Made by a program: the position numbers and the translations under genes. A stretch of DNA of 64,000 bases from Congeria kusceri (Eukaryota; Mollusca; Bivalvia; Myida; Dreissenidae), in NCBI GenBank assembly GCA_027627225.1, contig CM051026.1:10211425-10275424 (forward strand), in the 5' to 3' direction. Of the stretch, positions 1 through 64,000 are shown one piece after another. Position 1 is the stretch's first letter; the number at the start of each line of letters is the position of its first letter. The notes beneath the pieces were generated by a model. The model was not told the origin of the DNA and did no database searches. It was given only the letters and a program-made list of their open reading frames with translations.

Positions 1-820
1 TGTGATTTGGGTACACACTAATATAATCTGTAATTTATAAAATCCCAACCTCTCACGATTCAAATAACATGAGTAAAACTATCTAGACTTTCTATTTGTT
101 AAAATGTTCAAGGTCGGCAACAAACTGCACTTGAATGCATTACAAAACTAATTAGTAACATCGTAGGCAACTCAGGACTGCTGATTCCGACGTCGAGTCA
201 ACAATTGTCCATTCTCTATTTTCGACACTCATGCTTGATTGTACAGAATTTATATCAAATTCAAATTTCTAGTAATAATCATGAACCAGGCATCTGAGCC
301 CGTATTCAACATCCCATATACTTAAGAATAAAGATTAGACTCAGACTTAAGAAAAAAATATTTCTGCGTTCGCAAATATGCCGGGTACCAACGTCGCTAT
401 TGTCATTACCAATCGTTCTGAATAAAGAATGCCGTAATTTAAGTTGATGAATACCAAGAAAGATTCCAGTTAACAGCGTCTTAGAAAAGAACAGTTTCAA
501 AAATATTCTTTATTATTACGTCTTAAGTCTCAGAATATATTTGTGAATAAGTGTCCAGAACGACATTTAAAGAACACATACGTTGACAACGCTACCACGA
601 CGACTGTTTCTTGTTATAACAAGAACATTTTCACTACAAACCAATGGGGCTTTTAATTTATCACTGTATCTATTTTGTTTTCCACAGGTTTATATACACA
701 ATATTGCACAATTTAATAAAAAGTGAAATAAATTATTAAATAACATGCATTCGAGATCGTCTTTTTCTTAAATATGGAATGCCAGATTTGGTATAACATA
801 CAGTAATCATGGTCAAGCCT
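1..820 (+). repeat. Head module of the composite 6-kb repeat, copy 1
   Basis: No coding potential is visible. The first 250 bases match 60898-61100 and bases 549-820 match 61550-61800 in the same order and orientation, so this is a repeated module rather than unique sequence. Copy 1 carries a MITE at 298-548 that copy 3 lacks. Copy 3 has a different insertion at about 61103-61380. Seen directly by comparing the two stretches; boundaries are approximate. Confidence 0.7.
298..548. mobile_element. MITE-like element with GCCCGTATTCA ends
   Basis: About 250 bp, starting near GCCCGTATTCA and ending near GTGAATAAGTGTCC, with inner inverted repeats around CTTAAG (ACTTAAGAATAAAG on the left, CTTAAGTCTCAGAATA on the right). 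A diverged copy lies at about 24285-24540 and ends in ACGGGCCC. Absence from the equivalent place in the 60.9-kb copy supports insertion. No coding capacity. Superfamily not determined. Confidence 0.55.
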
Positions 821-2070
821 AAAGATCGTACATGAAGTAATCATCACGAATACAGCTCGTACATTAAGTATTCCTCACGAATAAAGATCATATACAAATA
901 ATCATCGTGAATAAAGATCGTACAATAAGTATACACCAAGAACAAAGATCGTACACAAAGAAATCGTCACGAGTAAAGAGAGTACACTAAGTAATTATCA
1001 CGAATAAAGATCGTACACTAAGTAGTTATTACTAATAAAGATCGTACACTAAGTAATTATCACGAATAAAGATCGTAAACTTAGTAGTTATTACTAATAA
1101 AGATCGTACACTAAGTATATATTACCAATAAAGATCATACACTAAGTAATTATCACAAATAAAGATCGTAAACTAAGTAATTATTACTAATAAATATCGT
1201 ACACTAAGTAGTTATTACTAATGAAGATCGTACACTAATTAGTTATTACTAATAAAGATCGTACACTAAGTAGTTATTACTAATAAAGATCGTACACTAA
1301 GTAATTATCACAAATAAAGATCGTACAATAAGTAGTTATTGCTAATAAAGATCGTACACTAAGTAATTATCACGAATAAAGATCGTAAACTAAGTAGTTA
1401 TCACGAATAAAGATCGTACATTAAGTAATCAACAAGAATAAAGATCGTACACTTAGTACTCCTCGTGAATAAAGATCGTAGACTAAGTAAACCTCAATAA
1501 CAAAGATCGTACACTAAGTAATCGTCACGAATAAAGATCGTACACTAAGTAGTTATTACTAATAAAGATCGTACACTAAGTAATTATCACAAATAAAGAT
1601 CGTACATTAAGTAATCAACAAGAATAAAGATCGTACACTTAGTACTCCTCGTGAATAAAGATCGTAGACTAAGTAAACCTCAATAACAAAGATCGTACAC
1701 TAAGTAATCGTCACGAATAAAGATCGTACACTAAGTAGTTATTACTAATAAAGATCGTACACTAAGTAATTATCACAAATAAAGATCGTACACTAAGTAG
1801 CTATTGCTAATAAAGATCGTACACTAAGTAATTATCACGAATAAAGATCGTAAACTAAGTAGTTATCACGAATAAAGATCGTACATTAATTAATCAACAA
1901 GAATAAAGACCGTACACTTAGTACTCCTCGTGAATAAAGATCGTAGACTAAGTAAACCTCAATAACAAAGATCGTACACTAAGTAATCGTCACGGATAAA
2001 GATCGTACACAAGTAATCGTCACGTATAAAGATAGTACAATAAGTAATTATTGCTAAAAGATCGTACATT
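819..2070 (+). repeat. 31-bp tandem satellite array
   Basis: About 40 imperfect copies of a 31-bp unit with the core AATAAAGATCGTACACTAAG followed by a variable 11-base tail (TAGTTATTACT, TAATTATCACG and similar). A block of about 10 units (about 1380-1520) is repeated almost exactly at 1600-1700 and 1850-1990, so a higher-order duplication is present. Diverged units with the same core recur at 5575-6010, 44040-44230, 52800-53540, 61820-61980 and 63330-63450, always in this orientation. Confidence 0.9.
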
Positions 2071-3230
2071 TAGCAGACAGAAAAACAAAACCACGCAATA
2101 ATTATGTCTTAGTCCTTATGTTATGATATAATCACGTAATACCAGAGCTACGAATACAAGAGTAATCTCAGACCAACGTCATACAAGACCAGTATCAAGT
2201 ATTTGTTTCTCAAAAACAGTTGTTTTAACAGGCTTGCATTTGAAGTATGAACATTCTGTGAACAAGCCCCTTTAAACTTCGCTGCCAATATCAGAAGAGT
2301 CATGTCATGTTACGTTGCATGCAAACAAATATCAAAAACATGTAGAGTCGTGGCATTTTTGCGGTTCGGTCGGGAAACAAAAAGTATTAAAGTTTTTGGG
2401 AGGCCAACAATACTTTAATGTAAGGTGCGTTAATCAGCAGCAGAATCAGACGAATCACGGTTTCTTTACAACGCCAGAATATAATAGAATGAAGACATGC
2501 ACAATAGATTATTTCAAGAAGATCGTGCACTCAATGTCGCCGACAAGCTTGGTGCACGTATACCGGTCATACGGAGTCACTCGCATCCGGTTTGTAGGCT
2601 TTCGGTTCACGAAACAGCTCGAACTAACCCGCAACTCAAATCAGGAAATGTGACACTTAGCAGACGTGCAGACGACAATTGGTGCTGAGGAGAGTTCCAC
2701 ATGTCAAGAACCAGGCAGGTATTATAGACCAGTCTATGTACCGCCCAACAAGCGTATGTTGACGCCTGGGCAGGAGAAACGTTGAAAGGAAATGATGTTT
2801 ATAACTCACGGACCATATTTTTAGAAAGCGAATAGTCTTGCCAGCATGAATACATGCAACTAAAGAAAATGAACATGGTCATTTTTGTTTATCACAAACG
2901 CACAAATAATTATATGCGTGTAGTTCAATTTTAATAAAGAAACTTAAATACATGTACATGCGGTCTAACACTCTTACTTTATACGTGAATTAACACAAAT
3001 GCGTCAGTGACTGCAAGCTGTTGGTTGATTCGTGATCCTTTATGTATACGTTCATATGTGTATGATGTTTTACACCACTATCTGGCGAAACTAATGAGTA
3101 TGCAAAAAAAAAATACGGTTAGAACTCACGATCTCCCGATCCGTTGCACTACTCCGATTTTTTTATACGAAATTATCCACTAAATGCAACATTCCGTGTC
3201 CGTTTGGAACCGACATGCTTTGCGTACATT
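2071..3230 (+). repeat. Middle module of the composite repeat, copy 1
   Basis: No supported gene. 2094-2308 matches 44395-44608 and 2309-3220 matches 49672-50640 apart from insertions, so this is the uninterrupted counterpart of the site into which the gypsy array at 44.6 kb went. The motif CAGACGTGCAGACGAC near 2660 also recurs near 49960, 19670 and 56800. Open frames at 2315-2688 are short, overlap each other and sit wholly in repeated sequence, so I do not call them genes. Confidence 0.7.
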
Positions 3231-3235
3231 ATTAA

Positions 3236-3551
3236 AGAAACAATGTTTGATTTATAGAGTTGTTTATCGGCTAATTAACCACGATTTAACATTCTGATGC
3301 GTATGAATTAAACTACGACGGCGTTAGCCCAAGTGGTTCTAATATACGTCGGGGTTTATTAACCGATAAACAACGATAATGCGAACATTATTTTGATTCT
3401 AACGTGAACTGACAACATTTTCTACAATAACAATGCAAATTATTTTTTACAGTTTTGAACTATTTTTTCGGGTTGTTTATTGGTAGTTTAATAATTGTGA
3501 GTTGTGCTCTTTGTGTATAGAAAACCCAGCGCAGCGCATGTCATGTTAGAA
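3236..3551. mobile_element. Foldback element, ATTCTAACATGA family, partial copy
   Basis: Contains the family centre (GGCGTTAGCCC), the recurrent motif CGATAAACAACGATAATGCG and the terminal motif TCATGTTAGAAT at its right end, but lacks most of the left arm. No coding capacity. Full-length relatives are at 10490-11020 and 11084-11630. Confidence 0.65.
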
Positions 3552-4876
3552 TGAGCGTTGCATATATATTATGTTGCATACAAAGTAAAGGTTCATAGGA
3601 TTTATTGACAAATATGTTGTAGGGTAAGGTATGTAACTATAAATGGATATTACTCTAGTGTGGTGTCATGAAAACTGGTATCATTTCGTGCTGGTTGTTT
3701 TTCAAGAAGCATACGTTTTAATGAATCTGGTTTAATTATTGTGTCAAATGATTGTGACGTCACGTTCCGTTAAAGGGACTATGTCAACGAAAAGTTCCTC
3801 AATGGGGTAATTTCTTTAAAAAATCTGAAATTAAGCTATTAAAACTAGCATATAATAAAATAAGGTATATATAATGGCAAAATAGTTTTCGCATATTGAG
3901 ATAAAAATCATTAATAATACAAGTCGTGTTTTCGTGGCCCCTTTTATGTTTACATTTTGACGTCAGAATTTTGAGTATTTTGTACGAGCCTAGCTTACAC
4001 ATGTTCCCTTACAAAGCAGAATAGTGCAGGTGTTTAAAGCGCTGTGTACTGTTATTTCTTCGTATGGCTCCTTAGTCGTGAGTTCGATACCAGATTAGGG
4101 TTTTATTTTTTCAATCACTTTTGCTGATTTGTTTTTATCAAATATCTCATTACGTATTATATTCTTTATCATTTATTCAATGTACATGTCTTAGCATAGC
4201 GCATTACTCTCATCTGATATCATTTATTGAAACCAATTTTTCGTTAACAAAGTCCAATTAACGTAAACAATACCTATGTTATAGTATTGTGTTTATTCCA
4301 GTTATGAAATACACTTTTATAATATTATGAATTTCTATGCTTTTGAAATTGACTGCTTCGAAAACGACTCAAAATGATTGTTATTTCGAAATTTCCTAAA
4401 ACATTGCGGACATTTAAAAATTTATTTTTTTCTGAATTATTATGCTTTTGAAATTTACACTCAATTTTGGAAATTCAAAAGTAATACCGACAGTATGCAA
4501 TAATATATGAAAAACCATCTCTTTTTTTTAAATAAATAAATAAATTATAAATATCAAAACGCGTCGCAATTAAGATCATAATTTAAAATAGGTATTAGTA
4601 ACAAGAGAAACATAGGAGAAATATGTTTGCTTGTAAGATGCACATTATTTGTAATTATTTGTATTATGTATTAAACAAGATGGTTGCTTTTTTGCACTAG
4701 GGTCATTTCCAAGTAGTTAAAACAAATATGTTTTGTTAATTTATGATCAATAAATTTACATCTATAACATTATCACGCGACCCATTCACGCCACTATCAG
4801 GAGTTACTGAAACAAGAAACACAATCATTTGCACGTGATTACAATCAGGCAACGTAAACATGTTAAAGAACCAAGT
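3552..4876. other. No gene seen; possible tRNA-derived SINE remnant at 4015-4110
   Basis: AT-rich sequence with short open frames only. Around 4070 the string GTGAGTTCGATACC resembles a pol III B box, preceded by GTGCAGGTGTTTAAAGCG as a weak A-box-like stretch. This is a low-confidence SINE remnant. 4480-4870 resembles 50740-51180 and is part of the composite repeat. Confidence 0.4.
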
Positions 4877-5430
4877 GCCACTTACACAGCCAGGCAACAC
4901 ACTGATGTAACACAACTATATGACACAACGACGTAACTCAACCAGGCGACACAGCGATGTAACACAACCAGGAGACACAACGTTGTGAAACAACCAAGCA
5001 TTACAACAACATAATACAATTAGGATACACAACGACGTGACACAACCAGGATACACAACGACGTGACACAACAAGGCGACACAACGACGTAACAAAAACC
5101 AGGCGACACAACGACGTAACACAACCAGGCGACACAACGACGTGACACAACCAGGCGACATAACGACGTAACTCAACCAGGCGACACAGCGACGAAACAC
5201 AACTAGGCGACACAACGATGTAACGCAACCAGGCGACACAACGACGTAACACAATCAGGCGACACAACGTTGTGAAACAACCAAGCATTACAACAACATA
5301 AAACAATTAGGATACAAAACGACGTAACACAACCAGGCGACACAACAACGTAACACAACCAGGCGACACAACAACGTAACACAACCAGGCGTCACAACGA
5401 CGTAACACAACAAAAACACCACCAACACAA
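4877..5430 (+). repeat. 26-bp minisatellite, locus 1
   Basis: About 21 units of 26 bp made of two related 13-mers, CGTAACACAACCA and GGCGACACAACGA. A sub-block (about 4960-5030) recurs at 5260-5310, showing local duplication. Because 26 is not a multiple of 3, the reading frame rotates from unit to unit, and the minus strand happens to lack stops. The long frames there are therefore artefacts. Confidence 0.93.
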
Positions 5431-6480
5431 CCACTTTTATAATAGACCTTGAGTTTTATCGGTCTCAATTGTCAACAATTTAGTGTAGCCTATTACAAGC
5501 AATGGCAGCACAAACAATTGCATTATCAGGACATTTTATTGAAATGTCTTACAATTTTGATATCACGTGATCATATTGGATAAAGATCGTGCAATAGGGG
5601 AATGGGTTGATGATCTTATACTAAGTGATCAAGAAAACAAAATTAAGTGATCATAGGGAATAAAGGCCGTACAAATAATGACTGTGCTATAAGTGTTCAA
5701 GGGTAATACAGATCTTACACGTGTGATTATCACGACTAAAGACGGTTCACTAAGTGATCATCATACACAAAGATCATATAGAATGGTATCGTCACAAACA
5801 ATGTATCGTACACTGACCGTCACGACAAAAGGTAGTACAGTATCTATTTATCACAAATGAAGATCGTCCACTTAGTGATCATAGTGAATAATATCGTACA
5901 TTACGTGATCATCGGGAATACTTATCGTTTCACATGAGATCATCACGAATACAGATCGTACAGAATGACTGTGACGTACACTAATAACGATCTTACATTG
6001 AATAAGAATCAAGAAAAACATCATTAATAAAGCAATTATAATGAAAAAAGTGTACAAATTATAAGCAACATTTGAATGAAATACAGATGCAAAACATTAT
6101 AATATTGTTGAAAGCCTAGTTGTGAGGTCACGCACGATTCGGAGCCTCTCGTTGTTTAAAGCACTGATAATTTCTGTGAATGGCATATTTTTGTATAGGT
6201 TGTTAAGGTTTGTTTTAAAATCCACATACTCAACATCCGATTTGCGGGTTCAGTTTCACAATGCTCCTTTTACATGAAAAACGTCAACAATATATTAAAT
6301 CGCAACCATTTATTTTCGGTCGAAAGTGGGATGGGAAACAAGCAATATTTTGTTAAGCCCTATAGATATGTGCTCTCCATATCTTTAGAGATATGATATT
6401 AAGTGATCATATCACTTAATATCATATTTCTAAATATGATATTTAGAGATATCATACATGTCTAAATTTATGCTTTAAAT
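5431..6480 (+). repeat. Tail module of the composite repeat, copy 1
   Basis: 5575-6010 has diverged 31-bp satellite units (cores AAAGATCGTAC and GTGATCATCACG). 6055-6170 (CACGCACGATTCGGAGCCTC) matches 53580-53670 and 63560-63610. 6190-6260 is the uninterrupted equivalent of the site of the TRIM at 53725. No gene seen. Confidence 0.7.
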
Positions 6481-6489
6481 TCAGAGAGG

Positions 6490-6880
6490 AAAATTGCTCG
6501 TGTTTCGCGCAATTCTCGTGTCTCGCTTCGTGTCTCGCGGTAAAATATCGTGCCTCGCTTCGCGTCGCGCGCAATTCTCATGCATCGCGTTCAAAGGTCA
6601 AGATACGAGATGTGAAGCGAGACACGATATTCAGGCGAAACACAAATCGAGGTACGATACTGTATCGTTCAAATATCGCCAGAAGCGTTACACGATATTT
6701 TGCCGTGAGATTTCGTGGTATTTTATACTGCGAACGTGCGAGATCTTGTGTTACAATATCGTGCCTCGTTTCGTGTCTCGCGGGAATATCGTGTCTCGCT
6801 TCGTGTTTCGCGCAAATCTCGTGTCTCGCCCTTGCCGTAAGAGGCACGATATTACATATGGCACTAACCGGATTCCATAA
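6490..6880. repeat. Foldback tandem rich in TCGTGTCTCGCTTCG
   Basis: Repeated blocks of TCGTGTCTCGCTTCGTG occur on both strands: plus orientation at 6505-6570, inverted at 6600-6660, plus again at 6755-6825. The element ends in GGCACTAACCGGATTCC, identical in type to the terminal inverted repeat of the MITE at 50225-50431, so the two are one family. The overlapping open frames on both strands are by-products of the repeat. Confidence 0.7.
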
Positions 6881-7571
6881 TGCCGGGTACATTTTATAAA
6901 GGCACATCGAAAAAATTGCCAATACATTTATAAGAGGGCCATGATGGCCCTATGTCGCTCACCTGAGTAAAAGCCATCATAATGGCTTATAACAAGAGGG
7001 CCAAATGGCACTAAACCACTTACCTGAGTATAAAGATCTGGACCATGAAGTTTCAGGAGATTTGTATAGTCAATATAAACCATGTGACCCACACGGCGTG
7101 GCCACTTTCTACTCCAGGGGCATAATTTGAACAATATTTGTAGAGGACCACTATACAATTTTCATGACAAATATAAAACCTCTGGGCCTTACGGTTTCAG
7201 AAGAGGAGATTTTAATAGCCCACTTTTTATATAGGTCTATAGAAACCATGTGACCCCGGGGTGTGGCTTTTTTTTACTCCAGGGGCAGCATTTGAACAAT
7301 TATTGTAGAGGACCACCATACAACGTTACATACAAAATATGAAACCTCGGGGCCTTGCAGTTTCAAAGCAGATGTCTTAAGTCCACTTGCCATATAAGTC
7401 TATACAAACGATGTGACCCCCGGGGCGTGGCTAGGTTTGACCCCAGTGGCATAACTTGAACAATCTTTGTAGATGACTAATATGAGATGTTACATACCAA
7501 TTACACAACTTCCGGGCCTTGAGGTTTCAGAGAAGGAACAATTTAAAGTCATTTTGTCATTTAAGTCTATA

Positions 7572-8301
7572 TGTTGCCGGCCATACCTATGCCCGTAGGC
7601 GCAATTCGGTTTGAGCGACAACTAAACAAGAGTCGTGGATATTAGATCTATAGTTATTCAATGTGTCGATCGATAAGTTAGTTTTCTGAAAGAAAAACAA
7701 TGAATACCTATAAATAAATACATAATTAAATATATTAATAAGTTTCAATGACATTACAAAATACTAATGATTGATAATGCATGGCGGCGTGAATAATAGT
7801 GACAATAAGTTATTCGAATAATAACTAATAATCACAACCGTAATAATAAAAAATAATACGAAATTAATACAAGCAATTGACATAGATATCAATCATAAAA
7901 TACAGTGTACTATTTACCTGCAGGAATAACAATCGACCTACACACATAATAAAATTAAGACAGTCGTCAAAATGTAATGGCTGTCTCCAAACAATTTAGC
8001 CGTGAATCTGAATATTGGAGGGAAAGTGATTGATTGGTTAATACGTGCACGTGTTCAACATAGGTTAATTTCAACTATATGTTAGTATCTCTAAAAACTA
8101 AGGTTACAATCTACTTTAAACTAAGAACTGATCATAACTACCCAACACAATAACAGAACACTGCACTAACTATTCAAATATGCATATAAGTGTATAATTT
8201 TAAATTGTAGAATATATATTTTAGGGTAAATATAAAAACAAACACAACGATTTAATAATAATGTACATTTATTAACTTTATTTAAAATTCGCCCTGTGAC
8301 A
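7572..8301. mobile_element. Probable solo LTR inserted in the pearl-like element
   Basis: A 730-bp unrelated block starts with TGTTGCCGGCC and ends with CCCTGTGACA (TG...CA). It is flanked by TATA at 7568-7571 and 8302-8305. Removing the block and one TATA restores the core-unit consensus AAGTCTATATAAACCATG exactly. No primer site, coding region or second LTR is visible inside, so a solo LTR left by recombination is the simplest reading. Orientation unknown. A small non-autonomous TG/CA element is the alternative. Confidence 0.65.
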
Positions 8302-9048
8302 TATATAAACCATGTGACTCCCGGGGTGTGGCCTCTTTTACCACCGGGCATAATTTGACCATTCTTTGTAGAGGACCAATATACAATCTTACATACCAAA
8401 TTCAAAAACTTCGGGCCTTGCAGTTTCAGAGGAAATTTGAAAGTCATTTTGCTATTTAGGTCTATATAAACCATATGACCCCCAGGGCGTGGTCAGATTT
8501 GACCCCAGGGGCATAATTTGAAAAATCTGAGAGGACCAATATGCAAAGTTTCATACAAGATATGAAAACTCTGGGCCTTGCGGTTTTAGAGGAGAAGATT
8601 TTAAAAGCCATTTTGCTATTTAAGTCTACATAAAACATGCGATCCCCGGGGCGTGGCCAGTTTTAACCCCAGGGGCATCATTTGAACACTCTCTGTTGAG
8701 GACCACAACAGGATGCTACATGCCAAATATGAAACCACTGGGCCTTGCGGTTTCAGAGGATAAGATTTTTGAAGTAATTGTGCTATTTACGTCTATATAC
8801 ACCTTGTGACCCCCGGGGCGTGACCAGTTTTGACCTCAGGGGCATCATTTGAACAAACTGTTTAGAGGACCCCCATACAATGTTACCAACTAAATACCAA
8901 ACTTCTAATCGTTAATGTTACAGAGAAGAAGATTTTCAAAGTAATTTAGATATTTAAGTCTACATGAAGCATGTGACCCCTCCCCCAGGGGCGTGGTCAG
9001 TTTTGACCCCAGGGGCATCATCTCTTTGTAGAAGACCACTATGCAATG

Positions 9049-9159
9049 TTACTTCAAAAATCTTCTCTTCTAAAACTGCAAGGCCCAGAGGTTTTATATT
9101 TGGTATAAATATAAAACCTCTGGGCCTTGCAGTTTTAGAAGAGAAGATTTTTGAAGTAA
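9049..9159. repeat. Exact palindrome, 53-bp arms, 5-bp spacer
   Basis: Left arm 9049-9101 and right arm 9107-9159 are perfect reverse complements by my reading, around the spacer GGTAT. The arms are a piece of the core unit (CTCTGGGCCTTGCAG region), so one piece of the array has been duplicated in inverted orientation. It can form a long hairpin if transcribed. Confidence 0.85.
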
Positions 9160-10220
9160 TTTTGCTATTTAAGTCTATATTAACAATGTGACCCTAAGGG
9201 TGTGGCCAGTTTTGATCCCAGGGACATCATTTGAACAATCTTTGTCGAGGACTCCTATTCAATTTTTATGACCAGATACCAAACCTCTGAGCCTTTCAGC
9301 CGCTTCAGAGAAGAAAACTTTCAAAGGCACTTGGCAATTAAAGTCTATATAAACCATGTGACCCCCGGGGCGTGGCCAGTTTTGACCCCAGGGGCATCAT
9401 TTGAACAATCTTTGTAGAGGACCACTATGCAATGTTGCATATCAAATATAAAACCTCTAGGCCTTGCGGTTTCAGAGGAGAAGATTTTTGAAGTAATTTT
9501 GCTATTTAAGTATGTATAAGTGTGACCCTCGGGGCGTGGCAAGGTTTGACCACAGGGTCATCATTTGAACAATATTTGTAGAGGACCTCTATTCAATGTT
9601 ACCAACCAAATACCAAACCTCTGAGCCTTGCGGTTTCAGAGAAGAAGATTTTCAAAGTCATTTAGATATCTAAGTCTATATGAACCATGTGACCCCGGGG
9701 AATGGCCAGTTTTGACCCCAAGGGCATCATTTGAACAATCTTCGTAGAGGTCCACTATGCAATGTTACATACCAAATATGACACCTCTGGGCCTTGCGGT
9801 CTCAGAGGAGAAGATTTTTAAAATCATTTTGCTATTGAAGTCTATACAAGCCATGTGAACCCCGGGGCGTGGCCAGTTTTGACCCCAGGGGCATAATTTG
9901 AACAATCTTTGTAGAGGACCACAAGAGGATGTCACATACCAAACATAAAAGCTCTCAGCCATGCAGTTTCAGAGAAGTTTTCACTTTTTAAATCTATTTT
10001 TAGCAATGGTGACCTACATATGCATTGGACTGAAACGATTTGAACAATTTTGAAAGAGGATCACCCAAGGATCATTCCTGTGAAGTTTTGTGAAAATCTG
10101 ACCAGCGGTTTAGGAGGAGTTGTTGTTTGAATGAAAATGTTGACGCACGACGGACGACGCACGACCGACGAAGGTAATCACAAAAGCTCACCATGAGCAC
10201 ATTGTGTTCAGGTGAGCTAA

Positions 10221-10489
10221 ACGTATATTTACATCTACATTGTAAATGACGAACGTCACATTAATAAAAGTGCAACATTGATACATCGAGTGAAACATTC
10301 TGACATTTTAAGACGTTTTTTCACTTCGGGCCCATGTTCGTTCTATCGAATATAATACGATTACTTTCTAAACCGACAATATTATTTCCAGGCGACAGCC
10401 GTAGGTTGATAAACAAATCGTCTTATTGTATTAGGAAATAGAGAGTGAATATTTTCATCGAAACACATTGCATTCATTCGCTACAGAAC
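10221..10489. other. No feature seen
   Basis: Short AT-rich spacer between the pearl-like element and the next foldback element. No open frame or repeat that I can support. Confidence 0.5.
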
Positions 10490-11020
10490 ATTCTAGCATG
10501 ATACTCACCACTTTTTCTTTAGACACAGAACAAAAAATAATCGTTGTTAAACAACCCAATAAACAACGCAAAAAAAGTCCCAATTCAGAGCGTAGAATAG
10601 TAAGAAGTAGTTCCAATAACAATTGCAAAAATACATGTCAAATGATGTTAGAATCGAAATATGTTTCGCATTATCGTTGTTTACCGGCTAATAAACAACT
10701 CTTTGTCGTTCTGATGCGTGGCTATAAAACAACTCGGGCTAACGTTGCTTACTGGCCGATAAACAACGATAAATCGAAAATAGTTTCTTAATAAGAGCGT
10801 TAGCCCGCGTGGTTTAATATACCACATCAGCCGATAAACAACGATAATGCGAAGAACATTTTGATTCTAACATGACCTGGCAACATATTCCGCAATATCA
10901 TTCCGGACTCTATTTTACAGTTTCGGAACTATTTTGGGGGAGTGTTTATTGTTACCGTAGCTAAACAATGGTCAATTGTGTTTCTGTCTATGGAAAACAC
11001 AGCGTGTGTCATGTTAGAAT
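10490..11020. mobile_element. Full-length foldback element, ATTCTAACATGA family
   Basis: About 531 bp. Begins ATTCTAGCATGATACTC and ends GTGTCATGTTAGAAT; the left half reads as an imperfect reverse complement of the right half. Recurrent landmarks are CAATAAACAACGCAAAA, TTTATCGTTGTTTATCGG, CTGATGCGTGGCTAT and the centre GGGCTAACG. The internal open frame of 107 codons reads through the repeat and is not a gene. Target duplication not resolved. Confidence 0.75.
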
Positions 11021-11083
11021 ATTCATTTTTAATAATTTGCTAATGTTGTTTTATTTCAGCTATTTATGTTAAATTAAACAGCA

Positions 11084-11630
11084 ATTCTAACATGACACGC
11101 GCAGTTTTCTATAGACAAAGACAAAATTAAATTGCCAATAAACAACTCGCAAAAGTAGGGAAACATAGTTCGCGTTGTAATGGCAGAATCTGTTGTCATG
11201 TCATGTTAAAATCGAAATAATGTTCGCTTTGTCGTTGTTTCTATATAATAAACAACGATTTTTCGTTTTGATGCTCGTATATTTAAGATTCGATTCGATT
11301 AAATTTTCGATTTATCTTTGTTTACCGTCCTTTGAACAACGATTTGGAGTTCTGATGCGTAGGAATTAAAATGGGAGGGAGTTAGTCCGAGTTGTATGAT
11401 AGCCATGCACCAGAACGACAAAGAGTTGTTCATTGGCCGATAAACAATAGTAATGCGAAAATTATTTCGATTTTAACATTACTCGACAAATATTATTATA
11501 ACTGTAATGAGAATTATATTTGCATATGCTCCGCTCAGAATCGGGACTTCTTTTGCGTTGTTTTTGGGGTAGTTTAACAACGATAATTGTGTCCTTTGTC
11601 TATAGAAAAGTTAGAGAGTAGCATCAGAAC
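11084..11630. mobile_element. Full-length foldback element, same family, second copy
   Basis: Begins ATTCTAACATGACACGCGC and continues through ATAAACAACTCGC, the centre GGGAGTTAGTCC and GCCGATAAACAATAG to TCTATAGAAAAGTTAGAGAG. It lies only about 60 bp from the preceding copy. Further copies or fragments are at 17920-18245, 23690-23905, 42500-42830, 55850-56095, 57060-57360, 61985-62310 and 62560-63000. Confidence 0.7.
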
Positions 11631-11834
11631 TCAAAACAGTTGTTTATTTATTATAATAATCATTATTATTATTAATGCGTGGCGCCAAACAACATGTGAC
11701 AAAACTTACCGGTTATTTTCTCCACTGTTAAAGTTTAGTTTTAAACATATTTATTTTATTTATTTTTTTGTACAAGTTTATGCAATTTAATTACCGGTAG
11801 AGATATATTTGACAGGCACATTAATGATTAAATT

Positions 11835-13045
11835 AGAGGGCAAAATGGCCCTGGGTCGCTCACCTGAGTTGATTGAACCACAATAGCTCGTAAAAGGTTT
11901 ATAGCGTTTTCAGAGATGTGTCAATGGACATCAACAATGGACCACTGGCAGCCATCTTTTTAGTCAATCAAAACAATTTCAATGAATTTAATAAATAGTA
12001 GAAACATGTATGTGAAATGATTTCAAAATCCAACAGTTGATTCAGACAAGAACATTTTCAAATTGATAGAATGTCAACCAAGGAACATTTGTGCAAATTT
12101 ACTTTGAAATTCCGGTCGGTGGTTTCTGACATGAAGATTTCCGAAGTTTTCTGTATAACCATATAATTGAAAATTGACCCACCCCTTGGCGGTCATATTT
12201 TTTTACAAATCAAAATAATTTGAAGAAATTTGGTATAGGGTCACCCAAGGAAAACTGCTTTGAAATTATTTTGAAATCCATTCAGCGGTTTGGGACAAGA
12301 AGATTTTTTTAAGTTTTCTATATAGCCATATAAGAAAAACTGCCCGTCCCGTGGTGGACATGTTTTTGAACAAAATGATTTGAAGACATTTGGTAGAGGG
12401 TAACCAAACGAACATTTCTGTGAAAACAATTTTGAAATCCGGTCAGCAGTTTCTAAGAAGATTTTCAAAGTTTCTATATAGCAAAAAAAAAAACGAAATC
12501 TGCCCTAACCCCTGGCGGCCATGTTTTTTTTTAACGAATCAAAATGATTTGATGAAATTGTGTAGAGGGTCACCAAAGGAACTTCTAAGTGCAATTATTT
12601 TGAAATCCGACTAGGGTTTCTGACGAGATTTTCAAAGTTTTCTACATAGCTATAATAGGAAAACTGCCCACACCCTGAAGGCCATGTTTTTCAAAGGAAT
12701 AAAAAAAAAATGAAAAAAAAATTGTAGAGGGTCACCCTAGGAACATTTTTGTGAAATTATTTTAAAATCCATGTAGTGGTTTCGGACAAGATTTTTTAGT
12801 TTTCCAGTTTTGGATGTTTTGGTCGCCATGGCAACCAGATTTTTATAGCTATTCAAATGACTTGAAGGACTTTAATAAAGAACCATCCCAGGAACATTCC
12901 TACCAAGTTCGCTTAAAATCCGCCAAGCGGTTTCAGAGAAGAAGTTATCTAAAGTAAAAATGTTGACGACGACGAATGACGACGACGATGGACGATGACT
13001 GACCAGAATATCTCACCCTTGAGCATTTTGTGCTCGGTGAGCTAA
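11835..13045 (+). mobile_element. Pearl-like element, second core type
   Basis: Left end AGAGGGCAAAATGGCCCTGG then GTCGCTCACCTGAG; right end TGAGCATTTTGTGCTC then GGTGAGCTAA. These are the same kinds of ends as 6932-10220, but the core is different. Four to five units of about 165 bp carry TTGTAGAGGGTCACCCAAGG, CAGCGGTTT and GGCGGCCATGTTTTT. Just inside the right end is a GACGACGA-rich segment, as in the other two elements. No gene. Confidence 0.7.
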
Positions 13046-13544
13046 CAATAACAGCGTATAAAGGTAAAACACGTGACCATATGTTTTATGGAGAACTTCA
13101 TGTGAGTCTGGTCCTTAAGCTGAGTTACATGTTGTAAACACCTCACCGTTGTTTCACAATTACGATTCTGTTACAGATGCAAATGCACACAGTATAATTC
13201 CTAATCTTCTGTTAACACTATTTTAACATGGAAACAGCACTTTATCCTATTCACATTTTAAGTATCATTTAACAAGTCGTTTGTGAAGTTATACATATCA
13301 TGTGACCTAAAATAAAAAATATATCGATTCGCGATTAAGATTGTTTAGACAACATGTAAACACATTTTTTTAATTAGTTTAATAATATAATAGCGTTGAT
13401 AAATTGATTCACAGAAACCGCAATATTGTAAAGAGATAACACAAAATAATGCGTATGCAAAACTTTTGCATAGCAACAATATATTTCCTGTATAATTCCG
13501 TGCAGTATTTAATGAAGGAATACAACAATTACAGGTGCCCACTC
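13046..13544. other. No gene or clear repeat seen
   Basis: AT-rich sequence between the pearl-like element and the 26-bp array. No supported feature. Confidence 0.5.
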
Positions 13545-14425
13545 GTGCTGGAAAATGTGACACAACCAAAGATGCAACGACGTGACACAACCAAACACTG
13601 CATGGAAGTGACACAACCAAACGGTGCAACGAAGTGACACAACCAAACGGTGCAACACAGTGACACAACCAAACGATTCAACGACGTGACACAACCAAAC
13701 GGTGCACGAAGTGACACACCAAACCATGCAACAAAGTGACACCACCAAAATGATGCAACAAAGTAAAACAACCAAACGAGCAACAAAGTGACACAGTCAA
13801 AATATGCAACAACATGACACAACCAAACGATGCAACAACGTGACACAACCAAGCGATGCATCAACCTGACACAACTAAATGATGCAACAACGCTATATAA
13901 CCAAGCGATGTGACAACGTGAAACAACAAAACGATGCAACAACGTGACACAACCAAGCGATATAACAAAGTGGCACAACCAAACGATGCAACGACCTGAC
14001 ACAATCAAGCGACGCAATGACATCAACGACGCAATTAAGCAACGTAATGACTGAAACAACAAAATGATGCAAAGTGGCACAACCAAACGATGCAACGAAG
14101 TGGCACACCAAACGATGCAACGACGTGACACAACCAAGCGACGCAACGACGTGACACAACCAAGCGACAGAGTGACATGACACGACCAAGTGACGCAACG
14201 AAGTGACACAACCAAGTGACGAAACGACATGACACAACCAAGCGACGCAACGAAATGACACAACCAAGTGACGATACGACATGACAAACAAGCCACGCAA
14301 CGAAGTGACACAACCAAGCGACGCAACGAAGTAACACAACCAAGCGATGCAACGATACGACACAACCAAGCGACGCAACGAAGTGATACAACCAAGCGAC
14401 GCAACGACGTGACACAACCAAACTA
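13545..14425 (+). repeat. 26-bp minisatellite, locus 2
   Basis: About 34 units of the two-part 26-mer; here the second 13-mer is mostly AACGATGCAACGA on the left and AGCGACGCAACGA on the right, giving a gradient of unit types across the array. The 291-codon and other minus-strand frames rich in Val, Cys, Leu and Ser are rotating readings of the repeat and not proteins. Confidence 0.93.
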
Positions 14426-16099
14426 TGAATATAAGTTTTCTTCAACGACATTGTCAATACTTTATATTTATAATGAAGCCATCGAAAGAAAGCGAATATC
14501 ATTGCATATTAGCACATCATGTACACTCAACTAAAAAAGAAATCAGTAAAGAAAAGCATAACTCTGTTAAAATACAAAACAGAATACTGGGGAATGTTGC
14601 ATCTGATACTGGAGTTGGTCGCAAATTTATAGTTCACATTTAAAATGAATATCTTGTAGATTCAAGTCATTAGACTTTAACCAAAATATTGACGTTTTTA
14701 GTTAAGACGCGGTAGCTGGGGCAAGTTGGAAAGCTATATGATTTTTCACAAATCAAATATTTCACACACATGCGAAGAATAGGATCTCATTTGTCACATT
14801 TATACGTATGAAGAATACGACTGGACCAAAACGGTGTATGCGTGAGGATCACAGAAGCCTATGATTTCATTGCATATCAAAACCTGGATGGGATCACAAA
14901 CTTCACAGAAAATGTGAAGAATAAGACTGTGATGTGTGGAGAATAAGATCTCAATTTTCCCACCTGTGAAGAATGAGATTCTATTTTTCACAGATGTGAA
15001 AAATATGGTCCTTCAAAGCTCACATATTCTTAAAATATTCGAGCTAAAACAATAATATAACTGTTTATGAAAGATGATATAAAGAAGTTTAAAAACGAAA
15101 CCTTTTGGTAGCGAAATATTACAGAAATATAATGTAGTTGATTTTATAATCGCATGTTTTGACGTTGAGCTCAAATTTTATCCGTAAAATACATAAACAA
15201 TCATAAGCCATACTAATATAAGTTGGTTTAGTATTATTAAACTCTATAACTTATTTAATTACGTTTTTATTCGCAGGCAAAACAATAAACTATATCCGTG
15301 TGAGCTGAAATGTTATACAAATCGTAACTTCAACCGATTTAGCATTAACACTATAACTAACACACTTATAATCAGGTGGAGTTAACCCAAGGGAAGCAAC
15401 TGCTGCTAGGAAACCGCTACGAAGTAACATCGAGTTGTCTCTCGTGCGAAATAGGTAGCGCATGTTCGTGTCCGCATAAAGTGTATGATGAGGATACATA
15501 TTTTGATAGCAAACACAATAATATAAGAGCTGTATAATCATATTTTAATTGTTTTCATTTTCATGATATTTCGTTATATTACCTTATGGAATTTGCATAA
15601 ATGTTCAATAATGAGTTAGTTTGTAGCAGGCATTACTTTTATTTCAATTAAACAAAATGCAACTATCTATCGAAAACTTATCGGGCAATACAATGATGTA
15701 GTAGGAATTAAATCAATACAAATTAAGCAATCAAATAAACGGCATAACAAAGTATAAAAGCAACAAACATACTGCATGAACTGAAATTGCCGAGGCTTGG
15801 TCATTATTGTCTATATGTATTTTATACGGACATTGGGCAACAGCCCCTATGCAGTCATTATCTCGTAACATGTACGTATAATAAAAAGTGTAGTTGTGCA
15901 ATGCTTGTTCTTCCATACCCTGTCAGAAACATTTTCTTCACCACAAACAATTGGCATTACTATTAGACGCCATGTTTTCCGACGTTGAAATAAAGAAAAG
16001 CGTTAATATTGTTGCATTTGAACAATAATAAATAACTCTATTGTATCAACATGCGTACACGGTATAACAGCAGCGGGGCAAATCGCGTTAATAAAACCG
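14426..16099. other. No gene seen; TGTGAAGAATA-rich repeat at 14760-15010
   Basis: 14760-15010 holds several copies of GTGAAGAATAAGA and TTTTTCACA on both strands. The same motif family recurs at 59720-59890 and 60740-60870. 14426-14640 resembles 57430-57560 (ATTAGCACATC...TACTCAACTAAAAAAGAAA). The remainder is AT-rich without supported features. Confidence 0.55.
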
Positions 16100-16262
16100 T
16101 CTCCGTGGCCAAGTGGTTAGGGCGTTCGCCTACGGAGTGGGAGGTTGAAGGTTCGAGTCTCGCACAGGGCTCGTTCTGATATGGCCAGTTGCCTATCTAG
16201 CAGCTAGTCAAGTCGAAGGGTACCGATTACCTTTTTGCCAAGCGCCCGGCATATTGTATTAA
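16100..16262 (+). mobile_element. tRNA-derived SINE
   Basis: The A box TGGCCAAGTGGTTAGGGCG and the B box GGTTCGAGTCTC are spaced as in a tRNA (about 16107-16160). They are followed by an unrelated body (CTAGCAGCTAGTCAAGTCG, AAGCGCCCGGCA) and a short AT-rich tail. The first and last seven bases of the tRNA-like part do not pair, so it is not a functional tRNA gene. Pol III transcription is inferred from the boxes only. Confidence 0.7.
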
Positions 16263-16317
16263 AACAAACACGTTACTTTACTTAACGTTATAGACGTCAA
16301 AATAACAGGAAACATGC

Positions 16318-17105
16318 GTACACTGACAGTTAATCCAACCAGGCGACACAACAGCGTAAGACAACCAGGCGACACAACGACGGGAACACAACCAGGCGAC
16401 ACAACAACGTAAAACAACCAAAGGACACAACAACGAAAACCAACCAGGCGATACGACAACGAAACACAACCAAGTGTCACAACGATGGAAAACAGTCGAG
16501 CCTCACAACGGCGGTAAACAACCAAGCGTCACAACGACGGAACGCAACCAAGCAACACAACGATGGGACTCAACCAAGTGACACAACTACACAACGACGA
16601 AACTCAACAAAGCGACACAACAACGGAAAACAACCAAGCGACACAACGATGGGAATCAACCAAGAGACACAACTACACAACGACGGAACTCAACAAAGCG
16701 ACACAACGACGGAAAACAACCAAGCGACTCAACGATGGGACTCAGCCAAGAGACAAAACGACGGAACACAACCAAGCAACACAACGACGGAAAACAACAA
16801 AGCGACACAAAGGCCGGACAAAACCCGGCGACACAACGACGAAATTCAACGAGGAGACACAACGACGGAAGTCAACCAAGCGTCACAACAACTTATTACA
16901 TCCAAGCAACACAACGACGGAACACAACCAAGCGACACAACGACGGAACACAACCAAGCGACACAACGACGGAACACAACCAAGCGACACAAAGGCCGGA
17001 CACAACCAAGCGACACAACGACGGAACTCAACCAAGAAACATAACAACAAAACGAAACTCAACCAAGAGACAAAACGGCCGGACACAACTATGCGACATA
17101 ATTTT
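16318..17105 (+). repeat. 26-bp minisatellite, locus 3
   Basis: About 30 units; the dominant 13-mers are CGGAACACAACCA and AGCGACACAACGA. A block at 16565-16640 recurs at 16670-16730. Plus-strand frames of 131-182 codons rich in Thr, Gln and Asn, and minus-strand frames rich in Cys and Val, all come from this repeat. Confidence 0.93.
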
Positions 17106-17919
17106 TCATAAACCTAGCGTGCGCACATTCTGAGCTATCGCAGGATCAAGGCTTTCACTGACAGTAGGACGGACATTATAATTTCAGATTCTGTTTCTAC
17201 ATGCTAACCTTTTTCGTTGAATTTTACAACATCAAAATCATACACGAAATAAAGTTGCAGCATGATTATTTCTATGTGTACAATTACCAACACTTTTGTT
17301 ACAACAGCATCATGTCGCAGTGATGTAATTCATGTGAGATCCGCCTTTCGATCGGAAGATCGTGAGATTGATCCCTTCTCCGGGAGCCTTCAAATGATCT
17401 TAATTAATATTCATCGCGTTGTGGTTCTTCCCTGGAAACGGACTTGAAAGTGTCTCAATAAGCATTTGTCTTTCGACACTCTATCTTTAATATATAAATG
17501 AATTGTTAAACTAAACTTGACAGTCCATAATGACATCAAATTATGTTTGTACAATGTTGACTTTCTTCGTGAATGTTTAACCCAATCAAAATAAGTCCAG
17601 GATAACAATGTAGTGTGATTCATGTTTTTGTGCAATATTACTTTTGTTGCCATAGCAACCACAGTTTAGTAAGACAAAACAGAACAACAACGTGTATTAT
17701 AACCTCATTACTCCCTCTTTAAGCAATCATACATCAAGTTATTGTACGATCCTCGAAGAAAGAGACAGACAATTATTACTTCTGGTCCATATTCCAGAAA
17801 CATCGTAAGTGGAATCTTATCTTTAAATTACCATTTTTCGTTAGCATGTAATTCCATGTTAAAATCACAGTGGACTTAGTATTTATTAATGTTCAACTTA
17901 TTATAAATTTAAAAAATAT
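17106..17919. other. No gene seen; weak tRNA-like patch at 17315-17395
   Basis: GATCGTGAGATTGATCCC near 17360 is a degenerate B-box-like sequence and may mark an old SINE. Nothing else can be supported. Confidence 0.35.
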
Positions 17920-18245
17920 TTGTTCAATGTATCGTTGTTTATCGGTCAATAAACAGCGATTCGAAGTTTTGATGCTTAGCAATTAAACCACAGGGGCGTT
18001 AGCCAGAGTTGTTTAATAGCCATGCATCAGAACGACAAAAAGTTTCTTACTGGCCGATAAACAGAGATAATGCGAAAATGATTTCGATTCTAACAAGATT
18101 GACATATATTTATTGCAATTGTAATTGGCACTACTTTTTACTATGCTCCCATCGGATTCGGAACTTCTCTTTGCGTTGTTTATTGGGTAGTTAAACAACG
18201 AGAATTTTGTTATTTGTCTATAGAAAAATTAGCGAGTATATATCC
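17920..18245. mobile_element. Foldback element fragment, ATTCTAACATGA family
   Basis: Carries ATCGTTGTTTATCGG, AAACAGCGATTCGAAG, TTTTGATGCTTAGCAATT, the centre GGGGCGTTAGCC and the right-arm landmark TTGTCTATAGAAAAATTAGC. The left arm is missing. Matching short open frames on both strands reflect the palindromic build. Confidence 0.65.
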
Positions 18246-19144
18246 TGTTAAAATTGATTATATAAAAGTAAAAATGTTACAGTGAGTAATAAACTAGACT
18301 AGTGTACATATTTGGAACAAACTTGAACATAATCTATATTTTCTGGAAATATAAATGTTATAATAACTTAATTTTAGCAGTATCCTTATGTTGGGCATTA
18401 GTTCGATTACAATGACATATCATTCTGTTGATATCACAACTTGTATACACGAAATAAATGTTGTTACGTTCATTATTTATTCGCAAACGCTGGTGACACG
18501 AAAGTATTTACGTAGATCTACACCAGAATGCAACCATGTCTGAAGCATGAAACAAAAACAGCAAGACGTTACAGAGCATGTGCGAGTGAACGCAAGTAGG
18601 AGAAATCAACCACCTCTGTCGCCTTCGAAAATACACAGAGTAAAACGAAACATGTTTTGCGCCTAAGTAAAGCTGATTAACAATGATCAGTACTATAATA
18701 ACTGATAAAGAACATGACTACTCAAGGCGAGTGTTCATTCTACATCAATTATACTACTGTTTATACTCATAAGAATTCAATATATTTTATAAGGGAACAT
18801 GTCTACTTCAAAAATTGGACTTCAACGCACTTTCATACTCAGACTGACTTTAATTTAAATTAATTTCCACCAAGAAAACTGTTTCTCAATGTGTTTCTCA
18901 GCGTGAACTCCTGACACAATATATGACACGTGAAAACAGTCCTGTAATTGCTGCCGCAGTGTAAAACTGGACGTTGTTTTAATTTACTTACGTTCCTCGC
19001 AGATATTGCTGATTCATCAATACTCGACAAGCATTTTGGTTATGCGTGTAATGAAGACAAAACTCTTATCAAAGAACCAGCATAAGTAGTCATTGAAAAT
19101 AGACAAAACAATGGCTAAACGCGTTTATTGTCAACTGGTCAAGG
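18246..19144. other. No gene or repeat seen
   Basis: AT-rich stretch with no supported open frame, RNA gene or obvious repeat. Confidence 0.5.
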
Positions 19145-19525
19145 GCGAACACATACACGTTCATCGGCGGACACACACATTTTCATCGGCGGACACACAC
19201 ATTTTCATCGGCAGACACATACACGTTCATCGGCGGACACATACACGTTCAAAGGCGAACACATACACGTTCATCGGCGGACACACACATGTTAAAGGGC
19301 GGACAATTACACGTTTATAAGCGGACACATACACGTTCAAAGGCGAACACATACACGTTCATCGGTGGACACACACATGTTCAAGGGCGGACACATACAC
19401 GTTCATAGGCGGAGGCGGACACATATACGTTTAAACGCGAACACATACATGTTCAAAGGCGGACAAACACATGTTCATACGTGCTCATCGGCGGACACAT
19501 ACATGTTCATACATGCACATCTGCG
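19145..19525 (+). repeat. 22-bp tandem array
   Basis: About 17 imperfect units of 22 bp around GGCGGACACATACACGTTCA, with TTCATCGG variants. It shares the 16-base core TTCATCGGCSGACACA with the 24-bp array at 25060-25740, so the two arrays are related but have different unit lengths. Downstream, 19540-19800 matches the cagacgac module of the composite repeat. Confidence 0.88.
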
Positions 19526-19983
19526 GACACGCACGTAACTGTAACACCGGTTCACGTGTACCAGTATATACTGAGAAAGACGGTGATGGAGATGGCAGGA
19601 CGGTCAATAAGCGTCATGGGTTTTCGGTTTGTAGACTTACAATGAAACGCGTGCAGAGGTGCAGACTTCAATTTATGCAGACGACAGTTGCACGTGTTCA
19701 GAACGAGGCTGGAATGGAAGACCAATCGGACTTGAGGACGTAGGGTGGCCTGGACAAAACGTCCTTCAAGACCTCAAGCGAGCAGTTACATTTAGTCCCT
19801 ATCATATTTATATTGTAATGATTCTGGATATTAAATATTTATTTGCACGGGAAATGTTGTAGTCAACTGAAAAGGTAAAATTATCCAGCATTTTTACGGC
19901 TTTTCGTCGATATTTTTAAAGCATGTGTTTCACTTACATAGTGATAACAATACGTAAAAATAAGCATTAATCTGTCTGGTCGA

Positions 19984-20045
19984 GTGGTTAGCGCAACCGA
20001 CGTTTGATCTGAAGGTCATAGGTTCGATACTCGGTGGAGGCATTT
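19984..20045 (+). other. tRNA-like sequence (pseudo-tRNA or SINE head)
   Basis: TGGTCGAGTGGTTAGCGCA fits an A box and AGGTTCGATACTCG fits a B box, with tRNA-like spacing. The acceptor ends do not form a convincing 7-bp stem, so I do not call a tRNA gene or assign an anticodon. An exact palindrome begins at the next base. Confidence 0.55.
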
Positions 20046-20137
20046 TGTTTTATTATACTTTTCATGACTGAATATTTGAACTAGTTAGTCTGGACTAACT
20101 AGTTCAAATATTCAGTCATGAAAAGTATAATAAAACA
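20046..20137. repeat. Exact palindrome, 45-bp arms, 2-bp spacer
   Basis: Arms 20046-20090 and 20093-20137 are perfect reverse complements around TG. It is AT-rich and begins TGTTTTATTATAC directly after the tRNA-like sequence. It could form a cruciform or hairpin RNA; lack of any mismatch implies recent origin or an assembly/fold-back artefact. Confidence 0.85.
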
Positions 20138-20300
20138 CGTAAATAAACAATAAAATCTGGATCCTTTAGATTATTCAGTTAATACATTGAATGACATTTT
20201 TCAAAAATTTGCGAATAAATCCCTTTGAGTTAAGTTTTGCGAAATTCAATCTACTTGGAGGCGTTTCACCAATGGTAGTATAATCAGTCGTACACTACGA

Positions 20301-21000
20301 TTAATACCCCTATTATGCAGACATCACGAATCCCACGAATCGCCCAAAATTGGTAAATTTTAGATTTCGTAGTTGCATCGTAATAAGGCTGTGAAGTTCT
20401 TACATTGTTTCGTATCTGTTCGTAGTCCAACCTTGCTATTCTTGAGCAGTCGGGTATTCGTGACAACATTTTTGAATTGTTCAAAATATTGGCCACGAAC
20501 TTACGAATCCAAAAATCCCGATTCCAAAATAATTCGTTACAAATACATAATGCATTCTTATGTATCGTAACTGAGTCGTAATCGATTCGTAGGTATTCGT
20601 AGTTATTCTTTACTCATTCGGGGATTTGATAATTCGCGGCTTGACCACGAATCGGCTACGAACCTGTCACGAATATGCCCGCCAAAAAAGAATTTCAAAA
20701 GATAATTTTATGCGTACCTAATTCGTACATGCATTCGGCGTATTCTTTACAGATACGTTAATGATTCCTAACGTTGACAAAGACGTCGTAATAGATTCGT
20801 GTAAATCGTAGTAAATTCTTGACAACATTTTTGCCATTCCAGCCGAATCCCACGAATATTCGTAACACCATCCTACATCGTAGCTGAATCGTAGAACGCA
20901 CAATTTGGAACAGAAAATGTCACGAATCTTCACGAATCATAAATTTCAATCATACGTGGCGATTCGCAGGATTCGTGGCGTGTATGGAATATGCGATTAA
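20301..21000. mobile_element. 700-bp inverted-repeat MITE rich in ATTCGT/TCGTAG
   Basis: The ends are inverted repeats over about 45 bp (left ...CACGAATCCCACGAATCGCC; right, reverse complement, ...CACGAATCCTGCGAATCGCC). Both sides carry the direct repeat CGATTAAT (20298-20305, 20994-21001), compatible with an 8-bp target duplication or a TTAA site. The interior is packed with ACGAAT/ATTCGT and CGTAG/CTACG on both strands. No transposase frame. Confidence 0.65.
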
Positions 21001-22136
21001 TCCAATAGGAAACGGAATTCATGATAAATTCGGGGACAAAATGAAACATTTCAATAAAATAAGGGAGGTAACCACGCATGAAGTTTGTCAAAGAGTAAAA
21101 TCTTGTAGTCGCCCTTGCGGACCGGATAGCATTCGATTTCTAATACATCTTAAATCGCAAACTCTTACAAAAAAACGAGCCGTACTACAGTGTAGACACT
21201 TTTTATTAATTAAATTTACTAACTAAATGCTGAATTATACATTGAAAACTGGGAAATGTAAAGAATAAAATGGAGAATCGCACAATCATTAAGCTTGAAT
21301 GATTTGTAATAAATAAATATAAGTATTGTCATTAGAACTAGAAATCACTCGGACAGTGTGCTTAGTGTCTATTAATTATCAGCTGTATTACAAAATATTG
21401 TTCACGGAACTGTGACGGATTCACCGAGTCTATGCAGTTTTTTTAAATACTAAACTTTTAACTTTAATACAATATTTCAGTTTTACTTAAAGGGACGTGT
21501 TCATTTTTATTTTTTTTTTTGAAATTTGCTACAAAATGTCTTAACTTGAAAGATTTAAGCATCGGAACTAAAGGGCTCAAGTATAAAGGTGTTTGAAAGG
21601 GATAAAATAGAAAAGAAAAAAAAGTTGCTCCCACAGGGGTTCCAACCTCAGACCTCTGATCAAAAGGCAAAACGCCTTAACCACTCGGCCTTTCAGATTG
21701 ATAAATCTAAGCTTACAGTATATTACTTTGTCTGTAGTGTTATTTCGTTCCTTTATATACACTATTCTTATATTTTTGGAATCTGTGACAAAAAGTTGGG
21801 AAACTGTCAATTCGTCAATCTGTGAACAGGTCCCTTTAAGTTGTCTCTGGAATACAACCCATTATTAAATACTCAAAACACAACAAACGGCCCTGATTGC
21901 GTAGTGTTTTGGCAGATGATTGAATATAGTGAAACCTAATAGCGGTGTACAATGCAATGCAATGTCATTGCAAGTTTAAACATTAACGAATACAATAAAA
22001 ATATGTTTCACACCATTTGTGTGTTGTGGTTGTTTTACTTAATTTGGGTATTTCCAACACACCAATTTAAGTTGAATGGAGTGACATTGTTTTAAGTACA
22101 CAGTTATATCGTTTATAATCAGCAAGATATCGGTAA
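21001..22136. other. No gene seen; minus-strand tRNA-like patch at 21625-21700
   Basis: Read on the minus strand, 21700-21625 contains AGGCCGAGTGGTTAAGGCG (A box) and a degenerate B box GAGGTTGGAACCCC, consistent with a tRNA-derived SINE or pseudo-tRNA. The rest is AT-rich with short frames only. Confidence 0.45.
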
Positions 22137-22722
22137 GGCCGTTTTTCCATAATGTCCGTATCTGAATCCGCATTCGCATATACGCATCCGCAAAAAAAAT
22201 CGAACAAGTTGAAAACAGTTGGACCGTTTCCATATGTCCGTAGTCCGTATCCCCAAAGCGCATCCGCAAAAGCCGTCCACAAAAAATCGCTCGTTGATAG
22301 TTTTTATGTCGATGCGGACGACCCGGTAGCTAACTTAGCATGTTAAACATATGGCTGTTAAACATAAGACAATATCCTAGATACACCTGGATAACTCAAC
22401 CTAAGACTCACTGAGACCAATAAATCGATAATAACGGGTAACCTTTTAATGCGCCATGCTTGACGCTGTAGATGTACATGTTTAATTCTTTATTTTGTTC
22501 AAATCCACCACCTGTGAATGTGTTCGCATACTGCGATAAAATATTTGCAGACGACTTAATTAAAAAAGTTTCTATTCTTCAAACGCAGGCCTCTAAACAC
22601 TTTGAAAATCGACACAAAACTAAAATATTCGACAATTAAAGCGGATGCAGAGAAAAGCGCCTTCCGCATATAATAATGTGGATAAGGATACGCTTGCGGA
22701 TGCGGACAAATGGAAAATTCTG
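22137..22722. mobile_element. Possible inverted-repeat element with TTTCCATNNTGTCCG ends
   Basis: Left end TTTTTCCATAATGTCCGTAT and the reverse complement of the right end TTTTCCATTTGTCCGCATCC match. Between them are GCATCCGCAAAA-type repeats. Boundaries and target duplication are unclear, so this is tentative. Confidence 0.4.
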
Positions 22723-24284
22723 GAATTTTTTTTATAGTGCTCCTTTTGGGCTGTGTCTGTGACGCGACATCTATTTAAAGAACGGGTCAAAGCGCTTGTT
22801 TACGTCCGAGACTGCCACGGAATTCACGATATCCTCGTGCACAGTCTACATGTACATTCAGCGTCAGCTTGCAGCATCGATCGATAAATTACGATGTGCA
22901 CAAGGAAACCGTGAAACGCGTGGGTTACAATTAATGCAATCGAAAACCTGGGGCGGCATCATAAATCTTCTGAGAAAGATCATAATTTAGGATACAAAAA
23001 AGTAAAAAATTAAGATTAAGGTTTACGTGAAATGAACATACAAAAGAAGAATTTGTCACAGTTTTACAAGAATACTCTTTTTTTTTTATTGAACTCGAAC
23101 TATAACTGAAATGGTCACAGACTTTACGGTTTACGGGTTGATTTTACGATTTTAAGACATCGACTAACGTGTTCACTAAAATGCTTTACGAGTACATGCA
23201 CAGACACATAAGGCCAAACAAACCAATGCTTGGTTTCCGCTGACATCTCTAACAAAATCCAGGAGGGGATGTTAAATATAACTATTTTTGTCTTTAACTT
23301 TTTTTTCTTCGCAGCATATTCACCACACAGTTTAAGTATATTGGACAGCATGCGTAATGTGTAAATGCCTCCCAAAAAAGAAACTGTACCTTAACTATAA
23401 ATAAGGTCATAGAAAAAGAGATTTCTGGCAAGACACTTCTAATATAAGCGAAAACTGCCGAAAATCAGAAAAATTTAATGATTGATAGGCAAAGAAACTT
23501 TTAGGGTCGCCAGAAAAAAATAGGAAGGAGGGGAGGGTCGGGTAAGCGGAACCCAACGACTTTTTTTACGCCTAATACTTGCTCAAATATGGCTGTGACC
23601 TGTGATGTTCTTGTTATTGTTTCACGTAGGTTCACGTTAACGTCCATGCTACAATTACTTGTTCAATTCGTAAGCTATTATATTTAAGAAATGCTTTTCG
23701 ATTTATCGTTGTTTATTGTCCGATAAACAACGATAATGCGAAAATTGTTTTGATGCTAACATGATATGACAAATAATTTTGCAATTTTAATGAGAACTAC
23801 ATTTTACTACGCTCCGCTCACAATCGGCACTGCTTTTTACTTTGTTTACAGGATAGACTAACAAAAACATTTTTGTTATTTGTCTACAGAACAATTATAG
23901 AGTAATTAATTCATTTTAGAATTAAATGTAAAGATAGGACAGAAGTCAAGGAAAGACATACTTTGTAAAATCGCACCTGTTTTACGTGGTGCTGTTAAAT
24001 GACAAATTATAAACACAACTATAATTATTAGTGTAAGAATAATGCAGTCAGCTGGATTAATTTCTTTATACTTATAAGCATTATAACATTAAGGCTACTA
24101 CTTATTGATTATTTAAAAGTTGGTAGATGTTTCCGTGTGCCAGATTTTCGACATTTTCAAGTGGAACGAAATATATTAAACACCCGTACCATTTAATACG
24201 TTACACGTAATAAAATTTTTCGAAACATAGAAACAACAAATATGCCAGCACGCAAAGTTAAAACTGAAACAAACCTGACTGGAA
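22723..24284. other. Mostly unexplained; foldback fragment at 23690-23905
   Basis: 23690-23905 is an ATTCTAACATGA-family fragment (TTTATCGTTGTTTATTG, TTTGTCTACAGAACAATT). Around 23480-23560 a GGGTCG-rich patch resembles low-copy repeats near 34020 and 61300. No supported gene. Confidence 0.5.
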
Positions 24285-24540
24285 ATACCAACCCATTCTT
24301 AGTCTTAAAAATAAAGAGCAGACTTAGACTCAAGAAAATATACTTCTACGTTTGCAAATATTCTGGATCCCAATGTTGCTCATGTCCTAACAAATCGTTC
24401 TAACTAAAGAATGCTGTAATTAGAGTCGATGGATACCGAGTAAGATTTAAATTTGCAGCGTTCTTAGAACATAAACGTTTAAAGAACATTCTTTATTGTA
24501 AGTCTTAAGTCTAAGAATAGGTTGGTGAATACGGGCCCAA
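24285..24540. mobile_element. MITE-like element, second copy of the 298-548 family
   Basis: Matches 298-548 over most of its length, with inner CTTAAG-containing inverted repeats and the end GTGAATACGGGCCC. Confidence 0.55.
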
Positions 24541-24786
24541 ATCAGATGTCAATGTTTACAGCATTTGCACTTTGTTGCGTTTCAATTCAGCAAAGTATGG
24601 ATCATATTCGACATGTGTTCCATATATCTTGCAAACATAGTCCTAGTATATTATTGTTGTGATAAAATAGTCTACATTTATATTAAAACAACTGATGCAT
24701 GCCTCTGCAAATTTAGATCGCCAACGTTTAATTCACATAGAGAAGCATTTAGTATTTTAAATGTTCTGAAGAAATAAACGAAATAC

Positions 24787-25488
24787 TATGGTGAGTCAAA
24801 AATTAACTTTAATTTAAACTTTAATTGCTTATTAAATTTTTTTGTTTTATAGGTGTTCATTTATACAAAACTTTCACAGAAATCTTCTATGAATATGACC
24901 AGCCTTTCAATGCTGCTATTTACAACGACTGTCATGATTTCAACGCACATTATCGCCGTATTCGACGAGCACGCGTATTGCCCTAATTTGAGGGAACATG
25001 TTTCTGCCCCCATAGACGAACGCATTGTTGCCGCTTTATTAACACCATTCGGTTGCACTCATCGGCGGACACACGGTTGCCTTCAATCGGCCGACACACG
25101 GCTGCTTTTATCGGCAGGCAAAATGTTGCGCTCATCGGCGGGCACATGGTTGTCTTCATCGGCGGACAAACGGTTGTCTTTATCGGCCGACACACGATTG
25201 CCTCCATCGGCCGACACGCGGGTAGCCTCATCGGCGGACAGGCGGGTAGCCTCATGGGCGATAACACGGTTGCCTTCGTCGGTCGACACACGGTCGCTCT
25301 CATCGTCGGACACGCGGTTGCTTTCATCGGCGGACACGCGGGTAGCCTCATCGGCGGAAACACGGTTGCCTTCATCGGTCGACACACGGTTACGCTCATC
25401 GGCCGACACGCGGTTGCCTTCATCGGTCGACACGCGGGTGCCCTCATCGGCGGAAAACGATGACCTTCATAGGCCGACACACGGTTGA
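24787..25488 (+). CDS. Putative two-exon secreted protein running into an octapeptide repeat (hypothetical)
   Basis: Not a recognised family. ATG at 24787-24789 is followed at once by GTGAGT, and TTTTTTTGTTTTATAG ends at 24852, suggesting a 63-bp GT-AG intron. The second exon continues in frame for about 211 codons. An internal Met (about 24892) begins a hydrophobic stretch (MTSLSMLLFTTTVMISTHII) that looks like a signal peptide, then DEHAYCPNLREHV. From about residue 70 the frame is an 8-residue tandem repeat around SADTRLPS, encoded by the 24-bp array. The array is also open on the minus strand, so coding is far from certain. If real, the last exon was overrun by the repeat. Confidence 0.3.
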
Positions 25489-25740
25489 GCTCATCGGCCG
25501 ACACTAGATTGCTTTTATCCGCCGACGCTCGATGACCTTCATCGGTCGACACACGGTGACCTTCATCGGCCGACGCACGGTTGCCTTCATCGGCGGACTC
25601 GCGGTTGCCTTCATCGGTCGACACGCGGTTGCCATCATTGGCGGAAACACGGTGACCTTCATAGGCCGACACACGGTTGCGCTCATCGGCGGACACACGG
25701 TTTCCTTCATCGGCGGACAAAAACGTCGCGTTCATCGACG
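25060..25740 (+). repeat. 24-bp tandem array
   Basis: About 28 units of 24 bp around TTCATCGGCCGACACACGGT plus TGCC, GC-rich compared with its surroundings. The unit is a multiple of three, so frames stay open on both strands as octapeptide repeats (SADTRLPS-type on plus, VSADEGNR-type on minus, frame 24983-25735). The core is shared with the 22-bp array at 19145. Confidence 0.92.
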
Positions 25741-26686
25741 GTAAATAAACATCTGTAAATCCAAATATTAATTTGTATTAACATGTTATTAATAGGTCAG
25801 TGCTTTTTTTCTTCACCTTTGGAAGAATGCTGGCACGGCCCTTCAGATGCGGAATTTGATGGCAAAACGGGGGATTTTTTAAGAAAAGCATTATTACATG
25901 TTCATGTTCTACTCCGTTATAAATCATTAATTGATTGTTTTGCTGCAAATGATAACTTAGACTATGCACTTATGATGAAAAATTAGCTGGGATTTTTAAC
26001 GATAATTCCTCTATCTTAGTCAATTTTTGTCCGATTTTTCAAAATAAAGCTTACATTCTGAGGGGGAATTTAAGGTAAATATGGGAGAAAAATATATACC
26101 TTTTAAGCAGGGGAATGGGGCATAATTTCGACCCCAAATAGGCCCTAAAAACACTGTAGTTGTACTCGTATTTATGTGTATCAGTGTAAATGATGTGTTG
26201 CAGGTTGTAAATGACTGAATATCTAAAAGGAAATGTAAGCTGTAACTACAAGGCGGTAAATATCATACATTTATGATTTTATAAAACCACCAGCATCATT
26301 TCCCTTCCCTGTTACATGAAGGGCCTTTAAGTCATTACGACTACTGAACAGTCCATATTTACTCACACTATTGCACAAAACAGAGTTTACTGTATGGCGA
26401 CATTAAATAGCTGAACTTATTTTTAGTGTGTAGAACTTTTCTTTTCAAATAAAATAATGTTGTTCATGTCGTTGTTGCTGCTTCTCGCATGATGATGATA
26501 GTGATGATGACGTGCAATTAATTACAATTTATAACATTACAATTTGCAATTATTACAAATTACCAATATCGCTTTTGCGTTTGTCTGGCAAAAATACTTC
26601 GTTAAACATTTTGAATCATTCATTGTTTTGCAGTATTCAATAACTGTGATATCAGAACGGTACCTGGTGGGCGGAGCCTAATATGC
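25741..26686. other. No gene seen
   Basis: AT-rich; only short frames. A small (GATGAT) patch lies at about 26488-26510. No feature supported. Confidence 0.5.
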
Positions 26687-26772
26687 AAGCTTCCGTGCAA
26701 TAAGTAGAGTGCGGTATATTAAAATTTAGTTTTAATTCATACGCTCGCTACTTATTGCACGGTAAGCTTGCA
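26687..26772. repeat. Hairpin with about 30-bp arms
   Basis: Left arm GCAAGCTTCCGTGCAATAAG with TAGAGTGCG, right arm CGCTCGCTACTTATTGCACG with GTAAGCTTGC; only about three mismatches, loop about 27 bases, AT-rich. It may be a small foldback element or the nucleus of a structured RNA. Confidence 0.6.
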
Positions 26773-29700
26773 CTGAATGGACACCTTGCGACAACGCAAA
26801 ATTTTGAATCGACACACATGCCAAGCATGTTAGACATCACGTGACGACTAGGAAACGCCCATAGGATCGGCATCGTGGAAAGTTGCGATGTGATAGGTGA
26901 ATGTGGAAAAAAAAAAACTTGTAGCAATATTTGACCTCAATATATTAATTATTTAACCTCACCCTGTGGGCTCGTTAAATAACATAGATATTTCGTTAAA
27001 AGTATGCTACAACTGTTACATAGCCTTCTCATTACAGAAGTCAACTTGCGAACAACACATATAACATACGATTATAAGAATAATGGCGGCGGTCCGGTGA
27101 CTATTCCTATAATCGTGATGCGATTGTAACTGAAGTGGCGCAGCTCGAACCTTTATTCTATATGAAGCTAAATAAGTCAACAAAATGATATTTTAACACA
27201 GCAAACCACCTCAGCAACAACAACACCAGCCCGAACAACTGGATAAAAAACCAATATCTGAGCACATTCAGCTACTTTTTCACGTGTTATTAGAAAAATT
27301 TAAAATTTAACGATTACAAGACGAAACGACACAATTTCAGGAAAAAGAGAGAAATTGCTTTAATAGCATCCTACGTGGAGTCGAGCGCTTTACATTGTTA
27401 TTTAATAAAAACCAAAACATAGGCATTAGATTATATCTGACGATAATCGAAGGAAGCATGGGTATTTTATCGACAGCCGATGGCGACAGCAATGATTCGT
27501 GATAAATTGCTCGCTACTGGAAGTGTAAGAGACCGCTGCAGACAAAATGCACGGGAAGCAGGGAATACTATTAGCACACTCGACAAGAGCCAGTGACGCA
27601 TCAGCGACAGACGGTTATGTGACAGACGGATACGTGAATATGGCCTGTGACGTAGAATTCCAAAATTTGCCTTCTTAGAAAATTATTGCTTCACTGTAAC
27701 CGGAAATGACGACAGATCGCGTGTACCGGGGTCAAGGTGAACAGTTTACCGGATGTCGAGTGTACGATGGTCTGGGCGGGTATTAATAATCAATACAATC
27801 ATGCATGTGTGGGGTGAGTCGGGAAGGCGTGTTCGATCAATGAGATAACAACTTGAGTGAACCGGAAGCAAACCATCTCTAAACACGGAACATCCTCACA
27901 CAGCGGTACCTACACACAATTTCTGCTTTTCTTTGACAATTGCGATATTCTTTAGGGACGGCAGTGTCCGGGGAAGTTAAAGGGGCATTATTCCAGTGCA
28001 TGTCTGGTGTGAGTTAGGAAGGCGTGTTGGATGATACGACAGCAGAACAACTTGCAAGAACCGCAAAACCGATACTGAACACCCTCGCAACGCGATGTAT
28101 CCAGATTTCAACGAATTTTGTCCGCAAGCAATTGAAAATTGAATACATTGAAGAAAAAAAATGTTTGAATTGCATTTATGCGACTGTTACAAGATTACTT
28201 GGGGACAACAGTGTCTCGGTGATATTGGTACAGTTAATGGGACATAATTCCAATTCAGTCGCGTTTATTAGTTGTTTGTTTCTCTACGAAACTCTCTACT
28301 CCTAAGTAGGGCGAACGTTGCAATAATGTCCATAGATTTTAGGAAACCACAAATTTAGTACAGTCAAATATACCGGTAGGTAGTTCAACTTGAAAATCGC
28401 GTTTATTTCGACAATAGACATATAAGGAATTCATCAGATCCATGTTATAATGTATACAAAACATGCAAAACGATATATTCCATTGTACGGACAATTTGTC
28501 AGACAAATAATAAAAAAATTACATCTACAGTTTTACAATTTGCAGTTTTTGAACTGCAAGTACATATAAATTTTGAATAATATATAAGTTAGTATTAGAA
28601 GAAAATAAATGACATACGGACAACATTATGGTGCACATGCTAAACCAGAATGACACAGCCTAATTAAGAAACTATATGAAGAACATGTGACAACTTTTGC
28701 AACTGCCTTTTGTCGTTTCGGGGAAAAGTCACGAGAACAAAATAATTATACATAAAATGCGTCAACTTTCTCTCCGAAAATTAACCTTTTAATTATGACA
28801 AATTCAATTACTGGATCAAAACTTAACCTTTTTAAACATGTATATTTGTATAACAGAATTGTATATCGGTATAAACTGGACATTCAACATATATCCTATT
28901 CAACCAAGAATATTGCAACATAGACTCACGAAATACCATTTAGTTATTTTTACCTTTTTTAATCTTTGCAAATAAATTTTGCGTAAATACACTATAAATT
29001 AATTGAGAAATATACGTTTGTGAAATCTTGTGAAATCTTTTTAAAAACTATCTACCTTTTACACCTTGCGTGTATTTCCTTTAACGATGTCCGACACGTC
29101 ATTTTATTGTAATTTGCAAGAACACGGCGGATATCAAATGCGTGTTATTATGATGTTATGTTATTTATTTTTAAACTTCAACATATAATTCACAACAAGA
29201 CATGTCAGGGTTAACGATTTCAAAATATTGCCACAGTCGTTACATTACATACATGAATTATAACAGTTTTACTAAAAATCTAAAAAATGTTCGCCCGATT
29301 TATCTGATACGTTTTTCATTCCTCTGTTATCGAGTAAGGTGTAAATAATATACAAACATGTTTCAGAAATGCTTTAGAAGATATACATTCCACAAGTAAA
29401 AATTATTGGAAAAACATTATGCACAAAAATAAAAATGAAATTCAATGTTTTTGGTGCTTTTTACGTTCGTTAGAATGTCCTCTGTTCTTGAAAAGTATGT
29501 TGGTTTTTTTATTAATCATATAATTTTCTTTCGTAATATTTGCAATTTAAATTTTCTTCATATCACCATTTAATGTTTAAATCTTGTAATGAAACACTAA
29601 ATAGTGTATATGGTCACGTGTGTAATTTTCATTATATTATGATTTGGATTTCTCCAGGTATTGCGCCTTTATAAATGTCCCCTATACAGAATATTAACGT

Positions 29701-30412
29701 GATTTTGGGTAACCGGCATTCTAGCGTTTTTTTCCGTTAGGAACGTTTTTTTTTTATAATTGCTCAACTATGGAATGCCCAACAACTATGGATATAATAT
29801 GATTATATTTTTATCATCTATACAATAGTATAATATTTGCTTTGCAATATCAGAACATATTTATGGATATTATTTTGATGGTATTATTAAGAACTTTTTT
29901 GAGGGGATGGGGAGGGGGTTTCCGACAAAAATGGACACATTATGTGTGATTCTGAATGCACATAGTGGCATGCTAAAGTAATAAACAAAACATTAAACAG
30001 AAGTATAAAGTAAAATGGGAAATACTTATTGAAAGGAATCATCACTTTTGTCTTCAGTTTAACAAATACTTAAAAATACGTTTTATTCCTAATCGATTTA
30101 AGCATCCGAAGTAATATTTGTTCGTACATTAGACAATAAACTTAAAACGTGAACACGTTAATACGCAGCTTGACATATGAACGCGACGTCGTGTTACGCT
30201 ACCAGGGACGAATAACGTGCGACTGGTCAGAGCTAATAAGGTTTTCTAATCAATATAATACATATGATAATGTTTACTACGCGCAAATAGACAATACCAG
30301 CCTAACACACAAGTCCATACTGACTGGAACCCTATTCATATAAAACTAAAACGAAACTTACCTTTGCTGGCTTCAACTTCCCGACAACAGCGCCGGCGCG
30401 TTGCACAGTCCA
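26773..30412. other. Long stretch without a recognised gene; diverged duplication 27790-28270
   Basis: Strings such as GGGAAGGCGTGTTCGAT (near 27820) and GGAAGGCGTGTTGGATGA (near 28017) begin two diverged copies of a roughly 200-bp segment, each continuing to a (C/G)AGTGTCYSGG motif and ATTCCA. The local base composition is less AT-rich at 27450-28030. A 93-codon frame at 28024-28305 lies in the second copy and matches nothing I know. 28300-30150 is AT-rich and empty. On the minus strand near 30360, CCAGCAAAG|GTAAGT would be a good splice donor, but no exon can be built. Confidence 0.4.
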
Positions 30413-30935
30413 CGTTCTTGTTTGCAGTTTAGTCCACAATCCACAAAATGTTCACAAATAATGATGGAAGAAATAAAGAAATATTCCCATATCGCCATTA
30501 CACCAAAACATTTCTGCACGAGTTTACAAAAGTTAATTCCACTATCGTTAATATTACAAGCTCTGTATTTATATTAAATGTCCTCGTTCACGTTCTTGTT
30601 TGCATTTTAGTCAACAATCCACAAAATGTTCACAAATAATGATGGAAAAACAAAGAAATATTCCCATATCGCCATTACACCAAAACATTTCTGCACGAGT
30701 TTACAAAAGTTAATTCCACTAGCGTTAATATTACAAGCTCTGTATTTATATTAAATGTCCTCGTTCACGTTCTTGTTTGCAGTTTAGTCCACAATCCTCA
30801 AAATGTTCACAAATAATGATGGAAAAAATATAGAAATATTCCCAAATCGCCATTACACCAAAATGAGTTTACAAAAGTTAATTCCACTAGCGTTAATATT
30901 ACAAGCTCTGTATTTATATTAAATGTCCTCGTTTT
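30413..30935 (+). repeat. Three tandem copies of a 178-bp unit
   Basis: Copies start at about 30413, 30591 and 30768 (landmark CGTTCTTGTTTGCA) and are nearly identical. The third lacks a short block around CATTTCTGCACG. Open frames in the first copy stop at different places in the others, so no gene is supported. Confidence 0.88.
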
Positions 30936-31329
30936 ACAGTCAGAATTACCCAAGACAGATACACTGTCCAAAATACTTTAATTCTTACCTACACTTGTGT
31001 GTTTACACTAGACAAGGCGTACATGAAACTACTGTACCGTTACTTAAACGATTGATTTCCTGTAAAAACTCAGGCATTCTAATACGGAGCTTTAGGTAAC
31101 TATGTAGTATGTAATCCCTATTAAAAAACTTTAAATGCGTTATGTAGTGGTTTTGGGTTATTTTGTATTAAATGCAATAAGGATTCCAGGGCCCATATTA
31201 ATATAAAATCATAAGTTATTGGTAACCTAAATTGAAGATAACTAAAAAAAAATTGTGTTTAAAACACTACGCTAGGAAACATGTACGTGCCAAATCCTAT
31301 ACAGTAACATAACGGTAAACAACGTGTAA

Positions 31330-31960
31330 CAACCAAGAGATACAACCACGCGTCACAACTTCTTAACACAACCATGCGTCACACCAACGTAACACAACAT
31401 CGCGTAATATTTACGTAAACCAACCACGCGTCACATCCACCCACGCGTCACATTACGCAACACAACCACATATACACGCACATCACAACCACGCGTCATA
31501 TCCACGCAACACAACCACGCGTCACATACACGCAACACAACCACGCGTCACATCCACGCAACACAACCAAGCGTCATATCCAGGCAACACAACCACGCAT
31601 CACAACAACGCGTCATATACACGCAACACAACCACGCGTCATATCCATGCAACTTAACCACGCGTCATATACACGCAACACAACTACGCGTCACAGACAG
31701 GCAACACAACCACGCGTCATAAACACGCAACACAACCACGCAACACAACCACGAGTCATATACAAGCAACACAACCACGCGTCTTATCCACGCAACACAA
31801 CCACGCGTCACATGCACGCAACACAACAACACGTCACAACCACGCGTCACATCCACACAACACACGTCAAGACAACGCGAAACACTGTCGCAAACGAACG
31901 CTGCGACACAACCACGCGAAATAACGTTGCGATACAACCACATAAAATAACATACAACGA
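31330..31960 (+). repeat. 26-bp minisatellite, locus 4
   Basis: About 24 units with 13-mers CGCAACACAACCA and CGCGTCACATCCA, a distinct sequence variant of the same two-part unit. Flanks are AT-rich and unannotated (30936-31329, 31961-32600). Confidence 0.92.
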
Positions 31961-32635
31961 TGAGAAACAATTGTACGACACAGCCATGCGATGCGAAATA
32001 ATCAAGTGTCTTAGTCACCTGAAATAACCAAATAATGAATGGTATGAAGTAACTAGCTGGTATGAAAATTCGAAATAACAACGAGACATAACAGTGTGCA
32101 AGTTAACTAGCATCGCACCGAAACAACGTGAAATGACTTTGTGTTTTGTGTTTGTTATGTGTTTTTGTTTTGTCCTGTGTATTGTTTTTTTGGAAATTGG
32201 TCACTTGCCATAAATAAAAGACCTCGGGCTGCTTAAAAGAGTTTTCACCTGCTGCCGAAACTGGAGTTTCGCTTTGTTTATATTAACAACACAACCATGT
32301 CGAGTGAAGCATATAGCAACCAACGATTGACCGGTATATGATCGGTATATGACGTGTGAAAATATACTCCACAGGTAATACGTGTTAAATGTTAACGTGC
32401 CAAAGTACATGTGTACAATAAAATTATAAGAGAAATAAAACTATTTACGGTAGTAACCAAACACTGCACTTGTATGATTTCTGTATGTGAACAATGTACA
32501 TGATTACCACAACAATAATAGTTTGGTTCAACATCTAACACTAGGAAGTAATGTGTACATGCAATGTGTTTATCTTCGTACAGTCACTACAAAAGTACGG
32601 AATTCCGTTACGGCCTTTGCCTGTGCATACAAATA

Positions 32636-32990
32636 ATTTGAAACGCAAAAACACGAAATCCAGAGGACGATAAAGCAAAACCACGATGGCAAAAACCCGA
32701 AAGTGCGATGACAAATACGCGAAATCACGAAAGAACGATATGGAAAAAGAGAAAACACGATAATTAAAACGCAAAAACGCGATGACGAAAACAAGACCAT
32801 TAAAATGCGAAGTAATTTTGCGTTTTCGTCATCGTGTTTTCACGTTTCCTTAATCATGTTTTCGCGTTTCGTCATCATACTTTCGGGATTTCATGTTTTC
32901 GTCATCGTGTTTTCGCCATCACGCTTTCGCGATTTTATGTTTTCGCGTATTCGCACTTTTGCCTCCTGGTACGCATGCGCAATATACAGT
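32636..32990. repeat. Head-to-head tandem foldback, CGAAAACACGATGACGAAAA motif
   Basis: The left arm (32636-32805) is a degenerate tandem of CGAAAACACGATGACGAAAA-like units; the right arm (32815-32990) is the same tandem in inverted orientation, meeting near 32808. The right edge carries GCCTCCTGGTACGCATGCGC. Open frames on both strands (Phe/Ser/Arg-rich) come from this structure. Confidence 0.75.
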
Positions 32991-33764
32991 ACGGCAAAAA
33001 CCAAAGATATCACTTATGTGACATTTCATTTTGTTGGATGCTTCGGTTCCACAACCACGTGGAAGAAGAATTACTGTATTTCGTGTTTTCGCGTTTCCGA
33101 TTCTTTCATTCAATATTACGATGGTCCTACAGAAATCCGTACAAAAGCGTCCTATAACGCAGCATCTAATCCTACATGTTCGTGTTCCGGATAAATGATG
33201 TACGCGACGTGACGAGTTCGAATTCTACGCATGTTTGGCCTCAATATTACACTGACTCCAAGAAGAAAAGCTCTGCGTACATCTTCATTATAAGTTACAC
33301 ACGAACATGCAAATTATAGGCTAATTGCATTTATTTTGTAGTGTTGTTACTCTGACTCTGTTTTCAGCATTCAATTCCGTTTTACGTGTAAAATGTAAAC
33401 CCGTAAACTGTAGTTATATTTAGCGACAAAAATACAGAGAAATAACAAACACGACATGACGGTGCTTTCAGGCATGACGTTAGCTGAAGTTGCGCGCCAA
33501 CTTCAAGGCTTTTTGAAAACTTCAAACGAAGCTGTTTCGGTCATGCTTATTTTTAAGTAAGTTTAAGTTTATCATCACATGGTACAATTTTACAGCATGA
33601 ACTTGCGAATTTACAATCCAGACAGTAACATTTGTGTTGTTAACATTGAGTCAGTTACAAGTTACAGTTGCATAACATACAAAAACAGGTGTAGAGGCTA
33701 TCGTTTTGGTAATGGCCAGCATCAATCAATGTCATTAAAGTCATCCACGTTTAAACGCTACTAT
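32991..33764. other. No gene seen
   Basis: AT-rich, short frames only. Nothing supported. Confidence 0.45.
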
Positions 33765-33767
33765 ACT

Positions 33768-33990
33768 TCTCCATCATCATCATCGTCGTCATTGTTATCA
33801 TCGTCATAATACCAGCAATCATCTTCGTTTTCTTCGTCATCGTCATCATCATCGGCATATAATCGTCATTGTTATTAACATCATCAGCATCTTCGTTGTT
33901 GTCGCAGCAATCATGTTGGTCGTCGTCACTGTCATCATCATCGTCGTTTTCACCATGATCGTCATCATTGTAATGGTCATTTACTGAGCG
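33768..33990 (+). repeat. (CAT/CGT) trinucleotide microsatellite
   Basis: Imperfect CATCATCGTCGT-type repeats over about 220 bp, continuing the short frame 33579-33809 as a poly-serine artefact. Confidence 0.85.
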
Positions 33991-34000
33991 ATGCTTGAGC

Positions 34001-34254
34001 CCTGCCTAGGCCAAAAAAAAGTTCCGTTTCTGGTCTCCTGCCCCAAAAATAAGGGTCGGTAGGTAAAGATTTTTTTAAATTTTATTTTAATTTTTTTATG
34101 ATGGAAGATTTGGTTTGTATTGTACACGGTAACAGTTTTTGTTCAGTCTTTATTATTTTGGACCAAAAATATGTAGGGTCGGCAGCAAAAGTAAAGGGTC
34201 AGTCGGGAGACCAGAAACGGGACTATTTTGTGGGGGGGCCCTACAGCCAGGCAC
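34001..34254. mobile_element. MITE-like element with inverted GTTTCTGGTCTCC ends
   Basis: Left part AAAGTTCCGTTTCTGGTCTCC and right part GGGAGACCAGAAACGGGACT are inverted repeats, with outer GCCCTGCCTAGGCC and GGGGGGGCCCTACAGCCAGGC. Inside, GGGTCGG-containing segments are directly repeated. No coding region; target duplication not resolved. Confidence 0.55.
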
Positions 34255-34407
34255 GGCGAATAAAATGCTTACTGCATTTTGTATGCTGCTGTGTTATCAG
34301 TTCGTCTAACATATTCAGACTGAATAAGCGTGTCAAAAATCAATCCCTGCTGTGTCTTGCATAAACCATCCCTCTAACGGTCCAGAATATTACATAAGAA
34401 TATTACA

Positions 34408-34560
34408 ATCATCATCATCATTAACAACATCAACATCATCATCATCAATAAATCATTATCATCATCCCAATAATCATCAACATTGTTATCATCATCATAG
34501 TTGCAAGCATCATTATTATCATCATCAGCAGCAGCAACACCATCGACATCATTGTAAGCA
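34408..34560 (+). repeat. (ATC)n microsatellite
   Basis: Imperfect CATCAT repeats with interspersed AACA and CAG; open frames rich in His (plus) and Met (minus) are artefacts. Confidence 0.85.
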
Positions 34561-34862
34561 TCATGGTATACTTAAGGCCGTGGTATAGTTCATAACCTGA
34601 TATGTACACATTATGATGCCAACTAAATTCGGTATTGCTTAACACGCGGGATTTTTAAACGGTGCATAAAATATAATTTGCAAATAAACACTTAATAAAT
34701 AAGCATTAGCAAATAATGTCTAGTGACTAGTAACACATTTTCTATGAAGCACAATAATTATTTTTTATCTGATAAGAACATTAAAAAGGCAAACATTTGA
34801 AATATGATGGGTCGCTTATTGCTTTATAACCTGGTATGGTATTTATCAAGACTATTAGTAAA

Positions 34863-35844
34863 CAAGAGAGCCATGATGGCCCTAGGTCGCTCACCTGAGT
34901 TTAAGGCATCATCATGGCTAATAACAAGAGTGCAAAATGGCACTAAACCCCTTACTGGAGTATACAAATCTGGGCCTTGCAGGTTCAGAAGTTTTTTTAG
35001 TCTATATAAACCATGTGACCCACAGGTTGTGGCCACTTTCAACCCCAGGGGCATCACTTGAACAATCTTAGTAGAGGACCACTATACAATGTTACATACC
35101 AAATATGAAACCTCTAGTCCTTGCAATTTCAGAGGAGAAGATTTTAAAAGTCATTTTGCTATTCAAGTCTATATAAACCATGTGAGCCACAGGGTGTGGC
35201 CACTTCTGACCCCAGGGACATCATTTAAACAATCTTTGTAGAGGACCACTACACAATTGTACATACCAAATATGAAACCTCTGGGCCTTGCGGATTTTTG
35301 AGGAGATTATTTTAGTCATTTTGTTATTCAAGTCTATATATAAATCATGAGAGCCCCGGGGTGTGGCCAGTTTTGACCCCAGGGGCATCATTTGAACAAT
35401 ATTTGTCGAGGACCACTATACAAATATTAAATACCAAATATGAAACCTCTGGGCCTTGCGGTTTCAGAGGAGAAGATTTTTAAAGTAAATTTGCTATTCA
35501 ATTCTACATAAACCATGTGACCCCCAGGGTGTGACCAGTTTTGACCCCAGGGGTATCATTTGAACAATCTTTGTAGAGGACCACTATAAAATGTTACATA
35601 CTAAATATGAAACCTCTAAGCCTTCTGGTTTCGGAGAAGATTTAGCTTTGGTGACCTACATATGCAGCGGACCGGAACCATTTGAACAATTTTGAAAGAG
35701 TGTCACCCAAGGATCATTCCTGTAAAGTTTGTTGAAAATCTGCCCAGTGGTTTAGGAGATGTTGTTTGAATGAAAATCATGACACGACGGACGAAAGGCG
35801 ACCCTAAAAGCTCACCATGAGCATGTTGTGCTCAGGTGAACTAA
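34863..35844 (+). mobile_element. Pearl-like element, third copy
   Basis: Same ends as 6932-10220 (GGCCCTAGGTCGCTCACC on the left, TTGTGCTCAGGTGAACTAA on the right) with about four core units near 165 bp, each with ACCATGTGA, GACCCCAGGG and TTGTAGAGGACCACTA. The last unit joins a GATCATTCCTGTAAAG tail and an ACGACGGACGAAAGG segment. Non-coding. Confidence 0.75.
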
Positions 35845-37693
35845 AAATAAAGAAACATCATAATATTCAGAAATTTTATATTTGGACTTTTTTTGTACTA
35901 AGAAATGTATTATTTAGTTCAAAGATTTTGACAAGGAAGTTGCAATACAATTGGAAATGTGTTAATATAAATTCTGATTTTGATTTATATTCAACTTAAG
36001 TTAACAATACTATAAGCTTAAGAATCTTCATAGATATGTGCCCAGGACTACTCAATGGCACGCCCTAAACAACTGCTACACTGACTGGATTTAAGCTAAT
36101 TTTTGGAACAATATAAAGTTGCATGGGATTCATGTGAAGTGTAAACTTGGTAAGAGTTTTTGCAACGCTTGTAACAAAACTGGCATATTTAAGGACTGTT
36201 GCTACAGTTTGGTGCTTTTTTTTCCCAATAATAGATTTTTTTTAAACATTGTCTGCAAGGAATACATACAAATACTATGTGAAAAATGAAATTAAAATAT
36301 ATGGTTACCAGTCTTGTTTTGATCTTATTTGCAACTTTATAACGTGCACTTTTGCATAAAAACTGATATATTTTCGAGTGTCTCAAGACTACATTAAATC
36401 CCCAATAAAAGATGAAAAGGACAAAATTAAGGTTTGATATAAGTTTATATTAATCAATATACATTTAATGAAAGCAAACATTACCAAAAAATGAATTACA
36501 GAATGTATATGCTGAAAAAATCACATGTTTTATGTATTCAGTGTGACCGACAAAGCCAAAGAAATTCTTACTGTATCAACCACAATTTTGGAAATATATA
36601 AAGTTCTACATAATAGAATTCTGCCAAACTACTTGAATGTATTAATCTATATGTTGTCAAGATAAAACAAGAATAAAATGTATAGGTCACACTATATTAA
36701 CCGAATAAAATTGCAAAAAAAGATCACTACCTTCTCGTTATTTTTCACAAAATACAGCAATTTTACAGACCTAAGTATACAGTTTGCAAGAAATACAGAT
36801 ATAAGCTGGAAAACAATTCATACAATGTATTAAATTCATAACAAATTATAAAAGAAACCATTAATAATGGTAATAACTTCAATATCAATAATTACAACTA
36901 CTGAAAATGGACAGAAGCCGACATTTGTCATTCGGACTAAATGATACTATGTTCTTTTTGTGACCGACAAAGCCAAAGCGATTCTCATTTTATAAATAAA
37001 CATTTTTCTAATTATATTAAATTTAAAAGAATTCTGCCAAAGTACTTGAATGTTTTCATATATATGTTCTCATCATAAAACTAGAAAATATTGTACCGGT
37101 CACATTATTAATCGAATTATATTTTAGAAAAGAGCACTTTCGTACACCTTATTTTTGCATGTTTGAAAAATGGCACTTCAACACAAAGTATTCGTAACAG
37201 CTAAATAAACCAATTACAAGAATAGTTATTGCTACTAGTAGTGTATAATAATAATAATAATAACTTCAATAGTAGTTATCACAAATACTGAACGAGGACA
37301 GTTTGCATCTGAATTTTGTCAGTAGAAACATGCATTCGCAAGGCACCAGGTTTCGCTTGAAATAAAAATGATTTTGAAAATAATAAAACCTCTTTGTATT
37401 TAGAATTGAAGTATATTTACAAAACAATAATTATTACATGCCTTAGCCTACTGTAAAACAAGTTTTAAAAAACATAGTCTAAAATGTATATTTGTTGATA
37501 TCATGTCTGAAATTGATACAGAATTCAAACCTTGATGTAGTGACACAAAATCAAATATGTATGTTTCTAAGCATCAGTATGGTGTTCCAGACCCTCAAAA
37601 GTTTTTCAAAAGGAATGACAGTTCAGGATAATTCAAATGTGAACAAAGGAAAACTTGAGCTGCATAGCATGAGAGACGGAGACCCATATTCAG
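35845..37693. other. AT-rich region downstream of the Mutator-exonuclease locus; diverged duplication
   Basis: Two diverged direct copies of about 200 bp start at about 36553 and 36960 (landmark TGTGACCGACAAAGCCAAAG, later AATTCTGCCAAA and CTTGAATGT) and end near GGTCAC. No gene. The stretch may include the old 3' untranslated part of the minus-strand locus, but no clear polyadenylation site was fixed. Confidence 0.45.
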
Positions 37694-38602
37694 TTATAAA
37701 AACAGACGCTCTGCTGATAAAGTGTTTACTTGGTTGACAATGTGTAATAATGGTTTATTCATTAATTTAGTAACACACCACTGCTTTAGGTAGTCAAATA
37801 TTTTTCCAATTATTTTCTTATTTTTTGTTACTCTTGGTTTTCCATGTGGTGTCAATTCAGACAGAAGAAATGTTAGTCCATCCAGTTCGCCTCGTTTAAC
37901 TGATAACTGGAGGTGAGCTAAACAAAGTCCACTGTTGTCTATTTTCTCTGTCATTCCTTTGGAAATGATATCGTTTACTTTGAGTTCATTGAATGATTCA
38001 ATGTTTTTTACACTTTCACACTGATATTTTAACTTATTGATTGCTGACTGAACAGTACAGCTGTGATCCGAAAATTGAGAGTCTGTAACACCAACAGTAG
38101 AGCACAACTTCTGCAGGCTTCGCACATCACCCAGGGCATTGTGGGCAGAGTACTGTTCTTTCAAAAGATGACTCACAAGATACTCTTGAGAGTATGTTTC
38201 AAGGCTTGTGTGTGTGGCCTTAAACAATGAGAGAGTGTCAGCTATCCCTAAAACATACTTTGAAAGTGGCTCAATGGAAAGTGCGAGTTCAAATGCCCTA
38301 ATAACACGAGGAAAGTCGAACTTTAGAAAGTTATGACCCACAAGAATACAAGGCTGGTGCTGTTCAATGAATGTTACAAACATGTTAAGTGCCTCTTCAA
38401 GTGTTTTAGTATCAACATGCTGACCATTGTGGAACATTGAGCTGCCCGTGACAGTCAGACCTGTAACATCAGATTCCGTGGATGCTATCTGTTTTGACGG
38501 GAAAATGTTACAGCTTAAACATTTATCTGCACAGTTTGCAGCAATCTGTATTATGTCTGCATCTTTATGTAATGATGTTGTTTCAATATCACAGATTTGT
38601 TA
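37694..38602 (-). pseudogene. DEDDh (DnaQ-like) exonuclease domain of the same locus
   Basis: Open from a TAA near 38600 to TAA at 37694-37696. Exo I: CDIETTSLHKDADIIQIAA. Exo II: ILVGHNFLKFDFPRV. Exo III: AHNALGDVRSLQKL (His five residues before the Asp). The four acidic residues and the His of a DEDDh 3'-5' exonuclease are therefore all visible, and nuclease activity would be expected if expressed in frame. The frame is offset from the Mutator part through a short third frame (EIPPPKSVQTTEKVKADELI), so two indels separate the domains. The Met at 38437 is about 50 residues inside the domain and is not the start. Confidence 0.8.
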
Positions 38603-38650
38603 ACACCAATCAACTCATCAGCTTTAACCTTTTCAGTCGTTTGTACACTT

Positions 38651-39810
38651 TTAGGAGGGGGAATTTCTGTTACGTCTTGTTGCTATTCCACTCTGATCTG
38701 TTGGACCTTCAAGAATTTCACTTTCAATGTTGCCAAACTTTAGCATTGACTTCCGTTCCAATTTTCTTCGCTTGAACTCAACACTGTTTGCAATTTCAAT
38801 TCTTCGCTCGCAAAGTTTGTTTTGCTTGGTAGCATGAAATTGTAGCAATTTTCCAGGTGATATTCCTATACTTTGATTTACTGCGTTCACGTAAGAAGCT
38901 CCAATATTTGTCTGTGCTATGGCACAACTAGTTCTGATGTGAAGACTTTCTGAGCTAGAGTAGTTTGTTTTTTTAGCCTTTGCAGCTACCATACATTTGC
39001 ACGACTCCACGTCTTTTGTTGATGCACCTGGGGCTATCTTAGCAGCATTCTGGACCACAACATTAAACACAGCTTCTAAATCTGACCTAACGGTTGCTCC
39101 AGTCAAAGATCTACCATAAGGCAAACCTCTGTGTTTATAGGTCTGTGGACTTTTCTTGTAGCCACACCATTCCCCACAATGTTCATAGTCTCCAAACAGA
39201 TGAGGAACAATTTGTTTAAGAGCTGATGTAAATTTATCAACGTCACCGTTGTTTTGCGCTAAAGCATAGTTGATACACTTTTGTATGTATTTAATAACCA
39301 TCACTGAACGAACTTTATGTTTTTTCTGTAGGGCATACAAGCTGTTGCCAATGTGCTTCACCGTGTGATTTTGGTCACTCCATTTCTCTACACTGTGTCT
39401 CAGATCTTTTCTTACTCTAGCTAAAGTTGTACAGTCGTCATCCATTATAAGGACACCAACATCAACATGTTCTGATTCAATTTCTTTTACTAGCTCTCCT
39501 GACACATCTGGCTCCATTGCTTTTCAGCTACCAGTCCAATTTCTACTGCATTTATGATCTTTAACCACATTGCCCTTAGCTTTATGATAATCCCATTTCT
39601 TACAACTTTTGGAGCGTATGCCATATGCACAGATTGTTCCTTTCAAGTTTCCTAACATAGTTCTTACGCCTGATCTTCTGTCATAACATCTCCCTGAGCC
39701 CCTTTTCTGCCAGCCCATATCATATTTGAATTGTCCTGAAAGACGGGTCTGTGCCGGATCATTTATATATGTATGGTCGGAATGGACTGAAGTTTCAGCA
39801 CAACCATCCT
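38651..39810 (-). pseudogene. Mutator-like transposase domain, with one nonsense codon
   Basis: The acceptor AACTATTGCAG|AGGATGG opens the exon at 39810. Conserved landmarks in order: YDMGWQKRGSG (first catalytic Asp region), RNWTGS then the TGA where the family has Ser, KAMEPDVSGELV, VGVLIMDDDCTTLARVR (second acidic site), KHIGNSLYALQKKHK, IQKCINYALAQNNGD, the Cys/His segment GDYEHCGEWCGY, YKHRGLPYG and SSESLHIRTSCAIAQTNIG. The apparent Met at 39517 is internal, not a real start. Conservation on both sides of the TGA means the lesion is recent, or is a sequencing or recoding event. Confidence 0.8.
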
Positions 39811-40376
39811 CTGCAATAGTTAAATGAAAAAATATTTAGCCATACATGTAAACATGAAGATTCTTATTAAAGATGTAGTTCAGCGTATTGTCGATAAAAT
39901 ATTTACTTTTATTCCACAATGTGGGCGGCATTTTTAAACTAAGTAAATATTATTTAGTGAGGTTCGTCAGGTTTGGTGACATTTTAACTGACTGGTATTC
40001 ATAATCAATAATTACAATGTATTAATTATACTTTTATATAACAAATATTAAGTGGAAAGCTAACTCCAATTGTTTACTGTGTTGGTTAAAGAAGAGTACA
40101 ATTAACAGATAATGAGTGCATTCAAAGCCTGAAAAATATCTTTCTTTCTGAATTTGGGATATAAATGTTATGCACACAGGCATTGTAAACACCAGTGTTC
40201 AATAGAAAAAAGGTGAGAACTGCTATAAATTTGTTTTTGCTTCATGATCTTTAGCCCTTTAATGTGCAGGCTCAAGGAAGCCCTGTCTGGACTATACATG
40301 TGAACGTTCCGTCACTACAAAATGCTTTCTACTCTGGCTGCTAGGTATACAGCTTATACAGTTATGATACATTTAC

Positions 40377-42041
40377 CTATGACACATCCAGCTGAATGAG
40401 GAGGATGTATATCGCCAGTATTAGTTGTATCACAGACTGTCGGGATCTCACACTCTGTCACACAATCGCCCAGGGATGCACTGCTTGTGCGAATATCGAT
40501 TGTGGTTGCACTGCTTGTCATGTCATCATCGGGGCCTGTCAGGCTACTTCCAGGGGTAACATCTGGAAAATAATATACATTAAATTTTATCATTTGATTA
40601 TTATTTGGCTCATTGAGTCTAGTATTTATAAGAAAGTGTGTTACAAAGTCAATCAAAATATGAAGTGTTTATCTTTTTTGATATTAATTATCAGTATTTT
40701 GCTTCAACAGAGTAAAATTCTGAATTATATATTCCTCCAAGGGACTTGTTACCGTCTTTCTCTGATCAACATATACAAACCTTGCAGTTCTAAATGAGCA
40801 TCTTGTAGGGCAGCATGTCTTGAATGGGAATCATCTGGGGAGGCATTGCTGTGAGATGTACCAGAAGCTTGAGTACTGAAATATTCATCACATGATCAGC
40901 AAAATTGTGTGCTATATACTGGTATCTAAGTTTTATCGTACTTTATCAGAGACTTAGTTCATTACACATCAAATTGCTATATGTATATAGTAACAGACAT
41001 AACATAAAAATGAACACGTGTTTGTTTGTTTTTTTAAACCAGCAAAACACACTAGTGGTACAAAATCCACTAAATTGTGTTGTTTAAATATAAATTATCA
41101 CTAAATTATCAAGGAATTAAGAGTCATGTTACATTTTTCTGTATATAGAGCAATTAAGCAATACTTACCACAAGCGCCTTGTTATTTCTTCCTTCTCTTG
41201 TTGCAATGCTTTTTTACAGGATGCCTCTGCAATATAAACTATGTGCTGACCAACCTGTTAACAAAATAATAATAATAATGCCTTACATAGTCCATGACAC
41301 ATGGGAGATTTGTTTCTATTTGCATTAACAACGGGTCAACACTAGAGAAGATGGACATGCTTTCCCCACAATCCCCTTAAAACAGTACCAGTCTGACGCT
41401 GCTATAATATGAGCTGACTTGCACTAGCAGCTACTACTAATGGAGCGAATGTTATGATTTGATTTATATTAGATCGGCTTTGCCACTTAAAACAGCAGTG
41501 GGTGACAAATAATATTCAGTTAAATCATCACAGTTGCCATTGCCATCCACCTCACTGCACAACTGTGTCTTGAATTTGTCAAGGCATAAACAGGGTCTTT
41601 TTTTAATAGTGGAAGTAGAAAAATATTTACTAGTGAACATGCATTACTTGTTCAAACAGATTAAACATGTACCTTGCTCTCAGCTTTCTTCAATGTTTTA
41701 TGGTGAATGCTGGGAACTGTATTAGTTATGTTTAATTCAGAAGAACACTCAACACATATTTTTTAACTGTTCAGCTATAAAGGACAACTCCACAGTTGGC
41801 CTACCAAGGGGTAACAAATTATCAGTAGGAGACGAGACGGTCACTGTATCTGATACAAGCGGAGTTTCTTCAATATTCGGATGAGTGTCCGAAATGATAG
41901 CGTCCGAAATTCTGCTACCTTCTTGGAGCTCTATAGTTGACCGTTTACTATCGGCATGCCATGTTGGCAGACGAGCAGATGACAATAATCCTCGTACTGT
42001 GCCTTTTTTCGATACAAATCTACCTTTTTTCGTGGCATCAT
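40377..42041 (-). other. N-terminal exons E1-E5 of the Mutator-exonuclease locus
   Basis: E1 encodes a basic start (KGRFVSKKGTVRGLL) and ends ...AEQLKN. E2 (37 bp) adds IHHKTLKKAESK. E3 adds VGQHIVYIAEASCKKAL. E4 and E5 are Ser/Asp/Thr-rich linker (for example GTSHSNASPDDSHSRH and DDDMTSSATTIDIRTSS). Donor and acceptor sequences seen (minus strand): E3 ends CTTGTG|GTAAGT; E4 starts TTTCAG|TACTC; E5 starts TTTTCCAG|ATGTT and ends ATAG|GTAAATG. The upstream domain usually preceding the Mutator core was not recognised, so the product may be short at this end. Confidence 0.65.
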
Positions 42042-42499
42042 GAACAAAAACTAGCAAACAAAACACAGACAAAACTTCTGATAAAAGTTCCGAGAATCCG
42101 AATATGTTTCAAGTAGACAATAGCGCGTTGTGATAATAGCAAAAATACGGTGATAGGTTTAAAATAACCTCGGTTTCAAAAACTGCCGCAACACTCCTTA
42201 AAATCTTAATTTTTCTTGAACTTTTTATTTCATATTTAAATGGCTTTGTGCTAATTGTTTATTAATTATTAACTTATTATTAACTGCAGTTAATTCAGTA
42301 AGTGAAAATATTTTAAGCTAAACTTATGATGTTTCTAGAATACGGATCCTGATAATATGTAAAGTAAAGAAATAGATTGAAAAAAAAGTGCTAAAATTAA
42401 AAACAAAAAAAAAAACAAAAACGTTGAGATTAACTTTGGAGCAATACTTTTATACTATCATGATTCATATATTAGGCCTAAACATTAATTTGTTGTTGT
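42042..42499. other. No gene seen upstream of the Mutator locus
   Basis: AT-rich. On the minus strand TTTTGTTTGCTAG just above 42045 could be a splice acceptor of E1, which would put a further 5' exon in this region; none was identified. Confidence 0.35.
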
Positions 42500-42830
42500 T
42501 TTTCTTATTCATTTAGGAAATACATTTCGATTTTGAGTTGCCTATCTGTAAATAAACACCGATTTTGAGTTCTGATTGTATGATGCGTATATAAACCACG
42601 AGAGCGTTAGCCCGAGCGGTTAACTATACGCGCATCAGGACATCAACTCGTGGCTTATTTACAGATAAACAACGATAAAGCGAAAATTATTTCGATTCTA
42701 ATATGATCAGACAACATATTCTGCAATTACAATGCGAACTATATTTACAGTGTTGGAACTACTTTTTCGAGTTGTTTATTGACGGAAATTTAGCGCGTGT
42801 CATGTTAGAATAGCTAATACGCAAATGTCA
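42500..42830. mobile_element. Foldback element fragment, ATTCTAACATGA family
   Basis: Contains GTTCTGATTGTATGATGCG, the centre GAGAGCGTTAGCCCGAGCGG, ACAGATAAACAACGATAAAG, TTCGATTCTAATATGATC and the end GCGCGTGTCATGTTAGAATAG. Confidence 0.65.
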
Positions 42831-44039
42831 TTAACACATTATTTTTAAATAAACAACGCTTACACATATCCGAAACAAACGTTATTTGTTCAGTTTTTAA
42901 CTTTTTATTAATGAAAGCAATTTAACAATGAATTTGTATCAATAAATGACATAAGCGTAACAGCGGTGACGCGCGTGCGAACGTAAGCGCGGGAACATGG
43001 TCGGAACACCGTGTAAGGTAGTGTCACATCATGATAAAATGGAAATACTTTCTCCCATATCAAGATAATCACCATATGATAATGGTACGTTTTTATTCTG
43101 ATGGTCGGTTATTGAGAACGGAGAGCGTTTGTAGATTCATTTTGATCATAATTTCAAAGCGTTGTTTATTAGCTAATAAACAAAGCTAAATCGGAAATTA
43201 TTTCTCTAATTGACAACTTTCATTAAGCATCAATATGTTTCGCTTGTTATAAATATGATTCGTTACCAGGTTATATAAAACACAGCGCTCCTGTCGAACA
43301 AAATGACCGAACGTTGGTAGATACAGGTGTACATGAAGTGTGGCTCAAAAAGTTAATAAATGTTTCTCAGGCATTTTTTGCAAAAAATAAGGAGGGAGGG
43401 GGAATTACTTTTTTGAATTATTATTTTTCTCCTACTCTTTTTATTTGGCACTATGTAATGACTTAATTAAAACAAGTAAATAAGTACAGATTAAAGACGA
43501 TTTTAAATTTCAATAACAACATAAGCATTATTTTTTTAAAAATTATAAATATTATAGATTTATTAATTGCTCGTGTTAAAAACGGTCATTTATGCAAGCT
43601 GACATAAAAAGGCAATCAATTTAAATGTTCATAATTAACATAAGTGCCTTCAAATTATTATACCATCAGCATTAAAGTACTCCTATTTATAGAATTTAAC
43701 TTTTCCTAATTCATATTTTATAACGGTCAAAAATAGGAATTATCAAAATCGTGGCGGGCCATGAAAAAACGTTGCGGCGCTGCCTGAGAAACAAATCATT
43801 AACTTTTTAAGCCTAATACTTCCAATCATAATGAGTATGTGCATTTTTGTAATGAAAATAATCTTTATGGTGTGAAAGATTTCTGATAATAAGAGTATAA
43901 GTTCAATGTCAGTTTTCGTAGAATTAACAAAACTATATTAGACCAAAAGTGAAATTTATTCAATTTTAAGAAAATGTTCATAAATATGTTTAGGACGTAT
44001 TTCAGTTTTTGATGATGAAAGGATTTCATTATTAATACA
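42831..44039. other. No gene seen
   Basis: AT-rich. A minus-strand 67-codon frame near the end is low complexity and not supported. 43140-43200 has a short GTTGTTTATTAGCTAATAAAC stem related to the foldback family. Confidence 0.45.
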
Positions 44040-44608
44040 GATTGTACACTACAGTAGGTAATCATCACTAAAAAAAGTGTACACTAAGTCATAACCACTA
44101 ATAAAAATCGTACACTTAGTAATAATCACTAATAAAGATCATACACTAAGTAATAACCACTAATACAGATCCTACATAATTATCACTAATAAAAATCGTA
44201 CACTAAGTACGGGTAATCATCACGAATTTTGTGACACACGAAAGGAACATTCCACACTCTTAAAGATTAGGAAACAGACAGATATAGGACAATCTTAATC
44301 TCTGACAGGTAGATAACTCTTAGTTTTTGTTTTATTTACATTTACATTTTACGATATTCTAAACAGAAAAACAAAGCAAGAACAAAAAATATGTCTTAGT
44401 CCTTGTTATGATATAATCCTACAATACCAGAACTATATACATACAATATCTGTATCAGAGCAACAGCGTACAAGACAAGTATAAAGTGTTTGTTTCTGAA
44501 AAAAGACACGTGTTGCCAGTCTTGCATTTAAATATTAAAATTCTGTGAACAAACCCCTTTAAACTTCGCTGCCATTATTGGAAGAGTCGTTTCATGTTAC
44601 GTTGCATG
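44040..44608 (+). repeat. Composite repeat copy 2: 31-bp satellite remnant and middle module
   Basis: 44040-44225 has about six 31-bp satellite units (AATAAAGATCATACACTAAG and variants). 44395-44608 matches 2094-2308, ending TTACGTTGCATG, exactly where copy 1 continues CAAACAAATATC and where the gypsy LTR begins here. Confidence 0.75.
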
Positions 44609-45208
44609 TGTCGTAGGGTATATAATTAAACACTGTATATTTTAGTCCAGTTATCGTAAATTATCATTAATTATTTAAACACGCGTTCATTATTACGATA
44701 TACACATACATTAAACGTTTGATGAACAAAGGGAAACTACCCAAACAGTTTAATTGCATGTATAATCGACTAACAACGTAGTTATCACACCTTAACCCGT
44801 GATCCACGTGCACGAAAAATTTAGTTCAGGTTAGAGATATTTCTAGAACTGAAGAAAATTAAATATATTTATTCAGGTAATATATTATTATTATAAACAA
44901 ATAAAGGTTCATGTTTTAATTTAAGGTATACTTTTTGTATTTTACGCGTGTATTTGTAAAATATGTGTCTTTTATATTTTATTGCCAAAATAATACTTGG
45001 ATCACCGTACCGACATGTATGTGTATTTTCTAGGCATTTATTTTGATATTATAATTATTCGTTTTCTATGTTTAATTTAATATTTCTTTCAGAATTTCGT
45101 AGTTTGGCATCAATTTAAACGGTCAACCAGAAGAAAATAAACCTCTATAATATTTACTTCTGCGTTTTTCAATAAACCACGATCCACAAATAAGACACGA
45201 CCCTGAAA
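44609..45208 (+). repeat. LTR 1 of the gypsy array
   Basis: Starts TGTCGTAGGGTATATAATTA and ends GACACGACCCTGAAA, just before the primer site. The 3' end is AAA rather than CA. AATAAACCTCTATAATA and AATAAACCACGATCC near the end are candidate polyadenylation signals. Confidence 0.85.
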
Positions 45209-45209
45209 A

Positions 45210-45224
45210 TGGCGCCCAACGTGG
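45210..45224 (+). promoter_or_regulatory. Primer-binding site, tRNA-Lys type, first internal region
   Basis: TGGCGCCCAACGTGG lies one base after the LTR end. It matches the start of the site known for priming by tRNA-Lys1,2 in other LTR elements. Second copy at 47447-47461. Confidence 0.85.
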
Positions 45225-45343
45225 TTTGACCGTTTTTCAAGATACGCCCAGCGTTTGCGGAATAATGTAAAAGTTACAGAATAAATCGGTAAATTTTACT
45301 GTATTTCGGAAAAATAAAAGTGCACACGCGTTGCTGTAAATAC

Positions 45344-45510
45344 TGTTAGTCGATTATACATGCAATTAAACTGTTTGGGTAGTTTCCCTTTGTTCATCAA
45401 ACGTTTAATGTATGTGTATATCGTAATAATGAACGCGTGTTTAAATAATTAATGATAATTTACGATAACTGGAATAAAATATACAGTGTTTAATTATATA
45501 CCCTACGACA
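45344..45510 (-). repeat. Inverted copy of the first 167 bp of the LTR, first internal region
   Basis: The reverse complement of 44609-44775 with only a few changes: it begins TGTTAGTCGATTATACATG and ends at ACCCTACGACA, i.e. the LTR start TGTCGTAGGGT inverted. It sits between the leader and the integrase remnant. The same arrangement is at 47581-47747. Confidence 0.88.
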
Positions 45511-46169
45511 TACACGACCCTCAGACATTGTCAGATTGCGAGAAAAGTGATTGGAAATCTCATATCGCGCCATTAGTCCATGCATATAATGTCACGATCC
45601 ATAAAACCACTGGATACGCCCCGTACTATTTGATGTTTGGACGTCACCCAAAACTGGCGATTGATGCATTACTAGGTCTATCTTCAGAAACTGATGACAA
45701 TGTGTCAAAACACGAATACATTCGTAAACTAAAAGATAGACTGTCAGATGCGTATAAAAAGGCGGAAGAATGTGCAAAAAGTGCAGCTTCCGGTGACAAA
45801 CAGCGCTATGACGCACGCGCTAAGGCCAGTTCCTTAAGTGTCGGCGACTTAGTGCTTGTTCGCAATGTTGCATTGCGTGGTAAACAGAAACTGGCAGATA
45901 AGTGGGAGGGCACCCCGTACATTGTTGTCGGACAGCCAAACGCCGACATTCCTGTGTTTGAAGTTAACAAAGACTGTCCCCAAGCCAAGAAAACTAAAAT
46001 ACTTCACCGGAATCTATTACTGCCATTGCCGTACAAAGAAAAGTCACAAATTAAAAGCCCCAAATATATCATTCCGGCCCGTCGTGCAAATACTGACGAA
46101 TCTAATGCGCGACTAAAACGTATTCGTCAACCCCCGAAATGGCTGCGCTCGGGCGAATATATGCTGTAA
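45486..46169 (+). CDS. Gypsy integrase C-terminal remnant, copy 1
   Basis: 227 codons as an open frame from GTG, but the first eight or so codons lie inside the inverted LTR fragment, so the natural protein began elsewhere and this is a 5'-truncated integrase. Residues 22-65 (DWKSHIAPLVHAYN, TTGYAPYYLMFGRHPKL) are the segment just after the catalytic core in Ty3/gypsy integrases; the DDE residues are gone. Residues 119-180 (GDLVLVRN, KWEGTPYIVVGQ, KILHRNLLLPLP) fit the GPY/F module. Basic tail to residue 227, no chromodomain seen. No integration activity expected. Confidence 0.8.
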   Translation: MFNYIPYDIHDPQTLSDCEKSDWKSHIAPLVHAYNVTIHKTTGYAPYYLMFGRHPKLAIDALLGLSSETDDNVSKHEYIRKLKDRLSDAYKKAEECAKSAASGDKQRYDARAKASSLSVGDLVLVRNVALRGKQKLADKWEGTPYIVVGQPNADIPVFEVNKDCPQAKKTKILHRNLLLPLPYKEKSQIKSPKYIIPARRANTDESNARLKRIRQPPKWLRSGEYML

Positions 46170-46848
46170 ATAGTATGTATATAATATGTATTGAACATGA
46201 TAGTTTTCAAGTCAAAATGTCACTTTCCGAACGTTTATATTTTGTGTCATTGACTTTGTAACATGTTCAATACTTCACACTGGAACATTGCTGTACATTG
46301 TATATACTAGTATGTATAGCCCATTGTATTAACATGTATTATGCATGGAACTGATATGAAATAATTTCATTTCTAAAAATGCCTTTTAGTTTTGTTTGAA
46401 TATATTGCACCATCTATTGTTGTTATTTTTAAACGGAATTGATTTCCGTCTGAATGCGCGAGGGAGTTATACAGCGAGTAGTTTTGTTGTGAGATATATT
46501 ACTGTGTGATTATTGTAGAATTTACTGCGTTATACGGTTTAAACGTAGGTTCTAAGTAGAGTGTGTTATTAATTTTGCAGTTTTGTAGTAATATTTAGTA
46601 TTACTTACTTCGATTAGTAGTCGCATGGTTTTATTAATTGTGTGCCATGCATAGAATCATGTTTTTGAATATCCTGTATTGTGTTGTTGTTGTTGCTGTC
46701 GTTGTCGTTGTTGTCATAATCATCATATTGTATTTCGCGGCGAAAGTAATACCGCTCTCAGAGTATCAGCGGGAGTATGTCGTATGTTAATATTGTATTA
46801 ATTTTAAAACAAATGTCGGGGACGACATTTTAGAAGCAGCGGGAGTAT
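46170..46848 (+). other. 3' region of first internal segment, with PPT
   Basis: No long frame. From 46647 a short frame (MHRIMFLNILYCVVVVAVVV...) would give one very hydrophobic helix but stops early here. CAGCGGGAGTATGTCGTA occurs at about 46769-46786, and CAGCGGGAGTA occurs again immediately before LTR 2: the first looks like a duplicated polypurine tract plus the first LTR bases. Copy 2 lacks that extra TGTCGTATG. Confidence 0.5.
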
Positions 46849-47445
46849 GTCGTAGGGTATACAATTAAACACTTTATATTTTATTCCAGTTATCGTAAAT
46901 TATCATTAATTATTTAAACACGCGTTCATTATTACGATATACACATACATTAAACGTTTGATGAACAAAGGGAAACTACCCAAACAGTTTAATTGCATGT
47001 ATAATCGACTAACAACGTAGTTATCACACCTTAACCCGTGATCCACGTGCACGAAAAATTTAGTTCAGGTTAGAGATATTTCTAGAACTGAAGAAAATTT
47101 GATATTTATTCAGGTAATATATTATTATTATAAACAAATAAAGGTTCATGTTTTAATTTAAGGTATACTTTTTGTATTTTACGCGTGTATTTGTAAAATA
47201 TGTGTCTTTTGTATTTTATTGCTAAAATAATACTTGGATCACCGTACCGACATGTATGTGTATTTTCTAGGCATTTATTTTGATATTATAATTATTCGTT
47301 TTCTATGTTTAATTTAATATTTCTTTCAGAATTTCGTAGTTTGGCATCAATTTAAACGGTCAACCAGAAGAAAATAAACCTCTATAATATTTACTTCTGC
47401 GTTTTTCAATAAACCACGATCCACAAATAAGACACGACCCTGAAA
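46849..47445 (+). repeat. LTR 2 (shared, middle LTR)
   Basis: About 597 bp. Differs from LTR 1 and LTR 3 at its start (GTATACAATTAAACACTTTA) but shares GAAAATTTGATATTTATTC and TTTTATTGCTAAAATA with LTR 3 and not with LTR 1. It serves as 3' LTR of the first unit and 5' LTR of the second. Confidence 0.85.
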
Positions 47446-47580
47446 ATGGCGCCCAACGTGGTTTGACCGTTTTTCAAGATACGCCCAGCGTTTGCGGAAT
47501 AATGTAAAAGTTACAGAATAAATCGGTAAATTTTACTGTATTTCGGAAAAATAAAAGTGCACACGCGTTGCTGTAAATAC

Positions 47581-47747
47581 TGTTAGTCGATTATACATGC
47601 AATTAAACTGTTTGGGTAGTTTCCCTTTGTTCATCAAACGTTTAATGTATGTGTATATCGTAATAATGAACGCGTGTTTAAATAATTAATGATAATTTAC
47701 GATAACTGGAATAAAATATACAGTGTTTAATTATATACCCTACGACA
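47581..47747 (-). repeat. Inverted LTR fragment, second internal region
   Basis: Same boundaries and orientation as 45344-45510 relative to the primer site (47447) and integrase remnant. The rearrangement therefore predates the tandem arrangement, or one internal region is a copy of the other. Confidence 0.88.
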
Positions 47748-48406
47748 TACACGACCCTCAGACATTGTCAGATTGCGAGAAAAGTGATTGGAAATCTCAT
47801 ATCGCGCCATTAGTCCATGCATATAATGTCACGATCCATAAAACCACTGGATACGCCCCGTACTATTTGATGTTTGGACGTCACCCAAAACTGGCGATTG
47901 ATGCATTACTAGGTCTATCTTCAGAAACTGATGACAATGTGTCAAAACACGAATACATTCGTAAACTAAAAGATAGACTGTCAGATGCGTATAAAAAGGC
48001 GGAAGAATGTGCAAAAAGTGCAGCTGCCGGTGACAAACAGCGCTATGACGCACGCGCTAAGGCCAGTTCCTTAAGTGTCGGCGACTTAGTGCTTGTTCGC
48101 AATGTTGCATTGCGTGGTAAACAGAAACTGGCAGATAAGTGGGAGGGCACCCCGTACATTGTTGTCGGACAGCCAAACGCCGACATTCCTGTGTTTGAAG
48201 TTAACAAAGACTGTCCCCAAGCCAAGAAAACTAAAATACTTCACCGGAATCTATTACTGCCATTGCCGTACAAAGAAAAGTCACAAATTAAAAGCCCAAA
48301 ATATATCATTCCGGCCCGTCGTGCAAATACTGACGAATCTAATGCGCGACTAAAACGTATTCGTCAACCCCCGAAATGGCTGCGCTCGGGCGAATATATG
48401 CTGTAA
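47723..48406 (+). CDS. Gypsy integrase C-terminal remnant, copy 2
   Basis: Identical to copy 1 except residue 102 (Ala here, Ser in copy 1), plus at least one silent change. The same false start lies inside the inverted LTR fragment. The near-identity of two non-functional frames points to very recent duplication, gene conversion or misassembly rather than selection. Confidence 0.8.
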   Translation: MFNYIPYDIHDPQTLSDCEKSDWKSHIAPLVHAYNVTIHKTTGYAPYYLMFGRHPKLAIDALLGLSSETDDNVSKHEYIRKLKDRLSDAYKKAEECAKSAAAGDKQRYDARAKASSLSVGDLVLVRNVALRGKQKLADKWEGTPYIVVGQPNADIPVFEVNKDCPQAKKTKILHRNLLLPLPYKEKSQIKSPKYIIPARRANTDESNARLKRIRQPPKWLRSGEYML

Positions 48407-48883
48407 ATAGTATGTATATAATATGTATTGAACATGATAGTTTTCAAGTCAAAATGTCACTTTCCGAACGTTTATATTTTGTGTCATTGACTTTGTAACA
48501 TGTTCAATACTTCACACTGGAACATTGCTGTACATTGTATATACTAGTATGTATAGCCCATTGTATTAACATGTATTATGCATGGAACTGATATGAAATG
48601 ATTTCATTTCTAAAAATGCCTTTTAGTTTTGTATGAATATATTGCACCATCTATTGTTGTTATTTTTAAACGGAATTGATTTCCGTCTGAATGCGTGAGG
48701 AAGTAATACAGCGAGTAGTTTTGCTGTGAGATATATTACTGTGTGATTATTGTAGAAATTACTGCGTTATACGGTTTAAACGTAGGTTCTAAGTAGAGTG
48801 TGTTATTAATTTTGCAGTTTTGTAGTAATATTTAGTATTACTGACTTTGATTAGTAGTTGCATGGTTTTATTAATTGTGTGCC

Positions 48884-49090
48884 ATGCATAGAATCATGTT
48901 TTTGAATATCCTGTATTGTGTTGTTGTTGTTGCTGTCGTTGTCGTTGTTGTCATAATCATCATATTGTATTTCGCGGCGAAAGTAATACCGCGCTCAGAG
49001 TATCAGCGGGAGTATTGTATTAATTTTAAAACAAATGTCGGGGACGACATTTTAGAAGCAGCGGGAGTATGTCGTAGGGTATATAATTAA
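48884..49090 (+). CDS. Small single-helix frame between integrase and PPT (doubtful)
   Basis: From ATG at 48884: MHRIMFLNILYCVVVVAVVV, then IIIILYFAAKVIPRSEYQRE, running into LTR 3. One strong transmembrane segment made from a GTT/GTC-rich stretch. The place is where some gypsy elements have env, but copy 1 stops earlier and the hydrophobic run may just be repeat sequence. Function unknown. Confidence 0.25.
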   Translation: MHRIMFLNILYCVVVVAVVVVVVIIIILYFAAKVIPRSEYQREYCINFKTNVGDDILEAAGVCRRVYN

Positions 49091-49667
49091 ACACTGTATA
49101 TTTTAGTCCAGTTATCGTAAATTATCATTAATTATTTAAACACGCGTTCATTATTACGATATACACATACATTAAACGTTTGATGAACAAAGGGAAACTA
49201 CCCAAACAGTTTAATTGCATGTATAATCGACTAACAACGTAGTTATCACACCTTAACCCGTGATCCACGTGCACGAAAAATTTAGTTCAGGTTAGAGATA
49301 TTTCTAGAACTGAAGAAAATTTGATATTTATTCAGGTAATATATTATTATTATAAACAAATAAAGGTTCATGTTTTAATTTAAGGTATACTTTTTGTATT
49401 TTACGCGTGTATTTGTAAAATATGTGTCTTTTGTATTTTATTGCTAAAATAATACTTGGATCACCGTACCGACATGTATGTGTATTTTCTAGGCATTTAT
49501 TTTGATATTATAATTATTCGTTTTCTATGTTTAATTTAATATTTCTTTCAGAATTTCGTAGTTTGGCATCAATTTAAACGGTCAACCAGAAGAAAATAAA
49601 CCTCTATAATATTTACTTCTGCGTTTTTCAATAAACCACGATCCACAAATAAGACACGACCCTGAAA
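49070..49667 (+). repeat. LTR 3 (outer 3' LTR)
   Basis: About 598 bp, starts TGTCGTAGGGTATATAATTA like LTR 1 but has the middle-region variants of LTR 2. Ends CCTGAAA followed by CATG and then the continuation of the target repeat (CACACAATTACCAAAACATG). Confidence 0.85.
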
Positions 49668-49671
49668 CATG

Positions 49672-51184
49672 CACACAATTACCAAAACATGTAGAATCGT
49701 GGCCTTTTTCGGTTCCGTCCGGAAACAAAACACATTAAAGTTTCTGGGAGGCCAGACAATACTTCAATAATATAAGATGTTTTAATAGGCAGAAGAAGCA
49801 GGTAAATCGCGGTTTATTCGCAACGCCATAATAGAATAGAACGATGTCGCCAGGGTTAGGGCTATACGGAATCACTGACATTCGGTTTGTATACTTCCGG
49901 TCCACGAATTTATTGGAACCACCGTAATCCGCATCTCAAAATGTAACATGTGACACGAAGCAGACGTGCAGACGACAAATGGTGCAGAAGAAAGTTTCCC
50001 CGTGTCCTGAACGAGGCAGGCTCGCCGATCAAGCATATTTTCTACGCGTAGTACAGGAGCAACAAAGTAGAGAAATTATGTTGAACTATAACTCAAGGAT
50101 TATAATTATGGGAGCATTTTTAGAAAGCTAATTATCTTGCCAATCAATATAAATAAATTAAAATAATAGCAAATAAAGAATAATGTCAATTTTGGTTATC
50201 ATAAACACTTAAATAATTAAATACTACGTAATCCGGTTAGTGCCATATTTTGCCACGATATATATAGTGGTATGGGCTACTGCGACAGTGCGAGATCTCG
50301 TTTTACAATATCGTGCCTCGCTTCGTGTCTCGCGGGAATATCGTGTCTCGCTTCGTGTTTCGCGCAATTCTCGTGTCTCGCCCTCGCCGTAAGAGGCACG
50401 ATGTTCAATATGGCCCTAACCGGATTCCGTATTATACTGGTAGGTCAGTTTTAATAACTACCATTAGATACATGTAGACACTGTCAGATTACATTAATTA
50501 ACAGAAATTGGTCTTTGACTGCAAGCTGCTGTTGCAAAACGAACAGTTGTAACTCACGATCTCTCGATCCAGCTTTATATTTATACGAAAATATCCATTA
50601 AATCCAACAGTCCATGTCCATTTTGTAAATTTGTGTTTTTGGTAGTTACTCTTTCGACGCTATATATGTAATTTTTGTAATAACATATCAATCATTTGTT
50701 TTAAAAATTGACATTTACATTCAATTACGGAAATTGAAAAATTGTAACAGACAGTATGCAGAGCAACTAGAAAAAGCACTTCTATTTATTAAATAAAATT
50801 ATATTTATTATAATTCAAACTGGTCGTGATTATGTTAATAATTTGCCGGTAATAGTAATAATACAAAGATAAAAGTAATATGTATGCTTTCGTTGCTTGT
50901 AAGATGCACATTGAATTTAAGTTGATAATAAACTATAACACGTATTGTTTGGAATTATTTTTGTTATGTAACAAGATGCTTGATTATCGTCATTTCCAAA
51001 TGATTAAAACTCGTGAGTGTAGTTGGAAAAACAAAGCTAATTTGTTTTGTTTTTGATCTACGATCAAATAAATCTAAATCTGACGTTATCACATAACAAA
51101 TTTACAACACTATCACGAATGACTGAATAAAAAACACACACTGTCATTTGCATGTGATAAAATAACAATCAATCATGCAACGTC
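49672..51184 (+). repeat. Composite repeat copy 2, middle module continued
   Basis: Matches 2309-3220 (for example AAAACATGTAGAATCGTGG, GCAGACGTGCAGACGAC, CTGCAAGCTGCTGTTG), then 4480-4870 from about 50740. The foldback element present in copy 1 at 3236 is absent here. No gene. Confidence 0.7.
50225..50431. mobile_element. 207-bp MITE with ATCCGGTTAGTGCCATATT ends
   Basis: Terminal inverted repeats of about 25 bp with one or two mismatches: left TACGTAATCCGGTTAGTGCC, right (reverse complement) TACGGAATCCGGTTAGGGCC. The interior is the TCGTGTCTCGCTTCGTG motif seen at 6490-6880. Copy 1 of the composite repeat has no such insertion at the matching place (about 2915). No coding capacity. Confidence 0.7.
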
Positions 51185-52660
51185 AACGTGTTAAACAACC
51201 AAACGCCAACCAAATATCACAACCAGACGACACAACGATGTAACACAACAAAGTGACACAATGTCGCAACACACACCAGGCGACACAACGACGTGACACA
51301 ACCATGCAACACAACGACGTAACACAACGAGACGAGTCAACGACGTGACAACCAGGCGACACAACAACATAACACAACAAGGCGACATAACAAAGTAACA
51401 CAACCAGGCGATACAAAAAACGTAACACAACCAGGTGACACAACAAAGTAACACAACCTTGGACACAACAACGTAACACAACCAGGCGACACAACAAAGT
51501 AACACAACCAGGCGACACATCAAAGTAACACAGCCAGGCGACACGGCTATATAACACAACATTGGACACAACAAAGTAACACAACCAGGTAACACAACAA
51601 AGTAACACAACCTTGGAAACAACAATATAACACAACCTTGAAAACAACAATATAACACAAACAGGCGACAAAACAAAGTAACACAATCAGGCGACACAAC
51701 AACGCAACACAACCAGGCGACACAGCAATATAACACAACCTTGGACACACCAAAGTAACACAGCCATGCAACACAACAACGTAACACAACCAGGCGATAG
51801 AACGACGTGACATAACCAGGCGACACAACAATATAACACAACCTTGGACACAGGAACGTAACACAACCAGGCGACACATCAAAGTAACACAACCTTGGAC
51901 ACAACCAAGTAACACAACCTTGGAAACAACGATAAAACACAACCTTGGACACAACAAAGTAACATAAACAGGCGACACAACAACGCAACACAATCAGGCG
52001 ACACAGCAATATAACACAACCTTGGACACAACAAAGTAACACAACCATGCAACATAACAACGTAACACAACCTGGCGACACAACAAAGTAACACAACCAG
52101 GCGACACAACAACGTAACGCAACCAGGCGACACAACACCGTAACACAAGAAGGCGACACAACAACGTAACACAAACAGGCGATACAACAATATAACACAT
52201 CCTTGGCAACAACAACGTAACACAACCAGGCGACACAACAAAGTAACACAACCAGGCGGCACAACAAAGTAACACAATCTGGCGACATAGCAAAGTAACA
52301 CAACCAGGCGACACAACAATCTAACACAACCTTGGACACAACAACGTAACACAACCAAGCGAAACAACAAAGTAACACAACCAGGCGACACAACAAAGTA
52401 ACACAACCAGGCGACACAACAAAGTAACACAACCAGGCGACACAACAATATAACACAACCTTGGACACAACAAAGTAACACATTACAACCAGGCGACACA
52501 ACAAAGTAACACAACCAGGCGACACAACGACGCAACACAACGACGGAACACAACCAGGCAACACAACGACGGAACACAACCCGGCGACACAACGACGGAA
52601 CACAACCAGGCAACACAACGACGGAACACAACCAGGCGACACAACAACGTAACACAACCA
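51185..52660 (+). repeat. 26-bp minisatellite, locus 5 (largest)
   Basis: About 57 units, mostly AAGTAACACAACCA with GGCGACACAACA; interspersed shortened units contain CAACCTTGGACACAACA. Collinear with locus 1 (4877-5430) in the composite repeat but nearly three times longer. The 488- and 260-codon minus-strand frames are artefacts of the array. Confidence 0.93.
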
Positions 52661-53724
52661 CTTTTATTATACTAGTATATTCAGAGTGCTAAATATCGGT
52701 CTGAATTGTCAACGATTTAGTTTAGTTTATCACAAACCATGGCAGCACACTCAATAATGAATTGAAATATCAGGACATTTTATTCAAATGTCTTACAATT
52801 TTTGATCATACTGTATAAAGATCTTACAGTAGGGGAATTGATTAATGATTTTATACCTAGTGATTATCAATAAAAAAACATTAAGTGATCATATGGAATA
52901 AAGGCCGTACAAATAAATTCTGTGCTGTAAGTGATCATGGGTAAAATAGATCTTACATATTATACACATATCAATATTTCTTCCCAGAGGAGTGGGGAGC
53001 GGCGGGCAATCCCACGGGAATTTGACTAATTGTAGTTTGGGGGATCCAATTCCCCACCCTACATCCAAGCATTTTTGTCTAAATCCCCTCAATGGGGGAT
53101 GCTTAATTGGTGTATCAAATGGTGTACCAATATTACCGGGATCTAAAATCCGAACAAAGTCTATTTCCCGGGACCCGGAATCATTCGGCGTGTCAGATTC
53201 CCGCCCGTCAGTCTAAAGTCCAGTAAATATTGATAGGTGCATTATGATCATCACGAATAAAGACCGTTAACTAAGTGATCATCAACAAAGATCATACATT
53301 ATGTGATCGTCACAAACATTGATCGTCACGACGAAATGTCTTACAGTATCTATTCACCACAAATAAAGATCGTACACTAAGTGATGATAGTGAAAAATAT
53401 CGTACATTAGTGATTATCAGGAATACATATCGTTTAGCATGGGATCTTTACGAATAAAGATCGTACAGAATGAGTATGACCCATGCGAATACAGATCTTA
53501 CTTTGAGTAATCATAAAGAAAAATATCATACATAAAGCAATTCAAATGAAAAACAAAGTGTACGAATAATAAGCAACATCTGATTGAAATGCAGATGCAT
53601 AACATTATAATATTGTTGAAAACCTAGTTGCCAGGTCACGCACGATTCGGAGCCTCTCGTTGTTTTAGCACTGATAATTTCTGTGCATTATATACTGCTG
53701 AATAGGTTTGTTTTAGAATTAACG
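52661..53724 (+). repeat. Composite repeat copy 2, tail module
   Basis: Matches 5431-6230 of copy 1 (for example ATCAGGACATTTTATT, AAGATCGTAC units, GTCACGCACGATTCGGAGCC) except for the MITE at 52964-53240. No gene. Confidence 0.7.
52964..53240. mobile_element. 277-bp MITE, G-rich interior, ATTAT flanks
   Basis: Flanked by ATTAT (52959-52963, 53241-53245). Inverted ends ACACATATCAATATTT and, reverse complement of the right end, GCACCTATCAATATTT. Copy 1 has a single ATTAT at the equivalent place (near 5722), giving an empty site. The interior is unusually GC-rich (GGAGTGGGGAGCGGCGGGC, CCCGGGACCCGG). A 74-codon frame inside has no support. Confidence 0.7.
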
Positions 53725-54121
53725 TGTAACTCAGCTGAAAAATCCCCAAGCCACAATGGGAATTGAACCCGGGACCTCCCGGTTCCTAGGCAAACGCTCT
53801 ACCGCGTCGCTATAAAAGCTAGCTCGTATAGCAAGGCAGTATAAGTGTCCCATATGCATCACCCTACTACATACTCTCCCTCCATGTATGAAATTCTTCC
53901 ACGAATTTCCTTCTGCCTTGACATCTTTGGGGTGTCGTAAATAAGACAGTGGGTTATTTACGTTGGGCGCCAATGTAACCCAGCTGAATAAATCCCCAAG
54001 CCACAATGGAAATCGAACCCGGGATCTCCCGGTTCCAAGGCAAACTCTCTACCGCGTCGCTATAAAAGCTAGCTCATATAGCAAGGCAGTATAAGTGTCC
54101 CTTATACATCACCCTACTACA
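53725..54121 (-). mobile_element. Miniature LTR retroelement (TRIM) with tRNA-like boxes in its LTRs
   Basis: Direct terminal repeats 53725-53871 and 53974-54121 (147/148 bp, nine substitutions and one indel by my alignment), each TG...CA. Read on the minus strand, the 5' LTR (TGTAGTAGGG...GGGTTACA) is followed after one base by TGGCGCCCAACGT, a Lys-type primer site. The short internal part (about 102 bp) ends in GGAGGGAGAGTA, a polypurine tract, before the second LTR. There is no coding capacity. The insertion lies where copy 1 (about 6215) is uninterrupted; the target duplication is not clean. It must use enzymes from another element. Confidence 0.8.
53751..53814 (-). promoter_or_regulatory. 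tRNA-like A and B boxes inside TRIM LTR
   Basis: On the minus strand TAGCGACGCGGTAGAGCG fits an A box/D-arm and CCCGGGTTCAATTCCC fits a B box/T-arm, at tRNA-like spacing. The other LTR has the same at 54064-54001 (GGTAGAGAG, GGGTTCGATTTCC). Upstream is CTTTTATAGCG. The flanks do not form an acceptor stem. Pol III use is inference. Confidence 0.6.
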
Positions 54122-54590
54122 CACCTACTCAACATTCAACGAGCATTTGTAGGTTTAGTTTCACAATGGTCCATTCACATGAACGAAGTCTGTAGAATCC
54201 ACATACTCAACATGCGACGAGCATTTGTAGGTTTAGTTCCACAATGGTCCATTCACATGAACGAAGTCTGTAGAATCCACATACTCAACATGCGACGAGC
54301 ATTTGTAGGTTTAGTTTCACAATGGTCCATTTAAATGAACGAAGTCTGTAGAATCCACATACTCAACATGCGACGAGCATTTGTAGGTTTAGTTCCACAA
54401 TGGTCCATTCACATGAACGAAGTCTGTAGAATCCACATACTCAACATGCGACGAGCATTTGTAGGTTTAGTTTCACAATGGTCCATTTAAATGAACGAAG
54501 TCTGTAGAATCCACATACTCAACATGCGACGAGCATTTGTAGGTTAAGTTTCACAATGGTCCATTCACATGAACAAAGTCAACACTATTT
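54122..54590 (+). repeat. 78-bp tandem repeat, about six copies
   Basis: Landmarks per unit: CCACATACTCAACATGCGAC, GAGCATTTGTAGGTTTAG, CACAATGGTCCATT, GAACGAAGTCTGTAG. Units alternate between two forms (TTCCACAATGGTCCATTCAC and TTTCACAATGGTCCATTTAA). Copy 1 has one unit only (about 6220-6290). The unit is a multiple of three, so a repeated open frame appears (54095-54334); I do not call it a gene. Confidence 0.88.
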
Positions 54591-55869
54591 TCTGTCGTGG
54601 TTATTTCTTTTCGGCCGGAAGTGGTACGAGAAACGAGCAATATTTTTGTTAATCCCTAAGGTCATGTGCCCTCCAAGTTATGAGTTGCACTCTGGTATTT
54701 ATAAATGTTCGTAATTCAACTCAGAGTTTAGTCTGACAAAGAAATGCATAGTTTGAAGATTTTGACAAAATAATTGCAATTAAATTCCACTATTATTTAG
54801 TATTTGTTATGCACTTGTTCGTAAGCACTGTGATATTTATTACTTTGGTAGGGATACTATATTGTTTGTTAACTTCTAACCCTAGGGATACTATATTGTT
54901 TGTTAACTTCTATCATTACCTAATTTCATATTTTTCTCATCCATGTATAGCACTTGTGTTTTTGCATATGGCTAACAACGAACTGCACGCTTAAGAGCTA
55001 ATAAATGATTGTTGTTGTTGTTGTTGTTGAAGGTGGTGGTGGTGTTACCTTATTTCAAACTCAGTAATGGACAACTTAACACGTTTTCTACATATGGGCC
55101 CAGTTCGCGCCTTTGAAGATTGTTACGGTGTGATAAACATGTTCATGAGTTTGTGCGGGGGCGGGAATGAAATACAATACTCTGTTCGTAATGTGCGTAA
55201 ATCAACAACACAATTAGTAGCGAGTCGTATTTTTCTCCTTCGTCGAAAAACTTGGTGCACGTGTACCAGTCAATATGGAGGAAGACGGAGTTGCAACTAG
55301 GTCAGGACGGTCCGTAGGTGTCACTTGCTTTCGGTCTGTAAACTTCAGGTTTACGCGTAAACTCGATCTGACCCTCATGAAACGTGCTATATATCTTAGA
55401 CCTTCGGAAAATATTGTTCTAGATTTTCAACCATCTATATATATTCAAAAACACGCAATCGTCGGGTGAAGCTACGATATTTATTATCAAAACTGACGCG
55501 GACTGGATCTATATAACTTGCATCATTCTAAATAGTCAATGTATTTAAACAGCTGAAAAGAAATGGCTTCAACTGTAGTCGTTTCGTCTTTTAAGAAAAC
55601 ATATACGTAACTTGACGGAACTCGGAGAGCGAAGATCTCCGCCATGGCAGCTCAATCACAATCGTGCTATGTTACTCCAGTATACACAATCATGTAAAAA
55701 TCTATCAATAATAAAGAATATTTCCAAAAAAATCCTGGATCCAGTCGGTGATCCGGATCACAAACAAATCTAATCATTTGTTGACATGCAAATTATCAAC
55801 TTTTTCTGACATTTTTCTGCAAATTCATTCATAACGTTTTGCTCAAAGTTCCTTACAAACAAACAATTC
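54591..55869. other. Composite repeat tail, (GTT)n at 55007-55033, module at 55240-55500
   Basis: 54591-54900 matches 63640-63950. A 34-bp unit (GATACTATATTGTTTGTTAA...) is duplicated in tandem at 54848-54914. 55240-55400 (ACTTGGTGCACGTGTACC, GCTTTCGGTCTGTAAACTTC) belongs to the module at 2540-2640 and 19545-19640. No gene. Confidence 0.55.
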
Positions 55870-56095
55870 TAACATGATACTCGCTGATTGTTCTATAGAC
55901 AAAAGAACGAAATTATCGTTGTTAAAATACAACGCAGAAAGTAGTCCCGGGCGCAGCATAGTAAAATATAGTTCTCATTAAAATTCCAAAAATACGTGTC
56001 AGATCATGTTAGATTCAAAAAACAATTCCAATAAACAACTAAGTGTATTTGTCGTTCTGATGCGTGGCTATTAATCCACGAGGGCTTACGCCCTC
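55870..56095. mobile_element. Foldback element fragment, ATTCTAACATGA family
   Basis: Begins TTCTAACATGATACTCGC, contains TCTATAGACAAAAGAACG, GTTAGATTCAAAAAAC and CGTTCTGATGCGTGGC, and runs into the 26-bp array at the centre GAGGGCTTACGCCC. Confidence 0.65.
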
Positions 56096-56104
56096 AACGA
56101 CGAT

Positions 56105-56585
56105 GACAGTCACGGTATTTAACGACGTGACAACCACGTGATGCAACGACGTGACACAACCAAACGATGTAACGACATGACATAAGAAAGTGATTCGACG
56201 ACATGACACAACCTAGCGAATCAATGACTTGAAACAACCAAACGATGCAACGACGTGACACAATCACACGAATAAACGACGTGACACAAAAAAAACGATG
56301 CAAAGGTGTGACACAATCAATCAAATCGACGACGTCACACAACAAAACGATGCAACAATGTGACACAACCAAACGAATCAATGACGTGACACAACAAAAC
56401 GATGCAACGAGGTGACACAACCAAACAATTCAACGACATGACGTAACAAAGCGATGCAACGACGTGACACAACTAAACGGTGCAACGACGTGACACAAGC
56501 AAGGGAGGCAACGAAGTGACTCAACCAAACGACGCAATGACGTGACACAACCAAACGACGCAACGACGCAACGATATGAGACAAT
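56105..56585 (+). repeat. 26-bp minisatellite, locus 6
   Basis: About 18 units, mostly ACGTGACACAACCA with AACGATGCAACG, closest in sequence to locus 2. Many units contain small indels. Minus-strand frames are artefacts. Confidence 0.92.
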
Positions 56586-57055
56586 GATTATAAGTGACCA
56601 CACTAGCTCACCCTTTGCCACTTCGTGTACAGAAACGATCGCCGTATGAACAAACACCTTTTCAATCAGCCTTCCATATCGGAAACTTTTCCAGGTTAAT
56701 TTTCAGGTAGACTTCCGGTTTACAAGTAAGATCGATTTAACCCGTATTTTATCTACGACACAGATGTTCCGTTCTATAAAATGGGACGCGTGACATTGTG
56801 CAGACGACACGTATGCAGCTGTTAAATTATGCAGACGACAATTATTATGCAACTATTAAATTATGCAGACACAAGTTGCACGTGTCCAGCACGAGGCGGG
56901 AAGGATGGACTGGACTACATGCACCGCCGAACACACGGACAGGAAGCGCTATAAGATCTCCAACTTGCAGCACTACTGGAGCAATGGTTGTTGTTTTACA
57001 TCAATAAAAAAATGATTGTAAATCTATGAAACGTTTTCTATGATTTCAGGCGACA
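56586..57055 (+). repeat. cagacgac module, fragment
   Basis: Contains GTGCAGACGACACGTATGCA and two further ATGCAGACGAC/ATGCAGACACAAG repeats, then TTGCACGTGTCCAGCACGAG, as in 2650-2720, 19660-19740 and 49955-50030. No gene. Confidence 0.55.
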
Positions 57056-57059
57056 TTAT

Positions 57060-57360
57060 TTTAGAAATAATTTTCGATTTATCGTTGTTTATCGGCCAAT
57101 AAACAACGATTTGGAGTCTTGATGCGTAGGAATTAAACCACGCATCCGAACGAAAAAGTGTTGTTTATTGGCCGATAAACAAGGATAATGCGAAAATTAT
57201 TTCGATTCTAACACGATTTTACATATATTTTTTTGCAATTGCAATTGGACCTAAGTTTACTATGCTCCGCTTAGAATCGGGACTCCTTTTTTCGTTGTTT
57301 ATTGGGTAGTTTAACAGCGATAATTTTGTTATTTGTCTGAAGACAAATGAGAGAGTATCA
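57060..57360. mobile_element. Foldback element fragment, ATTCTAACATGA family
   Basis: ATCGTTGTTTATCGGCCAAT, GGAGTCTTGATGCGTAGG, GGCCGATAAACAAGGATAAT and TTGTTATTTGTCTGAAGAC in family order. The centre is shortened. Confidence 0.65.
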
Positions 57361-57722
57361 TATATTAATTAAATGATGTTTACATTGGACAAAGGGACGA
57401 AAAGTATAGTTTTTATTCAAACACACGAACAATAATTTGATGAACATTTTTTTATAATAAAGTAATCGAAAGAAAGCAGATTGCCTTGCATATTAGCACA
57501 TCGTGTTTACTCAACCAAAAAAGAAACCTGACTATTCATAATTTGATACAAGAATTAGAAAGCGACAAACTATACGCAGTCAGATTTCTTCTTTGGCTGA
57601 GTATATCATACCAAATACAACATATTTTGAGACTGTTTTTTTTTTGCTTCTTTAATTAACCCAATTTTGACACAAGTAAATTAATCTTATAGCCCGGAAG
57701 TGGGATTTTGACAAAGCGTTAT

Positions 57723-58572
57723 TTAAACAAGAGCACCGCCTACGGGTGCTGGACGCTTGACTTTCTCATATTTGATAGTAATATAGGCTTATGTGTATAA
57801 TAAGTTTATCACTGTCATAGAGTTCTTTTGAATTTCAAGTCAAAACCTCCTATAGATATTGAGAAATTTGACCTAAAGCAAACAATTTTAAGTTGAAAAA
57901 AGGGCAATAACTCCACCCAAATCCTTGATATAGTTACCTCATCTTGTCTACAAAATGGGTTCATAACTGTGACATTGTGTTTCAAGTCAAAACCTCTTAC
58001 AGATATTGTGAAATTTGACCTAAAGCGAAATTTCTAAGTTGAAAAAGGGCAATAACTCAAGCAAAATCCTTGATGGAGTTACCACCTCTTGTATACAGAA
58101 TAAGTTCATCACTTGATCAACTACTTTGAGTTTCAAGTCAATACTTCATATAGGTATCGAGAAATTTGACCTAAAAGGAAAATTGTAAGTTATAATAAGG
58201 GTAATAAGTTCATCAAAACCCTTTAAAGAGTTACCTCCTCTTGTCTGCAGAATGGTTTCAGCTCCATAAACAAGTACCCTGAGTTTTAATTTAATGTCTT
58301 GATAGTTATTGTGAAATTTTATATTTACCACATTTTTGTCAAAATACGTCCAAACAAGGAAAGGTAACTCTGGAAATACAAACAGGGTTACCTACCTTGT
58401 TGTAATGGAGAACCCTTTTGATACTGAACAAGTATTGAAAATTTCAAATGGATACCTTTGATAGTTTTTGCGAAATGGACTCTGCCAAGAAACTTAACCT
58501 TAAAACTTAGCCAAAAAACTAAACTAACGCAGACGCTGACGCAGAAGCAGGCGAAGGGCGACGACAATTACT
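57723..58572 (+). repeat. Dispersed repeat with about 145-bp internal units
   Basis: Starts AACAAGAGCACCGCCTACGG. Contains four units with GAGAAATTTGACCTAAAGC, AAGGGCAATAACTC and CTTGATATAGTTACCTC at spacings of about 145 bp. Ends in AGGCGAAGGGCGACGACAAT, then the TIR element at 58573. This kind of sequence is widespread in bivalve genomes as I know them. Non-coding. Confidence 0.6.
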
Positions 58573-59356
58573 CAGGCCCGTCGCCGCCATTTAAAAGGTG
58601 GTCCGGCCAAATTGTACATCGAACCCGGTTCAACTAGGGGGGGGGGGGGGTCCGGGGGCATGCTCCCCCGAAAAAAAAATATTCTGGAATGCTCGTATGA
58701 GCGTTGTCCGGCATATTTCAACCTTAAATCGTACGCTGCCAGCGCCGGTTATTTTGCTCATTTTTAGATGTTTTTTGCCAGATATGTCGACGTTCCTGTC
58801 AATATTTGACAATTAACGTCAAAGTAAAACAATCAGTATAACCGTGCTTATTAATATAAAAGAAGAAACACTGACAGAATTTAACATTTAATTTTACTCG
58901 ATCTTCAATACTCAGCATATTTTAAAATGAAAATAAAATGTTTAATAACTGTCATAAATACACTACATGTATTTCTATTTACCGATGATGGCTTTAAATG
59001 AATACTGCGAAGTCGTATACATATAAACTAAATTTAGCAAACCTAACAAATAAAGTTAAGATTATCAATTGGATACCTGATTTTGTATATAATTTGTTTA
59101 TACAGCGCAGTTTCATCACCATGTGCGCATCAATCAATAGTGATTAAGATCTTATCTGTACGCACTCTGTGGTATACGGACGAACGCAATTTTATTGCCC
59201 CGCTGTAAAACAACATTCCACTTTTCGACATGAAATTTAGACAGAAAACCTGATAAAATACGACTTTTAAGGAAAAAAAGGTGGTCTGGCCAAATACTTC
59301 AATCGGCCGAAAAAGTGGTCCGGCCATGACCGGCCGGACCGGCGGCGACGGCCTTG
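58573..59356. mobile_element. 784-bp TIR element flanked by TTACT
   Basis: Left end CAGGCCCGTCGCCGCC, right end (reverse complement) CAAGGCCGTCGCCGCC; both flanks are TTACT (58568-58572, 59357-59361). GGTGGTCCGGCCAAA occurs near the left end and again near the right end. The interior has a run of 14 G, then GGGGGCATGCTCCCCCG. No transposase frame, so non-autonomous. Superfamily not assigned: a 5-bp duplication does not fit hAT. Confidence 0.6.
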
Positions 59357-59714
59357 TTACTCGACTTTTTTTTCTTCGAAAAGTCGAGCTAAAAATCTAT
59401 ATTTAAAAAAATGATTATTATTGAAATGCACATTTGAGTATTAAATAGCTTCTGCAGACCGACCTATGGTTCCATTGTAAATAAATAAGAAATTTTTTTA
59501 CTGGACCTTGAGTATGTTCCCAAAGGACTGTTTCTATCAACCACCCAAGCAGAAATTTGGTCATTCGCTCAGTAAATTCGAACACATCCGGACACATCAA
59601 CAGGAACCAAAACCACAGCTGTGTTTAAATTAAACAGGACTGAAAGTCGCGGTCACCAAACCAAGCGGTGAAGGATACGACAGACAGTGATGGCGATTTA
59701 TGTTTGATTAAAAG
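59357..59714. other. No gene seen
   Basis: A short inverted repeat around TCGACTTTTTTTTCTTCGAAAAGTCGA occurs near 59360-59390 (arms about 10 bp). Otherwise nothing supported. Confidence 0.45.
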
Positions 59715-60870
59715 TCATGAAAAATATGATCTCATTCTTCTCATATCGCAATTTCATTCTTCACATTTTCTGTGTCCAGTTGTTGATATGCACTCAAATC
59801 ATATTCTTCACACATGAAAAAAAAGTGTTCAAATTTAAAAAAAAAGTGAATTTTTTAAATCCTAATCCTATTTTTCACACTATTTTTCACATTTACGTGA
59901 TTTACGGTACGCTACAATATGCATGGTATGGTACGAGACGGTTAAGTATGGTACGACTTGGTATGGTATGGCATGGTATAGTGTGGCATGGCATGGCATG
60001 TACGGTATGGTTTGTAATGCTATGGTATGGAAATGTACGGTACGGTACAGTACGGTACCATGCGGTACGGTACGGTACGATACTTTACGGTTAGGTACGG
60101 TACGGTTAGGTACAGTACGATACGGTAAGGAACGATATGGTACCGTACGATACGATACGGGAGGTACGGTACGCTACGCTACTGTACTGTCCAAACGTAC
60201 GTACTAACATGTGCGGAGGTTCTAATAAGATCATTATATTACCGTCCGTGTATACGAATATTCTAGTTCGGGCGGACATATGCATGGTTATTTTGGGTTT
60301 AATGATCCAAAATAGGACGTGTCTTTGTACGTACGTTCAGATGCGTGCATTGGTTAATATCCCAATAAAAAGGTGTACGTTCGTATGAAAGTACGCGAGT
60401 ACATAAACATGTACATATATATGTACATATACATGTCTGTCTCCTAATTAGACCGTACAAACGTATTGACAAACGATTAAGCGCATGCACACACAAGTAG
60501 CTCCTCAATAGGGCTTAATTTCTCATGGTGATGACAATACTGATGATGACGTTAAGTATAATGATAATAATGGTGATGCATAAAATAATTATGATGACGA
60601 TGATGACAATGATGATGATGACGATGGTGACGATGATGGTGATGATGATGATGATGATGATAACGATGATGATTTCTGTATAATTATGCTCCGAATAATG
60701 ATTTAATCGCTTGTCGCGTTACAATTTCACCTTAAATTATGTGAAAAATGTGATCCGTACGCATACTCCCTTTTTGGCCAATATTCTTCGCACATATTTC
60801 ATGCGACAAATGAGATCCTATTCTTCACAGGCGTGTGAAAAATATGATTTGTGAAAAATATGATTCTACA
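59715..60870. repeat. TGTGAAGAATA-type repeat split by two microsatellites
   Basis: 59720-59890 and 60740-60870 carry the same motif family as 14760-15010 (ATTCTTCACA, GTGAAAAATATGA). Between them is a degenerate (GGTAC/GGTAT)n cluster at 59915-60195 and a (GAT)n tract at 60595-60672. The 94- and 125-codon frames over the first tract are artefacts. Confidence 0.7.
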
Positions 60871-60897
60871 TAGCATACGAGTAATAAAGCACGTGCG

Positions 60898-61834
60898 TGT
60901 GACTTGGGTACAAACTAATATTATCTGTAATTTATAAAACCCGGCCTCTCACGCTTCAAATAAAATGAACAATATTATTTATGCTTTCTATTTGTTCCAA
61001 TGTTCAAGGTCTGCAACACTGCACTTGAATGCATTACAAAAATAATAGTAAAATCGCACGAAACCCGCGTTTATTGATTCCAACGTTGAGTTTACAATTG
61101 CCCGTTCTCTTCCGAAATCGAGCCAATTTTGTTTCTGTGTTTCGGGCATCCCGACTCTACCTAGCAAATAACCACTGACCCTAAAATTTTAGCGACGATT
61201 GTTTTTTTTTTCGTGAAATCTGTATTCGTCAGATATTAGATAATTTTAATGTTTTTTTTTTACCGGAATGTGTCTTTAAAAAAGTTAATAAAAACCTCAA
61301 TGCCGACCCTACCTAACATTTTTGAAACCGTTGCCCGGAACACACAATTAATTTTTTTAGCCTCACCATAAAATTATATTTTCGACATTCATGCTAATAA
61401 CAGATTGGTGACTATATATATATATTTACATAGCACTCTTTTCATAATGGATATACGTTCAAAAGTGCTCTACACTATATATACAATCAATGTATATTCT
61501 ACAAAAATAAGTGCCATTATAAAACATAACTATGGGCCCTGAACAATATTTTAAAGAACACATGTTGACAAAAGCTCCCACGGCGACTGTTCTTGTTATA
61601 ACAGTAACATGTTCACCAAAAACCAATGGCATCAGATTATTTACATTAGTATGTTTATAGCTTTTTTTTGTCACCGGTTACAAAAACAATACTGATCACT
61701 TCAATAAAAAAAGAAATAAATGTTTAAATTATTAAATTACATGCATACGTGATCGTATTTTTTAAATATGGAAAAAGATTTGCCACAAATACCATGGATA
61801 TTGGGAGATTTTGTAATCATGATCGCGCTTAAAG
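60898..61834 (+). repeat. Composite repeat copy 3, head module
   Basis: Matches 1-820 (for example ACTTGGGTACAAACTAAT, TGCACTTGAATGCATTACAA, TTCTTGTTATAACAGTAACA). It has its own insertion at about 61103-61380 with CCCGACTCTACCTAGC and CCGACCCTACCTAAC motifs. No gene. Confidence 0.7.
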
Positions 61835-61982
61835 ATCGTAATCTAAGTGATATTGTAAATTACATGCATACGTGATCGTATTTTTTAAATATGGAAAAAG
61901 ATTTGCCACAAATATCCAAGGATATTGGGAGATTTTGTAATCATGATCGCGCTTAAAGATCGTAATCTAAGTAATATTGTAA
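61735..61982 (+). repeat. Tandem duplication, two copies of about 122 bp
   Basis: The segment from AAATTACATGCATACGTGATC to AAAGATCGTAATCTAAGTGA occurs twice in a row, nearly identical. It ends in single 31-bp-satellite-like cores, at the place where copy 1 has its long satellite array. Confidence 0.88.
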
Positions 61983-61984
61983 CG

Positions 61985-62310
61985 TGATACTCGCTAATGT
62001 TTCTATGGACAAAGAACAAAATTATCGTTGTTAAACTACCCAATAAACAAAGCAAAAAGAAGTTCCGATTCTGAGCGGAGCATAGTAAAAATATGGTTCA
62101 ATTACAATTGCAAAAATATAGGTCAACTCATCTTAAAAGCGAAATAATGTTCGCATAATTAGTGTTTATCGAGCACTAAACAACTCTTTGTCGTTCTGAT
62201 GCGTGGCTATTAAACAACTCGTGCTAACCCCTTCTTGGTTTAATTCCTACGCATCAGAACTCCAAATCGTTATTTATTGGCCGATAAACAACGATTAAAC
62301 AAAAATTATT
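61985..62310. mobile_element. Foldback element fragment, ATTCTAACATGA family
   Basis: GATACTCGCTAATGTTTC, AACTACCCAATAAACAAAGC, GTTCTGATGCGTGGCTAT and GCCGATAAACAACGATTAAA in family order. It interrupts copy 3 of the composite repeat. Confidence 0.65.
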
Positions 62311-62560
62311 TCTAAATTAATTAACAGAAATGCGTCTTTGACTGCAAGTTGTTGTTTGATTTATGATCCTTTATATTCGTTCATTTGTGCATCATATTTT
62401 ACACCACTTTCACAATTTGCAAAACAAACAGCACTCACGATCTCTCGATCCATTTCACTGCTCCATCTTTATTTTTATACGAAACTATCCACTGAATACA
62501 ACATTCCATGTCCGTTTGGAACCGATATATGCTTACATTATAAAAGAAATGATGTTCGAT
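62311..62560 (+). repeat. Composite repeat copy 3, middle module fragment
   Basis: TTAACAGAAATGCGTCTTTG, CTGCAAGTTGTTGTTTGA and CATTCCATGTCCGTTTGGAA match 2990-3215 and 50490-50625. Overlapping 89- and 95-codon frames are not supported. Confidence 0.65.
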
Positions 62561-63000
62561 CTAAAGTTGTGTTATCGGCTAAAAAACCGCATCAGAACGA
62601 CAAATCGGTGTTTATTAAACAATAAACGATAATGCGAACATTATTTCGATTCTAACATGACCTGACAACATTTTCTGCAATTACAATGCGAAGTATACAG
62701 TTTCTGAACTATTTTTCGGGTTGTTTATTAGAAGTTTAACAACGATGAATTTTGTTCTTTGTGTATAGAAAACATCCTCGTTGTTTAATTCCTACGCATC
62801 AGAACTCCAAATTATTTTTTAATTCTAACAAGACACGCGCAGAGTGATTCTGATTTGACATATTTTTGCAATTGTAATTAGAACTACTTTTCACTATGCT
62901 CCGCTCAGAATCGGGACTTCTTTTGCGTCGTTTATTGGGTAGTTTAGTTCTTTCTCTATAGATAAAAATAGCGAGCATCATGTCAGAATGTGCGTTTGAT
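62560..63000. mobile_element. Foldback element, two nested fragments
   Basis: The equivalent of copy 1's element at 3236. It contains ATGACCTGACAACATTTTC, GTGTATAGAAAACATCC and a second fragment with TATGCTCCGCTCAGAATCGG and TCTATAGATAAAAATAGC, so two family members are merged or nested. Confidence 0.6.
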
Positions 63001-64000
63001 ATCAGTCATACAAAAGCAAAACATATATAATGATGCGTAAAAAGTCACAGTTCATTGGATAGTGGAAACACGTAAAATGCCAATTTTAGATAATTCATTA
63101 CCTTAACTCCACAATTCTTGGTGCGAGTTGGCTGATAATCGAAATATTATGCCAACAAAGATTTTCATGAAGTTGTAAAAAGATCAGATGAAAACATTTG
63201 GACTTAGAGATTGTATATAATTCATGGGCCATAACTCCACAATTCCTGGGACGATTTGGTTGATTATTGAACTTGGCCGTGATATTGTGCCAACAAACAT
63301 TTTCAGGATGTGTTCTGAAGATCGGATAAAAACGGACAGTACATTACGTGAGCATCGGGAATACTTATCGTTTCGCATGAGATCACCACGGATAAAGATC
63401 GTACATAGTCATTGTGACCCGCACTACCAAAGATCTAACATTAAGTAATTATCTAGAAAAATATCATATATAAAGCAATTATTATAAAAATTATCAACAT
63501 TTTATTAGAAATTACAAGCAAAAACTGAACAAAGGGACGCATACCATTAAAACATTGTGTGCAGCCTAGTTGTGAGGTTACACACGCACGATTCGGAGCC
63601 TCGCGTTTCAGTTTCAGAATGGTCCCTTCACATGAAAGAAGTCAACAATATTTTAAGTCGTGGCCATTTCTTTTCAATCGGAAGAGGTAGTGAAAACGAG
63701 CCATTAAGATATTTGCTCTCCAAGTTAACAGCTACATGCTGGTATTTATTAATGTTCGAAAATTAAGAAATTCTTTAATAGGAGTTTAGTTTGACAAAGA
63801 AATCGATAGTTTCAAGATTTTGATAAAAATATTCGCAATTAAATTCCATTAATAGTATTTATCGAGCACATGTTCCAAAGGACTGTGACATTTATTACTT
63901 TGTTAGAGATATATTATATTTTTTGTAAATTCTTTTATTACCTAATTCCATATTTTGCTCATCCATGCATAGCTCTTGTGTTTTGCATATGGCCAGAAAG
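63001..64000 (+). repeat. Composite repeat copy 3, tail module (cut by window end)
   Basis: 63330-63480 has 31-bp-like cores (GATAAAGATCGTACATAG), 63560-63640 matches 6115-6290 (CACGATTCGGAGCCTCG, TTCACATGAAAGAAGTC) and 63640-63950 matches 54590-54900. Both the 26-bp and the 78-bp arrays are missing. No gene. Confidence 0.65.

Follow-up and report, generated by a model that had tools for sequence, protein, structure and literature searches.

The window, the 64,000-nucleotide stretch of Congeria kusceri DNA analysed here, carries at 53725–54121 a non-coding element of 397 bases with two LTRs, in which every signal reads on the minus strand. An initial annotation had described a 397-bp element with TG...CA LTRs of 147 bp, a Lys-type primer site, a purine tract and no coding region, and this description holds, with LTRs of 147 and 148 nt. 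That annotation named no strand; the primer-binding site (PBS), the polypurine tract (PPT) and the A and B boxes place the element on the minus strand, with the 5′ LTR running from 54121 to 53974. The features are as follows.

54122..54580, + strand: 78-bp tandem repeat abutting the 5′ LTR, within a larger duplicated segment
53974..54121, − strand: 5′ LTR, 148 nt, TGTAGTAGGG...GGGTTACA, TG...CA
54052..54062, − strand: A box TAGCGACGCGG of the 5′ LTR
54009..54019, − strand: B box GGTTCGATTTC of the 5′ LTR
53984..53994, − strand: position of the T6 run in the 5′ LTR, a pol III-type stop; through decay this copy reads GATTTATTCAG
53872..53973, − strand: internal region, 102 nt, non-coding
53960..53972, − strand: PBS TGGCGCCCAACGT, tRNA-Lys type, one base past the 5′ LTR
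53874..53883, − strand: PPT GGAGGGAGAG, followed by TA and then the 3′ LTR
53725..53871, − strand: 3′ LTR, 147 nt, TG...CA
53802..53812, − strand: A box of the 3′ LTR
53759..53769, − strand: B box GGTTCAATTCC of the 3′ LTR
53735..53744, − strand: T5 run GATTTTTCAG of the 3′ LTR, following its tRNA-like part

Aligned over 151 positions, the two LTRs of the window copy share 92.7% identity; the family alignment gives 91.9%. No open reading frame of at least 120 aa is listed over the element, whose 397 bases hold 132 aa at most. The PBS matches, over 13 nt, the complement of what we take to be the 3′ end of tRNA-Lys, and a strict pattern joining B box, LTR end and PBS has one match in the window and none in 100 shuffles. 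Folding of the internal region as RNA is weak (z of −1.55, with 11 of 200 shuffles folding equally well), and on these values a strong RNA structure was dropped as a candidate feature.

Searches for the family covered the host's 1.55-Gb assembly. COX1 on its mitochondrial contig is closest to that of Dreissena polymorpha, at 95% identity, against 86% for Mya japonica. With the whole element as query, at least 45 places were listed, each covering positions 1–397 at 93–100% identity (895 first-look candidates, 40 of them scored). A 27-mer across the LTR–PBS junction, allowing up to two mismatches, matched the genome 551 times and a 27-mer from the A-box region, the LTR core, 864 times; the controls, reversed in the case of the junction, gave no match. 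We examined 39 fetched loci and the window copy, which as the best-scoring places are biased to complete copies, together with 30 of the 551 junction loci and 30 of the 864 core loci (the first exact matches in genome order) and 20 further junction loci. Distinct LTR–internal–LTR units, counted as one per 25-nt upstream flank, number 45. A perfect 4-bp target-site duplication (TSD) surrounds 28 of them (16 of 24 in the best-scoring set and 12 of 21 in the genome-order samples), three others match at three of the four bases and 14 do less well. When the comparison was shifted by 1 to 6 bases, 0, 0, 2, 0, 1 and 1 of the 45 units matched, and duplications of 3, 5 or 6 bp were found around none of them. 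At least three of the 45 units sit inside tandem arrays, and for these no TSD is expected. The two LTRs are identical in 10 of 37 aligned pairs, and the family has therefore been active recently. The element thus belongs to a mobile, recently active family of miniature LTR elements (TRIMs) with hundreds of copies, and two of the checks proposed in the initial annotation, a genome search for the element and a test for target duplications of 4–6 bp, came out in its favour, the latter at 4 bp.

Single copies measure 395–398 bp and tandem arrays are longer. Arrays with three to four LTRs and shared internal units occur at C586:23767–24661 (L028), C34 (L034), C50 (L033) and C4:32313680–32314323 (L059), the last flanked as a whole by the 4-bp TSD GTTA. 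Four further loci (L067, L071, L078 and L088) consist of an LTR, internal positions 1–79 and an inverted internal piece, 102–43; their common flanks indicate that one rearranged copy was multiplied. At L074, also represented by L127:2120–2225, a family LTR is followed by the full 18-nt Lys PBS word, which overlaps the start of an ARAGORN-predicted tRNA-Thr(TGT) gene (2150–2225); this junction could be an integrated strong-stop product beside a tRNA gene. Strict patterns found no relatives in viral and genome contig collections. Looser patterns returned 5 and 11 loci, and we judged these to be chance matches, as all 16 were without a downstream LTR copy or a BLAST match.

The window copy itself has a more complex history. 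Its flanks, gttgagtaggtg before TG...CA and [cg]gt[gt]aattctaa after it, are common to 16 of the 39 fetched loci, and when about 1.5 kb on each side was compared, homology to the window was found on both sides in all six of the flank-sharing loci so compared, spanning the 78-bp array and a 26-bp minisatellite. Because the flanks and the homology on both sides are common to other loci, we judge that the window copy was carried along when a larger segment was duplicated, and that it has decayed; it is then not an independent insertion. No TSD is visible around it (GGTG before, CGTT after); the sister copies L027 and L028, which represent the same ancestral insertion, retain GGTG on both sides. 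Its 5′ LTR is without T6 (TTTATT), the T-run having decayed. Similar 26-bp minisatellites (CACAACCAGGCGA-like) lie elsewhere in the window, at 4884–5411, 13557–14427, 16336–17045, 51207–52660 and 56121–56568.

The initial annotation had placed A-box and B-box sequences at tRNA spacing in each LTR, and we confirmed this by scoring the window against consensus strings that we take to represent the two boxes. With at most one mismatch in each box and 41–56 nt from start to start, three pairs were found in the window, two of them in these LTRs (spacing 43), and none in 60 simulated order-1 Markov windows. Under looser limits (at most three mismatches in A and two in B), chance pairs are common, with a mean of 23.9 per simulated window. 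A pair on the + strand at 16106–16160, with at most one mismatch in each box and 44 nt apart, may be the head of a tRNA-derived SINE. Promoter boxes thus stand in both LTRs, but the tRNA prediction that the annotation had also proposed was negative: ARAGORN called no tRNA in the window and Rfam gave no match in 53650–54200 up to E=5. In three young copies, Rfam did not match the tRNA family RF00005 and returned five weak matches altogether, two of which are 13-nt tmRNA matches (E 0.47) lying on the B box. Inspection of one young copy by hand left 3 of 5 T-arm pairs, 2 of 4 D-arm pairs and 5 of 7 acceptor pairs, four of these five being G-U. Since neither ARAGORN nor Rfam gives a tRNA, the tRNA-gene-like parts of the LTR, as judged from its sequence, are the promoter boxes and the T-run, not the whole. 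The exact A box is present in 68 of 74 LTRs and GGTTC in 69, all in young copies. We also looked for constraint on the boxes in the source lineages, using 37 of the 45 elements (eight with an LTR outside 144–150 nt were left out). Variants fell in the A and B boxes in 8 of 39 pre-insertion and 21 of 133 post-insertion cases (Fisher p=0.47; p=0.82 with the T-run added), which at the low power of 37 elements gives no signal of constraint.

TRIMs with tRNA-derived LTRs have been named Helenus (TRIMp3) (Kojima 2024, PMC10886601), so the view in the initial annotation that a tRNA-derived version in an invertebrate would be new does not stand. According to that description, Helenus occurs in molluscs, wasps, nemerteans, a brachiopod, a ctenophore, fishes, fungi and a lycophyte, and its animal members have 4-bp TSDs and Gypsy-like PBSs (PMC10886601). 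By this description, the present family resembles molluscan Helenus in TRIM size, tRNA-derived A and B boxes, PPT, 4-bp TSD and Gypsy-type PBS: it has two LTRs and is non-coding, its single copies fall within the 311–1263 bp given for Helenus, the boxes lie in the LTR, and the PBS and PPT stand beside the 5′ LTR and before the 3′ LTR, respectively. The tRNA-Lys PBS is among the bivalve types listed there, a zebrafish family forms tandem arrays as this one does, and the box motifs GGTTC and CGG are both present here (PMC10886601). The A box departs at one base, reading TAGCG where Helenus mostly has TRGCY. The family is almost certainly of the Helenus type. Its bivalve range in that account comprises 51 families from five orders of Pteriomorphia, whereas the present host is a heterodont; the main text of PMC10886601 nowhere uses the words 'Heterodonta', 'Dreissena' or 'Mercenaria'. 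None of the papers searched names both Helenus and Dreissena, and a Dreissena family may have been deposited in Repbase.

Two other TRIM groups invite comparison. Cassandra of plants is likewise a TRIM whose LTR contains pol III promoter-type sequence and which forms tandem LTR–internal arrays (PMC7215508, as described there), but its LTR derives from 5S rRNA whereas the LTR here is tRNA-like; a comparison of the window with Rfam at gathering scores gave no match, and neither did 53650–54200 up to E=5. The bivalve biv-TRIM (Satovic 2019, PMC6934838) also has solo and tandem forms, and differs, in the features described, in its terminal repeats (TDR) of 202–218 bp and internal region of 77–80 bp (147–148 and 102 nt here), in a PPT that is mostly GGGGAGA and in the absence of a clear PBS. 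It was reported as not detected in Dreissena polymorpha (PMC6934838), and its conserved segment TGATCCCAAAGGAC is found in none of our 40 element units.

A feature of most LTRs examined bears on how such an element could be transcribed. A run of six T residues (T6) lies about 14 nt from the LTR end, directly after the tRNA-like part; runs of at least six T are present in 34 of 37 5′ LTRs, ahead of the PBS, and in 32 of 37 3′ LTRs. Of 20,000 mononucleotide shuffles of one LTR, 245 placed T6 within the final 29 nt, so the run is unlikely by chance, though the copies could all have inherited it from one ancestor. Pol III is strongly stopped by such a run. Pol III RNA should therefore stop short of the PBS, and genomic RNA would have to arise either by read-through (giving an R of about 85–90 nt and a U5 of 13 nt) or from another polymerase. 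The predicted stop in the 5′ LTR thus argues against pol III as the main source of genomic RNA. In 67 of 74 LTRs, a T4 also immediately precedes the A box. In the Helenus paper, a T-run before the PBS does not enter the discussion, in which the wording on termination concerns Cassandra, and pol III transcription of Helenus is not demonstrated in its text either (PMC10886601). Cassandra RNA is described there as running from the 5′ LTR into the 3′ LTR, where it ends, with a repeat of 18 bp; here, by contrast, both LTRs have T6 downstream of their boxes. A Cassandra-like unit, free of TTTT and ending immediately upstream of the A box in the 3′ LTR, was considered and rejected, as among 40 loci it holds for the window copy alone, because the 5′ T-run of that copy has decayed. 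The Echinococcus TRIM paper (PMC4558846) nowhere mentions pol III, pol II, TATA or start sites.

Our best explanation is a non-coding LTR retrotransposon that would be moved in trans by a reverse transcriptase and integrase of the Gypsy type. The A and B boxes of the 5′ LTR would recruit pol III, which may start near LTR position 45, some 12–18 nt ahead of the A box. The majority of transcripts would end at the T6 of the 5′ LTR, at about LTR position 129–134, as short tRNA-like RNA, and a minority would read through the PBS and PPT and end at the T6 of the 3′ LTR. The LTR would then divide into U3 (about 1–45), R (about 46–134) and U5 (the last 13 nt), and tRNA-Lys would prime reverse transcription. 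The LTRs, the Lys-type PBS, the PPT, the 4-bp TSDs and the recent copies are direct observations, and with the transcription step set aside, the class and the trans-mobilised LTR cycle taken together are highly probable. A pol III origin of the genomic RNA by way of read-through is a tentative proposal, to which we give somewhat less than even odds, and initiation by pol II or otherwise shares the rest. Against the explanation as a whole stand the 17 of 45 copies without a perfect TSD, the failure of tRNA finders to detect the LTR and the single locus at which a Gypsy junction was found.

The leading alternative, which has nearly an even chance, is that full-length RNA comes from pol II, the tRNA-like part being a relic of a SINE insertion or a source of short, separate tRNA-like RNA only. 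The stop ahead of the PBS in 34 of 37 5′ LTRs favours pol II, as does the lack of a constraint signal in the boxes. So does the TATA-like word TATAAG, which 58 of 74 LTRs carry about 44 nt before the A box; a TATA box can also aid pol III. The absence of AATAAA and ATTAAA from the sense strand of all 74 LTRs speaks against pol II (AATAAA, which in 397 nt should be scarce in any case, is also absent from the 40 element units), and so do the exact A box and GGTTC in nearly all of these LTRs (68 and 69 of 74), with the reservation that the copies are young. The boxes are, moreover, described as conserved across Helenus families (Kojima 2024, PMC10886601).

As to the source of the enzymes, mobilisation by Gypsy is quite probable. 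Gypsy copies in the window carry the identical PBS word at 45210 and 47447, and their PPT–LTR junction is similar to that of the TRIM (GGGAGTA followed by TGTCGTAGGGT, against GAGAGTA followed by TGTAGTAGGGT). The interval 44609–49667 contains tandem Gypsy pieces: a 98.6% repeat includes three LTR-like copies, each about 600 bp long, and a 227-aa open reading frame with integrase domains among its relatives occurs twice. Elsewhere in the window, at 37694–39517 on the minus strand, open reading frames match exonuclease/PML_C and a Mutator-like transposase, the latter with named relatives in Mercenaria and Dreissena. At one locus, L125 (C1:10744700–10754600, minus strand), a family LTR is joined via the Lys PBS ATGGCGCCCAACGTGGGACG to Gypsy gag-RT; the same LTR appears in L097. 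It is 91.5% identical to the window 5′ LTR and 96.0% identical to the 3′ LTR of L140. About 1.9 kb past the PBS lie gag pieces with a CCHC match (E 6e-6) and an RVT_1 match (E 5e-39), and, judged by eye, the coding sequence breaks off within RNase H.

This locus may represent a partner element or a recombinant; an assembly fault is less likely. An autonomous Gypsy family carrying this tRNA-bearing LTR, of which the TRIM would be a deletion derivative, accounts for the order of LTR, PBS, gag and RVT_1 at L125, but we consider it rather improbable. Only one of the 30 sampled core loci showed the arrangement, the coding sequence ends in RNase H with no second family LTR in 19.6 kb, and blastn finds no similarity between the TRIM internal part and the L125 leader, which in turn has no match among the fetched loci; recombination of TRIM and Gypsy in one particle fits equally well. 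In a further reading, also unlikely though less so, every LTR would be a full pol III unit with its own terminator, comprising A box, B box and T6 and lying inside R. It would yield mostly short tRNA-like RNA, with genomic RNA by read-through only, comparable to the passage of retroviral transcription through the 5′ poly(A) signal, and exchange of the LTR with Gypsy would have produced at L125 a gag-RT element whose LTR is of the pol III type.

Two tRNA-derived SINEs in direct orientation beside a chance PBS-like word would explain the tRNA boxes in each repeat, but this reading can be dismissed with near certainty, being refuted by the perfect 4-bp TSDs that stand outside the LTR pair in 28 of 45 distinct copies and opposed by the 551 LTR–PBS junctions (none in the reversed control) and by the LTR sequence that continues beyond the search pattern in all 30 sampled core loci. 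Such SINEs share the A and B boxes and differ in having no LTRs, PBS, PPT or 4-bp integrase TSD, being moved by LINEs. The initial annotation had named stand-alone SINE copies with tails as the finding that would undo its reading; all 30 core loci proved to be LTRs, and no stand-alone SINE family with this head was seen among them. Those with distinct flanks (n=20) comprise ten full elements, four labelled solo and six others. Two of the solo loci, L097 and L102, in fact run into a PBS-like word; the remaining two are L096, with a TSD matching at 4/4 bases, and L098, without a TSD.

Two features are of particular interest, the T6 that precedes the PBS and the junction with Gypsy. A Helenus-type element in a heterodont bivalve lies outside the bivalve range given in the account of PMC10886601. 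The 10 of 37 sampled copies with identical LTRs make the family a usable system for asking whether a tRNA-derived LTR uses pol III, and T6 ahead of the PBS makes the prediction a sharp one: under a simple pol III model, there would be no genomic RNA without read-through.
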